NCBI GenBank assembly: GCA_001899635.1
Contig: MKVQ01000035.1
Location: 1-64,000, forward strand
Origin: Myxococcales bacterium 68-20
GTDB lineage: Bacteria > Myxococcota_A > Polyangia > Polyangiales > Polyangiaceae
DNA length: 64,000 bases
Direction of reading: 5' to 3'
Positions 1 to 64,000 of the stretch are shown in pieces; within the stretch, counting starts at the first letter, position 1; each line of letters opens with the position of its first letter. The position numbers and the translations under genes are program-made. A model generated the notes under the pieces. That model saw only the letters and a list, made by a program, of their open reading frames with translations. It searched no databases and was not told the DNA's origin.

Positions 1-17
1 GAGAAGCGCAGCTGGAA

Positions 18-55
18 GATGGACGTTTGTCCGCATACGCGGACGAACGTCCATC
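18..55. repeat. Long perfect-type hairpin (17-bp arms)
   Basis: Positions 18-34 and 39-55 are inverted copies separated by the 4-nt loop ATAC. The only mismatch can form a G-U wobble in RNA. No U-tract follows on either strand, so this could be a terminator of the gene left of the window, an RNA processing site or a protein-binding palindrome. Confidence 0.7.
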
Positions 56-118
56 CTCTTCACGGCGCACCATGCGCGCATCCTACGCGCGAACGACAGC
101 GCGGGAGCTCGAGAACGA

Positions 119-164
119 GCGTCAGCCGACGCGGCGCTCGTGCGTCAGCCGACGCGGCGCTCGT
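119..164. repeat. 23-bp perfect tandem duplication
   Basis: The unit at 119-141 is repeated exactly at 142-164. The second copy supplies the last codons and the stop of the minus-strand gene ending at 145, and the first copy lies just beyond it. It looks like a recent local slippage event. Confidence 0.8.
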
Positions 165-474
165 GCGCCCGCCGCTCGCGCGTGAACGCCGCGGTCAACC
201 GCTCGGCGAGCTCGTCGCCTTCGCCCAGGGCGCGGCGATCGGTCGAGCGTCGCTCACAGAGCGCCGCCCGGAGCTCCGTCACGGTGCGGCTCGGCTCGGC
301 CATACGGCTGTGCATCAAGGCATGCGAGCCGCAAAGGGTGGCCGCGGCGCCGCCGGGGAGCTCGACCATGACGAGGAGCCGGGCGTCCCGCGCTCCACAG
401 ACGGCGCATGCACCGTGCTCCACCGTGCTCGTCGTCGAGGCTCGCTTCCTTCGGTCCATGATTCGTGGTCGCAT
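145..474 (-). CDS. Small CxxC/CxxH zinc-ribbon-like hypothetical protein
   Basis: This 109-residue protein has no recognised family. Residues 23-26 are a C-x2-C knuckle (CAVC), followed about 20 residues later by a Cys/His pair (LCGSHALMH). That spacing suggests a treble-clef or zinc-ribbon metal site. The C-terminal half is charged and helical. It is divergent from the epimerase gene with about 65 bp between the starts. No convincing Shine-Dalgarno sequence precedes either the ATG at 474 or the in-frame ATG at 459, so the start is uncertain. The function is unknown; a small nucleic-acid-binding role is only a guess from the fold type. Confidence 0.6.
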   Translation of the reverse strand: MRPRIMDRRKRASTTSTVEHGACAVCGARDARLLVMVELPGGAAATLCGSHALMHSRMAEPSRTVTELRAALCERRSTDRRALGEGDELAERLTAAFTRERRAHERRVG

Positions 475-539
475 GCACCGTTCCGCCCGGCCAAGTTTTC
501 TCCCTCCTCTTCGGCCAGCGGCGGCGTTATACGAACCTC

Positions 540-1481
540 ATGGGCATCTACCTCGTCACCGGCGGCGCCGGCTTCATCGGTTCATCGATCGCGGAGACCC
601 TGCTGGCGAAAGGAGAGCGCGTTCGCATCCTCGACGACTTCTCGACCGGCCGGCGGTCGAACGTCGAGGGGCTGAAGGGTGAAGTCGAGATCATCGAAGG
701 GTCGATCGTCGATCCGGAGCTCGTCGCTCGCGCGATGAAGGGCGTCGAGGTCGTCTTCCACGAGGCGGCGATCCCCTCGGTCGCGCGCTCGGTGGACGAG
801 CCGCAGGCATCGATGCTCGTGGGCGTCCAGGGCACGACCGTCGTGCTCGACGCCGCCCGCCACGCGAAGGTCCGCCGGCTCATCTTCGCGGCGAGCTCCT
901 CGGCCTATGGAGACACGCCCACGCTCCCCAAGGTCGAGACGATGATGCCGGCGCCGCTGTCGCCGTACGCGATCTCGAAGCTCACCGGAGAGCAGCTCCT
1001 CACGGTGTTCTCGTCCCTCTACGGCATCGAGACGCTCAGCCTCCGCTACTTCAACGTATTCGGTCCGCGCCAGGATCCGAACAGCCAGTACGCAGCCGTC
1101 ATCCCGAACTTCATCAAGGCGGCGATGGCGAAGACGCGGCCGACCGTCTTCGGTGACGGCGAGCAGACGCGCGACTTCTGCTTCATCGACAACACCGTCA
1201 GCGCGAACCTCCTCGCGGCGGAGAGCAAGAACAAGCTCACCGGCCAGGTGGTGAACGTCGCCTGCGGCGAGCGCATCTCGCTCAACCAGCTCCTCGAGTA
1301 CATCGGCGACGAGGCCGGCCACAAGCTCGAGGCGATCTACGAGCCGACCCGCCCCGGCGACGTCCGCGACTCGCTCGCGTCGATCGAGGCCGCACGTGCG
1401 CTCATCGGCTACGAGCCCAAGGTGAACGTCCGCGAGGGACTGAAGCAGACGTACGCCGCCTTCAAGGCCGCATACGGCTGA
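540..1481 (+). CDS. NAD-dependent nucleotide-sugar epimerase (SDR family)
   Basis: This 313-residue extended short-chain dehydrogenase resembles UDP-glucose/UDP-GlcNAc 4-epimerases of the GalE/WbpP type, which use bound NAD+ to invert C4 of a nucleotide sugar in the cytoplasm. The Rossmann motif GGAGFIG is at residues 8-14. The catalytic serine region reads SSSAYG and the YxxxK motif reads YAISK. The substrate-binding signatures RYFNVFGPRQ and DFCFIDN are present. The ATG at 540 puts the dinucleotide-binding strand at the usual position, so an upstream extension from 465 is rejected. The nearby GT2 gene on the opposite strand fits surface polysaccharide synthesis. The exact sugar cannot be assigned from sequence alone. 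Confidence 0.9.
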   Translation: MGIYLVTGGAGFIGSSIAETLLAKGERVRILDDFSTGRRSNVEGLKGEVEIIEGSIVDPELVARAMKGVEVVFHEAAIPSVARSVDEPQASMLVGVQGTTVVLDAARHAKVRRLIFAASSSAYGDTPTLPKVETMMPAPLSPYAISKLTGEQLLTVFSSLYGIETLSLRYFNVFGPRQDPNSQYAAVIPNFIKAAMAKTRPTVFGDGEQTRDFCFIDNTVSANLLAAESKNKLTGQVVNVACGERISLNQLLEYIGDEAGHKLEAIYEPTRPGDVRDSLASIEAARALIGYEPKVNVREGLKQTYAAFKAAYG

Positions 1482-1505
1482 CCTGAAGCGTGCTCGGGCG
1501 CGCGA

Positions 1506-2537
1506 TCAGGCGCTCGACGCGTGCGGCGCTCCCGGCGGGGGCGCCGCCTTCCAGTCCGGCCGGATTGCGGAGCGGACGAGACCGGCGCCGAAGCCCGCGC
1601 CGTGGGCGAGGTGCATCACCGGGTAGGCGGCCCACGCGATGGGGATCGTCACGACGCCCTCACGACGTCCCACGCGCACCGCGGCGGCGCCCGTCATGAG
1701 CGCATAGCCCGCGAACGCGAGCGGCGTCAGCGGCTGAACGGTAGCGGTCGCAGCGAGCGCGCCGCCACCAACGACGATCGCGAGCGGCCCGAGCTCACGC
1801 AACGAGCCAATCCGACGCTCCTTGACCGTCCTCCGGCCGCGGCTCCGGCCGAGCTGATAGTGGCGCCGGAAGAGGTCCTTGAACGACGACGCGTCGGGCC
1901 GATGAACGACGATGTCGCGACGCACCGCCAGCGCTCCGCCGGCTCGCGTGATCCGCTGCGAGAGCTCGACGTCCTCCTCGCAGCGCATGCCCGGATCGTA
2001 GAGACCGACGCGCTCGAACACGCGCCGCCGAATCGCGCCGAGGAACGCCGGCTCCGACTCCGGGCCTCGGACGAGCTCCGCCCCCGCCGCGAAGGCGAGC
2101 CTCGTCGCCTGCACTGCTCCGAGAGCGCGCTCGACCAGCGTACGTCCGGAGCTGCGCGGGACGATGGCCAGGTGCTCCGCCGGCAGCGAGGAGAGGGCCT
2201 CGACACATTTGGCGACGTGCGTCCGCGCGAAATCTCCGCCCGGGTCCATCGGCACGATCACCTCACCGCGACAGTCCGCGAGCACGGCATTGAGCGCCCC
2301 GGCGCGTGTGCGGTGATGATTGTCGACGAGGCGGACGCGCGAGTCCTCCGCCGCGATCCGCAGCACGATCTCGCGCGTCGCGTCCATGCTCATGCTGTCG
2401 GCGACCACGACGTCGATCGCGTCGGCGGGATAGTCCTGCCCGAGCGCGCAGCGGAGACACGCCTCGATGCGGCCTTCGTCTTCGTTCGTCGCGATCGCGA
2501 TCGTGACGCGCGGAAGTGAATCTTTCGTGGGCTTCAT
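1506..2537 (-). CDS. Family 2 glycosyltransferase with C-terminal membrane segments
   Basis: This 343-residue inverting GT-A glycosyltransferase transfers a sugar from a nucleotide donor at the inner membrane face. The N-terminal strand VTIAIATNEDEGRIEACL is typical of GT2. A DxD-like motif lies around MDPGGDF, and the conserved acidic acceptor-region motif reads CEEDVELSQRI. Residues from about 245 on form two or three hydrophobic helices. The ATG at 2537 was chosen because it directly precedes the GT2 fold; the upstream reading frame to 2906 is shadow sequence inside the protease gene. It lies 53 bp downstream of the M4 protease gene on the same strand, so co-transcription is possible. Confidence 0.85.
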   Translation of the reverse strand: MKPTKDSLPRVTIAIATNEDEGRIEACLRCALGQDYPADAIDVVVADSMSMDATREIVLRIAAEDSRVRLVDNHHRTRAGALNAVLADCRGEVIVPMDPGGDFARTHVAKCVEALSSLPAEHLAIVPRSSGRTLVERALGAVQATRLAFAAGAELVRGPESEPAFLGAIRRRVFERVGLYDPGMRCEEDVELSQRITRAGGALAVRRDIVVHRPDASSFKDLFRRHYQLGRSRGRRTVKERRIGSLRELGPLAIVVGGGALAATATVQPLTPLAFAGYALMTGAAAVRVGRREGVVTIPIAWAAYPVMHLAHGAGFGAGLVRSAIRPDWKAAPPPGAPHASSA

Positions 2538-2590
2538 GACAGACGGAGCCGACCTTAGCACTCGCCTCGCCAAAGCGGGCGCCGCGGGGC

Positions 2591-4585
2591 TCAGCTCTTC
2601 TTGCGTCGCTTCGCCGCAAGGCCGAGGGCGACCGCGATCACGGCTACGGTCGGGCCGAGGTCGGCGCTGCCGCCGGCCGCATTGCAGCCGGTGGTCTGCG
2701 TGATCACGCGGCGCCGCTTCTTCGGCTTCGCGACCGTCTCTTCCTCGACGTCGTCGTCGCCGTCGGTGCCGTCGTCCGCCCCAGGGCTCTCGCCGCTGTC
2801 GTCGCTCGCAGGATCGTCCGTGCCGGAGGTCCCCGGCGTGCTCGACTGCGGATCGACCAGCGTGGCGCACTTGCCCTGCGCGACTCCCGTCGCCTTGAAC
2901 GCGCACTCGACGATATTCGTCTCGTTCTCCGTCAGCCCGATGTCCTTCGCAGCCTGGAGCACGCCCTGTGCGGCCTGGCCGAAGTTCGTCGACGAGATGA
3001 AGTACTTCGTGTTCGCGCGGTACCAGAGCTTCTCGCTCTTCTCCCAGCCGATGCCGAACGCGACCTCGACCTTCGAGACGGGGTTCACGCCGCCGACGGT
3101 CATCAGGTAGGCAGCGTTGTTGATGATGCCGCTGTTGATGTGCACGCCGCCGTTGTCCTGCTGCGTGTTGACGAACCGGCTCATGTGGGCCGGCTGCGCC
3201 TGTGAGACGGAGCCCGGGCTCTTCATGTCGCGCAGCGGTCCACCCGACTTCACGACGGACTCGCCGAGCTTCCAGTTGTTCACCGCGTCCGGCTTGATCG
3301 AGTGCTCGATGAACGCACCGAAGATGTCGGAGACGGCTTCGTTGAGCGCGCCAGGCTGGTTCTCGTAGACGAGGTTCGACGTCTTCTCGGTCACGCCGTG
3401 CGTGAACTCGTGACCGACGACGTCGATGCTGACGGACAGCGGGCGAAACATCTGTCCGCCGTCGCCGTAGATCATGCCGGTGCTGTCCCAGGCCGCGTTG
3501 TCGTACGCCTGCCCGAAGTGGACCGTCGAGATGAGCGCGCCGCCCCTGCCGTCGATCGCGTTACGGCCGTGCTTCTCCTTGTAGTACTTGTAGACTACAG
3601 CCGCGTTGAAGTGCGCGTCGACCGCGGCGCCGGCGCCGGGCACGCCCGTGTCCCAGGACGTCTGGCTGGTGGACGTGACCGCGGTCCCGCGGACCTGCTG
3701 CTGCTCTGCGGTGAGCGTTCGGATCTGCACGCCGGCGGAGGCGTCCGTCATCACGAAACCGCCGCTACCGGTCGAGACCTCGAACTGCTTCATATCCCCC
3801 AGGACGCCCTTGCCCTCGCCCTGGATCGTCTGGAGGTTGTTGTAGCGATGGATGAGGTCGCCCGTCTTCGCATCGACGAAGACGACCCAGATTGCCGGCT
3901 CGCGCGCGGCCATCGCCCGGACCTTGTACTGGTAGGCGAGCTTCGGCGCGGTGAGGTTCTTGTTCGACGCGTAGACGACGAGCCTCTGGTCCTCGGTCTC
4001 GAGCGTGGCCTCGTCGACCGGCGACCGCGAGATGATGTCGGCCTTGACCATCGTGAGCGCATCGGACGCGTCGAAGGCCGGGTTCACGTCGACGTCGTGG
4101 AGATCGGCGATGTAGTTCGCGTCGATCGACGTGAGGCGGCCCGCCCGATCGTAGTGCGCCAGCAGCTCGGCGCCCGCGACCGGCACGCCATGCACCATCT
4201 GCTGGAAGCGGGCGTGCGTCATCCCGACCTCGTCGACCTCGGTGCGCGCGACGCTGAGCTCGCGCGCGGGGTCGCGCATCTTGAAGAGCGCCTTGTGCTC
4301 CGCGAGCACCGAGAGCGTCACAAGGGCCGCGTCAGCCCCCTTCGCGAGGACCGGCTTGCCGGTACGCACCGTCGAGAGGTGCATCGGGGTCCTGAGCTCC
4401 TCGTGCTGCACCCACTTCCACGACTGCTTCGTCGTGACTTGGAGGTTCTCGAAGGCCGCGAGCTGCACCGACGTGACGTCCGTCGGAACCGGGGCTGGCG
4501 CCGGGGTGGAGTCCTGGAGATCGCCGTTCGTGCTGCAGCCCGCAGCAGCCACGATCGACAGTGCCATGAACGCCAGCTTCTTCAT
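2591..4585 (-). CDS. M4 (thermolysin-like) metalloprotease with MYXO-CTERM-like tail
   Basis: This is a secreted zinc metalloprotease precursor of 664 residues. The order is a signal sequence with a lipobox-like AAAGC at its end, an FTP/PepSY propeptide region (about 60-280), the M4 catalytic domain with HEFTH and the downstream NEAVSD glutamate ligand, and the C-terminal M4 domain with the catalytic histidine in GGVHINSGI. An Asp/Glu-rich linker then leads to a GC motif, a hydrophobic helix and a Lys/Arg end (AAKRRKKS), which is the MYXO-CTERM layout. A GGAGAAGAG Shine-Dalgarno precedes ATG 4585. The protein therefore carries both an N-terminal lipidation signal and a C-terminal sorting tail. 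A predation or nutrient-scavenging role is inferred. Confidence 0.93.
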   Translation of the reverse strand: MKKLAFMALSIVAAAGCSTNGDLQDSTPAPAPVPTDVTSVQLAAFENLQVTTKQSWKWVQHEELRTPMHLSTVRTGKPVLAKGADAALVTLSVLAEHKALFKMRDPARELSVARTEVDEVGMTHARFQQMVHGVPVAGAELLAHYDRAGRLTSIDANYIADLHDVDVNPAFDASDALTMVKADIISRSPVDEATLETEDQRLVVYASNKNLTAPKLAYQYKVRAMAAREPAIWVVFVDAKTGDLIHRYNNLQTIQGEGKGVLGDMKQFEVSTGSGGFVMTDASAGVQIRTLTAEQQQVRGTAVTSTSQTSWDTGVPGAGAAVDAHFNAAVVYKYYKEKHGRNAIDGRGGALISTVHFGQAYDNAAWDSTGMIYGDGGQMFRPLSVSIDVVGHEFTHGVTEKTSNLVYENQPGALNEAVSDIFGAFIEHSIKPDAVNNWKLGESVVKSGGPLRDMKSPGSVSQAQPAHMSRFVNTQQDNGGVHINSGIINNAAYLMTVGGVNPVSKVEVAFGIGWEKSEKLWYRANTKYFISSTNFGQAAQGVLQAAKDIGLTENETNIVECAFKATGVAQGKCATLVDPQSSTPGTSGTDDPASDDSGESPGADDGTDGDDDVEEETVAKPKKRRRVITQTTGCNAAGGSADLGPTVAVIAVALGLAAKRRKKS

Positions 4586-4944
4586 CTCTTCTCCGGTCGG
4601 AAGCGAGGCTGGGGCCTCGCTCGTGGGCCGTGGGTCTGTCGGGTGGCTTCGCAACGGACGGGCCAACTCGGAGTCCCGCCCAGTCTTCGATGAGACAGGA
4701 AAAGGACCGCGCGGGTCACCTCGATTTCCGGCAATTCGGAGCGAATCGCTCCGCCAGCGGCGGCCCTTGCCGCCGCCCCGGGATGATCCAGCCTCGCTCG
4801 TCTAGATCTAGGCCCCGCAGGTGGTGGGATGATGATCCACGGACGAGAACCTGAGGCGATGTAGGTCTGGCTGATTCGCCGAGCAGCAACGCGCGGTGAT
4901 CCGACCTCGCCCGCAGCCTGGACGCGACCGAAGCGACGGGCCGG
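4586..4944. other. Intergenic region with GC hairpin and 10-bp palindrome
   Basis: This 359-bp gap lies between the M4 protease start and the kinase stop, both on the minus strand. An 8-bp stem with loop CCTT spans 4757-4776 and could end the kinase transcript, although no U-tract follows. The palindrome CTAGATCTAG is at 4802-4811. The part nearest 4585 must hold the protease promoter, but no consensus boxes are evident. Confidence 0.5.
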
Positions 4945-7900
4945 TCAGCTCGCGAGGATCTCCGAGAGCTCGCTCGGCACGATGCCGTAGCCCTCGGCGG
5001 CGGCGAGGAGCCCCGCATTCGAAGAGACGTTCGTGAGGAAGTCCCTCGCGTGCGGTGTTCCGAGGAGACCGTGCACACGGGTGACGAGCCGCGGAAGACC
5101 GCGCGCGATCGCGTTCTTTGCTTCCTCGTTGCGACCGAGATCGACGAGGGCATCGTGGAGCGCCAGGTAGATCGGCGCCTCGTTGAGCAGGCTCGGCGAT
5201 CCTTCCTCGAGGAGGGTCACCGCCTCGGTCGCCAGCTCGACGGCGCGCTCCGCCTGACCGCACCGGCGCTCCGCTTCGCTCCAGAGGCCAACGGCGCCGG
5301 GGACGACATCGAGCATCTTCGTGGCGCGATACCCGTTGGAGGCGGTCTTGAGCAGCGTGCGCGCTTGACGCGCGGCTTGGTCGGCAGCGGACTCCGTCCC
5401 GCTCGCCTGGATGCGCGCGACGTTGTCGGTGCGGAGCAGCTCCACGCCGCGATAGAACAGGACGCCGAGCGTCGCTCGGTCGTGCGGGACCCACGCCCCC
5501 GATACGGCATTGTCGGCGATCGATCGCGGCTCTGCGAGGAGAGCCTCGTGCGCCGTCTCGGAGCCGAACGTCGCCGCCCAGCAGAGCAGGTTCATCTGGC
5601 CGTGCCGCACCGTGCCCGGCGAGCCGACGGACTGCGCGATCGCGATGCCATGTTCGATCGCGAGGCGCGCCTCTTCCTTCGCGCCCATCGTCGTGAGCGC
5701 GAAGCCGACGTTGATCGAGAGCGTCGCCTCGCGCGTCTTGAGGCCGGCATCGGACGCGGCGCGAGCGGCGCTCCGACGTGCTTCGAGCGCGGGCCCGACG
5801 TCGCCGCGCGCCTGCCTCACGACCGCGAGCGTCTGCCACGCGTCGACGGCCGCGCCCGGGATCCCGTGCGTGCGAGAGAGCTCGAGGAGCGTGTCCGCCC
5901 ATTCGGCGGCCTTGTCGAGCTCGCCGGCGAACGCGTATCGAGCCGCGAGGTCGGCCGCCGAGCGAGCCTCCTCGTCGTAGAGGCCAGCCGCCTTCGCACG
6001 ACGGATGACGTCCTCGAGCCCCGCGCTCGTGTCGAGGCCGCCGCCGCACGCATTCTCGTAGCGGACCCGCGCTCCCATCGCACGGACGGCGCTCGGCTCG
6101 TCGTAGACGGCGTCCTGCATCGCGCGCACGGCGGTGTCACGCTCACCGGCGCGCGCGTCGAGGCGGACCCACGCCTCGTCGAGTAGCTGCGCGCGCGCGA
6201 ACTGCGTCGGCCGGTCCTCGGCGAAATCGAGCGACTTCTCCGCGAGACGAACCGCCTCTCCGAGCGCGCTCGCCGCGAGCGCGCGGCGCGCCGCCTTCTC
6301 GAGGTAGTTCGCGGCCTCCACCGGCTCGCCGCCGAGCTCGAGATGACGCGCGACGGTGGAGTCGTCCTCGCCCATCTTCGCGAGCCAGCGCCCGGCCTGG
6401 GTATGGAGCTCCTTGAGCTGTTCCTCGCCGAGCGCCGCGTAGGCGACCTCGCGCGTGAGCGCGTGCTTGAACGCCCACTCGCGCGCCTCCTTGAAGCGCG
6501 AGGTCGCCTGCTCGACGATGATCTCGGCTGCCGTCAGCGCGCGCATCACCTCGGCCGCGTTCTTCACGCCGAGCGCATCGAGCCCGGCGTCCCAGGCCTG
6601 CAGCCCGAAGACGGCGAGCTTCATCGCAGCCTCGCGAACGTCCTCGTCGAGCGCATCGAGGTGCACCTGGATGGCGGCCTCGATCGTCGGCGCGCTCGCG
6701 GCGTCGCGGCCTTGATGAGCGAGGCGCGCGAGCTCCTCGGCGAACAGCGGCGAGCCGCCCGCCTGCGCCGAGATCGACTCGACGAGGGCCTCACCCTCGA
6801 CGGAGTTCGCCTTGTCGCCGAGGATCGCCTTGGCGATCGCGCGGACCGTGCGACGCGCGAGCGGACGAAGCTCGATCCGCACGTGATCGCGTCCGCTCCA
6901 CCGCGCAGGATCGTCGCGCCAGAGCGTCGGACGCGCCGTCGCGAGGACGAAGACGGAGTGCCCAGTCGCGCGGGCGAGCAAGTGATCGAGCCAGGCAAGC
7001 GACTCGAGGTCGGCCCACTGCGCGTCCTCGAGGGCGATCACGAGCGCGGTCTCCTTCGAGGCACGGAGAGCCATGTCCGTGAGCGCGATCCAGAGAGCGT
7101 CGCGTGCGCCGCGCGCGTCGACGGACTCGGGGAGCGGCTCGTTCGCGACGAAGCGAACGACGAGGTCGCGGGTGCTCGGTCCCACGAGATCGATCCGCGC
7201 GAGGAGGGCGTCCGTCGCGGCCGTCGCGTCGCTCAGCGCCGCGCCCTTGGTGACGCCGGCGAGACCGCGCGCGACGTCGGCCATGATGCCGAGGGCGTGG
7301 CTCTTCGCGAACGACTCGGCGCGAACCACCACCACGCGCGGCGCGGACGAGTGCGCTGCGATACGTGCGATCGCCTCGCGACGAAGGCGCGTCTTGCCGA
7401 TGCCCGGCGCGCCGGTGAGCGTCACGATGATCGGCGTCTCGTCTTCCTGGCAGCGCTCGAACGCGCTCACGACCTGCGAGAGATCGGCCTCGCGACCGAC
7501 GAAGGGCGAGCCGCCGGCGAACTCCTTCTTCGCGGTCACCTTCGGGCCGACGACCGACGTCCCGTCGGCGCGCACCTGCATCTCGAAGCGACCGCGCGCG
7601 AGCTCGCTCGTCGTCGTGTCGGCGAAGACCTGGCTCTTCTGCGCGTCACGCGCGAGCGCGGCGGCGCGGTCGACGACCTCTCCGGTCGGCCGGGTCCGAT
7701 CGATACGCGTGCGCCCCGTCGCGATGCCGACGCGCGCGCCCATCTTCGCGAGCCGGAGACCGAGGTCGAGTGCGCGGGTTGCTTCGTCGCCGAGCGCTTT
7801 CCGCACGCCGAGGTGTGCGACGATCGCGTCGCCGCCGAGCTCGGTCGCCTCTGCTCCCCGGGCACGCAGGTGCGCGATGAGCCTCTGGCGCGGTGGCCCC

Positions 7901-8931
7901 TTCGGCACGTGCGTCGCGAGGATCGAGGTCACCAGGCGCGAGCCACCCGGCTTCGACGTCGAGAGCACGAGCGAGCCCAGGTTCATCGGCGCGAGGTCGG
8001 GCGACTGCGCGCGCGTCGTCATCGGCGTGCGCTCGAGCTCGGCGGCGATGCTCCGGAGGCGGAGCGCGACGTCCGATGCGCGGCTCGGACGCTCCTCCGG
8101 ATGTGTCGCGAGCATCTCGCAGAGGAGGTCGTCGAGCGTGACGGGAGCGTCGGGGAACACCTCCCCGAGTCGCGGCGCCGGCGTGGTCACGAGGCGCGCG
8201 AGGATCGCGATCGGCGTCGGGCCCATGTGCGGCGGCCGCCCGGCGATCATCTCGAAGAGCGTCGCGCCGAGACCGTAGATGTCCGCCCGCGCGTCGACCT
8301 CCGCATCGCCGCGCGCCTGCTCCGGCGCCATGTACGCCGGCGTACCGATGATCGCGCCGGTGCGCGTCAGCCGCGCGTCCTCGGCGGAGGCGACGCCGAA
8401 GTCGACGAGCTTCGCCTCGAGCGGCCAGTCGTGCAGCACTCCGCTCCCCACGAGGATGACGTTCGACGGCTTGATGTCGCGATGGATGATCCCGACGCCA
8501 TGCGCGTACGCGAGCGCATCGGCGACCTGGGCAGCGACCTCGACCGCGCGTCCGAGTGTGAGCGGGGCGCGCTTCTGGCGCTGCGCGATGTCCTCGCCCT
8601 CGAGCCACTCCATCGCGACGTAAGGATGGCCTTCGTCGAGCTGACCGAACGCGACGACGCGCACGATCCCGGCGTGGCTGAGACCGGCGAGGACGCGCCC
8701 TTCACGACCGAAGCGGGCCTCCTCCCCAGCGTCGACGCCGGGGATGGCGATCACCTTCAAGGCAACGGGCACCCCCGACACCTCGTCCCGCGCACGGTAC
8801 ACGATGCCTACACCGCCGCGTCCCACCTCGCGTTCGATCACGAAGCGTCCCGCGAGGAGCCCCTGGAAGGCCGCCGCCGTCACGATTCCGAGACTACCGA
8901 AAGGACGCCCTTCACGCACCCTCGACCGCAC
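4945..8931 (-). CDS. Ser/Thr kinase - degenerate cyclase - AAA ATPase - TPR regulator
   Basis: This 1328-residue cytoplasmic signalling protein begins with a complete eukaryotic-type kinase: glycine loop GRGGVG (37-42), VALK lysine (59), HRDIKPSN (150-157), DFG (177-179) and APE (202-204). Residues about 332-460 resemble a class III nucleotide cyclase fold (GDAIVAHLG, GVRIGIATG-like VGIATG, GEVVDRAAAL) but lack the metal-binding aspartates. An AAA-type ATPase follows, with Walker A GAPGIGKT (507-514) and Walker B VIALEDAQWAD. The last 450 residues are helical TPR-like repeats. This matches PknK/cyclase-coupled STAND regulators. The first codon is GTG at 8931; another GTG at 8883 would also keep the kinase intact. 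Confidence 0.9.
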   Translation of the reverse strand: MRSRVREGRPFGSLGIVTAAAFQGLLAGRFVIEREVGRGGVGIVYRARDEVSGVPVALKVIAIPGVDAGEEARFGREGRVLAGLSHAGIVRVVAFGQLDEGHPYVAMEWLEGEDIAQRQKRAPLTLGRAVEVAAQVADALAYAHGVGIIHRDIKPSNVILVGSGVLHDWPLEAKLVDFGVASAEDARLTRTGAIIGTPAYMAPEQARGDAEVDARADIYGLGATLFEMIAGRPPHMGPTPIAILARLVTTPAPRLGEVFPDAPVTLDDLLCEMLATHPEERPSRASDVALRLRSIAAELERTPMTTRAQSPDLAPMNLGSLVLSTSKPGGSRLVTSILATHVPKGPPRQRLIAHLRARGAEATELGGDAIVAHLGVRKALGDEATRALDLGLRLAKMGARVGIATGRTRIDRTRPTGEVVDRAAALARDAQKSQVFADTTTSELARGRFEMQVRADGTSVVGPKVTAKKEFAGGSPFVGREADLSQVVSAFERCQEDETPIIVTLTGAPGIGKTRLRREAIARIAAHSSAPRVVVVRAESFAKSHALGIMADVARGLAGVTKGAALSDATAATDALLARIDLVGPSTRDLVVRFVANEPLPESVDARGARDALWIALTDMALRASKETALVIALEDAQWADLESLAWLDHLLARATGHSVFVLATARPTLWRDDPARWSGRDHVRIELRPLARRTVRAIAKAILGDKANSVEGEALVESISAQAGGSPLFAEELARLAHQGRDAASAPTIEAAIQVHLDALDEDVREAAMKLAVFGLQAWDAGLDALGVKNAAEVMRALTAAEIIVEQATSRFKEAREWAFKHALTREVAYAALGEEQLKELHTQAGRWLAKMGEDDSTVARHLELGGEPVEAANYLEKAARRALAASALGEAVRLAEKSLDFAEDRPTQFARAQLLDEAWVRLDARAGERDTAVRAMQDAVYDEPSAVRAMGARVRYENACGGGLDTSAGLEDVIRRAKAAGLYDEEARSAADLAARYAFAGELDKAAEWADTLLELSRTHGIPGAAVDAWQTLAVVRQARGDVGPALEARRSAARAASDAGLKTREATLSINVGFALTTMGAKEEARLAIEHGIAIAQSVGSPGTVRHGQMNLLCWAATFGSETAHEALLAEPRSIADNAVSGAWVPHDRATLGVLFYRGVELLRTDNVARIQASGTESAADQAARQARTLLKTASNGYRATKMLDVVPGAVGLWSEAERRCGQAERAVELATEAVTLLEEGSPSLLNEAPIYLALHDALVDLGRNEEAKNAIARGLPRLVTRVHGLLGTPHARDFLTNVSSNAGLLAAAEGYGIVPSELSEILAS

Positions 8932-8974
8932 GTACGGTCAGGGATCGTCCAAGGAGAGGTGGGGCTTGCGTCCT

Positions 8975-9021
8975 GACCTCCCGCAGAGGTGGGCCCGAGG
9001 CCCTCCCCAGGGCTGGGCCTC
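8975..9021. repeat. Palindromic repeat B copy 1 plus hairpin downstream of rlmE
   Basis: The 18-mer at 8975-8992 contains the palindrome ACCTC-CCGCA-GAGGT and occurs again, inverted, at 14374-14391. A second hairpin follows with arms GAGGCCC (8997-9003) and GGGCCTC (9015-9021). Both lie just past the rlmE stop on its transcript, so they may act as a U-less terminator. Confidence 0.65.
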
Positions 9022-9052
9022 CCTCCCCCGCGTCGAGCTCGGAGGTCGCGCG

Positions 9053-9694
9053 TCAGGTCCCGGGCGTCGAGCTCGCGACGACCTTCTTGCCGAGGCCGAT
9101 GATGAACATCTCGTAGCTCGTCGCGCGCGTGCCCTCGGGACGGATGCCACGCTCCTCGGTGAAGAGGCGCTTCACCTCGGCCTTTGCCTTCGGGAGGTCC
9201 TCGCCCATGAAGATCTTGCCGACGAAGGCGCCGCCCGGCTTGAGCAGCTTCTCGGCGACCGCAAGCGCTCGCATGAAGAGCTCGAAGCTGCGCGTCTGAT
9301 CGCCGAGCCGGTTGCCGGTCGTGCGCGGGGCCATGTCGCTCAGGACGACGTCGTACGGCGCGTGTTCGGCCAGCACCTCGTTGTCGAGGGAGAGCGCATC
9401 ACCGACGATCGCGGTCGCGTTCGGGGGGAGCGGGATGTTCAAGGGATCGAGGTCGATCGCGAAGAGCCGCCCCGACGGGCCCACCTTCTGGGTCACGTAG
9501 AGCGACCAGCTCCCGGGCGCTGCACCGAGATCGAGCACGTGCATCCCAGGCTTGAGGAGCCGGACGCGCCGGTCGATCTCGTCGAGCTTGAAGACGCTGC
9601 GCGCGGGATACCCCGCGAGCCGCGCATCGCGCGTGAAGGAGTCCCCTCCCTTGTAGGGGTTCTTTCCGCTCCGTCCGCTCCGCGCTCTCGCCAT
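9053..9694 (-). CDS. rlmE: 23S rRNA 2'-O-methyltransferase RlmE (FtsJ/RrmJ family)
   Basis: This 213-residue SAM-dependent enzyme methylates the 2'-O of the uridine equivalent to E. coli U2552 in 23S rRNA, in the late 50S particle. The SAM-binding motif reads VLDLGAAPGSWS. The catalytic K-D-K-E tetrad is visible as the Lys of RSVFKL, the Asp of LSDMAP, the Lys of VGKIFMG and the Glu of SYEMFI. The length matches the family (about 209). An AGGCGG ribosome-binding site abuts ATG 9694. It is transcribed alone and followed by palindromic hairpins. L3 and L19 genes close by make this a small ribosome-related cluster. Confidence 0.95.
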   Translation of the reverse strand: MARARSGRSGKNPYKGGDSFTRDARLAGYPARSVFKLDEIDRRVRLLKPGMHVLDLGAAPGSWSLYVTQKVGPSGRLFAIDLDPLNIPLPPNATAIVGDALSLDNEVLAEHAPYDVVLSDMAPRTTGNRLGDQTRSFELFMRALAVAEKLLKPGGAFVGKIFMGEDLPKAKAEVKRLFTEERGIRPEGTRATSYEMFIIGLGKKVVASSTPGT

Positions 9695-9965
9695 CCGCCT
9701 GCTTCTTCCTTAATCGATGGCCGGAGCTCCTCCGAGAGGAGAGCCGGCGTGTCTCGCCCACGTCCACGTGGATACCGCACACATACAACGGGATGGAGTC
9801 GCGCATGACCAATGCGCTGGATCGGCCCGGATCCAATCGAAGCCTCGAAGTCTCAGGTCCAACGCGAGACCTCGCGGAGACCGCGGGCGATCGGTCGATT
9901 TTCCCGGTCCTTCGAGGAATGGACCACGCGTTGCACCTCAGCGCTTTCGCTTCGAGGAGCCCATC

Positions 9966-10145
9966 ATGAACCTTCGCTGCGTTTTCCACGTGAGCCCCAC
10001 CGTCACGACCGTCCAGGCGAAGCCGGCGCGACCCCGGATGCCGAGCCTCCTCGACATCGACGTCGATTTCGTCGATGAGCCGCAGCCGCGCGGACGCTCC
10101 TTCGAGACCTGGACCCGTGCACGCGGCTGGTCGAGCGAGGACTGA
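9966..10145 (+). CDS. 59-residue hypothetical protein
   Basis: This short basic-then-acidic protein has the central run SLLDIDVDFVDEPQ and no recognisable domain. The gene call rests on a strong GAGGAG Shine-Dalgarno eight bases before ATG 9966 and on an amino-acid composition unlike the usual Arg/Ser-rich shadow frames. It stands alone between rlmE (divergent) and rplC (convergent), and its transcript would run into the bidirectional terminator at 10215-10249. The function is unknown, and the gene could be spurious. Confidence 0.45.
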   Translation: MNLRCVFHVSPTVTTVQAKPARPRMPSLLDIDVDFVDEPQPRGRSFETWTRARGWSSED

Positions 10146-10214
10146 TCAGCTCTCCACATCGCGAGGGACGCGACACAACCGGAGCAACCACCTGCTCCCA
10201 GCGCGCAGAGACGA

Positions 10215-10249
10215 GAAAAGGCGCAGCCACCTTCAGGGTCGCTGCGCCT
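10215..10249. terminator. Bidirectional intrinsic terminator (rplC / small ORF)
   Basis: The arms AAAGGCGCAGC (10215-10225) and GCTGCGCCTTT (10239-10249) pair perfectly over 11 bp. A T-run follows on the minus strand (CCTTTTCTC), which is the exit side of rplC, and the plus strand ends CTTTCTTG. This fits termination from both directions. Confidence 0.85.
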
Positions 10250-10290
10250 TTCTTGCGTCGTGAGCTCGAAAGCTCGCGGACGTGCCGAGC

Positions 10291-10956
10291 TCAGCGCTTC
10301 TTGCGCTCGCGGCCCTTCACGCCGTGGCGAACGAGGACGAGGCCGTTGCGCGGTCCGGGGATGCCACCCTCGACCATGAGGAGGTTCTTCTCCGCATCGA
10401 CGCGCGCGATCTTGAGGTTCAGGATGCTGACGACCTCGTTGCCGTACTGGCCGGGCATCTTGAGGTTCGGGAGCGTACGACCCGGCGTCATGTTCGTACC
10501 GATCGAGCCACCGTGACGGCGGTACTCGTGGGTACCGTGCGTCTGGACGAAGCCCGCGAAGCCCCAGCGGCGAACGACGCCGGTGAAGCCGCGACCGCGG
10601 CTGATGCCCTGGGTGTCGACGATCTGGCCGGCCTGGAAGAGGTCGGCGAGGTTCACGGCAGCGCCGATCTCGAACTTGGCGGCGAAGTCTTCCTCGCAGC
10701 GGAGCTCACGCACGGTGCGCTTCGCCGGGACGTTCGCCTTCTTGAACGAGCCCTGCTGCGCCTTGGAGAGGTGCTTCTCCTTCGCGTCGGTGATGCCGAA
10801 CACGACCGCGGTGTAGCCGTCCTTCTCCTTCGTACGCTTGCCGATGACCTGGAGCGAGCTCACGTCGACGACGGTCACGCGCTGAACGGTGCCGTCCTCC
10901 TTGTAGAGCTGGGTCATTCCGAGCTTCTTGCCGATGATGCCGGGCTTCGTGTTCAT
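10291..10956 (-). CDS. rplC: 50S ribosomal protein L3
   Basis: This 221-residue early-assembly protein binds the 3' end of 23S rRNA near the peptidyl transferase centre. The N-terminal signature GIIGKKLGMTQLY, the central RGRGFTGVVRRWGF and GSIGTNMTPGR are diagnostic. In E. coli the last motif reads GSIGQNQTPGK, and its second Gln (Q150) is methylated by PrmB; here that position is Met. ATG 10956 has a GAGGAAGAG ribosome-binding site. The gene is not within an S10 operon: no rpsJ, rplD or rplW adjoins it, and it ends at its own terminator. The leader has a GGGTCC/GGACCC hairpin (11053-11071). Confidence 0.95.
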   Translation of the reverse strand: MNTKPGIIGKKLGMTQLYKEDGTVQRVTVVDVSSLQVIGKRTKEKDGYTAVVFGITDAKEKHLSKAQQGSFKKANVPAKRTVRELRCEEDFAAKFEIGAAVNLADLFQAGQIVDTQGISRGRGFTGVVRRWGFAGFVQTHGTHEYRRHGGSIGTNMTPGRTLPNLKMPGQYGNEVVSILNLKIARVDAEKNLLMVEGGIPGPRNGLVLVRHGVKGRERKKR

Positions 10957-11176
10957 GATGATCTCTTCCTCTCGCGCTCGCCGGTGCCGAGCCGTCCTTT
11001 CGGCCAGGGCACTGTCTGGGTCCAAAAGACCGGGTGGTGTTCTCGAGGAGACGGGTCCGAGCGCTGGACCCGGGAGCGCGAGGCTCCGACACCGTCAGTC
11101 TTTCCCCGCACGCACGCACGCACCCTTGTGGCGCGGGTCGGGCGATGAGGGGCGCGCAGCATGGTCGGGCGGGCCC

Positions 11177-11193
11177 GCTTCGTCAAGCGAAGC
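11177..11193 (-). terminator. Hairpin 11 nt past peroxiredoxin stop
   Basis: The arms GCTTCG (11177-11182) and CGAAGC (11188-11193) flank a 5-nt loop immediately downstream of the peroxiredoxin gene. There is no U-tract. The same bases contain a TTGACG on the minus strand 17 bp from CATGCT, so the site could instead, or also, hold the rplC promoter. Confidence 0.4.
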
Positions 11194-11203
11194 GTTGAGC
11201 CAT

Positions 11204-11668
11204 TCAGCCGAGCTTGGCGACGAGGTTCCGGACGCCCTCCACGTGCACGCTCGCCCGGAGCCCCGACGCGAAGACGCCGGCGATGTACCCCTTCTTGTCG
11301 ATGACGTACGTGACCCGGGAGCTCTTACCCATGAGGCGCGTGAGGAGCCCGGTCGCCTCGTAGCTCTGCGAGAGGCGGCGGTTCGCGTCCGAGACGAGCT
11401 CGAACGGGACGCCATGTTCCTTTGCGAAGCGGCGGTGACTCTCGTCGGAGTCGACGGAGATGCCGATGACCTCGGTGTCCTTGTTCGCGAGCTCGGCGTA
11501 GCTGTCGCGGAACCCACACGTCTCGCGCGTGCAGACCGGCGTGAAGTCACCAGGGTAGAAGTAGAGGACGACGTTCTTCTTGCCCGCGAAGTCGCTGAGC
11601 TTGAGCTTCGCCCCCGAGCTCGAGGTGACGTCGAAATCGGGCGCTTTTTGTCCGACGCGTAGAGCCAT
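11204..11668 (-). CDS. Peroxiredoxin, BCP/PrxQ type
   Basis: This 154-residue thiol peroxidase reduces hydrogen and organic peroxides using thioredoxin. The motif GDFTPVCTRETCGFRD holds the peroxidatic Cys (TPVC) and, five residues on, the resolving Cys, which is the C-x4-C layout of atypical 2-Cys BCP enzymes. The thioredoxin fold continues with VIGISVDSDESH and VTYVIDKKG. ATG 11668 (MALRVGQKAPDF) was chosen over the longer start at 11689 because family members begin here. It is divergent from rplS. Cytoplasmic detoxification is the expected role. Confidence 0.93.
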   Translation of the reverse strand: MALRVGQKAPDFDVTSSSGAKLKLSDFAGKKNVVLYFYPGDFTPVCTRETCGFRDSYAELANKDTEVIGISVDSDESHRRFAKEHGVPFELVSDANRRLSQSYEATGLLTRLMGKSSRVTYVIDKKGYIAGVFASGLRASVHVEGVRNLVAKLG

Positions 11669-11700
11669 TTTTCGGCATTGTGGTAGCACAGGGCCGAGAG

Positions 11701-11725
11701 TTGGGGCTGCGCCTCAACCACCCGC
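11701..11725. repeat. Dispersed palindromic repeat A, copy 1
   Basis: The 17-nt near-palindrome TTGGGGCTGCGCCTCAA (11701-11717) followed by CCACCCGC is the inverse of the element at 14452-14476; 22 of 25 positions agree. It lies in the divergent peroxiredoxin-rplS intergenic region, upstream of the rplS promoter. This resembles REP-type elements. Confidence 0.65.
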
Positions 11726-11780
11726 AACGGTGGGCCATCGGCCCGCAGTCGACGAGCGTCTCGTCTTTGCATGAGGCTCG

Positions 11781-11809
11781 TTGACACGTCCCAGATCACA
11801 TGCTTTAAA
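11781..11809 (+). promoter_or_regulatory. Sigma70-type promoter of rplS
   Basis: TTGACA (11781-11786) is a perfect -35 box. It is followed by a 17-bp spacer and TTTAAA (11804-11809), with TG one base before the -10 giving an extended -10. It lies about 88 bp upstream of the L19 start codon. This is the clearest promoter in the window. Confidence 0.8.
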
Positions 11810-11896
11810 GCGCGACCCCGAGCAGCCCTGGAAGCGTGGTTTTCCCCAGCTTTTCCGTGCGGCTACCGGTGGTTTCGAAAGAAGAAAGACACGGTC

Positions 11897-12253
11897 ATGC
11901 AGAACGCGAAGATCGCCGAGATCGAGAACGAGCAGCTCCGGACGGGAGTCGTCCCCGACTTCCGCGTCGGTGACACCGTCCGTGTCCACTACAAGATTGT
12001 CGAAGGCGACAAGGACCGCATCCAGGTCTTCCAGGGCGTCGTCCTCAAGCGTCACCGCGCGGGCGCGCGCAGCACGTTCACCGTGCGCAAGGTGAGCTTC
12101 AGCGTCGGCGTCGAGCGTCAGTTCCTGACGCACTCGCCGCGCATCGACAAGGTGGAGATCGTCTCGCGTGGTGTCGTCCGCCGCGCGCGCCTCTTCTACC
12201 TCCGCAACCTCCAGGGCAAGGCCGCCCGCGTTCGCGACCAGAAGGACACCTGA
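11897..12253 (+). CDS. rplS: 50S ribosomal protein L19
   Basis: This 118-residue protein sits at the 30S-50S interface. The signatures [29 protein letters not shown] and [17 protein letters not shown] are conserved, and [18 protein letters not shown] is the classic C-terminal block. ATG 11897 was chosen because homologues start near [10 protein letters not shown]; the longer frame from 11771 is not needed. The gene is monocistronic, with its own consensus promoter upstream and an intrinsic terminator downstream. It is detached from the usual rpsP-rimM-trmD-rplS operon. Confidence 0.95.
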
Positions 12254-12308
12254 GCCAACGCCGCGAGAAGCGGCGCGCTCGTCCTTTCATCGTGAAGATA
12301 CGCTTCGA

Positions 12309-12343
12309 CGCCCGAGATCCGTCTCGGGCGTTTCGGCTTTTTG
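12309..12343 (+). terminator. Intrinsic terminator of rplS
   Basis: The arms CGCCCGAGA (12309-12317) and TCTCGGGCG (12322-12330) enclose the tetraloop TCCG. The plus strand then reads TTTCGGCTTTTTG. It is 56 bp after the L19 stop and is a canonical rho-independent terminator. Confidence 0.9.
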
Positions 12344-12382
12344 TCCGCCAAGCCGGGCTCGAATGCGCATCGCGCGACGAGC

Positions 12383-13690
12383 TCAGCCGTCGGTGCCCGC
12401 CGAGGCCAGCATCTCTTTCAGGCGGAGCCGGACGTCACGCAGCCAGATCGCGTCGTTGAAGACGTCGCCCGCCAGGAGCGACGTGATCGAACGACGGAGC
12501 GCAGCGTGTTTGTCCTCTGCGAAGAGAACGCCGACGAGCGGACCGGCGTAGAACGCCTGGACGGCGAGGATGAACGTCTCGGCCCCGGCGCGGACGTACC
12601 GCTCCCACTCGCCGACGAGGCGTCGCTCTTCGTCGGATGACTCGAGCGCCTGCGCGATCACGTCCGCGGCGAGCAGCCCTCCTGTCATCGCGATGTGCGC
12701 TCCAGTCGAGAAGAGCGGATCGATGAAGCCGCCCGCGTCGCCGATCGCGAGCCAGCCGTCGCCGCTCGTCGCACCCACGCGATAGCTGAAGTCCGCCGTC
12801 GCCTCGGCATGGGGCCAGAGGCGGGTCGCCTTCGCGAGGAGCTCAGTGGCGGTGGCCGACTCCGAGACGGCGATCTCGAAGAGCGACGTCGCGATCGCGC
12901 TCTCGCCGGCGGAGAGGCGAGCCCGACGATCGCGCATCCACGCGCGCGAGACCACCGCGCCGACACTGGTGCGGCCGTCCTTGAACGGAATGACCCAGAA
13001 CCAGTTCGGCCGCGCCACACCGCCTTCCCCGTCCGCAACGCGAGGCGCGAGCCCGGACGGGAAGAGGATGATGTCGATGTCGCCTTCGAGCTTCCCGCCC
13101 TGGCGAGGAACGCCCTCGAAATGCGCGTAGAGCGCGGTCTGATCGAGGCCCTCGATCTTCGACGTGCCTCCCGAGGCGCGGGCGGTCAACACGTCGCGAC
13201 CGGATGCATCCACGACGAACCGCGCGTCGATCCGTACCGTGGTCCCGTCGGGCGCGGTCGCATCGACGCCGGCGGCGCGACCACGCTCGTTCGTGACCAC
13301 ACGCTCCGCGGTCCAGCGCTGGCGCACGTCCGCGCCGGACGCGCGTGCGTGATCGAGCAAGAGCTCGTCGAACGCGTCGCGCGGCACCTCGAAGGCGTGA
13401 ACGATGTCGTTCTTCCATGCTCCGTCGAACGAGAACCGATCCTTCTTCTTTCGGATGTCGTCGTGGAAGCGCGCCCCATACTTCGGGATGAAGCGCGCCT
13501 TCACCGCTTCGAGCACGCCGATCTCCTCGAGCACCGGGAGAGACCGTGGGAGGAGCGACTCACCGAGGTGGAAGCGCGGGAACGTCTCCTTCTCGAGCAC
13601 GACGACCGAGCAGCCGCGACGCGCCAGCCGAGACGCGCACACCGAGCCGGCCGGGCCTCCACCGATCACGACGACGTCGGTCGCGCTCAC
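12383..13690 (-). CDS. FAD-dependent oxidoreductase / flavin-dependent halogenase-like protein
   Basis: This 435-residue protein is a p-hydroxybenzoate-hydroxylase-fold flavoprotein. The FAD site GGGPAGS begins at residue 10, and a second FAD motif reads GDAGGFIDPLFSTG. Two hallmarks of flavin-dependent halogenases are visible: the lysine in PKYGARF and the WxWxIP tripeptide frame as WFWVIP. The GESLLPRSLPVLEEIG segment is typical of the halogenase/geranylgeranyl-reductase superfamily. The start is GTG 13690, with GGGAGG six bases upstream. It is a monocistronic gene convergent with rplS, with no NRPS/PKS neighbours, so the substrate is unknown. Annotation as a halogenase is plausible but unproven. 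Confidence 0.8.
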   Translation of the reverse strand: MSATDVVVIGGGPAGSVCASRLARRGCSVVVLEKETFPRFHLGESLLPRSLPVLEEIGVLEAVKARFIPKYGARFHDDIRKKKDRFSFDGAWKNDIVHAFEVPRDAFDELLLDHARASGADVRQRWTAERVVTNERGRAAGVDATAPDGTTVRIDARFVVDASGRDVLTARASGGTSKIEGLDQTALYAHFEGVPRQGGKLEGDIDIILFPSGLAPRVADGEGGVARPNWFWVIPFKDGRTSVGAVVSRAWMRDRRARLSAGESAIATSLFEIAVSESATATELLAKATRLWPHAEATADFSYRVGATSGDGWLAIGDAGGFIDPLFSTGAHIAMTGGLLAADVIAQALESSDEERRLVGEWERYVRAGAETFILAVQAFYAGPLVGVLFAEDKHAALRRSITSLLAGDVFNDAIWLRDVRLRLKEMLASAGTDG

Positions 13691-13735
13691 GTGCGCCTCC
13701 CCTTCCTGGTTGTCGTCTTCGAGATGGGAACGAGG

Positions 13736-14269
13736 TCAGTCGGCCGTCTTCGGCGGCGGGCCGAGCTGGATCCGCTCCCCGATGTAGGCGCCGATCAACG
13801 TGAACATGATCCCGATCGCGCTCATCACGACGTAGAGGAACGTCGGCATCATGCGGACGGTCTGGCTCTGGACGAGCAGGAACGTCGTGGGAATCGCGAT
13901 GACGAAGCTCGCGACCATCGGTTCGATGAAGGTGCGGCCCGGCGAGATCATCCCGACGAGGAGGCCGCCGAGAAACCACACGGGGATGCACATGATCATC
14001 CCGTTGCCACCTTCGAAGTCGAGGAGCGTGACGATGCGCGGTAGGCCGAAGACCAGCGCCGCAGTGAGCACGCCCTGCACCGCGATCGCGATGAAGAGCC
14101 ACTGAACGCTGACGCCCTCCTGCTGGTAGCGGCGCTCGAGCTCGTCCTCGCGGCTCCGCGTCTTGGCGAGGGCCTCGATCTTGGCCCCGCAGGACCCACA
14201 GCGGAGCGACGCCGGAGGGTTCTTCGCAAAGCCGCACGACGGGCAGGTGACCAGCTTTCCAGCAGCCAT
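13736..14269 (-). CDS. Zinc-ribbon membrane protein with four TM helices
   Basis: This 177-residue protein is of unknown function. It begins with a double-CxxC zinc ribbon (CPSCG and CGSCG, residues 9-28), then a charged helix (about 35-50). Four hydrophobic segments follow: WLFIAIAVQGVLTAALVFGL, the MIMCIPVWFLGGLLVG region, VASFVIAIPTTFLL and a fourth around YVVMSAIGIMFTLIGAYIG. ATG 14269 places the ribbon at the N-terminus, as in many bacterial zinc-ribbon membrane proteins. It is downstream of a repeat-rich intergenic region and 45 bp ahead of the flavoprotein gene on the same strand, so the two may be co-transcribed. Confidence 0.75.
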   Translation of the reverse strand: MAAGKLVTCPSCGFAKNPPASLRCGSCGAKIEALAKTRSREDELERRYQQEGVSVQWLFIAIAVQGVLTAALVFGLPRIVTLLDFEGGNGMIMCIPVWFLGGLLVGMISPGRTFIEPMVASFVIAIPTTFLLVQSQTVRMMPTFLYVVMSAIGIMFTLIGAYIGERIQLGPPPKTAD

Positions 14270-14373
14270 CGACGGCGAGGGTATCACGACTTTGCCGCGG
14301 CTCGTCGAGCCCTTGGCGGCGCCGGCAGGAGGGTGGAGCTTTGGCCTCGCCCCCTGGCAAGACGCCGTGCCAG

Positions 14374-14391
14374 CCACCTCTGCGGGAGGTC
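14374..14391. repeat. Dispersed palindromic repeat B, copy 2
   Basis: CCACCTCTGCGGGAGGTC is the exact reverse complement of 8975-8992, 5.4 kb away. The core ACCTC-TGCGG-GAGGT can form a 5-bp stem. Flanking CAGC/GCTG bases extend the symmetry in this copy. Confidence 0.7.
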
Positions 14392-14429
14392 GGGGCTGGA
14401 CTGGTGGACCACTGCCGGTGGGCTCGGCT

Positions 14430-14476
14430 GCGGGTGGTTGGGGTTTCCGCCGCGGGTGGTTGGGGTGCAGCCCTAA
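14430..14476. repeat. Dispersed palindromic repeat A, copy 2 with a partial tandem copy
   Basis: The full element is at 14452-14476 (GCGGGTGG followed by TTGGGGTGCAGCCCTAA). Its first 15 bases also occur 22 bp upstream at 14430-14444. The inverted homologue is at 11701-11725. Confidence 0.7.
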
Positions 14477-14590
14477 AAATCTCGGAACTCTGAAACCCGG
14501 ACGCTGTCTTGAGTTGGCAGAGACCGGCGTCGAACCGTAGAGTGACCGTAGTTTCCGTAGTTTGCGTTCGTTCGCCGCGACTTCCCCGAG

Positions 14591-15268
14591 ATGATCGAAG
14601 CGCCCACAACCGAGCTGACAGGAACGATTGGGAGCAAGGACGAGCTCGATCCGGAGCTCCTCGACCTGCCCGACCCGCCGAAGCGCGAGCGGACGCTGAC
14701 GGTCGGCCTGCTCGTCTTCACCGCGCTCGCCTCGCTCGCGATGGTGCTCGCGCTCCGGCGCGACGCAGCCTACGCGTTCGCGGCCCCGCACACCCGCGAC
14801 CTCGGTGACCTCAACGCGGCGAGCACCGACACGTTCGTCGAGAACGAGTACGTCCGCGGCCGGGCGATGCTCGGCGCTGCAGGAGCAATCCGGTACGAGC
14901 GCCCCCTCGTGGAGGGCTCGTTCCGGCTCATGCCGGTCACCCGCGCGGCGACGGATGGCGGTCCCGCGGAGGACGTCTGGGTCGAGGTCCGCGTCCCGCC
15001 GCGTGGCGAGAACATCCGCTGGGTGCCTCCGTCCGAGGTCTCGGGGCGGCTCGTCCGGTTCGACACCGCAGGGCCACGTCATCGCGGGCTCGCCAGCGCC
15101 ATCCGCGACACGACCGGCAAAGAGGTGCCGACGGGCTCGTGGCTCCTCGTCGACGGCGCCGCGCCATCGGACGCGCGATGGGCCGTGGTCCTGGTCGGCC
15201 TCTTCGCGGGCTTCGCCGTGTGGAATGCCTTCGCAACCGCGAAGCTTCTCCGCAAGGTGAAGGCCTGA
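14591..15268 (+). CDS. Bitopic/two-TM membrane protein of unknown function
   Basis: This 225-residue protein has an acidic cytoplasmic N-terminus, a TM helix (about 39-57, VGLLVFTALASLAMVLAL), a periplasmic domain of about 135 residues and a second TM helix near the end (WAVVLVGLFAGFAVWNAF) followed by a Lys/Arg tail. No known domain was recognised. The soluble domain contains VWVEVRVPP and SWLLVDGAAP, suggesting a small beta-rich fold. The gene is transcribed alone, divergent from the zinc-ribbon membrane protein. Confidence 0.75.
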   Translation: MIEAPTTELTGTIGSKDELDPELLDLPDPPKRERTLTVGLLVFTALASLAMVLALRRDAAYAFAAPHTRDLGDLNAASTDTFVENEYVRGRAMLGAAGAIRYERPLVEGSFRLMPVTRAATDGGPAEDVWVEVRVPPRGENIRWVPPSEVSGRLVRFDTAGPRHRGLASAIRDTTGKEVPTGSWLLVDGAAPSDARWAVVLVGLFAGFAVWNAFATAKLLRKVKA

Positions 15269-15325
15269 CGGCCCCACCACGAGCACTCGTTCAGACGATG
15301 CGTGCTCCGGCGCGTGACGTGTGGA

Positions 15326-15730
15326 TCAACCGAGAAGTGCGCGCACCTTCGTGAGGACGGCGACGTCCGCCGGCGGGAACTCGGCCGGATCGAGCGCCTC
15401 GACACCGGCCCACTTCACCTCGGCGACGTCGATCGCCTGCGGCTCGAGCGACCCCGGCTCGCGCACGGCGTGGAAGAAGAGGAGCAGCACCGCCTTGTCG
15501 GCGTCGTCGTAGCGATGAAACGTCACGTCGGCGATCTCGCCGACCTCGACGAGGATGCCGAGCTCTTCCTCGAGCTCGCGCCGTAGCGCCGCACGAGGAT
15601 CCTCACCGGGCTCGACCTTGCCACCGGGGAACTCCCAGCGCCCCGCAAGATGGGTCCCCTTCTTGCGACGTGAGAGAAGGATGTTGCCTCGCTCGACGAC
15701 GATACCCGCCGCCACGATGTCCGTGCGCAT
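15326..15730 (-). CDS. Nudix hydrolase, MutT-like
   Basis: This 134-residue enzyme hydrolyses nucleoside diphosphates linked to another moiety. The complete Nudix box is GGKVEPGEDPRAALRRELEE followed by ELGI, with all catalytic glutamates. ILLSRRKKGTHLAGRWEFPGG is typical of the 8-oxo-dGTP pyrophosphatase MutT group, so sanitation of oxidised nucleotides is the likely role. The start codon ATG 15730 lies 25 bp from the divergent VanZ-like gene. Confidence 0.9.
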   Translation of the reverse strand: MRTDIVAAGIVVERGNILLSRRKKGTHLAGRWEFPGGKVEPGEDPRAALRRELEEELGILVEVGEIADVTFHRYDDADKAVLLLFFHAVREPGSLEPQAIDVAEVKWAGVEALDPAEFPPADVAVLTKVRALLG

Positions 15731-15755
15731 CGCGTCTGACTATAGTCGAGCCTCC

Positions 15756-16175
15756 ATGCCGGACGCTCCTTGCTCCGAAGACGCGCCGAGCGATGTCACA
15801 GAACCGCGCATCGGCGCAGGGCCATGGTGGCTCGGCCTAGGAGCGACCTCCCTCTTCGCTGCCGTCATGACGCTGATCGTCTACAGCGAAGGACTGCCGG
15901 CGCCGTTCACCGCCGTGCCTCACTTCGACAAGGCGCTGCATTTCGGCATCTCCGGAATGCTCAGCTTCTTCCTCGACGGCGTCCTCCGGCGACGGATGGT
16001 CCGTGTCGCCGGGATCGCGGTCCCACTGGCCGCAGTGCTCTTCCTCGTCCCCACCGCGATCGAGGAGTTCCTCCAGCGCTACTCGATCCACCGCACGTCG
16101 AGCCTCGGCGACTTTGCTGCCGACGTCGCCGGCGTCGCGTGCTTCCTCTGGCTGTCGCGGCGCATCGGCCGCTGA
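15756..16175 (+). CDS. VanZ-like membrane protein
   Basis: This 139-residue integral membrane protein has three to four TM helices. The VanZ-family signatures are present: FDKALHFGISGMLSFF (the DKxxH motif) and TAIEEFLQRY...SSLGDFAADVAG (the E-x-Q and D-x-x-A-N/D pattern). VanZ-type proteins affect envelope or teicoplanin sensitivity in some bacteria, but most members have no known function. ATG 15756 avoids overlap with the divergent Nudix gene. Its stop is 3 bp from the stop of the convergent lipase gene. Confidence 0.8.
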   Translation: MPDAPCSEDAPSDVTEPRIGAGPWWLGLGATSLFAAVMTLIVYSEGLPAPFTAVPHFDKALHFGISGMLSFFLDGVLRRRMVRVAGIAVPLAAVLFLVPTAIEEFLQRYSIHRTSSLGDFAADVAGVACFLWLSRRIGR

Positions 16176-16178
16176 CGA

Positions 16179-17255
16179 TCAGAGCCCTGCCTTGCGGATG
16201 CGCGCGACGACGTCACGGAACAGCGCGACGTGGTCGAACGACGCCGCGGCCGGTCCGAGCAGGCCGACCTCCTTGAGGTGATCGGCGGGGACACACTGCT
16301 CGAACGTCCCCCACTTCGCGTTCTCGACGGTGACGAGGCCGTCGTTGACCTTCAGCATCCCCTCTTCGAGGAAGATCGCGGTCGGAAGGAGCGCCACCTG
16401 AGCGGCGTCGAGCTTCAGCGGCTCGTTCGGATACGTGCTCCCGTCACACGCAAAGACGCCGCTCCGCAGATTCGTTCGCCCCGCGTAGCTCTTGTAGACG
16501 ACGCCCGGAGCGTCGACGTACTTCGGGTTGAAGACCTCCTTCATGTGCTTCTCGCTGAGGAGCAACAGCTGCTGGCGGAACGCCGGATCGGTCTTCAGCT
16601 CATAGGCGGTCTTCTGCACGAGCGAGAGGACGGCGTCGGTGAGCTCGTCGACCTGCCTCGCCGGGAGGTACTTCAGCATGCCGAGCACCGCGTCCGCGAT
16701 CTTGGTCCCGCGATGCGGTGTGGCGATCGTCGTGACCGACGCGATGCGGTCGCCGTAGCCGAGGCCGTTCGGGCTCGCGAGGACGCGCGCGTCGAGGCCG
16801 CCTTGCGAGTGTCCGACGACGTTGACCTTCGCCTTCCCCGTACGCGCGAGGATGTCGTCGATCTGCTTCGCGATCGCCGCGGCGCGGACCTCGCTCGTGT
16901 CGTACGGCGGTGCGAGCGTCACGTAGACCGCCTCGCCGTTCTTCGTGAGCTCCTCGACGATGCCCTTGAAGTACGTGACCTCGACGGGCCCGACCTCCAG
17001 CGTGCCGAACCCGGCCATGCCGTGCAGCAGCACGATTGGGTACGGCGCTCCGAGCTTGGGCGCGGGCGCAGGCGCGGAGCCCTCAGGGTCGGAGCCGGCG
17101 GCGCCGCTTGCCGGCGACGGATCGCTCGGAGTCGAGGGGGCGGACGAGGCGACGTCGTCGCCGCTCGCCGGAGGAGCCGGGGCGGGAACGCCGCCTTCGC
17201 TCCCGCACGCCGCGAGCGCGAGCACGCCGAGCCATCCGAGAACGTGAACCCGCAT
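16179..17255 (-). CDS. Lipoprotein triacylglycerol lipase (alpha/beta hydrolase)
   Basis: This 358-residue protein starts with a lipoprotein signal (LALAACGS) and a Ser/Pro/Ala-rich linker to about residue 68. The lipase domain shows the oxyanion motif IVLLHGMAGF, the nucleophile elbow GHSQGG and the downstream Asp/His region (NDGLV, and SFDHVALFRDV for the catalytic His). This matches bacterial family I lipases of the Pseudomonas/Burkholderia type. No lipase-specific foldase gene adjoins it. A surface-anchored lipase acting on exogenous lipids is inferred, in keeping with a predatory lifestyle. Confidence 0.88.
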   Translation of the reverse strand: MRVHVLGWLGVLALAACGSEGGVPAPAPPASGDDVASSAPSTPSDPSPASGAAGSDPEGSAPAPAPKLGAPYPIVLLHGMAGFGTLEVGPVEVTYFKGIVEELTKNGEAVYVTLAPPYDTSEVRAAAIAKQIDDILARTGKAKVNVVGHSQGGLDARVLASPNGLGYGDRIASVTTIATPHRGTKIADAVLGMLKYLPARQVDELTDAVLSLVQKTAYELKTDPAFRQQLLLLSEKHMKEVFNPKYVDAPGVVYKSYAGRTNLRSGVFACDGSTYPNEPLKLDAAQVALLPTAIFLEEGMLKVNDGLVTVENAKWGTFEQCVPADHLKEVGLLGPAAASFDHVALFRDVVARIRKAGL

Positions 17256-17428
17256 CCTCCGCCTCCTCCCGAGCCCCCGCGAACTTGCCTGAGGTCGCGT
17301 CCTACGCAGCCAAGAGGTTCTGGTACATCGCTGTTCTCATGGGCGTCCCTGCAGCGTCTCAAGGCTGAGTTGGGTGAGCGGGTGTAGGATTGCCGTGAAC
17401 GCTTCGACCTCGAGCGACCGACGAAGAG

Positions 17429-18013
17429 ATGAAAGCGAACACGACGAACACGACGAACACGACACCACAAGAATGGCTGCGGAGCGCTGGCGCGCAAGGA
17501 GACGTGATCGACGGACTCGCTCGCTTCGGTGACTGGGCCACGCTCTATCGCGAGTGCCCACGAGGCGACTGGCTGCTCGCGATCGCGGAGCGTCTCGGCG
17601 TGGATCACGTCGCGCTCGTTCGCGCGGCCATCGCGTGCGCGCGGATCGCCGACGGCGACGAAGAGGCCACGGCGGTCCTCGACGCGGCCGCGCGCTGGAC
17701 CGAGGACCGCGGCGCGGCTTCCGAGGTCGCCGAGGCGACTCGCGCGCTCGAAGCAGCCGCGAGCCGCGCCGTCGATCCGGCGAGCGAAGCGGCCGGCCGC
17801 GCCGCGCTCGCCGTCGGCCTCGGCATCGACGACCGTGGAGTGCTGCCGAGCGCGCCCGCCGCCGCGGCCGAGTCGGTGATGGTCGCCTCGATCGACTGCG
17901 GGCTCGAGCTCGCGATGCGGTGGGCCCACGACAAGTGCGCCTCCGCCGTGCGAAGCGCGGTGCCGTGGTCCACCTTCGACGCTTGCATCGCGCGAATCGG
18001 AAGCCAATCTTGA
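17429..18013 (+). CDS. Helical protein resembling Imm5-type immunity proteins
   Basis: This 194-residue, almost entirely alpha-helical protein contains CPRGDWLLAIAERLG and, further on, WAHDKCASAVRS, a pattern recalled from putative immunity proteins of the Imm5 kind. The N-terminus encodes TNTTNTT from a 9-bp tandem DNA repeat starting near 17435. No toxin gene is adjacent: the upstream gene is a convergent-facing lipase and the downstream gene a small secreted protein. The family assignment is from memory of the motif and moderate at best. A purely structural helical-repeat role is the alternative. Confidence 0.55.
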   Translation: MKANTTNTTNTTPQEWLRSAGAQGDVIDGLARFGDWATLYRECPRGDWLLAIAERLGVDHVALVRAAIACARIADGDEEATAVLDAAARWTEDRGAASEVAEATRALEAAASRAVDPASEAAGRAALAVGLGIDDRGVLPSAPAAAAESVMVASIDCGLELAMRWAHDKCASAVRSAVPWSTFDACIARIGSQS

Positions 18014-18033
18014 GCACGAGGTCTACGTTCCCG

Positions 18034-18372
18034 ATGGTCCGCCTGCGCCGCATCCTCGCTCCCTGCGTGCTCGCATCAGCCGCCCTCGCCGCGGGCGCTC
18101 CCCGCGCCGAAGCCGCCGACGCCGGAGCTCCGCCGCCGATCCCTGCGTGCGTTTCCGTCGCGACCAGCTCGCGCTGGGTGCCGTACGGGTACAACCACGT
18201 CGTCGTCCTCACGAACGGATGCGCTAGCGGCGCGCGGTGCGACGTCTCGACGGACGTGAACCCCGACCGGCGCTCGGTCGACGTGCCTGCCGGTCAGGCG
18301 GTCGAGGTGTTGACGTTCATGGCGTCCCCCTCTTCGTCGTTCGTCGCCAAGGTCGACTGCAAGCTCCGCTGA
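18034..18372 (+). CDS. Small secreted protein of unknown function
   Basis: This 112-residue protein has a Sec signal (LASAALAAGAPRAEA, cleavage near ADA). The mature domain holds three cysteine-containing segments and the sequence WVPYGYNHVVVLTNGC, then DVSTDVNP and VPAGQAVEVLTF, suggesting a beta-sandwich. The pattern is known to recur as hypothetical proteins in myxobacteria. The start ATG 18034 is 20 bp after the preceding gene; an in-frame TTG at 18010 would overlap that gene's stop. Co-transcription with the immunity-like gene is likely. Confidence 0.65.
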   Translation: MVRLRRILAPCVLASAALAAGAPRAEAADAGAPPPIPACVSVATSSRWVPYGYNHVVVLTNGCASGARCDVSTDVNPDRRSVDVPAGQAVEVLTFMASPSSSFVAKVDCKLR

Positions 18373-18422
18373 GTCTCGTCGAGCATCGCCCGGCGCTCGG
18401 GAACGGCTCGCAACTCGAAGAG

Positions 18423-20429
18423 CTAGCGCGCCCCTCGCGAGCGCTTCCTGGCGAGCTCGCGTCGCTCCCTGCGCTCGCGCATCCGACCCATGAGGAACGC
18501 ACCGTCCTCGGCGGGGCGGCTCCAGGCGACGAGGAGATTCGCGGTGAGGACGAAGTTCGCCGCCGACATCAGATGCCATACGTGCTCCGGCGCGATGCAC
18601 GCGCCGACGAACGCCGTGAAGTAGGCCGCGACCGACGGACCGAAGCGACGGTCGACGAAGAGGGCGAACACGACCGTCGAGAAGAACCAGGTGTGGAGGT
18701 ACAGGATGAAGACGTGGAGCAGCTTCATCTCGAGCAGGTTGCCGCCGACCTGGAGCGCGAGCTGCGCGGCGAACATCGCGAGCCCCACGGCCTGCGTGCG
18801 GCGGTTCACGGCGGTCTTCGAGAGCGACTCACGCCCCCACAGCCCGACGAGGACCGCGACCCCGAGGAAGACGCACGTGAGCACGTATGGCATCCAGCGC
18901 GGCGTCGGCTGGTACGTGCGGTACGCCCACCCGCAAACCTCGGGCACGATCGTCCAGAACACGCCGACCATGCCGCCCGCGACCAGACGCGTGCGCTGAC
19001 CGGTGGTGGGATCGAGCTGCGCGCTCAGCCTCTCCAGCGTCGCGACCCGTTGGCGATCGGCCTCTCGCAATCGCATCGCGTCGGAGACCCGCTTCGCGAG
19101 CTCCGGGGGCGGCGTCTCGAGCTCGGCGAGCGCCGCCGCCGCGGCTTCGGGCGTACCTCGTTCGAGCTCGAAGACGACGACCATCTCCGTGGCTTCTCGG
19201 AGACCGGTCCGTGCAGCCTCGTTGTCGTCGCACGCGCGGATCGCCTGACGGAAGCCGAAGCGCGCCTCGGCGAAGAGGTGATGAACGCGATCGCGGACGA
19301 CGTCGGGCGCACCGCCGGTCCCGAGCTCGCGGCGCATCTCTTCGACTCGCAATAGCGCCTCGGCGGAGAGCGCGAGCGATCCTCGATGGCGCAGGTACCA
19401 TTCGAGCTGCTTCCGGAGCTCGTCGGCCGATGCGAAGCGATCCGTTGCCGAACGGCTCATCGCACGGCTCGCGAGCTCGGCGAGCTGGGACGGTACGCCG
19501 TCCGGAAACGCGAAGCTCGAACGGAGGATCGACGTGACGATCTGGGGGAAGGACTCGCCGAGGTGCGGCGGACGACCGACGAGGATCTCGTGGAGGATCG
19601 CGCCGAGGAGGTACACGTCCGTCCGCTCGTCCAGCTTGCCGCTCGTGCCGAGCATCTCGGGCGCCATGTACGACGGCGTGCCGGCCATCTCGGTCGCCTC
19701 CGCCGCCAGCGGCAGCCTCCCCGTTGGGTCGGGGTTCATGCTGACGGCGATCCCCCAGTCGACGAGATAGACCTCGCCGAAGCGTCCGATCATGACGTTG
19801 TCGGGCTTCAGATCTCGGTGGAGGACGCCTCGCGAATGCGCCAGGCTCACTGCGTTGCAGAGCTGTACGAGGATCCGGAGGTTGTGCTCGAGCAGATCGA
19901 CCGCGCCGAACCGCTCCTTCACCGCCGCGGCGTCGCCGATGAGCTCCGACCATGCGAGCCCCTCGATGTGCTTGAGCACGATGATGGGTGAGCCGTCCTC
20001 GTCGAGCCCCAGGTCGTAGACGGGGACGATGTTCGGGTGCTCGAGCGCTCCGGTGACCCACGCCTCGCGGAGTAGCCGGAGCGTCGCTTGCTCGTTCTTC
20101 ATCTTCGAACGGAGCGTCTTGACGGCGACCTTGCGTCCCAGCGAGCGCTGCATCGCGATGCGCACGATCCCCATCCCGCCTTCGCCGATGGTGAGGCCCA
20201 TGTCGAGGCCGCCCGCGATCCCCGGCGCGGAGCGCTCTCCGCCCAGCCCTTCGAGCGCGCGCTTGCCGGCGGCGCTCGAGCGGAGGCGCTCGGGCTCGAT
20301 CGTCGACCCCGGATTGCGGGCGACCGTCCGCGCGATCTCCGCGAAGTGCACCGGCGTCATCTCCAGCGTGTGCGCCAGCTCGTCCTCGGAGAGCGTCAGC
20401 AGATGAGAGACGTCTTCCTCGTGAGGCAC
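18423..20429 (-). CDS. Membrane-anchored Ser/Thr protein kinase
   Basis: This 668-residue kinase has an N-terminal extension of about 75 residues, then the catalytic domain: GEGGMG (82-87), VAVK lysine 104, HRDLK (204-208) and DWG (224-226) in place of DFG, a variant tolerated in active bacterial kinases. APE and the C-lobe follow to about 355. A helical linker (380-490) leads to five or six TM helices (about 500-640) and a basic Arg-rich tail. Kinase domain and tail are cytoplasmic. The start is GTG 20429. It is divergent from the MscS channel gene across a 321-bp region. Confidence 0.9.
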   Translation of the reverse strand: MPHEEDVSHLLTLSEDELAHTLEMTPVHFAEIARTVARNPGSTIEPERLRSSAAGKRALEGLGGERSAPGIAGGLDMGLTIGEGGMGIVRIAMQRSLGRKVAVKTLRSKMKNEQATLRLLREAWVTGALEHPNIVPVYDLGLDEDGSPIIVLKHIEGLAWSELIGDAAAVKERFGAVDLLEHNLRILVQLCNAVSLAHSRGVLHRDLKPDNVMIGRFGEVYLVDWGIAVSMNPDPTGRLPLAAEATEMAGTPSYMAPEMLGTSGKLDERTDVYLLGAILHEILVGRPPHLGESFPQIVTSILRSSFAFPDGVPSQLAELASRAMSRSATDRFASADELRKQLEWYLRHRGSLALSAEALLRVEEMRRELGTGGAPDVVRDRVHHLFAEARFGFRQAIRACDDNEAARTGLREATEMVVVFELERGTPEAAAAALAELETPPPELAKRVSDAMRLREADRQRVATLERLSAQLDPTTGQRTRLVAGGMVGVFWTIVPEVCGWAYRTYQPTPRWMPYVLTCVFLGVAVLVGLWGRESLSKTAVNRRTQAVGLAMFAAQLALQVGGNLLEMKLLHVFILYLHTWFFSTVVFALFVDRRFGPSVAAYFTAFVGACIAPEHVWHLMSAANFVLTANLLVAWSRPAEDGAFLMGRMRERRERRELARKRSRGAR

Positions 20430-20750
20430 TGGATGGAGTGTTCAGGATGCCGCCCCGCAGGGGAAGGGGGATTGTTTCCCGGGGCGCCGCCGGCCAGGGC
20501 AAGCCGGTGCCGCGTCCGCGGATCGAGATCATCGACCTCAGTAGGGTGACGAGAGCGTGACGAGAGGGTGACGAGCCGATGCCCCGGCGCTCGGCGGGTC
20601 ACGAGCTTTCCCGATCGCCACACGCAACATCGCGATTTCAGTGAGGGACGCCCCCGGGCCGCCCGGGTCCGGCCCCGGGGGGTGGGAGCGCACGGGCTCA
20701 CGCCTCGCGGTGAACGTGCACTGCTTTGGCGTCGATGTTAAGCAGGGGCG
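20430..20750. other. Divergent intergenic region with 11-bp tandem repeats
   Basis: This 321-bp stretch holds three tandem copies of GTGACGAG(AGN/CCG) at 20546-20578 and a GC-rich inverted sequence around 20650-20682 (CCCCCGGG...CCCGGGGGG). Promoters for both flanking genes must lie here, but no consensus was found. The tandem array could bind a regulator. Confidence 0.5.
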
Positions 20751-22412
20751 GTGATCCGGCCTCCGATAGTCCGCGCCCTGGTCGCACTCGCGAGCCTGAT
20801 CGTCCTGCTCGTGGCCGGGACCGGCCCTGCACAGGCCCAGACGAAGGCGCCGGCGCCTCCGGCCGCCATCGGCGACAAGTCCGACGAAGAGGCCGCTGAC
20901 TCGCCGCGCGCGAGCATGCGGAGCTTCTTCGACCTCGCCGAGCGCGGCCGCTATCAGGAGGCGTCGCTCTACCTCGACCTCCCACGCGGGAGCGAGAAGC
21001 GGGCGGAAGAACTGGCGTCGAAGCTTCACGCCGTCCTCTCGCAGCGCCTCCTCGTCGACCCGGAGGCGCTCTCACCGCTCGCGCAGGGCCGCGCGGGCGA
21101 CGGGCTGCCGACCGGGATCGAGGAGCTCGGCAAGATCGCCGACGCCAAGGGTCGACCGATCGCGGTCCGGCTCGTCCGGCACGAGTCGAGGTCGATCGAC
21201 GACGAGCCGCGTTGGGTCTTCTCGCAGACGACCGTCGCCGCCGTGCCGGCGCTCTACGGCTCCCTCCGCGATCGCTGGATCCGCGAGAGCCTCCCGCCGT
21301 CGCTCCTCAACCAAGGCCCGATGGCGCTGTATCTCTGGCAATGGCTGGCCCTGCCGGTCCTCGCCGCGCTCTGCTTCGGCACCGGACGCCTCCTCACCTT
21401 CGCGAGCGGCATCATCGCGAAGCGCGCCCTCGCGAAGCACTCGTGGAGCCCGCGCTTGCTCACGGGCCTGAAGGCCCCGACCACCCTTGGCTGGGCGGTC
21501 GCCCTGTTCGCGATCCTGACGCCGTACCTCGCGCTCACGTTGCGCGCCGAGGAGCTCCTCGATCGCGGGCTTCACGCGGTCGCCTACCTCACGTTCTTCT
21601 GGGCTCTCCTGCGCGTCGTCACGGTCGTCGGCGACGAGGTGGCCCACGCCGACTGGGCGCGCTCACGGCCGAGCGCGCGTTCGCTCTCGTCGGTCGGCGT
21701 GAGGCTCGGCAAGGTGATCGTCGCCGCGCTCGCGTTGATGGTCGCGCTCACGGAGCTCGGCTACCCCGTCACGAGCGTGATCGCCGGTCTCGGAATCGGC
21801 GGCGTCGCGATCGCGCTCGCCGCGCAGAAGACCGTCGAGAACCTGTTCGGATCGATCTCCATCCTCGGTGACCAGCCGTTCCGCGTCGGCGACACGATCC
21901 GCGTCGACTCCATCGAGGGCACGGTCGAGAGCATCGGGCTCCGCTCGACGCGCATCCGCACGGTCGACCGCACGCTCGTCATCCTCCCCAACGGCAAGCT
22001 CGCCGACATGCGAATCGAATCGCTCGGGCCTCGCGACCGGCTGCGCTTCGCGATGAAGCTCCAGATCGCGAAGAGCGCCACGATGGCTCAGATACGCGGC
22101 ATCGTCCTCGAGCTCCAGAGCAGGCTCGCCGCTCAGCCGCTCGTGAAGAAGGACGACGTCTTCGTCCGGCTCTCGGGGATCGGAGAGTCGTCGTACGACG
22201 TCGAGGTGTCCGCGCCGCTCGAGACGCTCGACCACGGCGAGTTCGCCCGCGTCCGAGAGGAGATGCTCATGGCGAGCGTCGAGATCGTCGAGCGAGCCGG
22301 CGCGAAGCTCGCGGTTCCGGTGATGCAACTCATCGCTCCGGGCGTCCCGTCGAGCGCCTCGCCGTCGTCCCCCAGCATTCAAGTGATCGGCTCGGCCGGA
22401 GGTCCTTCGTGA
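20751..22412 (+). CDS. MscS-family mechanosensitive ion channel
   Basis: This 553-residue protein has a signal peptide (to about AQAQ, residue 30), a periplasmic domain (30-190), four TM helices (about 190-340), then the pore helix and gating signature GLGIGGVAIALAAQKTVENL followed by FGSISILGDQPFRVGD. The MscS beta and C-terminal cytoplasmic domains follow. It should open under membrane tension to release solutes. The start is GTG 20751. The stop overlaps the GTG of the next gene (GTGA, 22409-22412), so the channel is translationally coupled to the pseudokinase-SUMF protein. Confidence 0.92.
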   Translation: MIRPPIVRALVALASLIVLLVAGTGPAQAQTKAPAPPAAIGDKSDEEAADSPRASMRSFFDLAERGRYQEASLYLDLPRGSEKRAEELASKLHAVLSQRLLVDPEALSPLAQGRAGDGLPTGIEELGKIADAKGRPIAVRLVRHESRSIDDEPRWVFSQTTVAAVPALYGSLRDRWIRESLPPSLLNQGPMALYLWQWLALPVLAALCFGTGRLLTFASGIIAKRALAKHSWSPRLLTGLKAPTTLGWAVALFAILTPYLALTLRAEELLDRGLHAVAYLTFFWALLRVVTVVGDEVAHADWARSRPSARSLSSVGVRLGKVIVAALALMVALTELGYPVTSVIAGLGIGGVAIALAAQKTVENLFGSISILGDQPFRVGDTIRVDSIEGTVESIGLRSTRIRTVDRTLVILPNGKLADMRIESLGPRDRLRFAMKLQIAKSATMAQIRGIVLELQSRLAAQPLVKKDDVFVRLSGIGESSYDVEVSAPLETLDHGEFARVREEMLMASVEIVERAGAKLAVPVMQLIAPGVPSSASPSSPSIQVIGSAGGPS

Positions 22413-24481
22413 CGGAAGCGGGACGAGCCGCGGCGCTCGTCGGGACAATCCTCGATCGACGCTATCGGATCGACTCGGTCATTGGCCCGGGTGAGAAGGG
22501 CGCCTGGGTCTTCCGCGCTCACGAGATCGTCAGCGGGACGCCGGTAGCCGTGCGCTGCCCCGGCGTGCCCGAGCACCTCACCGGGCTCGGGCACGCCTAC
22601 GAGCGAGCGCTCGACGAGTTCCTCGCCGAGGCGCAGCTGCTCGCGCGCGCCTGCGGAGAAGGCGGCGATGTCGAGCAGGTGCTCGCCTACGGCATCGCCG
22701 AGCCTGCGGGGCTGGCGCGCGTACCGTATTCCGTCTTCGAGTGGCTCGAGGGCAAGTCGCTCGAGCAGCACATCGTCGAGCGCGCCGGCGCGGTCCTCTC
22801 CGTCAGCGAGGCGCTCGCGATCCTCGAGCCCGCCGCGCGTGGGCTCGCCGCCGCTCACGCGCTCGGCATCGCGCACCGCGACGTCCGCCCGAGGAACCTC
22901 TGGCTCGCGCAGGTCGGCGGCCGGACGCGCATGAAGCTGACACAGTTCGTCCTCGCGTCGCGCATCGGCCCGTCGGACGACGCCTTCGCTCCCGAGTATG
23001 GCGCGCCGGAGCACTTCAAGCGCTCGTACGGAGCCATCGGGCCGGCGACCGACGTCTACGGTCTCGCACTCTGCCTCGTGGAGCTCATCTCCGGAAGGCG
23101 CGCCCTCGAAGGGGTCGATCCGCCCGAGCTCTACCTCGCGGCGAGCGATCTCGGGCGCCGTCCGACGCTGCGAGCCCGAGGCGTACAGGCATCCGAGGCC
23201 GTCGAGGCCGTCCTCGCCCGTGCGCTCGCGGTCGATCCCAGACGTCGCTGGCAGAGCGCGCGCGAGCTCTGGGACGCGCTCGTCGCGGCAGTACCCGAGC
23301 TCACGCCCGCGATGCCGAGCGTTCGCCCGCGGCCGGAGCTCGCCGGCAACGAGGTGGACGAGGCGCCGGCGAGCGCTCAGTCGAACGTGCCCTCGATCTG
23401 GGCGGCGCGGGATCACGCGAGCGCCGTCGTCGCCCCCGCCGACGACGCCCGGCTCGGGGACTCGGCCAAGCTCGCTGCGTTCGCGCCCCGCGAAGCTCCG
23501 ACTCCGCGCCGAGATCGCACGGGGCTCGGCGCATGGCTCGTCGTCGGCCTGCTCGCGGCGGCCGCGGTCGGCGTCGTCGCCACGAAGCTCGCACGCTCTC
23601 GTCCGCCTCCCTCTCCCCCCGCGACGACACGAGCTGCCGCGAGCAGCGCCCCGGCGGCGAAGGCGTCCCCTCCCCCGTCATCGAGAGCCTCCGCCGCGCC
23701 GGCTGCGCGGAGCGCGGACGAGCCGGCCGTCCGCTTCCAGCCGTTCCTCACGGACATGGTCCGCGTCCCCGCCGGGTCGTTCATGATGGGCACCGACAAG
23801 GAAGGCCGCGGCGACGGCCCTGCCCATCGCGTGACGATCACGAAGCCCTTCTACATCGACCGCACGGAGGTCACCGCCGAGGTGTACGGCGCATGCGTGG
23901 AGGACGGCTCGTGCACGCCGAACCGCGTCCATGGCGACAACATCCCCGAGACGACCTGGGGCTGCAACACGAGCAAGGACCAGCCGCACGACCCGGTCAA
24001 CTGCGTCGATCGGTGGCAGGCCGAGCGCTTCTGCGAATACGCGCACAAGCGGCTGCCGACCGAAGCGGAGTGGGAGTACGCGGCGCGCGGCGACGACGGG
24101 CGCGCGTACCCGTGGGGAAACGCGCCTCCCACGACGTGCACGATGGCGAGCCTCTCCGGCCTGGCCGGCGACTGCCGTGACCGCAGGGGCACGACCGAGG
24201 TCGGAAGCACCATCGACGGCAGGAGCGCGTTCGGCGCGCTCGACATGGCCGGCAACGTCTGGGAGTGGGTCGCCGACGGGCACGTGCCCTATCCCAACGG
24301 ATCCGCAGAGGTGACCGATCCCCGGCCCGCGCTCTCGGCCCCGCACGCCAAGGGCGTGCTCCGCGGCGGCTCGTGGGACTACGCTCCAACGAGCGCGAAG
24401 ACGACCTACCGCTATCCGTTTCAGGCCAACATCGGCAACATCAGCACGGGCTTCCGCTGCGCCCGCGACGCACACGAGTAA
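22409..24481 (+). CDS. Pseudokinase - TM - SUMF1/FGE-like fusion
   Basis: This 690-residue membrane protein has an N-terminal kinase fold with degraded active site: the glycine loop reads GPGEKGAW, the VAIK lysine is Arg49 (VAVR), the catalytic loop is HRDVRPRN (Lys replaced by Arg160), and the DFG position reads QFV (179-181). Catalytic activity is unlikely; ligand or partner binding is plausible. A Pro/Ala linker and a TM helix (about 372-394) lead to an extracytoplasmic formylglycine-generating-enzyme/SUMF fold (447-690: MVRVPAGSFMMGTD, RLPTEAEWEYAAR, VLRGGSWDY). The FGE catalytic Cys pair is not evident. It overlaps the MscS gene by 4 bp. Confidence 0.88.
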   Translation: MTEAGRAAALVGTILDRRYRIDSVIGPGEKGAWVFRAHEIVSGTPVAVRCPGVPEHLTGLGHAYERALDEFLAEAQLLARACGEGGDVEQVLAYGIAEPAGLARVPYSVFEWLEGKSLEQHIVERAGAVLSVSEALAILEPAARGLAAAHALGIAHRDVRPRNLWLAQVGGRTRMKLTQFVLASRIGPSDDAFAPEYGAPEHFKRSYGAIGPATDVYGLALCLVELISGRRALEGVDPPELYLAASDLGRRPTLRARGVQASEAVEAVLARALAVDPRRRWQSARELWDALVAAVPELTPAMPSVRPRPELAGNEVDEAPASAQSNVPSIWAARDHASAVVAPADDARLGDSAKLAAFAPREAPTPRRDRTGLGAWLVVGLLAAAAVGVVATKLARSRPPPSPPATTRAAASSAPAAKASPPPSSRASAAPAARSADEPAVRFQPFLTDMVRVPAGSFMMGTDKEGRGDGPAHRVTITKPFYIDRTEVTAEVYGACVEDGSCTPNRVHGDNIPETTWGCNTSKDQPHDPVNCVDRWQAERFCEYAHKRLPTEAEWEYAARGDDGRAYPWGNAPPTTCTMASLSGLAGDCRDRRGTTEVGSTIDGRSAFGALDMAGNVWEWVADGHVPYPNGSAEVTDPRPALSAPHAKGVLRGGSWDYAPTSAKTTYRYPFQANIGNISTGFRCARDAHE

Positions 24482-24509
24482 CGCCGGCGCCGCGTCAGCC
24501 TCGGCCCGG

Positions 24510-24722
24510 TCAGTCTTCCTCGACCTTCAGCCGGGCCGCTCGGCGGAAGAGCCAGAAGCTGACCGCGAAGAGCGGCAGCGACGGGATCAGGACGACGAGC
24601 GGGAACGTCGGGCGATGGCTGATCTCCGGCTTGGTGAAGATGAAGCACGAGACGTCGATGAGGATCGTCATGACCAGGACGATCGCTCCAAGGACCTGTG
24701 CGGTGAATCGGTCGGTGAGCAC
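24510..24722 (-). CDS. Small two-TM membrane protein
   Basis: This 70-residue protein has hydrophobic segments QVLGAIVLVMTILIDVSCFIF and FPLVVLIPSLPLFAVSFWLF and a charged C-terminal tail. No family was recognised. The start is GTG 24722. It is convergent with the pseudokinase-SUMF gene (28 bp between stops) and divergent from the lipoprotein gene at 24796. Its hydrophobicity pattern supports a real gene. Confidence 0.6.
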   Translation of the reverse strand: MLTDRFTAQVLGAIVLVMTILIDVSCFIFTKPEISHRPTFPLVVLIPSLPLFAVSFWLFRRAARLKVEED

Positions 24723-24795
24723 GGCGGTACGCTACTCCACGCGGGGCCTAATGGTGCCCCAAACATCGCCCGGTTGACCTATCATCGCGCTCATA

Positions 24796-26082
24796 ATGCG
24801 TGACTCGTCCTCTCTCGCCAAAGGTACCGGGCTGGCTCGGCTCGCCGGCGGGGCGCTCTTCGTTCTCCTGGCAGCGTGCACGACGACTCCAGCCGTCACC
24901 GTGGTGCGGACATCGCCCGGAGACAAGCCCGAGGAGATCAAAGGCGACCACGTCAAGCTGAAGCGCGGAGCGCAGGAGCCGTTCGCGGGTGCACGCCCGG
25001 GCTTCTACGCCGTGCGCAGCACCGAGGATTGGGAGCACGCGTGGCCGGTGGGGACCGCCCCGCCGATGCCGCCGACGCTCGACACGTCGAAGCAGATGGT
25101 CTTCCTCGCCGTCGCCGAGACGCAGGCGATCACGCACGTGAAGGTCGAGCGCGTGCTCGAGACGGCGACGTTCCTCTATGCCTGGGTCCGCGAGACCAAG
25201 GTCGGCGAGTACTGTACGAACAAGTCGCCGGAGCGGGCGTTCGACGCGGTCGTTGCCGCGCGCGCCGACAAGCCGGTGAAGGTCTTCGTGGAAGAGGACC
25301 ACGGCGAGTCCTGCGGTGAGCCGCCGGTCGCCGGGATCGAGTGCCGGCTCACCCACCAGCAGGCGTGGACGAACAAGCTCACCGCGCAGCCTGGCGACGC
25401 GGTCGAGTGTGCGCTGACGGCCACGGCGCGCGGCAAGTTCGAGCTCGTCGACAAGCTCCTCTCGATGGCAGAGCTTCCCCCGGGTTCGACCTCGAAGCTG
25501 GCCTTCAAGAAGAGCTCCGAGCGCGCGGAGATGGAGGTCGACGTCTACGGCACGTACACCATCACCGCCGAGGCCGCGGACGAAGCGGGCCGCCGAGGCA
25601 AGGCGGCGGCGACGATCGACGTGAAGCCGCCGAAGACGAAAGACGTCCTCGTCCAGCTCGTGTGGGCCGGCTTCGATCGAGCCGACATGGCCGACACGTT
25701 TCCTCGCGTGAACCTCCGCGTCGCGGAGGAAGGACCGAAGGGCCAGCGCTGCTCGGCGGAGATCCCAATCCCGGGGCTCTGCGACGTCAAGACGCGCGGC
25801 GCGTACACGTACATGCGCATCCCGGAGGGCGATCGCCGCCTCCCGGTGTCGATTCAGTTCCTCGACGAGCGTTTCGAGAAGGGCCCGGGCCCTTGCGTCC
25901 ACGTCTGGTACGACGGCGTGCGGACGGGCGAGACGTGCGATCGCGCACACCGCGATGCGGACGAGATCTGGCGCGTCGGTGTCCTCGACACGACCACCGG
26001 CAAGCTCATTCAGGACGGCGCCCCTCCGTCGACGCCCGCCGAAGCCCCCGCACCGGCCGCGCCGGCACCGAAGAAGAAGTAG
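24796..26082 (+). CDS. Hypothetical lipoprotein, 428 residues
   Basis: The signal peptide ends in the lipobox LLAAC (residue 28), so the protein is lipid-anchored. Residues about 45-190 form one domain (PGFYAVRSTEDWEHAW, MVFLAVAETQAITHVKVERV). Residues 190-275 look like an Ig-like bacterial domain (VECALTATARGKF, TYTITAEAADEAGRRGKA). Residues 285-400 form a third domain with paired cysteines. It ends in an Ala/Pro stretch with Lys. No enzyme motif is visible. The gene is monocistronic, and the function is unknown. Confidence 0.75.
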   Translation: MRDSSSLAKGTGLARLAGGALFVLLAACTTTPAVTVVRTSPGDKPEEIKGDHVKLKRGAQEPFAGARPGFYAVRSTEDWEHAWPVGTAPPMPPTLDTSKQMVFLAVAETQAITHVKVERVLETATFLYAWVRETKVGEYCTNKSPERAFDAVVAARADKPVKVFVEEDHGESCGEPPVAGIECRLTHQQAWTNKLTAQPGDAVECALTATARGKFELVDKLLSMAELPPGSTSKLAFKKSSERAEMEVDVYGTYTITAEAADEAGRRGKAAATIDVKPPKTKDVLVQLVWAGFDRADMADTFPRVNLRVAEEGPKGQRCSAEIPIPGLCDVKTRGAYTYMRIPEGDRRLPVSIQFLDERFEKGPGPCVHVWYDGVRTGETCDRAHRDADEIWRVGVLDTTTGKLIQDGAPPSTPAEAPAPAAPAPKKK

Positions 26083-26088
26083 CTCGAG

Positions 26089-26373
26089 CTAGGTCACCGG
26101 CGAAGCGGCCGTCCGCGCCCTGAGGTAGGCACGGACGCCACCCATGATGGTCGTGCGGTTGCGATCGAAGAGCCGTCCGATCTCGTCGTAGCTCATTCCC
26201 GGATGCCGGCGCAGGTGCCACCAGACTTCCTGGCGCGCGAGCGCGACATTCTTCGTTCGCCCTCGGCCGCAGAGCTCTTCACGCGTGACGCCGCGCGCGC
26301 GGCAAACAGCGTCGAGGAGTCCGAGGAGGTCGCGAGAGGTCAGGGCTTCGAGGATCGTCGTGGGCGGTATCAC
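26089..26373 (-). CDS. Stand-alone DnaA domain IV-like DNA-binding protein
   Basis: This 94-residue protein matches only the C-terminal DNA-binding domain of the replication initiator DnaA. The helix-turn-helix region ALARQEVWWHLRRHPG...MSYDEIGRLFDRNRTTIM follows the DnaA signature, but the highly conserved His of GRDHTTV is Arg here. No AAA+ domain is present. GTG 26373 was chosen because GGAGAG lies six bases upstream; the frame continues upstream only as Arg-rich shadow. It is convergent with the lipoprotein gene (6 bp). It may bind DnaA boxes or act as a dedicated transcription factor. Confidence 0.75.
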   Translation of the reverse strand: MIPPTTILEALTSRDLLGLLDAVCRARGVTREELCGRGRTKNVALARQEVWWHLRRHPGMSYDEIGRLFDRNRTTIMGGVRAYLRARTAASPVT

Positions 26374-26550
26374 GTGGGGCTCTCCAGTGCGAAAGCCCCG
26401 TCGGCCACGGCGTCCGCCGGTTGCGCCGACTCGCGATTTTTTTCGCCCGCCGAATGATCGCCCGAGCCGCGTCGGGCTCGGATCGAGAGGCCACACGCCG
26501 CTGCGAGCGCCAAGGCCGAGCCCCCGCTCGCAGCGAGACCAGTAGAGGAG

Positions 26551-26584
26551 GAGCTGACGCTGGCCGAACAGCTGGCGTCAGCTC
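26551..26584 (-). terminator. Hairpin downstream of the phosphate transporter gene
   Basis: The arms GAGCTGACGC (26551-26560) and GCGTCAGCTC (26575-26584) pair perfectly over 10 bp, 16 bp past the pit stop on its transcript. No U-tract follows, so termination efficiency is uncertain. Confidence 0.6.
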
Positions 26585-26600
26585 GCGTCGTTTCGGGCCT

Positions 26601-27626
26601 TCACTCGAAGACGTGCCCGATGACTTTCATCGTGACCCACGAGAGCGCTCCACTGAGCGGCAGCGTGAGGACCCAAGCCATGAGGATGTTGCCGGCGACC
26701 CCCCAACGTACCGCGCTCACCCGCTTGCTCGCGCCGACGCCCATGATGCAGGCGTTGATGCAGTGGGTGGTGGAGACGGGCACGCCGAAGTGGCTCGCTC
26801 CGAGGATGGTGAGTGCGCCCGCGGTCTCCGCCACGAAGCCCTGAAGCGGCGAGATGCGGATGATCTTCGTCCCCATCGTCTTGATGATCCGCTTGCCGCC
26901 GGCCATCGTGCCGAGCGCGATCGCTGCAGCGCACGAGATGATGACCCACGACGGCACGCCGTCGCCCTTCGGCAAGAACCAGTCGGGCATCCCGTCGTGA
27001 TGGCCGGCCGTCACGAACGCGATGAGCGCGAGGGTGATGATGCCCATCGACTTCTGCGCGTCGTTCGAACCGTGCGCGAACGCCATCGACATCGCCGAGA
27101 GGAGCTGGAGCCGCCGCGCGCTGCGGTGGACCGTCCCGGGACGCATCCTCCGAACGATCCAGAGGAGGAGGATCATGAGGAAGAAGGCAAACACGAACCC
27201 GATCGTCGGAGAGGCCACGAGCGGGACGAGCACCTTCTTCTGGAGCGCGCCCCATTTGAACGCGCCGAGACCGCCCTTCGCGACGACGGCGCCGGCAAGC
27301 GCGCCGATGAGCGCGTGCGACGAGCTAGACGGGATGCCGTACCACCAAGTGATCAGGTTCCAGGCGCACGCACCGACCAGCGCGGAGAGCACGACGGTCT
27401 GCGTGACGAGCCCGGGGTCGGCGAAGCCGGACGCGATCGTCTTCGCCACGGCCGTCCCCGTGATCGCGCCGAAGAAGTTGAGGATCCCGGCCAGGATGAC
27501 CGCGGTGCGGATCGGCAGGACGCCGGTGGAGACGACTGTGGCGATCGCGTTGGCCGCGTCGTGAAAGCCGTTGATGTAGTCGAAGATGAGGGCGAAGACG
27601 ATGACGCAGACGAGCAGGCTAACCAT
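26601..27626 (-). CDS. pit: PiT-family inorganic phosphate transporter
   Basis: This 341-residue permease has about ten TM helices in two inverted halves. Each half carries the PiT signature: NGFHDAANAIA near residue 20 and HGSNDAQKSMG in the second half. The re-entrant motifs GIPSSSSHALIG and VPVSTTHCI are also conserved. It imports metal-phosphate by proton or sodium symport. Its start overlaps by 8 bp the end of the upstream DUF47 gene, the usual partner. Low-affinity phosphate uptake is the expected role. Confidence 0.94.
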   Translation of the reverse strand: MVSLLVCVIVFALIFDYINGFHDAANAIATVVSTGVLPIRTAVILAGILNFFGAITGTAVAKTIASGFADPGLVTQTVVLSALVGACAWNLITWWYGIPSSSSHALIGALAGAVVAKGGLGAFKWGALQKKVLVPLVASPTIGFVFAFFLMILLLWIVRRMRPGTVHRSARRLQLLSAMSMAFAHGSNDAQKSMGIITLALIAFVTAGHHDGMPDWFLPKGDGVPSWVIISCAAAIALGTMAGGKRIIKTMGTKIIRISPLQGFVAETAGALTILGASHFGVPVSTTHCINACIMGVGASKRVSAVRWGVAGNILMAWVLTLPLSGALSWVTMKVIGHVFE

Positions 27627-28287
27627 GCTTCACGGCGAGGTTGGCCAGCGTGTCGGCGATCGCGTCACACTGATCGATGGCGTTCTCGAGATCCTCGAGC
27701 ACGGTCTTCTCACGAATGAGGACACGCGCGTCGCCAGCGCCTTCGCGGAAGGGACCGCCGGTACCTTCCGCCCGGAACAACTCGGAGACCGCTTCGCGGT
27801 AGACGACGTCGGCCTCCTTCTCGAACTTCCGGAGCTCGCGGGCGACCGCCACGATCTCCGTGTATTTGTGCTTCCGGAGCTTCGGCATCGCCTCGTCGAT
27901 CTTCTCCGTACAACGGACGATGATCCCGATGAGCTTGCCCATCGCGTCGGTCGGCTTTTCGACGCCGAGCATGACGCAGGCGCGGATGGCGCCGTTGGTG
28001 AGGTCGAGAACGGTGTCGAGCTCGGAGGAGAGCTTCTGCAGGTCCTCGCGATCGATGGGCGTCACGAACGTTTTCGCGAGCGCCTCCTCCATCTCGTGAA
28101 CGATGCGATCGCCCTCGTGCTCTATCGCCTGAACTTGATCCCGAGCCTGCTCGGCCGAAGTGCCGTTGGTGGAGAACTTTGCGAGCGCCTTGGCGCCGTC
28201 ATGCGCGGCCTTCGCCTGACGCTCGAGGTAGTCGTAGAAGTGATCTTCGCGCGGCAAGAACCAGCGGATGACGTTCTGGATCCCCAT
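27619..28287 (-). CDS. DUF47 / PhoU-like protein partnered with Pit
   Basis: This 222-residue all-helical cytoplasmic protein of the PhoU-related DUF47 family is typically encoded next to PiT transporters and thought to regulate them. The N-terminal motif MGIQNVIRWFLPREDHFYDYL and the metal-binding region AIEHEGDRIVHEM (ExxxxDxxxxE) are conserved. The C-terminal half repeats the fold with LRKFEKEADVVYREAV. It is first in the operon, overlapping pit by 8 bp, so the two are translationally coupled. Confidence 0.92.
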   Translation of the reverse strand: MGIQNVIRWFLPREDHFYDYLERQAKAAHDGAKALAKFSTNGTSAEQARDQVQAIEHEGDRIVHEMEEALAKTFVTPIDREDLQKLSSELDTVLDLTNGAIRACVMLGVEKPTDAMGKLIGIIVRCTEKIDEAMPKLRKHKYTEIVAVARELRKFEKEADVVYREAVSELFRAEGTGGPFREGAGDARVLIREKTVLEDLENAIDQCDAIADTLANLAVKHG

Positions 28288-28494
28288 CAGCCATACCTTC
28301 GGTGGGGGTGAGTGGAACGATCGAGATGCAGCTGCAGCTGGGTCTCCTTTTGCTCCATCTTTCCCGGCCGGATCTAGCCATTTCCGTTTTTGTTGTGCGA
28401 CGACCGTGTGACGAAATCAGAGCGACGCGTCACCGAGAGCCAAACTCCCGCGGATTTTTCCGCGATCTCGGGAACTTCGCCCGAGGGCGTGCGA

Positions 28495-29160
28495 TCAGCG
28501 TGCGGTGCCGATGTAAGCACGCGCACGGACGACGCCGCGCTCGTGGAGCGGCTCGACGCGGGGAACGAACCCAGCCTTACGGAGCGTGCGAACGAACACG
28601 TCGGCCGGGTATCCGCTCCACACGGCGAGCACGCCGCCCGGAGCAAGCGCGGACCGCGCGCGGACGAGAGCCGCTTCGGCGTAGAGGCGGGCGTTCGATC
28701 GGAAGCTCGCCCACTCGGGACCGTTGTCGACGTCGAGCAGGATCGCGGAGAGCGACCCCGGCTCCGCCGAAGCGATCACGTCGGCCACGTCGGCAAGGCA
28801 GAGCTCGACCCGAGGATCGTCGAGCGCACCGCCGACGAGATCGGCGGCCTCGACGCGCGCGACGTCAGCGACGGTGCGGAGCTTCTCGACGACGACGACC
28901 TCCGTCTCCGGCGACGCGACCTCGAGCACCCCTCGCAGCGTCGCGCCGAAACCAAGGCCGCCGATGACGACACGCGGCCGTGCCGATCCCGTTCGCTCGA
29001 TCGCCTCCTTCGCGAGGCGACCGAAGGCGAGCTCGGTCTCGAGCGCTGCGCTCGACAAGAGGACGACGTTGCCAAGGACGAGCTCAAGGTTCGCACCGTC
29101 GCGGCGCAGCAGCAGCGACTTCTCATCCTCTACGATTGTTCGAACGATCTCGATTGCCAC
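28495..29160 (-). CDS. Spermidine-synthase-like aminopropyltransferase/methyltransferase
   Basis: This 221-residue Rossmann-fold protein is of the polyamine synthase (SpeE) superfamily. The nucleotide-binding loop reads VVIGGLGFGATLRG and the catalytic-region aspartate lies in ILLDVDNGPEW, but the N-terminal beta-hairpin tetramerisation domain is short. Such truncated members are often not true spermidine synthases, so the substrate is open. ATG 29160 lies only 3 bp after the kinase stop (29164), so it is co-translated with the upstream kinase gene. Confidence 0.78.
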   Translation of the reverse strand: MAIEIVRTIVEDEKSLLLRRDGANLELVLGNVVLLSSAALETELAFGRLAKEAIERTGSARPRVVIGGLGFGATLRGVLEVASPETEVVVVEKLRTVADVARVEAADLVGGALDDPRVELCLADVADVIASAEPGSLSAILLDVDNGPEWASFRSNARLYAEAALVRARSALAPGGVLAVWSGYPADVFVRTLRKAGFVPRVEPLHERGVVRARAYIGTAR

Positions 29161-29163
29161 GTA

Positions 29164-30582
29164 TCACTCGCGAGAAGACGGGATCTCCGACGTGGGATCC
29201 GTCGTAGCCGTCGGTTTGACCGCCGGGCTGGGCGCGGTCGTGCGCGGCCTGGCGTGGGTGTTGTTCGCCGGCCGGGTGCCGGGCTGCGCCGCCGGCTTCT
29301 CCGACGCGACCAGCGTAGGTTCTTCGTCCGTGGTGAAGGGCAGCGAAGGAGGGAGCGGCTCCACGGGCATCGGCATGGGCGTCGGCGCAGGCACCGGCGT
29401 GACTGCGGGGGGCGGAGCCTGACGGCTCGCCGCTGACGACAGCCGGGTCGGGATCAACTTCGCGCCCACGACCGCGAGGCTCCCCACGACGGCGGCGAAG
29501 AGGATCGCCCAGAAGACGAAGCTCGCCGTCGACATGTCCTTCTTCGGCTTCTGCTCGACGTTCGACGAGGCGGGCGGCGCGGTCCAGTTGTACTTGCCTC
29601 CGGTCACGAACGAAGACGCGCTCGGGTGCCGAGTGGGCGGGGCCTGGACGAGCGCAGGACCGAGGATCGCGATCCGCTCCAGGGACGGCGCCGCGTTCGC
29701 ACCGGCGTAGGGCGCGAGGAGACGTGCGAGCTCGACGACGTCGGGACGGCGATCCCGATCGCGCTCCATGCAGCGCCACAGGACGTGCTCCAGTCCCTGC
29801 GGGATGTCCGGCCGATGGTCCCGGAGATTCGGGATCGGACCATGGATGATGTTCTGGATGAGCTCGCCGAGCGAGTTGCCGACGAACGGCGCCCTGCCGG
29901 CGATCAGTCGAAACAGGATCACGCTGAGCGACCATACGTCACTGCGCGCGTCCGCGTCGCGCGCGGAGACGACCTGCTCCGGCGCCATGTAGCTCGGCGA
30001 GCCGAGGAGATCGGTGGCCTTCGTCACGACGCTGTCGTGATGACTCCGCCGGCCACCGTGACTGGTGTCGCCATCGTCGAGATCGACGACCTTGGACACG
30101 CCGAAGTCGAGCACCTTCACGACCGGCTCACCACCGGAGCCACGAGTCAGAAAGAGGTTCGCCAGCTTCAGGTCCCGATGAACGATCCCGTGACCGTGAG
30201 CCTCCGCGATCGCCTCGCATGCCTGGATGATGTAGTCACTCGCCTCGGCGACGGGAAACCGGCCGCGCTTCTGGAGCAGCTCGGCGAAGTCGAGCCCCTC
30301 CAGGTACTCCATCACCATGTAAGGCGCGCCTCCCTCGAGCGCGCCCACGTCGAGGACCCGCGAGACGTGCTTGCTCTTCAGGCGAACGGTGTTCCGTGCC
30401 TCGCGGAGGAAGCGGCTCTTGTACTCGCGACTGAGGACCTCGTCGCGCATGAACTTTAGGGCGACAGTCTGCCCGAGCTGGAGGTGGCGCGCGGCTACCA
30501 CGTAACCCATCCCGCCCTCGCCGAGGACGCGCTCGATCTGGAACTTCCCGGCGATGATGTCGCCGGCGCGCACCCCACTCAT
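29164..30582 (-). CDS. Transmembrane Ser/Thr protein kinase
   Basis: This 472-residue kinase is intact: GEGGMG (21-26), Lys43 in VALK, HRDLK (135-139) with LANLF following, DFG (159-161) and APEQ. A Ser/Pro linker leads to a single TM helix (about 350-375, FVFWAILFAAVVGSLAVVGA) and an extracytoplasmic Pro/Ala-rich tail of about 95 residues with no recognised sensor domain. This is the common myxobacterial membrane kinase layout. The aminopropyltransferase-like gene follows at 3 bp, suggesting linked function or shared expression. The facing cytochrome gene is divergent. Confidence 0.92.
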   Translation of the reverse strand: MSGVRAGDIIAGKFQIERVLGEGGMGYVVAARHLQLGQTVALKFMRDEVLSREYKSRFLREARNTVRLKSKHVSRVLDVGALEGGAPYMVMEYLEGLDFAELLQKRGRFPVAEASDYIIQACEAIAEAHGHGIVHRDLKLANLFLTRGSGGEPVVKVLDFGVSKVVDLDDGDTSHGGRRSHHDSVVTKATDLLGSPSYMAPEQVVSARDADARSDVWSLSVILFRLIAGRAPFVGNSLGELIQNIIHGPIPNLRDHRPDIPQGLEHVLWRCMERDRDRRPDVVELARLLAPYAGANAAPSLERIAILGPALVQAPPTRHPSASSFVTGGKYNWTAPPASSNVEQKPKKDMSTASFVFWAILFAAVVGSLAVVGAKLIPTRLSSAASRQAPPPAVTPVPAPTPMPMPVEPLPPSLPFTTDEEPTLVASEKPAAQPGTRPANNTHARPRTTAPSPAVKPTATTDPTSEIPSSRE

Positions 30583-30752
30583 CCAGGCTGGAAGTGTGCG
30601 CGTCCTGCCTTCTCAAATCAAGAAACGGCGGGGCTTCCGACGAGCTCTGCTCGAGCGGCGGGAACCGGTAAAAGCCGAGCTCGGCTGTACGGATCACGTG
30701 AGCAGTGACGATCCGCGTCGTTCGAGTCGCCGGAACGGTCTATCAAGAATGG

Positions 30753-31412
30753 ATGCTCACCAAGCGCAGGGGTGCCGGTCTCGGCGCCGGCGCCCTCGTC
30801 CTTCTGATCGCGTTTGCGGGATGCGGCGGACGGAGCTCAGCGCCAGCCTCACTTCCTCTCCCCCCGACGTCGAAGGACGCGCTCCGCGCCCCCGAGGACT
30901 TCGCCGGCATCCCGGATCGCGACGACCGCGCGCGGGCGCTCTTCGTCGAAGCGAGCCGCGTGATGCTCCATCCACGATGCACGAACTGTCACCCAGCAGG
31001 TGACAGCCCGACGCAGGGCAATGACGGCCGCCTCCACGATCCGCCCGTCGCCCGGGGACCGAAGGACCGGGGCGTGCCTGCGCTCGAATGCACCTCCTGC
31101 CATCAGGACAGGAACGTCGAGCTGGCCCGCGTCCCGGGTGCGCCGAGCTGGCATCTCGCGCCGATCGAGATGGCGTGGGCCGACAAGACGCCCGCCACGC
31201 TCTGCGACCAGCTGAAGGACCGGAAGCGCAACGGCGACCGAAGCCTCGATCAGGTCGTCGAGCACACCGCGCACGACGCTCTCGTTGGATGGGGATGGGC
31301 GCCGGGACATGGGCGCGAGCCGGTCCCGGGGACACGTGCGCAGTTCACGGCGCTCGTGGCCGCGTGGGTCAAAGAGGGCGCCGCGTGCCCGAAGGACGAG
31401 GTGAAGCGATGA
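30753..31412 (+). CDS. Di-heme c-type cytochrome lipoprotein
   Basis: The protein is about 219 residues from ATG 30753 (an alternative GTG at 30705 adds 16). The signal ends in a lipobox, FAGC. Two heme-binding CxxCH motifs are visible, CTNCH and CTSCH, about 40 residues apart. It is the first gene of a cassette with the molybdenum hydroxylase subunits: its stop overlaps the next ATG (ATGA at 31409-31412). The likely role is to accept electrons from the periplasmic molybdo-iron-sulfur enzyme and pass them to the respiratory chain. Confidence 0.85.
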
Positions 31413-31864
31413 CGATTCGACTTCGCGTCAACGGCACCGATCACGAGCTCGACGTCGATCCGGAGATGCCGCTCCTCTGGGCGCTCCGCGACGTCCTCGG
31501 GCTCACCGGGACGAAGTACGGCTGCGGAGAGGCGCTGTGCGGCGCATGCACCATCCACATCGATGGCGAGGTGGTGCGGTCGTGCGTGACGCCGGTGCGC
31601 CGCGCAGCCGGCAAGAACGTCACGACGATCGAAGGACTTTCGCCCGACGGCTCCCACCCGCTGCAGAAGGCCTGGGTCGATCTCGGCGTCCCCCAATGCG
31701 GCTTCTGCCAGGCGGGCCAGATCATGAGCGCGGCGGCGCTCCTCGCGAAGAAGCCGAAGCCGACGGACGCGGAGATCGATCAGTCGCTCGCCGGCAACCT
31801 GTGTCGATGCGGCACGTACCTCCGGATCCGCGCAGCGGTGAAGAAGGCTGCAGGTGAGCCGTGA
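31409..31864 (+). CDS. Molybdenum hydroxylase [2Fe-2S] subunit (IorA-like)
   Basis: This 151-residue iron-sulfur subunit is of the isoquinoline 1-oxidoreductase/aldehyde oxidoreductase type. The plant-ferredoxin-type cluster is bound by [16 protein letters not shown] (C-x4-C-x2-C plus a later Cys, SCVTP). The second, helical [2Fe-2S] domain shows [10 protein letters not shown] and [11 protein letters not shown]. It moves electrons from the Mo centre in the large subunit. It overlaps both neighbours by 4 bp (ATGA upstream; GTGA at 31861-31864 downstream), so a stoichiometric complex is expected. Confidence 0.93.
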
Positions 31865-34140
31865 GCGAATCGATCCGCGTCGTCCGGCGCTCGTTCCTCG
31901 CCGGCCTCGGTGTCACCCTCGGCGGCCTCGCCCTCGGCTCGTTCGCCCATGCGGAGGCGCCGAAGCCACCGCCCGCGAAGCCGGGCGGAACAAACGCGAC
32001 CGGCGCGACCGCCGGCGCCGGTCTCCGCCCCAACGTGTTCGTGCACGTAGCGCCCGACGGCATCGTCACGATCGCCTGTGCCCGCTCGGAGATGGGCCAA
32101 GGCGTGCGCAGCACCTTGCCCGCCCTCATCGCCGACGAGCTCGGCGCCGACATGGCGCGCGTGAAGATCGTGCAGGCCGTCGGCGACAAGGCTTACGGCG
32201 ACCAGAACACGGACGGCTCGAGCAGCGTCCGCAAGGCGTTCACCGATCTCCGCCGCACCGGCGCCGCTGCGCGGATGATGCTCGTCACGGCGGCCGCGAA
32301 GCGCTTGAAGGTACCGGCCTCGTCGCTCCGCGTGCGCGACCACACTGTGATCCACGAGGCGACCAAGCGCGCGCTCGGATTCGGCGAGCTCGCCGACGAC
32401 GCCGCGAAGGTCCCGGTGCCGAAGAAGGAGGAGATCGTCCTCCGCCCGCTCTCGGAGCTGAAGACGATCGGCAAGGACCTGCCGCTGCTCGACGCGCCCG
32501 ACATCGTGACCGGCCGCGCCATGTTCGGCGCCGACCTGAAGCTCCCCGGCATGCTCACGGCGGTCATCGCGCGCCCTCCGGTCGTCGGAGGCAAGGTCGC
32601 GAAGTACGACGCCGCGAAGACGCTCGCGGTGAAGGGCGTGCAGCGCGTCGTTTCCCTCCCCGCACCGAAGCCTCCGTTCGCGTTCCAACCGCTCGGGGGC
32701 CTCGCCGTCGTCGCCGACAACACGTGGGCGGCGATGCGCGGCCGCGCGCTCCTCGAGATCGCGTGGGAGCACGGCGACAACGCCGGCTACGACTCGAAGA
32801 CCTACCGCGCGAAGCTCGAGGCCGCGGTCCGTGCGCCTGGGCGCGTCGTGCGCGCCCTCGGCGACGCGGACAAGGTGCTCGCCTCGGCGAAGCGCACCGT
32901 CGAGTCCATGTACTACGCACCAAACCTCGCGCACGCGCCGATGGAGCCGCCGGTCGCGGTGGCGAAGGTCGACGATCGATCGTGCGAGGTGTGGGCCTCG
33001 ACGCAGAACCCCCAGTCCGCACGGACGGCGCTCGCGAAGGCGCTCGGCTTCGACGAGAGCCAGGTGACGGTCCACGTCACGCTCCTCGGCGGCGGGTTCG
33101 GCCGGAAGTCGAAGCCCGACTACGTCGTCGAGGCCGCGCTCGTCGCGAAGGCGATGGGCGTCCCGGTCCGCGTGCAGTGGACGCGCGAGGACGATCTCCA
33201 GCACGACTACTACCACTCGGTCAGCGCGCAACGCCTCGTCGCCGGCCTCGACGAGGGAGGCAAGGTCGTCGCGTGGCACCATCGCACGGCGTTCCCACCG
33301 ATCGCCTCCACGTTCAAGGACACGGCGTTCTCCGAGCCCGGACAGCTCGGGCAGGGCGTGCTCGACGTGCCGCTCTCGATCCCGAACGTCCGCGCCGAGA
33401 ACTGCGAGGCCCGCGCCCACACGCGGATCGGCTGGCTCCGGGCGGTCGCGAACATCTATCACGCGTTCGCGGTGCAGAGCTTCCTCGACGAGATCGCGCA
33501 CGCGCGCAAGGTCGACCCGAAGGACAACCTCCTCGAGCTCCTCGGCCCCGCGCGCATCTGGAAGCCGGCCGACCTCGGCGTCACCGAGCTGCCGAACTAC
33601 GGGCAGCCACTCGATCAGCATCCGATCGACACGGCTCGTCATCGCCGTGTCGTCGAGCGCGTCACCGATCTCTCCGGCTGGAGCAAGCGCGCTGCGTCCG
33701 GGCGCGCGCTCGGGCTCGCGGTGCACCGGAGCTTCCTCGCTTACATCGCCGTCGTCGTGTCCGTGGTGAAGGATCCGGCGGGCAAGATCCGCGTCGACGA
33801 GGCGTGGATCGTCGCCGACGCGGGGCTCGTCGTGAACATGGAGCGCGCGCGCTCGCAGTTCGAAGGCGCGGTCATCTTCGGGCTGAGCCTCGCGCTCTAC
33901 GGCGAGATCACGATGAAGGACGGCGCGACCGAGCAGTCGAACTTCCGCGACTTCCGCCTCATGCGGCTCCCGGAGGCGCCGCGCCGGATCCACGTCGAGG
34001 TCCTCCAGAGCGACGCTCCTCCGGCGGGCATCGGCGAGCCGGGCGTGCCACCGGTCGCGCCGGCGCTCACGAACGCGATCTTCGCGCTCACCGGAACGCG
34101 GGTGCGGGAGCTGCCCGTTATCCGGACACTCTCGGTCTAG
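31861..34140 (+). CDS. Molybdenum hydroxylase large subunit (IorB-like), Tat-exported
   Basis: This 759-residue molybdopterin-binding catalytic subunit starts at GTG 31861. A twin-arginine signal ([15 protein letters not shown]) directs the folded complex to the periplasm, the small subunit presumably travelling with it. Mo-cofactor motifs include [16 protein letters not shown] and [15 protein letters not shown]. The essential active-site glutamate lies in [17 protein letters not shown] near the C-terminus. The xanthine-oxidase superfamily hydroxylates N-heterocycles or oxidises aldehydes with water oxygen. The substrate here cannot be told from sequence. A MocA-like gene follows 3 bp downstream. 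Confidence 0.93.
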
Positions 34141-34143
34141 CCG

Positions 34144-34755
34144 ATGCGCGGACGGCGAGACAGCGGCCGATTTCACGGCGTCGTCCTCGCGGCAGGGAAC
34201 GGCAACCGGATGGGCGGTCCGAAGGCGCTCGTGCTTCTCGGCGGCCGGGCGCTCCTCGAACGACACCTCGAGCGCCTCCACGAGTCGGGCTGCACCTCGG
34301 TGACCGCAGTCGTGCGGCCCGCCGACGCCGACGCCGCATACGCCATCGCGAGGCGTCTCCCGTTCGACGTCACGCTCGTCGCCGCGACGACGCCGAGCCA
34401 GGCCGCGTCGCTCGCCTCGGCGATCGGTCGCCTCGTGCTCGAGGACGGCGATGTGGTCGCGATCACGCCCGTCGATCTGCTCCCGCCGCGCCTCGCGACC
34501 GTGCGCGCGCTCGAGGCCGCTCTCAGGAGCGCGCTCGCCGCGACGCCGTCGTATCACGGGCAGGGAGGTCACCCTGCCCTCGTCCGCCCGGAGGTCCTCG
34601 CTCCTTATGTGCGGGGAGAGACACCGCCGCTCCGCGACGTCCTCGAGGCGCTCGGAGCCCGCCGCCTACGCGTCGAGGTGGATGATGCGGCGGTGACCGG
34701 CGACTTCGACCGCCCGGACGATCTCCCGCGCCGCCCCGGGGCGCACGCCGGCTAG
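34144..34755 (+). CDS. MocA-like molybdenum cofactor nucleotidyltransferase
   Basis: This 203-residue MobA/MocA-family enzyme adds a nucleotide (probably CMP) to molybdopterin. The signature VVLAAGNGNRMGGPKAL corresponds to the LAAGxSxRMGxxK substrate loop. An active-site acid lies in AITPVDLLPP, and the C-terminal TGDFDRPDDL matches the family's DIDTPED ending. It starts 3 bp after the Mo subunit gene. A dedicated cofactor-modifying enzyme in the same operon supports cytosine-dinucleotide cofactor use by the IorAB-type enzyme. Confidence 0.88.
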   Translation: MRGRRDSGRFHGVVLAAGNGNRMGGPKALVLLGGRALLERHLERLHESGCTSVTAVVRPADADAAYAIARRLPFDVTLVAATTPSQAASLASAIGRLVLEDGDVVAITPVDLLPPRLATVRALEAALRSALAATPSYHGQGGHPALVRPEVLAPYVRGETPPLRDVLEALGARRLRVEVDDAAVTGDFDRPDDLPRRPGAHAG

Positions 34756-34930
34756 CCCGACCTGCTCACCTGTGGAGGCGGACCGTTCGGCGACCCCAGC
34801 CGGAAACGGTGATTGGCCAGGGTGAGAGCACTGCCGCCGCGGTCGGGGGCGCTCGCGCTCGCGCCGGATCTTCGCACGCCCCCCTTTCCGTGTCTTGACT
34901 CGAGCCGTGCCGTTGGAGGACGTTGCACCC

Positions 34931-36049
34931 GTGAAATTTCGACTCAGCGCACCTGCCCTGTTGATCGCGGCGTCAACCCTGCTCGTGCTCGTGATCAGCG
35001 TCGTCGCCCAGCTCATGACGAAGCGGCTCGTGGAGACTGCCCACGCCGGTGACTACGACCTGATGCGGCGGGCCTTCACCAGCACGCTCAAGGGCATGAC
35101 GGACGAGGCGTCCTCCGACGCCGAGATCTTCGCCAACATCCCTTCCGTCCGCACGGCGTTCATCGAGCGGGACCGCCCCAAGCTCCTCGCCCAGACCGAG
35201 ACCGCGTACAAGCTCATGGAAGAGAAGTACGCGATCGACCAGGCGCAGTTTCACACGCCTCCCGGAGTGTCGTTCCTCCGCCTCCAAGAGCCCGGGAAGT
35301 TCGGCGATGACCAGACGTCCTATCGGCCGATGCTCGCGGAGGTCCACCACGAGAAGGGGCTGAGGAAGGGCGTCGCGATCACCAAGGCCGGGCCTGCCAT
35401 CTTCGGCATCGCGCCGATCCTCGACGATGCGGGGAACCTCTCCGGGAGCTTCGAGATGGGCCTCGAGTTCGGCCCGGTGCTCGACGACATGAAGTCGGGC
35501 TTCGGGCTCGAGGGCGCCGTGTTCTTCCAGGAGAAGCAGCTCCAGGAGATCGCAACCGACCTCCCGGGCGACATCATCACGTCGAAGAACCGGGTTGGAA
35601 AGTACATCCGCTTCCACTCGACGCACCCCGAGCTCGCCGCCGCGCTCGTCACCGATCGTGACGTGGAGATCACGACCCCGAAGAGCTACGAGCGGACCAT
35701 CGCCGGCGTCCCGTGGGGCGTGCAGCTCATGCCGCTCTACAACTACGCGAACAAGCAGATCGGCGTCGTCGCCATCGCGGCGAGCTTCGAGGAAGACATC
35801 ACCCTGCAGCGCCGCGCCCTCATCTGGCAGGTCCTCGCGGGCGTCTTCAGCATCGTGCTGATGGCGGGCGTGGTCGTCATCGTGGTCCGCGGTGTCCTGA
35901 TCGCTCCGCTCGGGGCGCTCAACGAGCGCATGGCCGCGCTCGTCGCGGGCGATGCGTCGAGGCCGGCCGACCCACTCGACAGCTACTGCGAAGAGCTCGA
36001 GACCCTCGCGAAGAACTACGAGCACCTCCGCACGCAGAGGAAGCCATGA
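34931..36049 (+). CDS. Cache-domain membrane sensor coupled to a ligand-gated channel
   Basis: This 372-residue protein has an N-terminal TM helix (about 6-27), a large extracytoplasmic region (about 30-295) with the Cache-type pattern GVSFLRLQEPGKFGDD, AITKAGPAIFGIAPILDDAG, and a second TM helix (about 300-325, LIWQVLAGVFSIVLMAGVVV). A short HAMP-like tail ends the protein with no methyl-accepting, kinase or cyclase output domain. GTG 34931 was chosen because GGAGGA lies upstream and the TM then begins at residue 6; in-frame starts at 34895 and 34907 are possible. Its stop overlaps the ATG of the pentameric channel gene (ATGA, 36046-36049). A ligand-binding partner of that channel is inferred. 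Confidence 0.85.
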   Translation: MKFRLSAPALLIAASTLLVLVISVVAQLMTKRLVETAHAGDYDLMRRAFTSTLKGMTDEASSDAEIFANIPSVRTAFIERDRPKLLAQTETAYKLMEEKYAIDQAQFHTPPGVSFLRLQEPGKFGDDQTSYRPMLAEVHHEKGLRKGVAITKAGPAIFGIAPILDDAGNLSGSFEMGLEFGPVLDDMKSGFGLEGAVFFQEKQLQEIATDLPGDIITSKNRVGKYIRFHSTHPELAAALVTDRDVEITTPKSYERTIAGVPWGVQLMPLYNYANKQIGVVAIAASFEEDITLQRRALIWQVLAGVFSIVLMAGVVVIVVRGVLIAPLGALNERMAALVAGDASRPADPLDSYCEELETLAKNYEHLRTQRKP

Positions 36050-37356
36050 AGAAGCGGCGCACTCGCGCGCGTTCGCTCATGATCGCCCTGCTCGGGACGA
36101 TCTTCGGGCTGGCGCTCGTGCTCTTTCCGCTCCGCGGCAGCCGCGCCGAGCCGGCGTCCGATCGAGCATCGACCAAGTCCACCGACGCCCCGGCGAAGGG
36201 TGCCGCCCGGACCAAGAAGGGGGCTGCGGTCGCGGCCGCGGCCGACGCGCCCGCAGACAGCGCCGGAGCAGCGGCGGGCGACGCCGGAGCACCGGTGACC
36301 GCCACGGAGGCGGCGCCCGTTGCGGCCAAGGCCGAGGAGGCGAACCTCACCTCGATTCCGATCGGGCGTGGCCTCCCGGTGAAGGTGAACGTCGGCGTCT
36401 TCTTCCTCGAGCTCCAGTCGTTCGACGACACCAAGGGCGAGTTCGAAGCCACGACCGATCTCCGGTTGCAGTGGATGGACACGCGCCTGCGCTTTCCGCG
36501 CAGCGAGAGCTATCGCGGCTACAAGGAGTGGCGAGGCAAGGACGCCGAGGAGCAGATCGCCAAGATCTGGACGCCGACGATCGACGTGGCGAACCGGCTC
36601 GAGTCTTCGGGCTACGTCGGGCGGCGGCTGCGCATCTATCCCAGCGGTGAGGTCGAGATCCTGACGCGTACGACGGCTCGCCACACCGGGCACGTGAGCG
36701 CGGAGACGTTTCCGTTCGACCGGCAGCGCCTGGCCCTCGATCTGATCGTACGCGACGACACGACCGACGAGGTCCTCCTGCGCTTCGACCAAGACGACGT
36801 CGTCTTCAGCCGCGCCGCGAACAACGCGACGCTCGACGGCTGGGAGCTTGGCCTGGTCGAGCTCCACGGGGCCGAGGTCGCCGGGTGGAACGGCGATCGG
36901 TATGCGCGGATGACCGCGTCGCTGGTCGTCGATCGCCTCGCGAGCAGCAGCCTCGCGCCGATCTTCATCCCGCTCCTCGCCTCGCTGCTCATCCCCCTCC
37001 TCGCGATCTGGATGAACAGGACCTCGGAGGACGGCGGTGAGTTCGAGGTCGACGCCTTCGAGCTCGCCAACATGTGCATCGGCGGCCTCTTCTCGGTCAT
37101 CGCCCTCAGCTTCGCGATCTACTCCTCGTACACGGTCATCGCGAACGGCGACAACACGGTCACCCGCCTCTTCGGGCTCAACTACGCGATGCTCGCGATC
37201 ACGCTCGCCATCGTGGTCGTGTGCTTCCGGTACAACCTCCTATCCAAGCTCTTCGGCCCGTACGTGCAGCGCGAGACGTTCACGTTCATGTCGTGGGCCC
37301 TCCCGGTCCTGTCGCTCGCGACGAGCGTCGCGTTCCTGCTCGTGGCCGCAGCCTAG
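36046..37356 (+). CDS. Prokaryotic pentameric ligand-gated ion channel (Cys-loop/GLIC family)
   Basis: This 436-residue protein has a signal peptide (to about residue 34) and an Ala/Asp/Lys-rich linker (35-100). The extracellular beta-sandwich follows (about 108-298), with WTPTIDVAN (175-183, the family WxPxxxxxN) and the Pro-loop FPFD (222-225), lacking the disulfide as in other prokaryotic members. Four TM helices follow: 301-323, about 338-362 (pore, ELANMCIGGLFSVIALSF), 372-394 and 412-435. A Glu at the inner end of TM2 suggests, but does not prove, cation selectivity. AGAGGA precedes ATG 36046. It overlaps the Cache sensor gene by 4 bp. Confidence 0.9.
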   Translation: MKKRRTRARSLMIALLGTIFGLALVLFPLRGSRAEPASDRASTKSTDAPAKGAARTKKGAAVAAAADAPADSAGAAAGDAGAPVTATEAAPVAAKAEEANLTSIPIGRGLPVKVNVGVFFLELQSFDDTKGEFEATTDLRLQWMDTRLRFPRSESYRGYKEWRGKDAEEQIAKIWTPTIDVANRLESSGYVGRRLRIYPSGEVEILTRTTARHTGHVSAETFPFDRQRLALDLIVRDDTTDEVLLRFDQDDVVFSRAANNATLDGWELGLVELHGAEVAGWNGDRYARMTASLVVDRLASSSLAPIFIPLLASLLIPLLAIWMNRTSEDGGEFEVDAFELANMCIGGLFSVIALSFAIYSSYTVIANGDNTVTRLFGLNYAMLAITLAIVVVCFRYNLLSKLFGPYVQRETFTFMSWALPVLSLATSVAFLLVAAA

Positions 37357-37365
37357 GTGGATGGG

Positions 37366-37404
37366 GGCTGGCCCGGGCCACGGCGAGACCGGCCCGGGCC
37401 AGCC
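37366..37404 (+). terminator. Perfect 14-bp stem hairpin after the channel gene
   Basis: The arms GGCTGGCCCGGGCC (37366-37379) and GGCCCGGGCCAGCC (37391-37404) are exact inverse complements with an 11-nt loop, 10 bp past the channel stop. There is no U-tract. It most likely ends the Cache-pLGIC transcript. Confidence 0.75.
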
Positions 37405-37474
37405 AGCGACGCCGCATAACTCGCGAGAAGTGCGGGAGCACCGAGCTGGCATGTAGCTCGCTCGAGGCGCGGGC

Positions 37475-38515
37475 ATGAAGCTCGGCCTGTATCCAGTGCT
37501 CCTCACCGTGCTCGTCACGCTCCTCCTTCTTCTCGCGCGGACGGCAGAGGCATCGCCCCGACGCGGCCCCTCATTCGACGGCGCGCACGAGGACGCGCTC
37601 GCGGATGGCGACATCGATGAAGAGGACATCGCGACGAGCCCGCTCTCGTCGCTGTCGTCGGCAACGAGCGGCCGGCCGATCGTCGGTCGCCCGAGCGGCT
37701 CCGCGTGGGTGTCGCTGCTCGGGTTCGGACGGCAGGCGCCTCTCCAGGGTCGACACGAGATCGGAGCCTTCATCGTCGTGGGGCTCCCGCTCGATCGATT
37801 CGCGCGCGCGAACACACGCATGACGGCGGCTCCAATCGCCGCGCTCTCGCCTGCTCTCGATCTCGTGCCCGCGAGCACGCATGGCCCAGCGACGCTCCAG
37901 CGAGCATCTTCGACCGAGCAGCCGTTCGAGCTCGCGCTCACGCCGCGGTTCGCCCGCTCCTGCGTCACGGCGGCCTGGCGTGCGGCCGGTCTCGGTGCAG
38001 ACGACGCGCGGCTCGACGCGCTCGTTTCGCGCGCACGATGGAGCGCGGCCTTGCCCGAGGCGCGCTTGCGGGCGGTTCGAACCGACGATGCACGCCTCTC
38101 GCTCGACACCACCACGACCACGGACACGAGCCGCCTCCGGGACTCGACGGGCGCGAACGTCGGCTTCGAGGCGCGACTGACGTGGCGGTTCGACCGGCTG
38201 CTCTACGCGGACGACGAGCCGGCGTTCGAGCGCATCCGGCTCGAGCACCGAGACGCCCGCACGCGCATCGGCGCGAAGGTGCTCGACGCGCTCTTCCACT
38301 GGCAGCGAGCCGCACTCGATCTCCGTTCGCTTCCGCCGGCGCAGCAGGGCACGCGCGACGAGGCCGACGTGCGGCTCCGCTTGATGGAGGCCGCGGCCGC
38401 GCTCGACGTGCTCACGAACGGTTGGTTCGCCGCGCAGAACACCCGCGGCTCCCAGATCACGCCGGAGTACGCCACCCCACTGCCGCTCGGCAGGAGCGCT
38501 CCCGGCGATCTCTGA
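37475..38515 (+). CDS. Secreted protein of unknown function
   Basis: This 346-residue protein has a Sec signal peptide (LLTVLVTLLLLLARTAEA). The mature part is Arg/Ala-rich. A region around 165-300 is predicted to alternate helix and beta (ARLTWRFDRLLYADDEPAFE, LDALFHWQRAALDLRSLPP), with the helical end reminiscent of periplasmic coiled segments of envelope proteins. No catalytic motif is seen. The start ATG 37475 is 70 bp past the channel terminator hairpin, and prfB follows 44 bp downstream. The function is unknown. Confidence 0.7.
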   Translation: MKLGLYPVLLTVLVTLLLLLARTAEASPRRGPSFDGAHEDALADGDIDEEDIATSPLSSLSSATSGRPIVGRPSGSAWVSLLGFGRQAPLQGRHEIGAFIVVGLPLDRFARANTRMTAAPIAALSPALDLVPASTHGPATLQRASSTEQPFELALTPRFARSCVTAAWRAAGLGADDARLDALVSRARWSAALPEARLRAVRTDDARLSLDTTTTTDTSRLRDSTGANVGFEARLTWRFDRLLYADDEPAFERIRLEHRDARTRIGAKVLDALFHWQRAALDLRSLPPAQQGTRDEADVRLRLMEAAAALDVLTNGWFAAQNTRGSQITPEYATPLPLGRSAPGDL

Positions 38516-38559
38516 ACCGGCCTGAGCCCCCTACGATTTGTGATAGGGTAGCGAGAACC

Positions 38560-39697
38560 ATGAGTGCTGAAACTCGCGAGAAGCTCGATGACCTCCAAAG
38601 GCGTCTCATGACGCTAAGGGGGCATCTTTGACGTCCCGAAGCTGAAGCGGGACATCGAACGCCTGAACGAGGAGACCCTCGCTCCGGGGTTCTGGGATGA
38701 CTCCAAGAAGGCGCAGGCCGTGACCCGGAAGCGGTCCGGCATCGAGCAGAAGGTCGAGACGACCGAGAAGCTCACGCGAGACATCGAGGACGCGAAGGAG
38801 CTCTTCGAGCTCGGCGTCTCCGAGAAAGACGACTCCGTCGTGGTCGAGGTCACGGGGCAGCTGCCCGACCTCGAGAAACGCCTCCGCTCGTCCGAGCTCG
38901 GCCGTATGCTCTCCGGCCAGGTCGACCACGCGAACGCGATCCTCAGCATCCACCCCGGCGCCGGCGGCGTCGACGCGAAGGACTGGGCGCAGATGTTGAT
39001 GCGCATGTTCCTCCGCTGGTCGGAGCGGCGCGGGTACAAAACGGAGATCATCGACTTCCAAGAAGGCGACGAGGCCGGCATCGACGGCGTGACCATCACG
39101 ATCGCCGGCGATCACGCCTTCGGCTACCTCCGGAGCGAGGTCGGTGTGCACCGCCTCGTGCGCATCTCGCCGTTCGACGCAAACGCGCGCCGGCAGACGG
39201 CGTTCGCGGCGGTCGAAGTGCAGCCGGACATCGAGGACGAGATCGACATCGTCGTGAAGGACGAGGATCTCGAGACCACGACGATGCGGGCCGGCGGCAA
39301 GGGTGGCCAGAACGTCAACAAGGTCGAGACGGCCGTCCGCATGAAGCACATCCCGAGCGGCATCGTCGTCGTGTGTCGCGCGGAGCGCTCGCAGCTCCAG
39401 AACCGGCGCATGGCGCTGAAGATGGTGAAGGCGAAGCTCTACGAGCTCGAGATGGCGAAGCGCGAGGAGCAGGCAGCCGCCTATCAGGCGAGCAAGACGC
39501 AGATCGCGTGGGGCAATCAGATCCGCAGCTACGTGCTCGCGCCTTACCGCATGGTGAAAGACCTGCGGACGGCTCACGAGACGGGCAACGTCGACGCCGT
39601 CCTCGACGGTGAGCTCGACGACTTCGTCGAGGCCTATCTCCTCGCTGCCGCGGGCGGGACCCTCGCGAAGGGCGGCGTGAACGACCTCGAGGATTAG
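38560..39697 (+). CDS. prfB: Peptide chain release factor 2, with programmed +1 frameshift
   Basis: RF2 recognises UGA and UAA. Translation starts at ATG 38560 ([20 protein letters not shown]) and meets an in-frame TGA at 38629-38631. The site AGGGGG-CAT-CTT-TGA-C (38617-38632) is the canonical prfB autoregulatory frameshift: after Leu CTT (38626-38628) the ribosome slips +1 and reads GAC (38630-38632), continuing [10 protein letters not shown] to 39697. The product is about 378 residues. The codon-recognition tripeptide is SPF ([11 protein letters not shown]) and the catalytic motif is GGKGGQNVN. Low RF2 raises frameshifting and so its own synthesis. Confidence 0.97.
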
Positions 39698-39717
39698 AAA
39701 GCAGCCGCGGATCCGTC

Positions 39718-40704
39718 ATGAGCACGGCTTCGCGGCATCGCATTCGCGTCGGCGTCGATCTCGGTGGGACCAAGATCGAGGCCGTCGTCGTGGACCTCGG
39801 CCCGGGGGAGCCCGACACCGGCGCGGCTCCTCCGCCGTCCGAGCTTGCTCGTGCCCGCATTGCGACGAATCGGACGCAGGGCTACGAGCACGTCCTCTCG
39901 GAGACGCGCGCGCTCGTCTTCGAGGTAGCGAAGCTCGCCGGGATCGATCCGATCAGCACGCCGATCGGCGTCGGGATGCCCGGCTCGGTGACGATGCAAC
40001 GTGCCGGCGGAGGCCGCTCCGACCTGCCGCTAGTGAAGAACTCGAACACGACCTGCCTCAACGGCAAGCCGTTCCATGCCGACCTCGCGAAGGCGGTCGG
40101 GCGACCGATCGCGTTCGCGAACGATGCGAACTGCTTCGCGCTCGCCGAGGCGACGTGGGGAGCAGCGCGGGGCGCGCGCGTCGCCTTCGGCGTGATCCTC
40201 GGCACCGGCGTCGGCGGCGGCGTGGTGATGACGAACGACGGGGGCATCCCGCGCGCATGGAACGGCGCGCAGGGGATCGCGGGCGAGTGGGGACACGTCG
40301 TCCTCGATCCCGAGCGCGGCCCCGCCTGTTATTGCGGTCGCCGCGGCTGCATCGAGACCTACCTCAGCGGGCCCGCGATCGAGGGCGAATACACGCGACG
40401 CGCAGGCATCGCGCGTCCGCTCACCGAGATCGCTGCTCGCGCGCGAGGCGAGGACGATGCGGTCGCGCGCGAGCTGCTCGACGAGCGCATCGACGTGTTC
40501 GGCCGTGCGCTCGCGACGGTGGTCGACATCCTCGATCCGGACGTGATCGTGCTCGGCGGCGGTGTCTCGAACCTCGATGCACTCTACGACGAGGGGCCCC
40601 GCGCCGTCGCACGCTGGGTCTTCAACGACGACCTCGCGACGAAGATCGTGAAGCACGCGCTCGGTGACAGCGCAGGCGTCCTCGGCGCTGCGCTCTTGCC
40701 GTGA
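39718..40704 (+). CDS. ROK-family sugar kinase (fructokinase/glucokinase-like)
   Basis: This 328-residue ATP-dependent hexose kinase has the phosphate-1 motif GVDLGGTKIE. VKNSNTTCLNGKPFHADL is typical of Mak-type fructokinases and some GlcNAc kinases. The catalytic Asp lies in FANDANCFALAEA. The zinc-binding ROK signature is CYCGRRGCIETYLSGP. The ATG at 39718 is 20 bp after prfB. It is cytoplasmic; substrate between fructose, glucose and N-acetylglucosamine cannot be resolved from sequence. Co-transcription with prfB is possible. Confidence 0.92.
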   Translation: MSTASRHRIRVGVDLGGTKIEAVVVDLGPGEPDTGAAPPPSELARARIATNRTQGYEHVLSETRALVFEVAKLAGIDPISTPIGVGMPGSVTMQRAGGGRSDLPLVKNSNTTCLNGKPFHADLAKAVGRPIAFANDANCFALAEATWGAARGARVAFGVILGTGVGGGVVMTNDGGIPRAWNGAQGIAGEWGHVVLDPERGPACYCGRRGCIETYLSGPAIEGEYTRRAGIARPLTEIAARARGEDDAVARELLDERIDVFGRALATVVDILDPDVIVLGGGVSNLDALYDEGPRAVARWVFNDDLATKIVKHALGDSAGVLGAALLP

Positions 40705-40736
40705 CGGGACGAGCGCCCGCGACACGACCTCGCGCG

Positions 40737-42173
40737 TTACTCGCCTTCGAAGCTCTTGAAGCCGGCCGGGACGCCGCCCCTCGCCTTCGCTGACGGTGCA
40801 CGCGGAGCGATCGCAGCGGGCTTCGCGTCCGGCAGCGACGACGGCGTGATCGGCCGCGCGTCGGGCAGCGACGCGGGCGTGAGCGGGCGTGCATCGGGGA
40901 GCGACGCAGGAGTCATCACGGCCGGCGCCGCCGTCGTCGCCGGCGTGGCAGCGACCAATTCTGTGGCAGCGGGCAACGCCGTCGGAGCTGCGGCTGCCGT
41001 CGTCTCGATCGCGGGAGCCGCCGCGACGGCGACGGCCGGCGCGACCGGCGTCGGCGCCTCGCGTGCCATCGCGCTCTCGACGATCCGCATGCCGATCACG
41101 ACGCCCAGCGCAACCGCGGCGACCGCGCCCACGAGCGCGAGCGCCGTCATCCAGGGCTTCGACTTCGGCGACGGCTCGGGCGGTGCGACGACCGGCGCCC
41201 GCGCCACCTCGACGGCCGGCTCCGGAGGCGCGAGGAGCTCCGACGACAGGTCGACCGGTGCGATCGAAAGCGGTGAGGGCACGGGCACCGGCACGGAGCG
41301 TTCCGACTCGTAACGCGGCTGCGCGAGCACAGTCTCGACATCGAGCTCGTCGTCGACCAGGTTCGCGACGCTCGATGGCTGCTCGAAGATGGCCGTCCCG
41401 GTGCTCCGATTCACCACGGAGATCAGCCGATCGATCTCGGGCAGAGCAGCAGGAACAGGAGGCTCGGCGGCGGCAACGAGCTCGCGCGCGAGTGCGGCGT
41501 CGTCGAGACGACCAAGCACGCCATCGACGTCGCCCAGCTCCGAGCGGACGCGCTTCGCTTTCTCGAGCGTGGCACGGCGTCCCGCGAGCTGCTCGAAGCG
41601 CTCCGCCGGCGACGAGGCAAACGACGCAATGACCTCCGCGAGCTCGACCGCGGACTGCGGACGCTTGGCGGGATCTTCGGCGAGGCACGAGGCGATCGTG
41701 ACGACGAGCGTACGCGGCGCTCCCGCGAGCGCTTCCTCGATCGGCTCCGAGCCTGGAGCGGCGCCGGAAATCATCCAGTGGAGGATCGCGCCCACGGCCC
41801 ACACGTCCGCGCGAATGTCGACGACGCCTCCGAAGCGCTGCTCCGGGGCGATGAGGATGCCCACCGCGGAGGAAGCCCGGAACGCGAACGCGGCGCTGTC
41901 GTCCTCGCCGAGCGCGAAGAGGTCTACACGCTGCCCCGGAACGCGCGGCCAGTGCGTGCGGACCCGGTGCATCCCGAGATCACCGTGGACGATGCCGTGC
42001 ACGTGGGCAGTCGCAACCTCGTCGCAGACGTCGAGCGCGATGTCGACCGCATCCGGCACCGCGAGCGTGCCGTGATCGCGCAGGATGGACGCCAGCGACC
42101 GCTTCTCCGAAGCGAGCTCAGCGTCCGAACGCTGACGCGCGGGGGACGGCGCGAGCATCATGCAGCGGGGCAT
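40737..42173 (-). CDS. Truncated pseudokinase with TM and SLPDA repeats
   Basis: This 478-residue protein keeps only kinase C-lobe features. The catalytic loop reads VHGDLGMHRV (HRD to HGD, no Lys), DFG is absent, but the APEQRFGG and DIRADVWAVGAILHWMISG regions are clear. There is no glycine loop or VAIK lysine: the N-lobe is missing. A linker and TM helix (TALALVGAVAAVALGVVIGM) follow, then an extracytoplasmic Ala/Thr/Pro tail with three 11-residue repeats (TPASLPDARPL-type; DNA 40821-40919). The ATG choice is uncertain (42173, or 42161/42158). It is an inactive signalling or scaffold protein by inference. Confidence 0.75.
   Translation of the reverse strand: MPRCMMLAPSPARQRSDAELASEKRSLASILRDHGTLAVPDAVDIALDVCDEVATAHVHGIVHGDLGMHRVRTHWPRVPGQRVDLFALGEDDSAAFAFRASSAVGILIAPEQRFGGVVDIRADVWAVGAILHWMISGAAPGSEPIEEALAGAPRTLVVTIASCLAEDPAKRPQSAVELAEVIASFASSPAERFEQLAGRRATLEKAKRVRSELGDVDGVLGRLDDAALARELVAAAEPPVPAALPEIDRLISVVNRSTGTAIFEQPSSVANLVDDELDVETVLAQPRYESERSVPVPVPSPLSIAPVDLSSELLAPPEPAVEVARAPVVAPPEPSPKSKPWMTALALVGAVAAVALGVVIGMRIVESAMAREAPTPVAPAVAVAAAPAIETTAAAAPTALPAATELVAATPATTAAPAVMTPASLPDARPLTPASLPDARPITPSSLPDAKPAAIAPRAPSAKARGGVPAGFKSFEGE
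40821..40919. repeat. Three 33-bp in-frame tandem repeats
   Basis: These encode three copies of the 11-residue unit TPxSLPDA(R/K)Px in the tail of the pseudokinase on the minus strand. Sequence divergence between copies is modest, suggesting recent expansion. Confidence 0.7.
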
Positions 42174-42479
42174 GGGTAGCACGGCTGAGCCAAAATGCAC
42201 GTCCCCGACAGCTCTTCGAGGGCCGGCCCGGAGGGAGCTTCCGCATCTGGGCCTCGCGCCCCAATCCTCCGCAGACGTGCGCCCCGGCGCGCGCAGACGT
42301 GGGCATTCGGCTCGGGGCTCGCGCCGAAGTCGCCGCCCAGAGAGTGGCCGTTCGGCCTGCGCCCCCCGGCTCGCGCCGCCCCCCGCCCGCGCCGGACACG
42401 GGATCGGGACCTCAGGCGCACAGGCGAGCCGTGCGCAGCCGGTTGGCGGCAAGAGCGATCTTGAGGTATCTCGTGCGCC
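42174..42479. other. Divergent intergenic region rich in short GC repeats
   Basis: This 306-bp region lies between the pseudokinase start and the dus start. It holds GCAGACGTG twice (around 42270 and 42293), and several GGCCTCGCGCCCC/GGGCTCGCGCC-like segments distantly similar to repeat A. No gene or consensus promoter was recognised. Confidence 0.5.
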
Positions 42480-43475
42480 GTGACCGAGGCGCATCCCAAC
42501 CACACGAAGCTCCGGCAGCTCTACGCGGCGAAGCCGGTCGTGCTCGCGCCGCTCGAAGACGTCTCCGATGCGGTCTTCCGCCGGCTCTGCCGCGGGCTCG
42601 GCGCGGAGCTCACGGTCACCGAGTTCGTGAACGTCGAGGGGCTCCTCCGCGGGTGCCGCAACGCCCGCCGCAAGATCGCCCTCGCCGACGACGACATCCT
42701 CACCGCGATCCAGATCTACGGCGCCGACCCCGAGCGCCTCGCGGAGGCGGCGCGCTTCGCCGAAGAGGCCGAGCCGCTCTTCATCGACATCAACTGCGGG
42801 TGCTGGGTTCCGAAGATCGCCGGCCGAGGCGCCGGCGCAGGATGGCTACGCGATCCGACCGCCATGGTCGCGATGGCGAAGATGGTGGTCGAGAGCGTGT
42901 CGCTCCCCGTGACCGTCAAGACGCGCATCGGCCTCGGCCCCGAATCGCACATGCCGATCGTCGACCTCGCACGCCGGCTCGAGGACGCGGGCGTCGCCGC
43001 GATGACGATCCACTGCCGGACGGCGAACATGGGCCACTCGGGCTCCGCCGACTGGACGTGGGCGATGCGAGCCCGCGAGGCCGTGAGCATCCCCGTGCTC
43101 GTCAACGGCGACGTGAAGTCGGCCGAAGACGCGCAGCGCGCGATCGACTCGACGGGATGCGCCGGCGTGATGATCGGCCGCCGCGCCATCGAGCACCCGT
43201 GGATCTTCCGCGAGGCGAACGCCCTCCTCCGCGAGGGCAAGACCATCGCGCCGCCCACGGACGAAGAGCGCATCGATCTCTGCAAGCGCCACCTCGTCGC
43301 GAACGTCGAGGTCCGGGGCGAGCCGCATGGCGTGCGCTGCACGCGCCGTCACCTCTCGGGCTACCTCTCCGGGCTCCGCGGTGCCTCGCAGCTCCGGCGC
43401 GAGCTCAACCTGTGCGACTCGCTCCAGGGATGCCTGGACATCCTCGACAGCTACCGCGCCCGCGCCGCTGCCTGA
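42480..43475 (+). CDS. dus: tRNA-dihydrouridine synthase
   Basis: This 331-residue FMN-dependent enzyme reduces uridines in tRNA D-loops with NADPH. The N-terminal FMN motif is VVLAPLEDVSDAVFRRL. The catalytic Cys lies in DINCGCWVPKIAGRGAGAG, a variant of the usual NMGCP. Further motifs are VKTRIGL, IHCRTAN (His/Arg for substrate) and VNGDVKSAEDA with GVMIGRRAIEHPW. The start is GTG 42480. It is transcribed alone, divergent from the pseudokinase. Which Dus subfamily (A, B or C) cannot be settled. Confidence 0.93.
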   Translation: MTEAHPNHTKLRQLYAAKPVVLAPLEDVSDAVFRRLCRGLGAELTVTEFVNVEGLLRGCRNARRKIALADDDILTAIQIYGADPERLAEAARFAEEAEPLFIDINCGCWVPKIAGRGAGAGWLRDPTAMVAMAKMVVESVSLPVTVKTRIGLGPESHMPIVDLARRLEDAGVAAMTIHCRTANMGHSGSADWTWAMRAREAVSIPVLVNGDVKSAEDAQRAIDSTGCAGVMIGRRAIEHPWIFREANALLREGKTIAPPTDEERIDLCKRHLVANVEVRGEPHGVRCTRRHLSGYLSGLRGASQLRRELNLCDSLQGCLDILDSYRARAAA

Positions 43476-43496
43476 TCGCGCGACGGCGCCTGCGCA

Positions 43497-43913
43497 CTAC
43501 TCACCGCCCCGCCGCTTTCGCGCGCTCGGGGCGGTCATGCTCCAGGCGTCCTCCAGGAGCTGCGCAAGCTCGGCGCGCTTCACGGTCGCGAGCCTCACGA
43601 GCATGAACGGGTAAGCTCGGTAGTGATCGGTGACGAAGAAGACGCCGGGGCGTGCCGCGACGAGCGCATCACGCGCCTCGAGAGCGACCTTCACCACCAG
43701 CGTCTCGCCGTCCTCCTTCAGCCTGGCGAAGAGCTTGCCCTTCACCTTCAGCGCGGGAGTTCCGTACGACGTGCTCTCCTCGACGCCCGGGAGCATGCGT
43801 GCGATCTCGCGCGCGGTCGCGAAGCTCACCTTCGGCGCTTTCACCGCGGGTTTCTTTGCTGCGGACTTCTTCGCCGCAGGCTTCTTCGCCGGACGCTTCT
43901 TCGCGGTCGCCAT
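43497..43913 (-). CDS. MmcQ/YjbR-family protein with Lys/Ala-rich N-terminus
   Basis: This protein of about 138 residues starts at ATG 43913; an in-frame GTG at 43931 adds six residues. The first 30 residues are a histone-like Lys/Ala/Pro repeat (AKKPAAKKSAAKKP) that may bind DNA. The remainder is an MmcQ/YjbR fold (FATAREIARMLPGVEESTSYG, TPALKVKGKLFARL, FFVTDHYRAYPFMLVRL). These proteins are small and of unclear function; some are described as DNA-binding. The stop is 21 bp from the convergent dus stop. Confidence 0.8.
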   Translation of the reverse strand: MATAKKRPAKKPAAKKSAAKKPAVKAPKVSFATAREIARMLPGVEESTSYGTPALKVKGKLFARLKEDGETLVVKVALEARDALVAARPGVFFVTDHYRAYPFMLVRLATVKRAELAQLLEDAWSMTAPSARKRRGGE

Positions 43914-43932
43914 GCTCCAGCGATCGCTCACG

Positions 43933-44931
43933 CTACTGGTTGCAACAGAACGTGACGGGATCCTTCAGCTCGAGACCGCCGGTGGGCTGGTTGCCCCCCG
44001 GCTCCGGCTCGCACGTCGAGGTGACGGCACCGGTGCCCTTCAGATCGACGTACCTGAGATCCTCGGAGCAGGTGCCCGTCGTCATCGGGACCTCCGTCCC
44101 GGTGCAATCGCCGCCGGTCCACGAGGTGATCGTGTTCCCGCAGGTGCCCTTCGCCGTGCCCTTCCCGCACGGGGTGCAGTCGCGATCGTCGGTCGTCCCG
44201 CGATGGGCGACGAAACGAACGGCGTAGTCCTGGCTCGGGCACGCGCTCTCGCCGTCCTTGTAGATGCACATGCGCGAGAACGGCCCATCCGGGGCGGGGG
44301 CGCTCGTGCACTCGGGTCGACCAGAGCACGCAGCCGGAGCGGCGAGACCGCACACCATCTGGGTCTTGTCGAAGACCGGCGGCGGCAGCGTCTTCGTCGG
44401 AGTGCCGAAGGTACACTTGTTCTCGTAGACCGGAGCGCGGACGAACATCGAGTCGTACCCGACGGAAGGCCCGATGCACTTGGCGAAGGGAAAACTGCCC
44501 TCGCTGGTAGCGGAGAATCCCTGGCATGCCGCCCCCGACCAGTACTCGACGACCGTCTTGCACGGCGCCGCGGTATCGAAGGTCGGTGTCCCGCAGGAAC
44601 AGACCGCCGGCGTCGGCGCGAGGCCCTGACGGGTCTCGAGCTCCGCGACGCCGTACTGCGACGGGCACGCGGCCGGCTTCTCTCCAGGCGCGCCATCGTA
44701 GACGGCGCTCGGACCACGCCATCCCTCCGGCGCCGGCGGGAGACACCCGGACGGACACCCGAGCGACGGCGCCGCGTCGGACGCGACTCCCCCATCATCG
44801 GGCGTGGTGGAACCACCGTCGCCATCGGTACCGCCATCGCCGGTGTTCGTGCCGTCGCTGGGTGTGCATGCAACACCCGCCGCGACCGCCGCCGTCACGA
44901 ACACGCTCCCCCAAAAGGATCGACCCCTCAC
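43933..44931 (-). CDS. Cysteine-rich secreted lipoprotein, 332 residues
   Basis: GTG 44931 was chosen because it gives a compact signal (RGRSFWGSVFVTAAVAAGVAC) with a lipobox at residue 22 and a GGCGGG ribosome-binding site. A Gly/Asp/Thr linker is followed by a domain with about 22 cysteines (CPSGC, CSCGTPTF, CTPCGKGTAKGTCGN). Such proteins recur in myxobacterial genomes without known function. Extensive disulfides and surface exposure are likely. It lies 19 bp upstream of the MmcQ-like gene on the same strand. Confidence 0.75.
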   Translation of the reverse strand: MRGRSFWGSVFVTAAVAAGVACTPSDGTNTGDGGTDGDGGSTTPDDGGVASDAAPSLGCPSGCLPPAPEGWRGPSAVYDGAPGEKPAACPSQYGVAELETRQGLAPTPAVCSCGTPTFDTAAPCKTVVEYWSGAACQGFSATSEGSFPFAKCIGPSVGYDSMFVRAPVYENKCTFGTPTKTLPPPVFDKTQMVCGLAAPAACSGRPECTSAPAPDGPFSRMCIYKDGESACPSQDYAVRFVAHRGTTDDRDCTPCGKGTAKGTCGNTITSWTGGDCTGTEVPMTTGTCSEDLRYVDLKGTGAVTSTCEPEPGGNQPTGGLELKDPVTFCCNQ

Positions 44932-45069
44932 CCCGCCACTATAGAGGAAGTCGCTCCAATCGCCAGAAATGCTGGCCCTCCGAGCATGCACTGGGATCGT
45001 CTGGCGCACGCTTGCCCCTTCGTCGGGGCAAGCCCGTGACGGCGAGCAGCCGCGCTCGTGTCAGCGCGC

Positions 45070-45738
45070 TCAGCGCGCGGCGAGCTCGGCGACGACGTCC
45101 TTCTCGAAGCTCTCCGGCTTGTCCATCGATTCGAAGCGCTTCACGACGCGGCCCTTCCGGTCGACGAGGAACTTGGTGAAGTTCCACTTCACGGCATCGG
45201 TGCCGAGGACCTCGGGCATCGTCTTCTCGAGGTGGCCGTAGAGCATCGCAGCTCCCGGCGCATCCTTGTCGAACGAGCCCGGCTGCTCCGCACGCAGCCA
45301 CTTGTAGAGCGGGTGGGCGTTCGGGCCGTTGACGTCGATCTTCGAGAACATCGGAAACTTCACGCCGTACTTCGTGAGGCAGAACTCCTTGATCTCGCTC
45401 TCCGCCCCCGGCTCCTGATTCCCGAACTGGTCGCTCGGGAAGCCGAGGACGACGAGCCCTTCGCTGCGATGTTTCTCGTACATGGCCTCGAGGGCCTCGT
45501 ACTGCGGAGTGAACCCACACTTGCTCGCCACGTTGACGATCAGAACGACGTTGCCGGCGTAGCGATCCAGCCGGACGTCCTTGCCGTCGATGTCCTTGGC
45601 TTCGAAGGCGTAGATCGGGCTCGAGCTCGAAGCTGCGGGCGTATTGGCAGCGGTCATGGGGGCCTCGGCGGGTTTGGGGGACGACGCGCAGGCCACGCCG
45701 AGCGCGGCGATGCCGAAGAGCGGGAGCGTGCGACGCAT
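45070..45738 (-). CDS. Glutathione peroxidase-family lipoprotein
   Basis: The protein is 222 residues from ATG 45738. A lipoprotein signal (GIAALGVACAS) is followed by the GPx domain with the redox Cys in NVASKCGFTPQY (Cys, not selenocysteine), FPSDQFGNQEPG and WNFTKFLVDRKG. Bacterial Cys-GPx enzymes usually use thioredoxin. The lipobox indicates anchoring outside the cytoplasm. The longer upstream frame is Arg-rich shadow. A role in detoxifying lipid hydroperoxides at the membrane is inferred. Confidence 0.9.
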   Translation of the reverse strand: MRRTLPLFGIAALGVACASSPKPAEAPMTAANTPAASSSSPIYAFEAKDIDGKDVRLDRYAGNVVLIVNVASKCGFTPQYEALEAMYEKHRSEGLVVLGFPSDQFGNQEPGAESEIKEFCLTKYGVKFPMFSKIDVNGPNAHPLYKWLRAEQPGSFDKDAPGAAMLYGHLEKTMPEVLGTDAVKWNFTKFLVDRKGRVVKRFESMDKPESFEKDVVAELAAR

Positions 45739-45883
45739 GACGCGTTGGATGCTAGCAAGCTCGAAGCGTCGCGCGGGTTTCTCGTTCGGCTGTGCTCGTC
45801 TCGCACGCGTGCGCCGGACGACGCTCGCGAGCACGCGGCGCTCGACCGACTTGCGTCGACCACCTCCGTGACCGAGCGGCAAG

Positions 45884-46234
45884 TCAACCCGGGAGGCGCG
45901 CGACGATCTCGCCCGTCGTCCGCGTGAAGGTCACGCGGTCGGAGGCGACACCGAGCCGCGCGAGCTCCGCGAGCCCATCGGCGCGCAAGCGCGGCGCCTC
46001 CTCCCGCTCGTAGCGCGTGAACGCGTCACGTGATGCGAAGAGGTAGCGGGCCTCGATCGTGCTCGCGGCGTCGGGGCCCGGGTCGAGCACGACGAGCTCG
46101 GCCTCGGCAGCTCCAGCCGCGCAGACGTCTGCGGCGTGACGATCGCGAAGCCAGGCGAGGAATCCCTCCATCGCACCGCGGTCGGCAAACGCCATGCGGA
46201 CGACGTACGAAAAGGCAATCGAAGGCGTGCTCAC
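45884..46234 (-). CDS. DUF4286-like small protein
   Basis: The protein is about 116 residues from GTG 46234. The sequence FSYVVRMAFADRGAMEGFLAWL and ARYLFASRDAFTRYEREEAPRL follows the ferredoxin-like DUF4286 pattern, a family related to antibiotic-monooxygenase-type folds. No catalytic residue can be named. The upstream frame to 46372 looks like shadow sequence. It is divergent from the PLD-like gene (65 bp between starts). Confidence 0.65.
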   Translation of the reverse strand: MSTPSIAFSYVVRMAFADRGAMEGFLAWLRDRHAADVCAAGAAEAELVVLDPGPDAASTIEARYLFASRDAFTRYEREEAPRLRADGLAELARLGVASDRVTFTRTTGEIVARLPG

Positions 46235-46299
46235 GGATCTCGGGCGCATTCTTCGGCCGATCATGCGTGCGATCAAGCCCGAAGCAGTACACTCGCCCC

Positions 46300-47019
46300 A
46301 TGCCACGTTCGCCCGCGACCTCGTCGACCCGGCGCCCGGAGACGGAGCGCCCTGCCCGTACGATCCGGGCAAAGCTCCTCGTCGACGGCGATCACCACGA
46401 GGACCTCGTCATGCGGGCCGTCGCCGGGGCGACCGTCAGCGTGTGGATCACCACCGCGAACCTGAAGACGATGCTCGTCGAGGCACCGATCGGAACGCGC
46501 GCGCGCGCCCGTGGTCGCTACGTCTCCTTCTTCGAGTCGCTCGGCGATCTCGCGCGACGCGGCGTCGACGTCGCCATCCTTCATGCGTCTCCGCCGTCCG
46601 GCCCGCTCGCGAAGGAGATGGCGCGCCTCGGCGCGCGCGGCACCTCGAGCTCGAGCTCGGTGAGGCTCCGCCGATGTCCGCGCGTGCACATGAAGATGAT
46701 CGCGGTCGACGGGCGGCTCCTCTACCTCGGGAGCGCCAACCTCACCGGCGCCGGCCTCGGCGCGAAGGGCGAGGGCCGGCGCAATTTCGAGATGGGGATC
46801 GTCACCGACAGCGAGGCGATGCTCGACGCGGCGCAGGAGCGCTTCGATCGGATCTGGCGCGGCGCCGAGTGCGCGGGCTGCAAGCTGCGAAGCGCATGCG
46901 ACAAGCCGATCGACACGCTCGTGCAGAAGCGCAGCGCGCGACGCGCCCCGAAGGAGGCCGCCGCTACTTCGCCCGGAAGCTCGCCACGAAAGCGTCGAAG
47001 TCCTTCTTCGCCGCGGTGA
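46300..47019 (+). CDS. Phospholipase D-like protein, single HKD motif
   Basis: This 239-residue protein has one HxK(x4)D motif: HMKMIAVDG followed by LLYLGSANLTGAG, as in PLD-superfamily nucleases, transferases and phosphodiesterases. Single-motif members act as dimers. An N-terminal half with VSVWITTANLK belongs to the same fold. Near the end, CAGCKLRSAC is a possible zinc site. The last 19 codons overlap the end of the convergent lipoprotein gene by 56 bp. The substrate could be DNA or phospholipid; the Cys cluster mildly favours nucleic acid. Confidence 0.78.
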   Translation: MPRSPATSSTRRPETERPARTIRAKLLVDGDHHEDLVMRAVAGATVSVWITTANLKTMLVEAPIGTRARARGRYVSFFESLGDLARRGVDVAILHASPPSGPLAKEMARLGARGTSSSSSVRLRRCPRVHMKMIAVDGRLLYLGSANLTGAGLGAKGEGRRNFEMGIVTDSEAMLDAAQERFDRIWRGAECAGCKLRSACDKPIDTLVQKRSARRAPKEAAATSPGSSPRKRRSPSSPR

Positions 47020-47605
47020 CCGTCTTCTCCGGACCGGTCATCTTGAAGAAGTGCTGGCGATCGGGACCGTCGACGACGGCGCCGAGCAGCATGAACTTCT
47101 CCTTCGGCGTCGTCGGGGCGCCCATCATCATGCCCATGCCGCCCGAGGAGAACGTGCCCTTGATCTCGACGACGGTGACCTCGAGACCGTTCGGCTTGCG
47201 CACCTCGGTCTTCGCCTCGGCGTTGCCGAACTGGCCCGACCAGCGCTTGATGTTCGCATCGACACCGCCCGCCGCGGCGGAAACCGTGAGCTCGGCGTCC
47301 TCGGTGTCGCCGGCGGCACGCGGGATCTTGTAGGTCGCCTTTCGCATCGTGTTCGCGTTCGGCACGTTCTCCCATGCCTTCGGCGCCTCATAGCCGATGT
47401 CCTCCGGGCCGGCGGCCGCCGTGGCCGTAGACGAGGGCACCGGGCCGTCGTGCCGGGACGGCGCAACGGGTGACGGCGCGGGCGACGGGGCAGGCGTCGG
47501 CGACTCGCTCGTCTTCTCGGGCTCAGGCGTTGACTTGGAGCAAGCGGCAAGAGCGGCCGCGCCTCCGATGGCGAGGACACCGAGGATCGTGTGGAGCCGT
47601 GTCAT
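46964..47605 (-). CDS. Hypothetical lipoprotein, 213 residues
   Basis: A lipobox (GAAALAAC, Cys22) is followed by a long Pro/Ser/Ala linker and a compact domain (about 72-213) with the pattern YEAPKAWENVPNANTMRKATYKI and FDAFVASFRAK at the end, resembling PsbP-like or phage-tail-like beta folds. The function is unknown. Its 3' end overlaps the PLD gene antisense by 56 bp. It is divergent from the aminotransferase gene. Confidence 0.78.
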   Translation of the reverse strand: MTRLHTILGVLAIGGAAALAACSKSTPEPEKTSESPTPAPSPAPSPVAPSRHDGPVPSSTATAAAGPEDIGYEAPKAWENVPNANTMRKATYKIPRAAGDTEDAELTVSAAAGGVDANIKRWSGQFGNAEAKTEVRKPNGLEVTVVEIKGTFSSGGMGMMMGAPTTPKEKFMLLGAVVDGPDRQHFFKMTGPEKTVTAAKKDFDAFVASFRAK

Positions 47606-47736
47606 GCCCTGGCCTTACCGCTAGGATCGGCGCGAACGCAAGCGGATCGGCCACCGTGGCGTCTTGCTGCGGTCCTGACAGACGAGAAGTAGAGAGCGAG
47701 CGAGAACGAGTGAGCGCGAAGCGAGACCTGGATCGA

Positions 47737-48948
47737 ATGCCCTTCTCTCGGCGCACGTGCGTCTCCGATCTCGGAGTGGCGGCGGAGGCGACCAATGCGC
47801 TCAGCCGTGCCGTGGATCTGGTTCGGCTCCGCGCGAGCTCGGGCGAAGGCGCAGCGCTGCTCGACCTCACGGTGAGCAACCCGACCGCTGCCGGGCTTCC
47901 CTACGACGCCGAGGCGATCGCCCGCGCGCTCGCGACGCCGCGCGCGCTCCTCTACCAGCCCGACGCGCTCGGGCTACCGAGCGCACGACAGGTGGTCGCG
48001 GACGAGTACACGAAGAGCGGCATCGAGCTCGAGTCGTCGCGCGTCGCGATCACCTCGAGCACGAGCGAGGCATACGCCGTCCTCTTCAAGATGTTCTGCG
48101 ACCCGGGCGACGAGGTGCTCGTGCCCGTGCCGAGCTATCCGCTCCTCGCCTGGCTCGCCGCGTTCGAAGGCGTCACGCTCCGGACGTATCCGCTCGAATA
48201 CGCAGGGCGGTGGCACGTGGACCTCGGAGCGCTCGAGCGCGCGATCGGGCCGCGAACGCGGCTCATCGTCGTCGTCAGCCCGAACAACCCGACGGGCTCG
48301 TTCCTCGGCAAGGAGGAGCTCGAGGCGATGCTCGATCTCGGCGTGCCGATCGTGAGCGACGAGGTCTTCGCGACGTATCCGCTCGGGACCTCGGAGCGCG
48401 TGCCCGAGGACCGCGTCGACTCCGTGCTCCGCGCGCGCCGCGGGCTCGTCTTCGCGCTCTCGGGGCTCTCGAAGCTCGCGGGGCTCCCGCAGATGAAGCT
48501 CGGATGGATCGCGTGCGGAGGCGACGCGGATCGGACGAGCGAAACGCTCGAGCGGCTCTCGACCGTCCTCGACGCCTACCTCTCCGTCGGTGCGCCGGTG
48601 CAGCACGCGCTGCCCGAGTTGCTCCACGCCGGCACGACGACGTCCGACGCCATCCGAGCTCGGACGCGCGCGAACCTCGCGATCGTCCGTGAAGTCGCGC
48701 GCCGCGCGCCCGCGATGAGCGTCCTCGACGTCGAGGGCGGATGGTACGCCACGCTCCGCGTACCGGAGACCCAGAGCGATGAAGAGTGGGCGCTCCGCCT
48801 CGTCGAGGACGACCGCGTCTACGTCCATCCCGGCTACTTCTTCGACATGACGCGGGGCGCGCATCTCGTCGTGAGCCTTCTCACGCCGGAGCCGCAGCTC
48901 CGCGAAGGAATGGAACGGATCGCCGCGCGTCTGGAGCGCGACGCATGA
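47737..48948 (+). CDS. Class I/II PLP-dependent aminotransferase
   Basis: This 403-residue fold-type I aminotransferase transfers amino groups between amino acids and keto acids. The N-terminal block LTVSNPTAAGLPYDAE, the cofactor-binding VVVSPNNPTGSFLG and the PLP lysine in ALSGLSKLAGLPQMKLGW are conserved. ATG 47737 was preferred over GTG 47710. The stop overlaps the ATG of the PHP-domain gene (ATGA), so the two form an operon. Substrate specificity is unknown. Confidence 0.9.
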   Translation: MPFSRRTCVSDLGVAAEATNALSRAVDLVRLRASSGEGAALLDLTVSNPTAAGLPYDAEAIARALATPRALLYQPDALGLPSARQVVADEYTKSGIELESSRVAITSSTSEAYAVLFKMFCDPGDEVLVPVPSYPLLAWLAAFEGVTLRTYPLEYAGRWHVDLGALERAIGPRTRLIVVVSPNNPTGSFLGKEELEAMLDLGVPIVSDEVFATYPLGTSERVPEDRVDSVLRARRGLVFALSGLSKLAGLPQMKLGWIACGGDADRTSETLERLSTVLDAYLSVGAPVQHALPELLHAGTTTSDAIRARTRANLAIVREVARRAPAMSVLDVEGGWYATLRVPETQSDEEWALRLVEDDRVYVHPGYFFDMTRGAHLVVSLLTPEPQLREGMERIAARLERDA

Positions 48949-50246
48949 CACGCTCCAGACGCGAGCGCGCAGCAACGGCCGGCGGTCTCGTCGCGGGCTT
49001 GCTCGCGCTCGTGCTCACGGGGTGCAGCAAGCACCAGCTGGTCGATCTCGCGATGGCGAGCGCGCCGCATCCGCGCACGCGACCGGATCAACGCGCGGCC
49101 GCGGACGGACTCGCCGCTCCGAGCACGCTCGGCCCCTACCAGATCCTCGCCGGCGACATGCACTGTCACGTCCTCCCGCCGGACTCTCCATGGCACGTCT
49201 CGCGGGACCTCCTCGAGACCGCGCGACTCGCCACCGAGGCGAACCTCGATTTCGTCGTCCTCACGCCGCACGTGCCCGCACGCTTCTTCCTCGATCCCGA
49301 GATGCGCGAGTGGGTGCGCGGGACGCAGCAAGTCCTGCGTGCGCGCGCCGAGGCTCTCGCGCCTCGCCCCGACGGGAGCGGACCTCGCGCTCCGTTGCTC
49401 GTCCCGGGCATGGAGTACACGGATCATCGCTTCGGTCACATCGGCCTCTCGTTCGCGGACGTCGACGCGGTGCTCGACGACATCCCGATCGACGAGCTCC
49501 TGTCGAATCCGTCCCTCTTCTTCGAGAAGTGGCGCGCGCACGGAGGGATCGCGACGATCAACCATCCGGTGGTCCGTCCGCTCCCGAAGGCGCCGTTCAT
49601 GGAGCTCCGCTACGACCTCTCGTGGCGCGGCTTCGCGCCGGCCGGGAGCACGGAAACACCGGTCGGGCTCCCGGAGATCCGCTGGCTCTCCGAGCACGCC
49701 GACGCGATCGAGACGTACAACATGACCGCAGGGCACCTCCGCGATCAGTTCTTCGTCGGCGATCCCGACTGGACGATGCGCGAGGGCACACACCTCCTCG
49801 ACCGCATCGCGCGCACGCAGAAGCGGCGCGTCGCTCCCGTCGGCGGATCGGACAGCCACGGCGGATGGCTCCGTCCGACGACGTTCGTGCTCGCGACCGA
49901 CCGCACGACACCCGCGATCCGAGACGCCATCGTGCACGGCCGCACCTGCGTCCGCGGTCCTGAGGGCTGCACTCTCGAGGTGCGCGGCAGAGACGGGGCC
50001 TTCCACCCCGTCGGGGCATCGATCGTTTCGAGCTCGAGCTCGTCGCATGTGCACGCCATCGAGGCACGCGCACGCGGCGGCCCGGCGACCTACGTCGTCA
50101 ACGGCGAGATCGCCGCGACGGGCGCCGATGGCGAGACCGTCCGCGTCCCGGTACCGGGACGCTGCGCCCTCGTCCGCGTCGTCGTGGAGCGGAGCGCGTC
50201 AGCCCCCGTCTACGTCGACTGCCCCTGGGCCGCCCCGAAGCGCTGA
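48945..50246 (+). CDS. PHP-domain lipoprotein (metallophosphoesterase-like)
   Basis: This 433-residue protein has a lipobox (LVLTGC) after a Tat/Sec-like basic N-terminus. The PHP fold is shown by DMHCHVLPPD (first metal-binding His pair), VLTPHVP, GMEYTDHRFGHIGL, TINHPV and GGSDSHGG. PHP enzymes hydrolyse phosphoesters using two or three metals. Its location on the outer side of the membrane suggests a substrate such as a phosphorylated sugar or alcohol. It overlaps the aminotransferase gene by 4 bp. Confidence 0.85.
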   Translation: MTRSRRERAATAGGLVAGLLALVLTGCSKHQLVDLAMASAPHPRTRPDQRAAADGLAAPSTLGPYQILAGDMHCHVLPPDSPWHVSRDLLETARLATEANLDFVVLTPHVPARFFLDPEMREWVRGTQQVLRARAEALAPRPDGSGPRAPLLVPGMEYTDHRFGHIGLSFADVDAVLDDIPIDELLSNPSLFFEKWRAHGGIATINHPVVRPLPKAPFMELRYDLSWRGFAPAGSTETPVGLPEIRWLSEHADAIETYNMTAGHLRDQFFVGDPDWTMREGTHLLDRIARTQKRRVAPVGGSDSHGGWLRPTTFVLATDRTTPAIRDAIVHGRTCVRGPEGCTLEVRGRDGAFHPVGASIVSSSSSSHVHAIEARARGGPATYVVNGEIAATGADGETVRVPVPGRCALVRVVVERSASAPVYVDCPWAAPKR

Positions 50247-50411
50247 GCCGACCACCGCGGGTAAGCGCGACCGCTCCTCGACCTCGAGGGCGGCGCACTT
50301 CGTCCGCCGAGGGCCGTCTGCGAGCGGTCGGCGACACGCCCGGCGAGGGTCAGGCGACGAACATGATTCCCGAAAGATGCCCACTCCGGCCGCCGCGACT
50401 ATGCTCCTCGC

Positions 50412-51551
50412 GTGTCGATCGGGCAGAGCAACGGCTCGGGCGTCCCCGGACAGGGCAGCCCTGCAAGAGCTCCCGCGAACGTGCGCATCGTCGATCCCGT
50501 CCCGTTCGCGCCGTCGCCTCGTGAGCGACTGAGGTCATTCATGCGCGTGCACGGGAGGAAGCTGTGGTGGCTCCACTCCGCCTACGCGCTCGGGCTCGGC
50601 ATCGCCGTCGTCGCCTTCGCGCAGAAGGGATTCGATCACGCGCGCTGGCTCGCCGTGTCCATCGGCGCCGCGTGGCTCCTCGTCGTCCTCTTCTTCCGTC
50701 TCTTCGGCTCGGGACGCGAGCAGGCGCAGCTGCATGCTGCTCCTGCGAAGGCTCGCCTGCGGTTCTTCGCGATGACGTACGCGCTGAAGAACCTCTATCA
50801 GGGGATGCTCTTCTTCCTCCTCCCCTTCTACTGGAAGTCGACCACGTTCTGGGCGCCGAACTCGTGGTTCGTGGTGCTGCTCGGCACCTGCGCGCTCCTC
50901 TCGACACTCGACATCGTCTTCGATCGCGTCGTCTTCCGCTTCCGCGCGCTCGCGTCGATCTTCCACGGCGTCGCGCTGTTCGGCTGCCTCAACCTCGTGG
51001 TGCCGGCGCTCTTCCCCGACACGCGGACGCTCTACTCGCTCCTGATCGCGATGGGGATCACCGTCGTGGGCTTCTGGACGATCCACGTGAGCGTCGCGAT
51101 GCTCCGCGACCGCCGCTGGATCGCGCTCTTCTTCCTCAGCGCGGCCGCCGCCCTTGGCGGAGCTTACGCCGGTCGTACCGCGATCCCACCCGTGCCGATG
51201 TACGTCTCGAAGGGCGCGGTCGGACCGATCGTCCTGCCCGACGGCCGGCTCGGCATGGTCGTGCACGAGCTGCATCCGTCGGTCATCGACAAGCTCATCG
51301 CGATCACGGACGTCGTCGTCCCGGGTGGGAAGGGAGACCGCCTCGTCCACGTGTGGCGACACGACGGCGACGAGGTCCATCGCGCGACGGAGACGACGTC
51401 GAAGGTCGACGGTCCCGAAGGCACCGTGCGCTTGCGCTCGGCCCTCTCGGGAAGGCAGCTCCCGGCGCGGCTCATCGGGACCTGGGCGATCGACGTCGAG
51501 ACGCAAGACAGCCAGCTCGTCGGACGGGTGAGCTTTCTCGTTGCCGACTGA
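50412..51551 (+). CDS. DUF5924/DUF2914 membrane protein
   Basis: This 379-residue protein has a Pro/Ser-rich cytoplasmic start and six or seven TM helices (about 50-270, e.g. LHSAYALGLGIAVVAF, IALFFLSAAAALGGAY). The C-terminal extracytoplasmic DUF2914 domain ends in GTWAIDVETQDSQLVGRVSF, a recognisable family finish. The function is unknown. The start is GTG 50412. It stands alone, with 165 bp upstream free of recognised features. Confidence 0.82.
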   Translation: MSIGQSNGSGVPGQGSPARAPANVRIVDPVPFAPSPRERLRSFMRVHGRKLWWLHSAYALGLGIAVVAFAQKGFDHARWLAVSIGAAWLLVVLFFRLFGSGREQAQLHAAPAKARLRFFAMTYALKNLYQGMLFFLLPFYWKSTTFWAPNSWFVVLLGTCALLSTLDIVFDRVVFRFRALASIFHGVALFGCLNLVVPALFPDTRTLYSLLIAMGITVVGFWTIHVSVAMLRDRRWIALFFLSAAAALGGAYAGRTAIPPVPMYVSKGAVGPIVLPDGRLGMVVHELHPSVIDKLIAITDVVVPGGKGDRLVHVWRHDGDEVHRATETTSKVDGPEGTVRLRSALSGRQLPARLIGTWAIDVETQDSQLVGRVSFLVAD

Positions 51552-51596
51552 CCCGGGCCTTCCGCGATCGCGTGCCCGGTCTTAACTTCGGGCGTC

Positions 51597-51890
51597 ATGA
51601 GTCGTCCGTCGCCGAAGATCGGTTGGTTCCGCGCCCTCGGCCGCTACTACCGGGATCCTTCGGCGTCCGTGCTGGGCAAGCTCGTCATCTTCGCCGCCCT
51701 GATCTACGCGGTCGTTCCGGTCGATCTGATCCCGGACGTGCCCATCATCGGCTGGCTCGACGACCTCGGCGTGATGGGCCTCGCGACGGCTTGGCTCACG
51801 CGAGTAGTGGCGCGCTATCGCTTGCCCGACGAGACGCTCGAGGCGAGCGCGGATGCGCCTCGACGAAGGCCGTTCTCGATGAGCCCGTGA
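51597..51890 (+). CDS. DUF1232 (YkvA) family membrane protein
   Basis: This 97-residue protein contains the family core LIYAVVPVDLIPDVPIIGWLDDLGVM with one hydrophobic segment. YkvA-type proteins are widespread, small and of unknown function. ATG 51597 lies 45 bp after the DUF5924 gene, and both are on the plus strand, so they may be co-transcribed. Confidence 0.85.
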   Translation: MSRPSPKIGWFRALGRYYRDPSASVLGKLVIFAALIYAVVPVDLIPDVPIIGWLDDLGVMGLATAWLTRVVARYRLPDETLEASADAPRRRPFSMSP

Positions 51891-52068
51891 GCGGTCCGCT
51901 CACGAACGGAAGAGCGCTCTGTCTGAAGGCGTCCCGTCGAAAAGACACGAACATCGCGCCGCAAAGGCGAGCTTTCGACGGGCAGCCGTCTTGCGCTGTC
52001 CGTCAAAAGCTCTACCCTCCGTCCCTGATCCCGCGATCCGCGACCCGACAGCACAGGAGCAGACGAGC

Positions 52069-52473
52069 ATGAACTACCCCCCGAACGCCCCTCCCCCCGG
52101 TGGATACGGTGCACCGCCTCCCGGCGGTTACGGTCCGCCTCCCGGCGGCTACGGTCCTCCGCCTCCGGGTGTTCCGGGCATGGGCGCTCCCATGATGGGC
52201 GGGGCGATGATGCCGCACGCGCCGTACGGGATCGATCCGGTCTCGGGCATGCCGTTCTCGGACAAGTCGAAGATGGTCGCCGGCCTCCTCCAGATCTTCG
52301 TCGGCTCGTTCGGCGTCGGCCGCTTCTACACCGGTCATACCGGGCTCGCGATCGCGCAGATCGCGGTGACCTGGCTGACCTGTGGCATCGGCGCGCTCTG
52401 GCCGCTCGTCGATGGAATCATGATGCTCATGGGCAAGGTCCCCGACGCGCAGGGTCGCCCGCTCCGCGACTGA
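52069..52473 (+). CDS. TM2-domain protein with PPGGYG repeats
   Basis: This 134-residue protein starts with a Pro/Gly/Tyr-rich N-terminus (about four PPGGYG units) encoded by near-identical DNA, followed by a TM2 domain: two TM helices (MVAGLLQIFVGSFGVGRFY and IAQIAVTWLTCGIGALWPL) separated by a short turn with GHTGLA. ATG 52069 has AGGAG at eight bases. The TM2 family is of unknown function. The gene ends at the intrinsic terminator 52495-52523. Confidence 0.88.
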   Translation: MNYPPNAPPPGGYGAPPPGGYGPPPGGYGPPPPGVPGMGAPMMGGAMMPHAPYGIDPVSGMPFSDKSKMVAGLLQIFVGSFGVGRFYTGHTGLAIAQIAVTWLTCGIGALWPLVDGIMMLMGKVPDAQGRPLRD

Positions 52474-52494
52474 TCTCGCTCGCGACTTCACACG

Positions 52495-52537
52495 ACGCGC
52501 TGCCTTTCACGAGAGCAGCGCGTTCGCATTTTGTCCG
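52495..52537 (+). terminator. Intrinsic terminator of the TM2 gene
   Basis: The arms ACGCGCTGC (52495-52503) and GCAGCGCGT (52515-52523) form a 9-bp stem, followed on the plus strand by TCGCATTTTG. It is about 22 bp after the stop. Confidence 0.8.
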
Positions 52538-52555
52538 TCTCGAGCTCGGAGAGCC

Positions 52556-52975
52556 TCAGACGCCCTGAACGTGGACGATCACCCTGCGCGTGTGCGGCGC
52601 ACGCCGGTGCTCCCAGAGATAGATCGCCTGCCAGGTGCCGAGCCCGAGGCGACCGCCCGTGACGGGGATGACCTCGCTCGTGTGCGTCATCGCCGAGCGG
52701 AGATGCGCGGGCATGTCGTCGATGCCCTCGTCGTCATGCTCGTAGGCGGTCGCGTCCTCGGGCGCGATCTCACCGATCCAGCGCTCGAGGTCGCGCTGCA
52801 CCGACGGATCGGCGTTCTCCTGGATCAGCAGCGACGCGCTCGTGTGCTGGATGAACAGGGTGGCGAGGCCGGTCCGTACCCCCGAGGCGGCGACGACCGC
52901 CTCGACCCGCGACGACAGATCGACGAGCCCGCGCCCGCGGGTGCCGACCTCGAGGACCTCCTGGTGAACCTTCAT
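52556..52975 (-). CDS. YjbQ/UPF0047 family protein
   Basis: This 139-residue protein has the conserved core TLFIQHTSASLLIQENADPSV and the metal-binding region DDMPAHLRSAMTHTSEVIPV. Family members are trimeric and proposed to have secondary thiamine-phosphate-synthase activity; the real role is unsettled. ATG 52975 (MKVHQEVLEV) starts at the family's first strand. The upstream frame to 53251 is antisense to the L,D-transpeptidase-like gene and was discarded. Confidence 0.9.
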   Translation of the reverse strand: MKVHQEVLEVGTRGRGLVDLSSRVEAVVAASGVRTGLATLFIQHTSASLLIQENADPSVQRDLERWIGEIAPEDATAYEHDDEGIDDMPAHLRSAMTHTSEVIPVTGGRLGLGTWQAIYLWEHRRAPHTRRVIVHVQGV

Positions 52976-53162
52976 GCTGGGGACTCTAGCTGGGCGCAGC
53001 CGCCTCGTTGATCCAGGGGAACTGGATACATCGCGATCCAGTGCATTCTGACGAGTGTGCGATACCAGCGCACTTTTACGTGCATCTCTCCAAGAATGTG
53101 CTTGGCATAGCTCGCGCTTGGGGGTGGCCCAAGCCGCCCACTTGCTCGGAGAAACCAGCCAG

Positions 53163-54215
53163 ATGTCACGCCTCGCCCTTCTCGCCCTGGTCCTCGGATC
53201 CTTCGCTCTTGGTGCCTGCGTCGCCGACACCGAAGAGGACATCGAGTCCAATGAAGACGCGATCGTGAGCCGTAAGGTCGACGATCACTGGTTCTACTCG
53301 GGCCCCCTCCCCACCCTCCAGAACCCCTCCGTCACGGCGTCGCTCGTGGGCCACACCGCGCGCGTCACGGGTTATCTCCCGGCCGGCACGCAGCTGCCCA
53401 ACCTCCCGCACGTGAAGACGAAAGCGGAGGATGGCAAGCTCCGGGTGGACGTCGTTTATCCGATCGCGACCGCGGCGCCGGGCAAGAGCAACTCGCGCCC
53501 GGGCACGTATTCGTTCCACCTCGCAAAGCCGTATCGTCCGAACGGCGCCGCGTTCACCGAGTCGGAAGGCTGGCACGACGTGCCGTGGGGCGGCTTCCCG
53601 TTCATCGCATACAACGGCGGGATCGCCTTCCACGGTCCGATCACCGATAGGGACAACGAGGCTCCCGGCGATCTCAACGTCTGGTACCTCCGCCGCGGAC
53701 AGGTCTCGGCCGGTTGCAACCGCATGATGGGCGAGCACGTCGTCGAGATGTCTCACGTGCTCGGGATCAGCATGCGCAAGGTCTACGCGGCGAACACGGC
53801 GATCCGGCCGACCACGACCGCGAAGGTGAAGGTCATCGCCGACTACGACAGCTACGAGGGCAAATACATCGACGTCGACTACCCGACCGACAACGGCGCG
53901 AAGCGCCCCGCCGCCGTGCACGGCGCAGACAAGGTCGTCATGTTCGGCTCGTGGGTCGCGACCGAGATGCCCGACGGGAAGGACCTCCCGCCCGACATGA
54001 AGTGGGAAGGCGGCGTGTCCGGCCGCTACTACGACTTCCAGGGGCACGCCGTTCAGGGAGTCGTCTGCTCGATGCCGAAGTCGAGCCTCGCCGCGCTCAA
54101 GCCGCTCGCCGCAGCGCGCCCGGGTGGCGAGCTGCCCGCGGACTTCTGCGCGAAGAAGATCGCGTGCGACGAGCGACTCGGCAGGACCTGCAAGCCCTCC
54201 GAAATCGGCCTCTGA
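53163..54215 (+). CDS. L,D-transpeptidase-like (YkuD) lipoprotein
   Basis: This 350-residue protein has a lipobox (LGSFALGACVA). The YkuD fold is indicated by IAFHGPI (HxG) and, about 35 residues on, RRGQVSAGCNRMM, the SxGCxR motif with the catalytic Cys. These enzymes form 3-3 cross-links or attach proteins to peptidoglycan. The C-terminal 120 residues, with four cysteines, are not part of the standard domain. The enzyme probably works in the periplasm anchored to the membrane. Confidence 0.85.
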   Translation: MSRLALLALVLGSFALGACVADTEEDIESNEDAIVSRKVDDHWFYSGPLPTLQNPSVTASLVGHTARVTGYLPAGTQLPNLPHVKTKAEDGKLRVDVVYPIATAAPGKSNSRPGTYSFHLAKPYRPNGAAFTESEGWHDVPWGGFPFIAYNGGIAFHGPITDRDNEAPGDLNVWYLRRGQVSAGCNRMMGEHVVEMSHVLGISMRKVYAANTAIRPTTTAKVKVIADYDSYEGKYIDVDYPTDNGAKRPAAVHGADKVVMFGSWVATEMPDGKDLPPDMKWEGGVSGRYYDFQGHAVQGVVCSMPKSSLAALKPLAAARPGGELPADFCAKKIACDERLGRTCKPSEIGL

Positions 54216-54234
54216 TCGAGCACGAACACGAGAG

Positions 54235-54274
54235 GAAGCCGGCCCGGCGCGATCATTCGCGACGAGCCGGCTTC
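54235..54274 (+). terminator. Hairpin downstream of the L,D-transpeptidase-like gene
   Basis: The arms GAAGCCGGC (54235-54243) and GCCGGCTTC (54266-54274) form a 9-bp perfect stem with a 22-nt loop, 20 bp past the stop. The U-tract is absent. Confidence 0.5.
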
Positions 54275-54384
54275 GTCGCGCGCGTATGCGCCCGGCGCTG
54301 ATCGCTGCGATGGCCACCGATTCGCTCGAAAGAGCGAGGCCTCATTTGACCGGATGAGCTTCGTGTGCGAACGAGAGGCCCGTC

Positions 54385-55023
54385 ATGCAGAGCCTCTTCG
54401 CTGCCTCCCTCGTCCTCGCGCTCGGCGCGGCCTCCGTCACCGCTTGCTCCTCGACGAGCACCGTCTCGAACGGACAGTCGGCGGACGACGGCGGCTCGAG
54501 CTCGGGTGGCGAGACCGAAGAGGACGCGGGCTCGACGCCCCCCGCAGGCCCGATGACGCTCACGAGCACCGCCTTCGAAGACGGTGACGAGCTCCCGCCG
54601 GTGCATTCCTGCGAGGGCGAGAACGGGAAGAAGGAGGTCTCGCCGCCGCTCGCCTGGACCCCCGGCCCGGAGGGGACGCTGAGCTACGCGATCGTGTTCG
54701 TCGACGCGACGACCGACTTCCTCCACTCGGCGATCTACGACATCCCCGCGGACGTCACGAGCCTCCCGGAAGGGCTCGCCGCGAAGTACGAGCTCTCGAA
54801 GCCCGCCGGCGCGAAGCAGTCGCTCAGCTACAAGGGCACGTCCGGCTACGCGGGACCGTGTCCGCAGAGCGCGCACGAATACGAGTTCGTCCTCTACGCG
54901 CTCGGCGTCGAGAAGGTCGACGGCCTCACGAAGGACTCGAAGGTCGCCGACGCCGAGAAGGCGATCAAGAAAGAGAAGCTGGCGAGCACCAAGCTGACGC
55001 TGAAGTTCACGCCGAAGAAGTGA
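54385..55023 (+). CDS. YbhB/YbcL-type PEBP lipoprotein
   Basis: This 212-residue member of the phosphatidylethanolamine-binding-protein superfamily has a lipobox (GAASVTACSS) and a Ser/Gly/Glu linker, then the PEBP fold: VSPPLAWTPGPEGTLSYAIV, FLHSAIYDIPADVTSLPEG, GYAGPCPQSAHEYEFVLYAL. Bacterial members bind small ligands, and no enzyme activity is established. ATG 54385 gives a plausible signal sequence. Confidence 0.88.
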   Translation: MQSLFAASLVLALGAASVTACSSTSTVSNGQSADDGGSSSGGETEEDAGSTPPAGPMTLTSTAFEDGDELPPVHSCEGENGKKEVSPPLAWTPGPEGTLSYAIVFVDATTDFLHSAIYDIPADVTSLPEGLAAKYELSKPAGAKQSLSYKGTSGYAGPCPQSAHEYEFVLYALGVEKVDGLTKDSKVADAEKAIKKEKLASTKLTLKFTPKK

Positions 55024-55157
55024 AGAGCCGTCCGAGAATCGGACGATTCGGACAAGAGTAGATCAGCCCCCCTTCGCTCGGCGCCCGGGAAGAGTACAAT
55101 CATCCGCGTCTGACCATCCCGGCTATCCTCGCGATCGCGTCCGGCGCCATCGGCTTC

Positions 55158-56534
55158 ATGGCCGCGTTCATGGCACACGGGATCTCGTCAGCCCCGGGGT
55201 GGCGCGCGCTTCGCGTGTTTGCCGTCTGCGCAGCGTTCGCCACGCTCTGCAACCTCGCCAGCATCCTCGTCACTCTTTCGGCGAGCGACGAGCTCCGGCT
55301 TCTCTTCGCCCGCTTCGATCTGTTCTTCGCCGGGCTCTACACGATCAGCTGGTTCTTCTACGCGGCGGCGACCGCTGCAAAGCCAACGCCGCTGTCGCCC
55401 TTCGACCGCGCGCTCCTCGGTGGGGCCGCGATCCTGTCGTCCCTCGCGCTCGTGCCGGGCCTCATCCTCGAGGACACGATCCTCGCACGCCCGCTCCCGT
55501 GGCTCGGCGTCGTCTACCGCGACGCGCCACCGACCCGCCTGGGCGCATTCACCATCGCCTACCTCTGTGTCGCGCTCGCGATCCTCTTCGTGCGCTTCGC
55601 GCGTCGATGGCGGCGAGGCTGCAACGACGCACGCGCCAGCACGGTGGCCGTCAGCGCCACGCTCGTCGCCGTCATCAACGACTCCGCCGCGCGGGCCGGA
55701 CTGTTGCCGACGCCCTACCTGCTCGACATCGCGCTCCTGGTCGTCGTCCTCGCCATCAGCAACTCGTCGACGGCGCGGCTCGCGGGCAGCGTACACGCGC
55801 TCGAGGAGTCGTCGCGGAAGCTCGCCGACGCGCAGGCGGAGCTCGTGAAGCGCGAGCGCCTCGTCGCCATCGGCGAGCTCGCCGCCGTCGTCGCCCACGA
55901 GGTTCGAAACCCGCTCGCAGTCGTGTTCAACGCCATCGCCGGGCTCCGGAAGGTCTCGCCCGCAACGGAGGACCACACCCGCCTGCTCGGGATCGCGCAG
56001 GAGGAGGCCGAGCGCCTCCGCGACATCGTCTCCGACATCCTCGACTACGCGCGCCCGCGGGCGCCCATCTTCTCACCGATCGACGTCAGCGACGTCGTAC
56101 GCCACGCCATCGAGGCCGCGCTCGTCGCGAAGGCGCTGGTCGAGACCGACCAGGTCGAGCTCACGAGCCCGGCGCAGATGGCTCCGTTCGAGTGCGACGA
56201 GCGACTCATCCGACAGGCCGTGATCAATCTGGTCACGAACGCGCTCCAAGCCGACGCGCGCAAGAGCCCGGTCGCGGTCACGGTCGACGCGACCGACGAA
56301 GCGATCGCGATCTCCGTGACGGACGACGGCAACGGCGTATCGCGCGAGGTCGAGGAGCGGATGTTCACGCCGTTCTTCACGACCCGCCCGACCGGCACGG
56401 GCCTCGGCCTCGCTGTCGTTCAGCGCTGCGCCGAAGCCCACGGTGGATCGATCGGCCTCGAGCGACCCGGCGCGCGCGGCGCGCGGTTCACCCTCCGCCT
56501 TCAGCGCCGCGCCCCCGAGACCGAGCGCGCCTGA
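55158..56534 (+). CDS. Orphan sensor histidine kinase with multi-TM sensor
   Basis: From ATG 55158 the protein has 458 residues: six to seven TM helices (about 15-225), then a coiled HisKA region with the phospho-acceptor in VAHEVRNPLAVVF, an N-box NLVTNALQA, G1 DDGNGV and G2 GTGLGLAVV. This is the NtrB/AtoS-like layout. No response-regulator gene lies beside it. In-frame codons upstream (CTG at 55110, then TIPAILAIASGAIGF) would add a TM helix, so the true start may be non-ATG or the first helix is partly missed. Confidence 0.88.
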   Translation: MAAFMAHGISSAPGWRALRVFAVCAAFATLCNLASILVTLSASDELRLLFARFDLFFAGLYTISWFFYAAATAAKPTPLSPFDRALLGGAAILSSLALVPGLILEDTILARPLPWLGVVYRDAPPTRLGAFTIAYLCVALAILFVRFARRWRRGCNDARASTVAVSATLVAVINDSAARAGLLPTPYLLDIALLVVVLAISNSSTARLAGSVHALEESSRKLADAQAELVKRERLVAIGELAAVVAHEVRNPLAVVFNAIAGLRKVSPATEDHTRLLGIAQEEAERLRDIVSDILDYARPRAPIFSPIDVSDVVRHAIEAALVAKALVETDQVELTSPAQMAPFECDERLIRQAVINLVTNALQADARKSPVAVTVDATDEAIAISVTDDGNGVSREVEERMFTPFFTTRPTGTGLGLAVVQRCAEAHGGSIGLERPGARGARFTLRLQRRAPETERA

Positions 56535-56592
56535 GCGCACCACACCGACGCGTGCACGAAGTCCGCTTCGCGCACGGCCGGCGCGGCGTCCG

Positions 56593-58053
56593 TCACTTCC
56601 CGAGCAGCTGCTTCAGGATCCAGTCGATGCGCCCGGCATACGGCGGCCGGAGCATCCCCATGCCGTTGAGGCGGCTCTGGTAGAAGACGCCCTTCTTCTT
56701 CGTGAAGGTCTCGAAGCCCTCGCGACCGTGGTAAGCGCCGATGCCGCTCGGCCCCGCGCCGCCGAACGGGAGATCGGACTGAGCGACGTGGAGCATCACG
56801 TCGTTGATCGTGACGCCTCCCGACACGGTCTCGCGGAGGACGCGATCGATCCGACGCTGGTTGTTGTCGAAGTAGTAGAGGGCGAGCGGACGCGGGTGAT
56901 CGTTCACGTACGTGATCGCATCGTCGAGCTTCTCGTACGTGAAGATCGGCAGGATCGGCCCGAAGATCTCGTCCTGCATGACCCGCATCTCGTCCTTCGG
57001 GTGGAGCAGGAGGACCGGCGCCATCTTGCGCGAGTTCGGGTCGAGCTCCTCCTTCGCCGGATTCAGCTCGATGAGCTTCGCGCCGCGATCGCGCGCGTCC
57101 TTCAGGTAGCCCTGGAGGCGCTCGTAGTGAGCATCGTTGATGATCGTCGTGTAGTCCAGGTTCTGCCCGAGCCGCGGATACATCTGGTTGACGGCGACCC
57201 GGCACTCCTCGACGAACGCGTCGACGCGACCCTTCGGGAGGATCGCGTAGTCCGGTGCCACGCAGGTCTGCCCCGCGTTGAAGCACTTGCCGTACATGAT
57301 CTTCTGCGCGGCCAGCTGGAGCGAATAGCCCTCGCCGACAATCGCCGGCGACTTGCCGCCGAGCTCGAGTGTCACGGGGACGAGGTTCTCCGCCGCCGCC
57401 TTCATGACGAGCTTGCCGAGGCGCGGCGAGCCGGTGAACACGAGGTGATCGAACGGCAGTCGCGTGAACGCCTCGGCGACGTCCGGACCGCCCGTCACGA
57501 CGGTGACGTGATCGGCCGAGAACGTGTCCGCGATGAGCTGCTTGATGACCTCCGCGGCGTCCCCCGCGATCTCCGACGGCTTGAGCATCACGCGGTTGCC
57601 CGCGGCGAGCGCGTTCACGAGCGGCGAGAGCGAGAGCTGCACCGGGTAGTTCCACGGCGAGACGATGCCGACGATCCCGACGGGCTGCATGACGACCTCG
57701 GCGCGGGCGGGGAGGAACATCCACGAAACCTCGCGCGGCTCGGTCTCCATCCACTCGTGGAGGTGCGTGCGCACGTGTTTGATCTCGTTGATGACGATCA
57801 TCACCTCGGCGCCGAGCGTCTCGTGCTTGGAGCGGTTGCCGTAGTCCATCGACACGGCCTTCACGAGCTCGTGCTTCCTGTCGAGGAGGGCTCGCTCCAG
57901 CTTGTCGAGGTGCTCGATGCGCGCGTCGTAGTCGGGCGGCCCGCTCTTCCTCGCGGCGGCACGCATCCGGCCGAGAATGCCGCCGAGCTGTCCGGCAGGT
58001 CCGGACACGGCCATGGGCGGGCTCGAGGGCGTCAGGTTGTCAGCGAGCGTCAT
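56593..58053 (-). CDS. Aldehyde dehydrogenase (coniferyl-aldehyde-dehydrogenase-like)
   Basis: This 486-residue NAD(P)-dependent enzyme has the catalytic Cys in CFNAGQTCVAPDY, the general-base Glu in LELGGKSPAIV, and the cofactor motif FTGSPRLGKLVM. IVSPWNYPVQLSLSPLVNALAAGN is the family oxyanion Asn block. The C-terminal hydrophobic tail with RIDWILKQLLGK resembles class 3/fatty-aldehyde-type dehydrogenases that associate with membranes. ATG 58053 has GGAGAA upstream. It is divergent from glpD over 132 bp. Confidence 0.92.
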   Translation of the reverse strand: MTLADNLTPSSPPMAVSGPAGQLGGILGRMRAAARKSGPPDYDARIEHLDKLERALLDRKHELVKAVSMDYGNRSKHETLGAEVMIVINEIKHVRTHLHEWMETEPREVSWMFLPARAEVVMQPVGIVGIVSPWNYPVQLSLSPLVNALAAGNRVMLKPSEIAGDAAEVIKQLIADTFSADHVTVVTGGPDVAEAFTRLPFDHLVFTGSPRLGKLVMKAAAENLVPVTLELGGKSPAIVGEGYSLQLAAQKIMYGKCFNAGQTCVAPDYAILPKGRVDAFVEECRVAVNQMYPRLGQNLDYTTIINDAHYERLQGYLKDARDRGAKLIELNPAKEELDPNSRKMAPVLLLHPKDEMRVMQDEIFGPILPIFTYEKLDDAITYVNDHPRPLALYYFDNNQRRIDRVLRETVSGGVTINDVMLHVAQSDLPFGGAGPSGIGAYHGREGFETFTKKKGVFYQSRLNGMGMLRPPYAGRIDWILKQLLGK

Positions 58054-58185
58054 CGGGTTCTCCGCTTGTCCGTCGCCCGAAGAGGGTGAAAGGCCGGGCG
58101 GGACGGACGCCCGGAGCCTATCAAAGCGGAGGGCGACAGTCTCCCGAAGGTCGTCTAGCCTGGTCGAACGAATGCGAGCGTTGTC

Positions 58186-59745
58186 ATGTGGTTGAAGGGG
58201 TATCGCGACGAGGTGTGGAGCCGGCTGGATCAGCCGTGGGATCTCGTCATCGTCGGCGGCGGCATCACGGGCGCCGGCATCCTTGGTGAGGCCGTCCGTC
58301 ACGGCAAGAAGGTGCTCCTGGTCGAAGCCCAGGACTTCTCGTCGGGCACGTCGAGCCGATCGACGAAGCTCGTCCACGGTGGGCTCCGTTACCTGCGGCA
58401 GGGCCAGTTCCTCGTCACCCGCAAGTCCGTGCGCGAGCGCGAGCGCCTGATGCAGGAAGGCGCGGGCCTCGTGAACGCGCTCGGCTTCTCGCTCGGCGTC
58501 TTCCCCGGCGACCAGATGCCCAAGTGGATGTACGGCGTCGGCCTCGCGATGTACGACGCGCTCGCGGGCAAGTGGGCCCACGAGGCGCAATCGCGGGACA
58601 AGATCATCGCGCGCGTCCCCTCGCTCGAGGGCTCTGCAGTCGAGGGCGGCTACCGCTATTTCGACGCGCAGACCGATGACTCGCGGCTCACCTTGCGGGT
58701 CCTACGCGAGGCGGTGAAGCAAGGCGGCACCGCGATCAACTACGTCCGGGCCGACAAGCTCCTTCGCACCGCGGACGGGCGCGTTCGCGGCGTCGTCCTG
58801 CGTGACACCGCGCCCGGCGCCTCGCGGACGGCCGAGGTCCAGGCGAAGGTCGTCATCAACGCGACCGGTGCGTGGGCGGACGAGCTCCGTGCCGAGCTCG
58901 GGCAGGACAAGCGGCTCCGGCGCATCCGGGGCAGCCACCTCACGTTCGAGCACCGCCGCCTTCCGCTCCCGGAGGCAGTGAGCCTGCTCCACCCGCGCGA
59001 CCAGCGCGCGGTGTTCGCGATCCCGTGGGAGGGCGTCACGATCCTCGGCACCACCGACGTCGATCACGGCGCACTCGACGAAGAGCCGGCGATCAGCGAC
59101 GCGGAGCGCGAATACCTCCTCGAGGCGGCGCAGAAGGCATTCCCCGGCGCCGAGATCACCGAGAAGGACGTGATCTCGACGTGGTCGGGCGTTCGTCCCG
59201 TCATCGACACGGGCAAGTCCGATCCCTCGAAGGAGTCGCGTGAGCACGCGATCTGGAAGGAGGATGGCCTCCTCACGATCACCGGCGGCAAGCTCACCAC
59301 CTTCGCCGTCATGGCGCGCGACGCGCTCGGAGAGGCGGAAGAAGACCTCGGCGGGCTCCGGGCGCGCACGCGGGTCCTCGAGCCCCACATCGAAGGTATC
59401 GAGTGGCCGAGCTCGATCACCGAAGAGGACCGCGTCCGCCTGCTCGGGCGCTTCGGCGCCGAGATCGTGGAGATCACCGGCGACCGTGACGGGTGCCATC
59501 GCATCCCCGGCTCGATCGCGCTCTGGAGCGAGCTCCGTCACGCAGCGCGCGCCGAGGGCGTCGTGACGCTCTCCGATCTCTTGCTCCGGCGCGTCCGCCT
59601 CGGGCTCCTCCTCCCGAAGGGCGGCCTCGACATCATCGGCCAGATCCGCGCAGTGGCTCAGCCCGAGCTCGGCTGGGACGACGCCAAGTGGGACGCCGAG
59701 GTCGCGAGCTACACCGAGACCTGGAAGAAGGCGTACTCGCCCTGA
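58186..59745 (+). CDS. glpD: FAD-dependent glycerol-3-phosphate dehydrogenase
   Basis: This 519-residue respiratory enzyme oxidises glycerol-3-phosphate to dihydroxyacetone phosphate and donates electrons to quinone at the inner membrane. The FAD dinucleotide motif is VIVGGGITGAGI. Conserved blocks are SSRSTKLVHGGLRYL, INATGAWADEL and STWSGVRPVI, with the C-terminal DAO_C helix bundle (RLLGRFGAEI, LLLRRVRLGLL). The gene is not followed by glpK or glpF here. The start ATG 58186 matches homologues. Confidence 0.93.
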   Translation: MWLKGYRDEVWSRLDQPWDLVIVGGGITGAGILGEAVRHGKKVLLVEAQDFSSGTSSRSTKLVHGGLRYLRQGQFLVTRKSVRERERLMQEGAGLVNALGFSLGVFPGDQMPKWMYGVGLAMYDALAGKWAHEAQSRDKIIARVPSLEGSAVEGGYRYFDAQTDDSRLTLRVLREAVKQGGTAINYVRADKLLRTADGRVRGVVLRDTAPGASRTAEVQAKVVINATGAWADELRAELGQDKRLRRIRGSHLTFEHRRLPLPEAVSLLHPRDQRAVFAIPWEGVTILGTTDVDHGALDEEPAISDAEREYLLEAAQKAFPGAEITEKDVISTWSGVRPVIDTGKSDPSKESREHAIWKEDGLLTITGGKLTTFAVMARDALGEAEEDLGGLRARTRVLEPHIEGIEWPSSITEEDRVRLLGRFGAEIVEITGDRDGCHRIPGSIALWSELRHAARAEGVVTLSDLLLRRVRLGLLLPKGGLDIIGQIRAVAQPELGWDDAKWDAEVASYTETWKKAYSP

Positions 59746-59910
59746 GCCGCGCTCCGCGTCACGCGGAGATCGACGTTGCTCGACGCAGGCTGCGGCTCCG
59801 CGCTTCGACGTTCCTTCGGGGTGCGTCGTCGACCGCGAGCCGCGACCGTCGAGCACGCACGCCCTCGCGCACCGTTGCGCGCTCATCGCGTCGGCGACGG
59901 AGCGTCATGG

Positions 59911-59958
59911 AAAAGAAAAACGCCGCGGCGGGCTCGGGGGGGGAACAAGCCTCGCCGC
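59911..59958 (-). terminator. Intrinsic terminator without an assigned gene
   Basis: The arms 59925-59934 and 59948-59958 pair over 10 bp with one bulged base. On the minus strand the hairpin is followed by GGCG and then TTTTTCTTTT. No minus-strand coding sequence ends here; the nearest ends at 60924, beyond an intervening plus-strand gene. Confidence 0.75.
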
Positions 59959-59975
59959 AGCGCTGCCCCCTAGTA

Positions 59976-59991
59976 TGCGTGATCCGTGCCA
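59976..59991 (-). promoter_or_regulatory. Possible sigma54-type promoter
   Basis: On the minus strand the sequence reads TGGCACGGATCACGCA. The GG and GC dinucleotides are 10 bp apart, as at -24/-12, and the -24 half is perfect. The -12 half has ACGC instead of TTGC. Transcription would lead straight into the terminator at 59911-59958, giving an RNA of roughly 50-60 nt. Confidence 0.35.
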
Positions 59992-60133
59992 TGACCTAGA
60001 TGCTTGAAATCACGTCGGACAGGGTCATCGGTCGTGCACGAATGCAGGATCAGGCGGACAGGATTGAAAGGCTGACCCCACGCGACGAGGCGCAACGAGG
60101 CGAGAGGCGCGCCGTTTCGGGTAGGCTGCCTCG

Positions 60134-60754
60134 ATGACCGGGGGCGACGACGAAGGCGACTGGATCGAGGTGAGACGGGTCACCGACTCGATCGGCGCCG
60201 ACATGATCCGTGACTTCCTGCACGAGCACGACGTGCGGGTCGCGATCCGAGGGAACCCGCAGGCGACGCGCATGACGTGGTCGCAGACGTCGGACGTGCT
60301 CCGCATCGTCGTCGCTCCCGGCGACCTGCAAAAGGCCAAGGACGCGCTCGCGGCGATGACGACCGAAAGCTCGCATCCGTTCCGCGGCGCAGCACCGATC
60401 GAGGACGACAGCGAGCGGGCGGATCGGTTCGTGAAGCCGCGCAGCGCCATCGGCGCAGCGGTCCTTGCGGTGATCGTCCCGATCGGCGGCGGCCACTTCT
60501 ACGCACGGCATGGCGCGGCCGGCACCGTCCTCGCCGCGGGTATCGTCGGCGCGGCGCTCGGCATGGTGGTCGCGGGACGCGCCGAGCTCGCGCGCACCTG
60601 GGCGCTGCTCGTCGCCGTCGACATGATCGGCGCGTTCTGGGCCGTGCGACGCTTCAACGCGAAGCGCATTCCCTCCGAGGGCACGCAGCGCCGCTGGGCG
60701 CTCGTCGCCGTGGTGCTCGCCTTCGCGACGACGTTGCTCACCGCAGAGCGATGA
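60134..60754 (+). CDS. DUF2007-like domain plus membrane domain
   Basis: In this 206-residue protein, residues 10-75 (WIEVRRVTDSIGADMIRDFL, ALRIVVAPGDLQKAKDALAAM) look like the DUF2007 'putative prokaryotic signal-transducing' domain. Three or four TM helices follow (about 105-200, IGAAVLAVIVPIGGGHFYARH resembling a TM2-type start). The function is unknown. The gene is monocistronic, and ATG 60134 precedes the domain directly. Confidence 0.72.
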   Translation: MTGGDDEGDWIEVRRVTDSIGADMIRDFLHEHDVRVAIRGNPQATRMTWSQTSDVLRIVVAPGDLQKAKDALAAMTTESSHPFRGAAPIEDDSERADRFVKPRSAIGAAVLAVIVPIGGGHFYARHGAAGTVLAAGIVGAALGMVVAGRAELARTWALLVAVDMIGAFWAVRRFNAKRIPSEGTQRRWALVAVVLAFATTLLTAER

Positions 60755-60923
60755 GCAGCAGCGCAGCAGCACGGATAGGTCGCTCCGGTTCGGCGTCAGA
60801 AGCGGCCTCGCCTCCGTACGACCGCGCTCTTCGCCGCGCGCGTCGACATCGAGTCGCGATTCGCGCCGCCCCCGAACCGCCTGCGAGTCGGTCTCAGCGA
60901 TAACGAAGGAACGACATTCCAAA

Positions 60924-61715
60924 TTAGGACAGCTTCTTGAAACGAACGCGCAGCACGGGCTCGTTCGCCGTGACAGACGTGGTGTAGAAGAGGATCGTGG
61001 CATCCGGCTGACCGAAGCCAGCGACCGGGAGCTTGCGCCGTGTTCCGGCGGGGTCCTCCATGTTACAGCCGAAGGCGTAGCCGTATTTGTACAGCGCGAG
61101 GCAATCGACTTCCGCGAACTGAACCCCGCTCGGAAACCGTCCACGGTCATCCTCCAGCGTCACCCAAAACGGATCGGACGCGGGAATGTGCACGAAGCCT
61201 TCGGCGACCACGCGGTCGAGGGGACTGGAGCCCGAGCAAGCGGGGCGTGCGATGACGTTGGCCATCGAGGACGGAGTGGTGAGCGGCACGTCGATCACGA
61301 TCTCGGACCCGTCCTCGGGGAGCGTGACACGAAGCGCGGATTGGCAACGCGCCTTCTCGTCCGCCGCCGGCCCTCGGCAAACCCGGTCTTCGCAGCGATA
61401 CGCCGAAAAGCAGCCACGATCGGTCTGGCACGCGTCCCCCTCGCTGGCGGCAGCGCAGCGGGCCCCATGCGGGGTGCTGATGCAGCGTGTCTCCGATGGA
61501 CAATCGTGCTCGCTCCAGTGCGAATATCCTTCCCCGCTGTTGCATTCACGCAGCTTCGCCTCACCCACGCACTCGGGAGGGCCCGCGCACTCCCGGTGGC
61601 CCAAAGCGGACAAACACGCTTCTTGTCCGAAGGCCAGGACACCGAACGTCACGCAACATGCGACGGTGGCCGCATGCTCGAGCACTCTCTGCGTGGTTGG
61701 CCGAACGCCCATCAT
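60924..61715 (-). CDS. Secreted cysteine-rich protein, 263 residues
   Basis: ATG 61715 is preceded by GAGGGGGG. A short basic start and a hydrophobic stretch (ATVACCVTFGVLAFG) form a signal peptide. The N-terminal half has paired cysteines (CAGPPECVGEAKLREC, CQTDRGCFSAYRCEDRVC) resembling EGF/trypsin-inhibitor-like modules. The C-terminal half is beta-rich and ends VLRVRFKKLS. No enzyme motif is seen. Surface adhesion or inhibition is a guess only. Confidence 0.7.
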   Translation of the reverse strand: MMGVRPTTQRVLEHAATVACCVTFGVLAFGQEACLSALGHRECAGPPECVGEAKLRECNSGEGYSHWSEHDCPSETRCISTPHGARCAAASEGDACQTDRGCFSAYRCEDRVCRGPAADEKARCQSALRVTLPEDGSEIVIDVPLTTPSSMANVIARPACSGSSPLDRVVAEGFVHIPASDPFWVTLEDDRGRFPSGVQFAEVDCLALYKYGYAFGCNMEDPAGTRRKLPVAGFGQPDATILFYTTSVTANEPVLRVRFKKLS

Positions 61716-62033
61716 CCCCCCCTCATCGGTCCCGGCAGTCGAAGCCGCGTCTCTACAGCTTGACCGCCCCGATGGCCGAGGCAAGAGCCACACTGGATGT
61801 GCTCGTCGATGACGGCGTCGGATCCGCGGATGACGTCTGTGCGCCGCCAAGCCCGTGCTGGACCACGTCCGTCGCGACAGCTTCCGCACTGAGCTCCGGC
61901 CCCGTCGCGCACCCTTCGAGCGTCCAAAGCGATGCGATCACGAGCAGCGCCGCACTCGGCGCGCTGCCGCCAACCCAACAAGATCATTTCTTGTCGTTGT
62001 TGTCAGATTAGGAGCGGGCCGAGACCGGGCGCG
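61716..62033. other. Intergenic region upstream of the cysteine-rich gene
   Basis: This 318-bp gap holds the promoter of the gene starting at 61715 and one marginal small open frame (61753-61941). No terminator or repeat was recognised. Confidence 0.4.
61753..61941 (-). CDS. Possible small lipoprotein (62 residues), doubtful
   Basis: The frame encodes a short hydrophobic stretch ending in LEGC-ATGPELS, which would be a lipobox, and a Ser/Thr-rich tail. It lies 38 bp upstream of the cysteine-rich gene on the same strand. The GTG start leaves too few residues before the Cys for a normal signal, and a CTG two codons upstream adds little. It may be a remnant or not coding. Confidence 0.25.
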   Translation of the reverse strand: MIASLWTLEGCATGPELSAEAVATDVVQHGLGGAQTSSADPTPSSTSTSSVALASAIGAVKL

Positions 62034-62684
62034 TCAGCCCGAGATCTCGGAGCGGAGCTGGGCGAGGAACGCGTGGATGAAACTCACACGCTCCTTCGCG
62101 AGCGTGCGGGAGGTCGGCAGGTGGAGGCGCTCCGGCACGACGAGGAGCTTCTTGAACACGTGGTCGAGCCCCCAGCTCTTGTCGTCGGGCGTGCGTGACT
62201 CGCAGAACGGATCGTCGGGCGCGTAGAACGGACGCTTCATGTCGGCGCACGTGGCCCACATGCGCGCGAGACCGATCGCTCCGAGCGCGTCGAGGCGATC
62301 GGCGTCCTGGAGCACCCTGCTCTCGAGCGCCTCGGGGACGACGCCCTTCGAGAAGGCGTGGTCCCTGATCGCCGCGCAGACGGGCGCGACGAGCGCTTCC
62401 GGAGCGCCTTCGCGGACGAGGAGCTCGCGTGCGTGCTCCGCGCAGACGTCTCCCGCCTTCGACGAGTCGGGATGCGATTTCGGCAGCGTGAAGAGCTCGT
62501 GGAGCAGCGCGGCGGTCGCCACGATCGGCTCGCTCGCATCCTCCGCACGCGCGATCGTGATCGCGTTCGTGACGACGCGCTCGACATGGAAGAAGTCGTG
62601 CGCCGGCTCGCTGTCGCTCGCGCGTGCGCGCGCCTCGTCGCGGAGGCGCGCCCAGAGCGCGGCATCGATCCCGCGCGGCGTCAC
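62034..62684 (-). CDS. HD-domain phosphohydrolase-like protein (YedJ type)
   Basis: The protein has 216 residues from GTG 62684. The first metal-binding His/Asp pair is in PAHDFFHVERVV. The central motif reads ALLHELF where the family normally has HD, so a metal-ligand Asp is Glu. KSHPDSSKAGDVCAEHA and VLQDADRLDALGAIGLARM complete the fold. It is related to E. coli YedJ, whose substrate is unclear. The GTG overlaps the upstream LOG-family stop (GTGA), so the two are translationally coupled. Confidence 0.85.
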   Translation of the reverse strand: MTPRGIDAALWARLRDEARARASDSEPAHDFFHVERVVTNAITIARAEDASEPIVATAALLHELFTLPKSHPDSSKAGDVCAEHARELLVREGAPEALVAPVCAAIRDHAFSKGVVPEALESRVLQDADRLDALGAIGLARMWATCADMKRPFYAPDDPFCESRTPDDKSWGLDHVFKKLLVVPERLHLPTSRTLAKERVSFIHAFLAQLRSEISG

Positions 62685-63283
62685 GGCGTGCCTCGTCGAT
62701 CGAGCAACTTCGAGCCGAGCGGCGGCGGCGTCCACGCCGCGATCGCGTCGAGCAAGGCCTCGGGCTCGCGCTCGATCACCAAGAGCTGCTCGTGCTCGGG
62801 CGCGGCGAAGCCGTGGCCGATCGTGTGACGGAGCAGGGCGACGAGAGGCTGGAAGAAGCCGTTCGTGTCGAGCATCGCGTTCGGCTTGTCGTGGATGCCG
62901 ATCTGCGCGAGCGTGATCGTCTCGAAGATCTCGTCGTAAGTGCCGAAGCCGCCGGGGAGCGCGACGAACGCGTCGCTCAGCGTGATCATCCGGTCCTTCC
63001 GCTCGTGCATCGTCTCGGTGAGGAAGAGCTCGGAGAGACCGTCGTGCGCGATCTCCTTCGTGACGAGCGACTTCGGGATCACGCCGACGACACGCCCGCC
63101 TGCTTCGAGCGCCGCGTTCGCGACGGCGCCCATGAGGCCGACCCGCGCGCCGCCGTAGACCAGCGTGAGCCCTCGGGCGGCGATCGCACGACCCATCGCC
63201 GCTCCCGCATCCATGAACGCAGGATCGACTCCCGGACGCGAGCCACAGAAGACGCATATGCTGCGGAGCAACCGTTTCGACAT
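62681..63283 (-). CDS. LOG-family (TIGR00730) nucleotide phosphoribohydrolase-like protein
   Basis: The protein has 200 residues from ATG 63283. The signature PGGFGTYDEIFE (PGGxGTxxE) and VYGGARVGLMGAVANAAL are diagnostic of LOG-like proteins, which in plants and several bacteria cleave cytokinin or AMP-type nucleotides to base plus ribose 5-phosphate. The C-terminal block FFQPLVALLRHTIGHGF is conserved. It is followed by an HD-domain gene with a 4-bp overlap. Confidence 0.92.
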   Translation of the reverse strand: MSKRLLRSICVFCGSRPGVDPAFMDAGAAMGRAIAARGLTLVYGGARVGLMGAVANAALEAGGRVVGVIPKSLVTKEIAHDGLSELFLTETMHERKDRMITLSDAFVALPGGFGTYDEIFETITLAQIGIHDKPNAMLDTNGFFQPLVALLRHTIGHGFAAPEHEQLLVIEREPEALLDAIAAWTPPPLGSKLLDRRGTP

Positions 63284-63424
63284 CAGGTGCGACTCTAGTC
63301 GATGGCGAGCACGCACGCCGTCTCGAGTTGCGCGTGGCCGGCGCTGCCGAGCAACGCGAGGGTTCGCCGGTGGCCGGCTGCTGTTGCTTCGGCCTCGGTG
63401 CCACGTTTCTAGTATGCAAATGGC

Positions 63425-64000
63425 GTGAGCCTGTTCCAGCGCCCCGCCGAGACGCCGGAGGAAGTGGACGCGAGCCGTCCTCTCGACATTGCGCCCGAGC
63501 GTGTGCTCCAGATCGACGAGCCCGAATGGTACGCGCGGATCTACCGACCGGGAGCGACGCAGCTCACCGTTCGCGCCGTGGTGCTCGGGAGCGTCCTCGG
63601 CTTCTTCCTCTCGTTCACGAACATCTACATCGGCCTGAAGACGGGCTGGTTCCTCGGCGTGAACCTCTCCGCGGCGATCCTCTCGTACGCCGTGTGGACG
63701 GGCCTCACGAACCTCTCGCGCGAAGCCCCGCGCTGGCCGACGTGGAAGAAGGTGCTCCTTCCCGGACCGTGGCTGCTCGGCATCGTGCTGAACAAGCTCG
63801 GGATCCCGCGGAGCGGTCTCTCCATCCTCGAGAACACGACGACCGTCTCGACGGCGTCGTCCGCCGGATACGCGACGGGCTTCATGCTCATCTCGGCGAT
63901 CCCGGCGATGCTCCTCCTCACGGTCACGGAGGCGAATCCGAAGGGCACGCAGCTGCCTCCGCTCGTCGTCGCTGCGTGGGTGTTCTTCCTCGCGCTCCTC
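63425..64000 (+). CDS. OPT-family oligopeptide transporter, 5' part
   Basis: The first 192 codons are in the window and the gene runs off the right edge. From GTG 63425 the N-terminus is acidic and soluble, followed by the first TM helices. NIYIGLKTGWFLGVNLSAAIL and LENTTTVSTASSAGYATGFM are characteristic of the OPT (oligopeptide transporter) superfamily. Members import oligopeptides or metal-siderophore complexes. The ATGs at 63415 and 63420 are in other frames with early stops, so GTG is the best start. Confidence 0.88.
   Translation, partial: MSLFQRPAETPEEVDASRPLDIAPERVLQIDEPEWYARIYRPGATQLTVRAVVLGSVLGFFLSFTNIYIGLKTGWFLGVNLSAAILSYAVWTGLTNLSREAPRWPTWKKVLLPGPWLLGIVLNKLGIPRSGLSILENTTTVSTASSAGYATGFMLISAIPAMLLLTVTEANPKGTQLPPLVVAAWVFFLALL

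Follow-up and report, generated by a model that had tools for sequence, protein, structure and literature searches.

To our knowledge, the roles that prokaryotic pentameric ligand-gated ion channels (pLGICs) play in their hosts are largely unknown, and the locus described here raises the question of whether such a channel may be controlled by a separate sensor protein encoded next to it. The window, a stretch of 64,000 nucleotides of Myxococcales bacterium 68-20, carries on its forward strand a gene for a Cache domain protein (34931..36049, GTG start, 372 aa) followed by a gene for a predicted GLIC-type pLGIC subunit (36046..37356, ATG start, 436 aa). The stop codon of the former and the start codon of the latter share the four nucleotides ATGA (36046..36049). 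Thus, the core observation of the first-pass annotation, a Cache sensor gene overlapping a GLIC-type channel gene, was confirmed in the sequence, including the overlap of stop and start codons. Its title called the genes "translationally fused", but they share 4 nt and are not fused. Such an overlap allows translational coupling, which may occur here. Directly after the channel gene lies an inverted repeat (37366..37404) with perfect 14-bp arms (37366-37379 and 37391-37404) and an 11-nt loop. This hairpin, also described previously, is real; it has no T tract and was absent from the terminator-like sites scored. An Rfam search of positions 34000-39800 gave no match.

The first gene encodes a protein with a TM helix, an extracytoplasmic double Cache domain, a second TM helix and a HAMP-like tail. 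The Cache domain (aa 53-285, 35087..35785) was assigned to dCache_3 by Pfam (E-value 1.5e-24; score 87.3 bits, cut-off 25.7); it was modeled with a pLDDT of 87.1 and sits between two TM helices (model helices 3-68 and 287-338). The same domain was found in all 14 members of alignment A1, which contains Cache proteins 31-81% identical to that of the window, and two arginines within it, R117 and R132, are invariant in all 24 paired Cache proteins. In the predicted structure, the membrane-distal Cache module matched the citrate-binding protein CitA (2j80_B, Z 19.7, rmsd 1.5, 124 aligned residues). Pfam detected no MCP signal, HisKA/HATPase or GGDEF domain in any of the 14 A1 members scanned. The earlier description of a two-TM Cache sensor without an output domain therefore stands with regard to the output domain, but the protein does not end at TM2: a predicted cytoplasmic HAMP-like tail (aa about 320-372, 35888..36046) extends 52 residues past R320, with model helices 287-338 and 354-370. 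The HAMP assignment comes from relatives, as 8/14 A1 members matched Pfam HAMP (best E-value 8.9e-4) and the window copy was unmatched even at an E-value of 10; among seven further partners scanned at 0.1, only L125 had a match (0.0058).

Across the family, 20 of the 24 partners have a tail of 51-63 residues past the R320 column, suggesting a possible cytoplasmic role for the majority. The other four (L128, L130, L131 and L132) end 6-10 residues past this column, just after TM2, and the three of them analyzed with Pfam had dCache_3 and no HAMP. These four cluster on a single small branch in the channel tree and two are near-copies, and hence they do not represent four independent losses. It had been suggested that the first gene might have to be re-annotated as a truncated chemoreceptor. 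We rejected this possibility because the reading frame is uninterrupted and the position of the C-terminus differs by no more than approximately 10 residues among the 14 A1 proteins. The start codon position is common to all 14 (GTG in 12, ATG in 2). In addition, the genome that contains the window has a solo Cache protein similar to paired Cache proteins (G000:C24, 71% identical), with no channel match within its 10-kb locus; the Cache protein may therefore have a job of its own.

The second gene product was identified as a GLIC-type pLGIC, in agreement with the first-pass annotation. Neur_chan_LBD (PF02931) was detected at aa 108-266 (3.4e-16, 59.8 bits against a cut-off of 26), phmmer against PDB matched GLIC chains at 4e-14, and Foldseek matched GLIC at 4.4e-18 over 335 columns. 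The protein begins with a probable signal peptide (aa 1-34, 36046..36147), a hydrophobic helix (model helix 5-26) followed by SRA, and may be cleaved. The extracellular domain (ECD) contains no Cys, and its Pro-loop FPFDRQ (aa 222-227, 36709..36726; alignment A4), the counterpart of the Cys-loop, lacks the flanking cysteines; P223 and D225 of this loop are present in all 23 paired and all 53 unpaired channels. Four TM helices after the ECD (M1-M4: 299-328, 332-361, 370-395 and 405-435; 36940..37350) are predicted, with moderate model confidence (mean pLDDT 60.1). The subunits probably assemble into a pentamer. Between the signal peptide and the ECD is a variable Ala/Lys/Asp-rich low-complexity linker (aa 35-104, 36148..36357). 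It had been considered unusual and a possible docking site for the partner. The linker does exist and is predicted to be disordered (pLDDT <50 for residues 28-109), but docking is not supported: the number of residues ahead of the ECD landmark L110 ranges between 31 and 130 across 23 channels, and in nine of them this stretch measures 31-38 residues, about the size of the signal peptide itself.

Is the pairing restricted to this locus? As had been recommended, we looked for conserved adjacency of Cache and pLGIC genes in other genomes. A Cache gene was located directly upstream of the channel gene, on the same strand, at all 24 distinct loci of the channel clade, and the 4-nt overlap was kept at 23 of them (the exception is L128). 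These loci come from the phylum of the window, one Burkholderiales MAG and other genomes of the phylum of that MAG, and thus span at least two phyla. With regard to the MAG, one flanking gene has homologs (41-46%) in two other genomes among 120 of the order, which is consistent with, but does not prove, the Burkholderiales binning of that locus. Plasmid records of named organisms were also checked, and nothing was found. Among 58 relatives, a clade channel was present in 10 genomes, each of which also had an adjoining full-length Cache homolog (the G035 channel being split over two contigs), and 48 had neither at full length (G027 and G029 having weak partial Cache matches). Eleven of the 24 loci were first met in channel searches and had not been used in construction of the channel profile A2; all 11 were paired. 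A channel-profile search yielded 25 matches, of which the 10 with E-values below 1e-38 were all paired and the 15 at 1.3e-25 or weaker were all unpaired. The pairing is thus not local and is beyond chance.

Other pLGICs without a Cache gene do occur, some of them in genomes that also have paired channels. No Cache-profile match at an E-value of 0.01 was found at any of 64 other pLGIC loci, with upstream sequence coverage at 53 unpaired loci of at least 81 nt (median 1311). For the 45 unpaired channels whose upstream neighbors could be scanned (8/53 loci had no same-strand neighbor longer than 110 aa), these neighbors were unrelated, and each of the 25 families listed, of 65 Pfam families, matched at most two; a rare Cache of another type may still be present beside an unpaired channel. 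In a separate PF02931 survey, 27 of 30 matches were not beside a Cache gene, and 17 of these were taken into the tree. The other 10 and one match from the search of the relatives (G009:C64), which are outside the tree and some of which are fragments, had no Cache match, and the stretch tested contained no GW[NHY]. L022 (no match found) and L033 (match in the linker region) were left out, and the initial scoring of candidates covered at most 7 and 5 per genome. The first-pass annotation regarded channel homologs that routinely lack the Cache gene as evidence against its proposal; such homologs were absent among the 24 clade loci, although pLGICs outside the clade do occur unpaired. We also looked for a third partner gene, but none was found: at 9 paired loci, whose flanks differed in length, no third neighboring gene family recurred, and one cluster linked 2 of the 9.

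In a phylogenetic analysis of 76 channels, a 100/100 branch separated the 23 full-length paired channels from all others, and none of 500 label shuffles between paired and unpaired channels gave a value as low as that observed. Distances among Cache proteins and among channels were strongly correlated (Mantel r 0.946, 0/5000 permutations as high), a match that any two genes transmitted together as neighbors should show; a single clade of paired Cache proteins was not recovered. The paired channels have a signature in loop C (G280-W281-N282 in the window, 36883..36891). Both G and W are present in 23/23 paired channels, and among the 53 unpaired channels W281 is absent and G occurs once. Similarly, Asp251 (36796..36798) is found in 23/23 paired and 0/53 unpaired channels. 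These residues could simply mark the clade through shared ancestry and need not reflect a contact.

That a two-gene unit recurs with the closest relatives of this channel in distant bacteria suggests that the sensor controls the channel. We consider it probable that the Cache protein serves the channel as a dedicated regulatory subunit and that the two genes specify one receptor unit, whose components would be in physical contact. In such a unit, the pore would be a pentameric Pro-loop channel, and the Cache protein would be held beside it in the inner membrane by its two TM helices, with dCache_3 in the periplasm. A small molecule would bind the Cache domain; it is possibly a carboxylate, given the resemblance of the distal Cache module to CitA and DcuS. 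The resulting change would pass to the channel via periplasmic or transmembrane contacts, rather than by way of any kinase or chemotaxis output from the Cache protein, and would alter channel opening and thereby the membrane current; the ligand, the ion and the direction of modulation can only be inferred here. The 4-nt overlap would ensure that both proteins are made together. Of the original bipartite sensor idea, linker docking and novelty (see below) were not supported, but the idea gained strong comparative support from the pairing at 24/24 loci, the matching distances and the absence of the tail in 4/24 partners. A more specific version, which we regard as tentative and rather unlikely, is that in this deep and separate branch of the bacterial pLGICs ligand reception has moved to a Cache subunit docked outside the pentamer and that the GW loop C serves as a partner contact in place of a free agonist cap, so that the Cache protein, and not an agonist of the channel's own, would open or close it.

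Other explanations of the pairing should be considered. Solute capture is the usual job of soluble binding proteins; a membrane-anchored two-TM sensor, with a tail in 20/24 cases, would be an odd capture protein. Nevertheless, the Cache protein might concentrate or present a periplasmic solute that gates the channel via the channel's own pocket, with no need for a stable complex. This is the view expressed in the available part of Tasneem et al. (PMC549065), and it agrees with the complete ECD and strongly conserved loop C of the channel, which look as though the channel used a site of its own. Pairing at 24/24 loci and overlapping genes suggest a fixed partnership instead, and we consider capture unlikely. 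The Cache protein might also mainly aid folding, insertion or membrane stay of the channel, with sensing being secondary, much as alpha2-delta aids animal calcium channels; ligand binding to its Cache domains affects trafficking (PMC9901441, accessible part). The partner gene indeed comes first and overlaps the channel gene. However, invariance of R117 and R132 (24/24) looks as if a ligand site is used, and 64 other pLGIC loci lack the partner, making an assembly factor quite unlikely.

It is very unlikely that the partner acts independently, as a shortened chemoreceptor or kinase sensor that joins other HAMP proteins and adjoins the channel through a shared response. The tail (51-63 residues in 20/24, HAMP-like in 8/14 A1 members), the solo Cache in the same genome and the dCache_3-HAMP proteins arranged in tandem in genome G125, which has no PF02931 match, would all fit such a role, but the four tail-less partners are still paired, the 14 members scanned have no MCP, kinase or GGDEF domain, and pairing is seen at 24/24 loci. 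Finally, other pLGICs have varied neighbors, yet that the two genes are accidental neighbors with no functional link is hardly credible given that the 24/24 paired loci represent at least two phyla, that 23 have the same 4-nt overlap and that no other neighbor is shared in 9 loci.

A clade in which every member found has a sensor gene beside it offers a direct handle on pLGIC function. Should the Cache protein indeed gate or tune the channel, bacteria would have assembled a receptor channel with an auxiliary subunit out of a domain type also found in alpha2-delta of animals, and a study of such a channel by itself could overlook its agonist. For structural work, the pairs without a tail represent naturally occurring minimal versions.

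With regard to known systems, we did not find the clade-wide pairing, the tail-less partners or the loop C signature in the open-licence literature, nor experimental work on a Cache protein and a pLGIC together; the available part of PMC4795631 mentions neither Cache nor an operon. GLIC, the proton-gated channel of Gloeobacter, has the ECD, Pro-loop and four-TM architecture of the window channel. Unlike the paired channels, it has no GW at loop C in the alignment, and the best PDB match to profile A2 scored 86.6 bits compared with at least 135 bits for paired members. We know of no partner gene for GLIC.

Cooperation between Cache and channel is not a new idea. It was proposed in 2004 by Tasneem et al. 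(PMC549065), who, in the part of their paper available to us, described fusions of Cache and pLGIC as well as a single predicted operon, in Rhodopseudomonas, that has a stand-alone Cache gene. This operon is like the window in that a separate Cache gene adjoins a simple pLGIC, but it was reported there as a single example, without an analysis of domain subtype, overlap or clade. Judged by its description, the Rhodopseudomonas pair likely belongs to the same clade. The accessible text of the same paper also lists pLGICs with fused N-terminal MCP-N/Cache domains in Methanosarcina, Cytophaga and Microbulbifer. In these, Cache is tied to a pLGIC as it is here, but in a single chain; the partner in the window is a separate two-TM protein, and therefore stoichiometry and the coupling route may differ. 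DeCLIC, as presented in the available sections of PMC12664993 and PMC9897478, likewise combines a pLGIC with an added periplasmic regulatory module, but this module is a fused two-lobed calcium-binding NTD, with no Cache domain and no separate subunit. The alpha2-delta protein of animal voltage-gated calcium channels (PMC9901441, in the portion available) is an auxiliary channel subunit with Cache domains, as is proposed here. However, it has dCache_1 and VWA, neither of which was found in the window Cache protein, where dCache_3 was the only such domain detected; it is also lipid-anchored and serves an unrelated pore family, in contrast to the two TM helices and pLGIC of the window, and the likeness is thus an analogy only.

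In the 11.9-Mb genome that contains the window, the Cache gene (34931-36049, + strand) has a GTG start and encodes a 372 aa protein (Pfam dCache_3, 1.5e-24), and the channel gene (36046-37356, + strand) has an ATG start and encodes a 436 aa protein with the ligand-binding domain of pentameric ligand-gated ion channels (pLGICs; Pfam, 3.4e-16). The perfect hairpin described 3' of the channel gene in the first-pass annotation was confirmed, with 14-bp arms and no T tract. Genes for a molybdopterin-binding oxidoreductase subunit and, close by, a MobA-like nucleotidyltransferase (31861-34755, 5' of the pair) likely represent a molybdenum hydroxylase together with the enzyme for its cofactor. On the 3' side, a 346-aa protein gave no match over the cut-off in a Pfam scan and is followed by a gene that we take from its sequence to be prfB, in which AGGGGG and then CTTTGAC (38600-38650) form the classic release factor 2 programmed frameshift context.

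The channel model comprises a probable signal peptide, a low-complexity linker predicted to be disordered, the extracellular domain and four TM helices; its mean pLDDT was only 60.1, and its details were therefore left unused. Foldseek with this model detected GLIC (4.4e-18) and DeCLIC (2.7e-17), and GLIC was also the nearest solved relative by sequence. In the alignment, the channel has the Pro-loop (FPFDRQ), the pre-M1 Arg and the M1 Pro. In a tree that also included 53 other pLGICs returned by the searches, several of whose unpaired rows were long branches, a branch supported at 100/100 separated the 23 full-length channels paired with a Cache gene from the rest, and 0/500 label shuffles were as low as observed. 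At loop C, on the edge of the agonist site, G-W was present in all 23 paired channels (G-W-N in 21), as was D251, whereas among the 53 others the W and D251 were each found in none and the G in one. These residues may mark a contact, a ligand site or ancestry.

Adjacency of the two genes, from which the first-pass annotation had proposed a two-part sensor, was found to be conserved in relatives: among 58 related genomes, 10 had a channel of this clade and the same 10 had an adjoining full-length Cache homologue, whereas the remaining 48 had neither at full length. The G035 channel is broken by a contig end, and its missing half is probably L015, a second fragment in that genome that shares the loop C signature. 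A species-genome scan yielded 8 loci, 5 already known (same contig positions or scores) and 3 new, including one in a Burkholderiales MAG (53% identity). In 398 genomes of the phylum of this MAG, pLGICs occurred in 7 (8 matches); they were paired in the MAG itself, G653 and G908, and the other 5 matches were unpaired. Among 297 genomes of the order of G908, the channel profile matched 22 genomes (25 matches): all 10 matches with E below 1e-38 were paired and all 15 at 1.3e-25 or weaker were unpaired. In the MAG's own order (300 genomes), the sole match was the MAG itself. In the window's phylum (282 genomes), a pLGIC domain was matched in 27 genomes, with the pair seen only in the window's genome, G042 and G237. 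Thus, the clade comprises 24 distinct loci, all paired. The channel profile was built without 11 of these (G653 and ten of G908's order), so that channel sequence predicted the sensor gene. None of 64 other pLGIC loci (the tree's 53 plus 11 examined afterwards), some with short upstream sequence, matched either Cache profile at E 0.01.

The window's genome also contains a second, distant pLGIC (C10:4453-4839, in L002 and L006; 34% over 132 residues), which belongs to a group present in several relatives and has no Cache protein match in its 11-kb locus. From sequence reading alone, a membrane GGDEF-like protein follows the MAG pair (L055:7035-8225, + strand), and a formate-dehydrogenase-like oxidoreductase lies 3' of the G908 pair (L123:1-1788, - strand).

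Four-nucleotide overlaps are a common operon feature and a single case means little. Here, an ATGA or GTGA overlap between Cache stop and channel start was found in 23 of the 24 loci (in L128 the channel has a TTG start 16 nt past the Cache stop), including 8 of 9 pairs whose channels are just 22-27% identical to the window channel; such retention speaks for selection or very rare rearrangement. Close groupings in the Cache and channel trees largely agree, and pairwise distances correlate at 0.946, a match that is expected of co-inherited genes and shows absence of partner swapping rather than contact. In the Cache tree, whose deep split is weak (24/38), the paired proteins did not form a single clade.

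The AlphaFold2 model of the Cache protein (14 input sequences) was good, with mean pLDDT 87.1. A single long helix (3-68) starts with the first TM and extends into the periplasm, and is followed by two Cache modules, a membrane-crossing helix (287-338) and helix 354-370. In structure comparison, the membrane-distal module closely fitted CitA (Z 19.7, rmsd 1.5, 124 residues) and also resembled DcuS (Z 15.6), and the whole double Cache domain resembled DctB (Z 14.8) and LuxQ (Z 14.4). The earlier description of a sensor lacking an output domain held, as Pfam scans of 14 homologues detected neither kinase nor MCP nor cyclase domains; what must be added is a HAMP-like tail. This tail resembles a degenerate HAMP: Pfam HAMP matched 8 of the 14 (best 8.9e-4, the window copy not among them), and no solved HAMP domain matched the family profile better than E 0.24.

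A solo dCache_3 protein in the same genome (C24:109111-110220; L005:4103-5221, - strand) is 71% identical to the window Cache protein. Its neighbor is a cation-efflux-like gene, as read from sequence, and no channel match was found in its 10-kb locus. Because it is sister to the paired Cache protein of L008 in G009 (support 100/99), it is probably derived from a paired protein. Separately, L090:2345-4882 (- strand; G125:C28) encodes two tandem dCache_3-HAMP proteins with neither an output domain nor an adjoining pLGIC, and output-less Cache-HAMP proteins may form a broader class.

Just 6-10 residues follow the R320 column, where TM2 ends, in the Cache proteins of four loci (L128, L130, L131 and L132), compared with 51-63 residues in the other 20; three of the four were scanned with Pfam and had dCache_3 and no HAMP. 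Since these sensors are without a cytoplasmic signalling domain yet still paired, a signal route to the channel through the membrane or periplasm is favoured. The four form one small branch in the channel tree, so a single loss of the tail is likely. Independent HAMP signalling by the Cache protein, a reading to which the longer tails lend themselves and the four tail-less proteins do not, is improbable. We think it rather more probable than its alternatives, and somewhat better than even, that the Cache protein is a regulatory subunit of the channel; it would contact the channel and influence its gating in response to a putative ligand, with a corresponding physiological role. Of the other rivals, ligand capture appears unlikely and a role as an assembly factor improbable.

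We found no experimental study of a Cache protein with a pLGIC in the open-licence literature, nor have we met there an earlier account of the clade, of the partner that constantly accompanies it, of tail-less forms or of the signature. In the accessible text of a 2016 inventory (PMC4795631), the word Cache is absent. In Table 1 of the 2016 Cache survey (PMC4822843), 811 of 883 dCache_3 proteins are kinases, MCPs or c-di-GMP enzymes, and the table has no ion channel entry for dCache_3. Papers on DeCLIC describe a calcium-binding NTD fused to that channel. This kind of system is already known from a mention in print: Tasneem and colleagues (PMC549065) reported fused Cache domains and, in a single Rhodopseudomonas operon, a Cache protein that stands alone, and already proposed cooperation and a chemotactic role.
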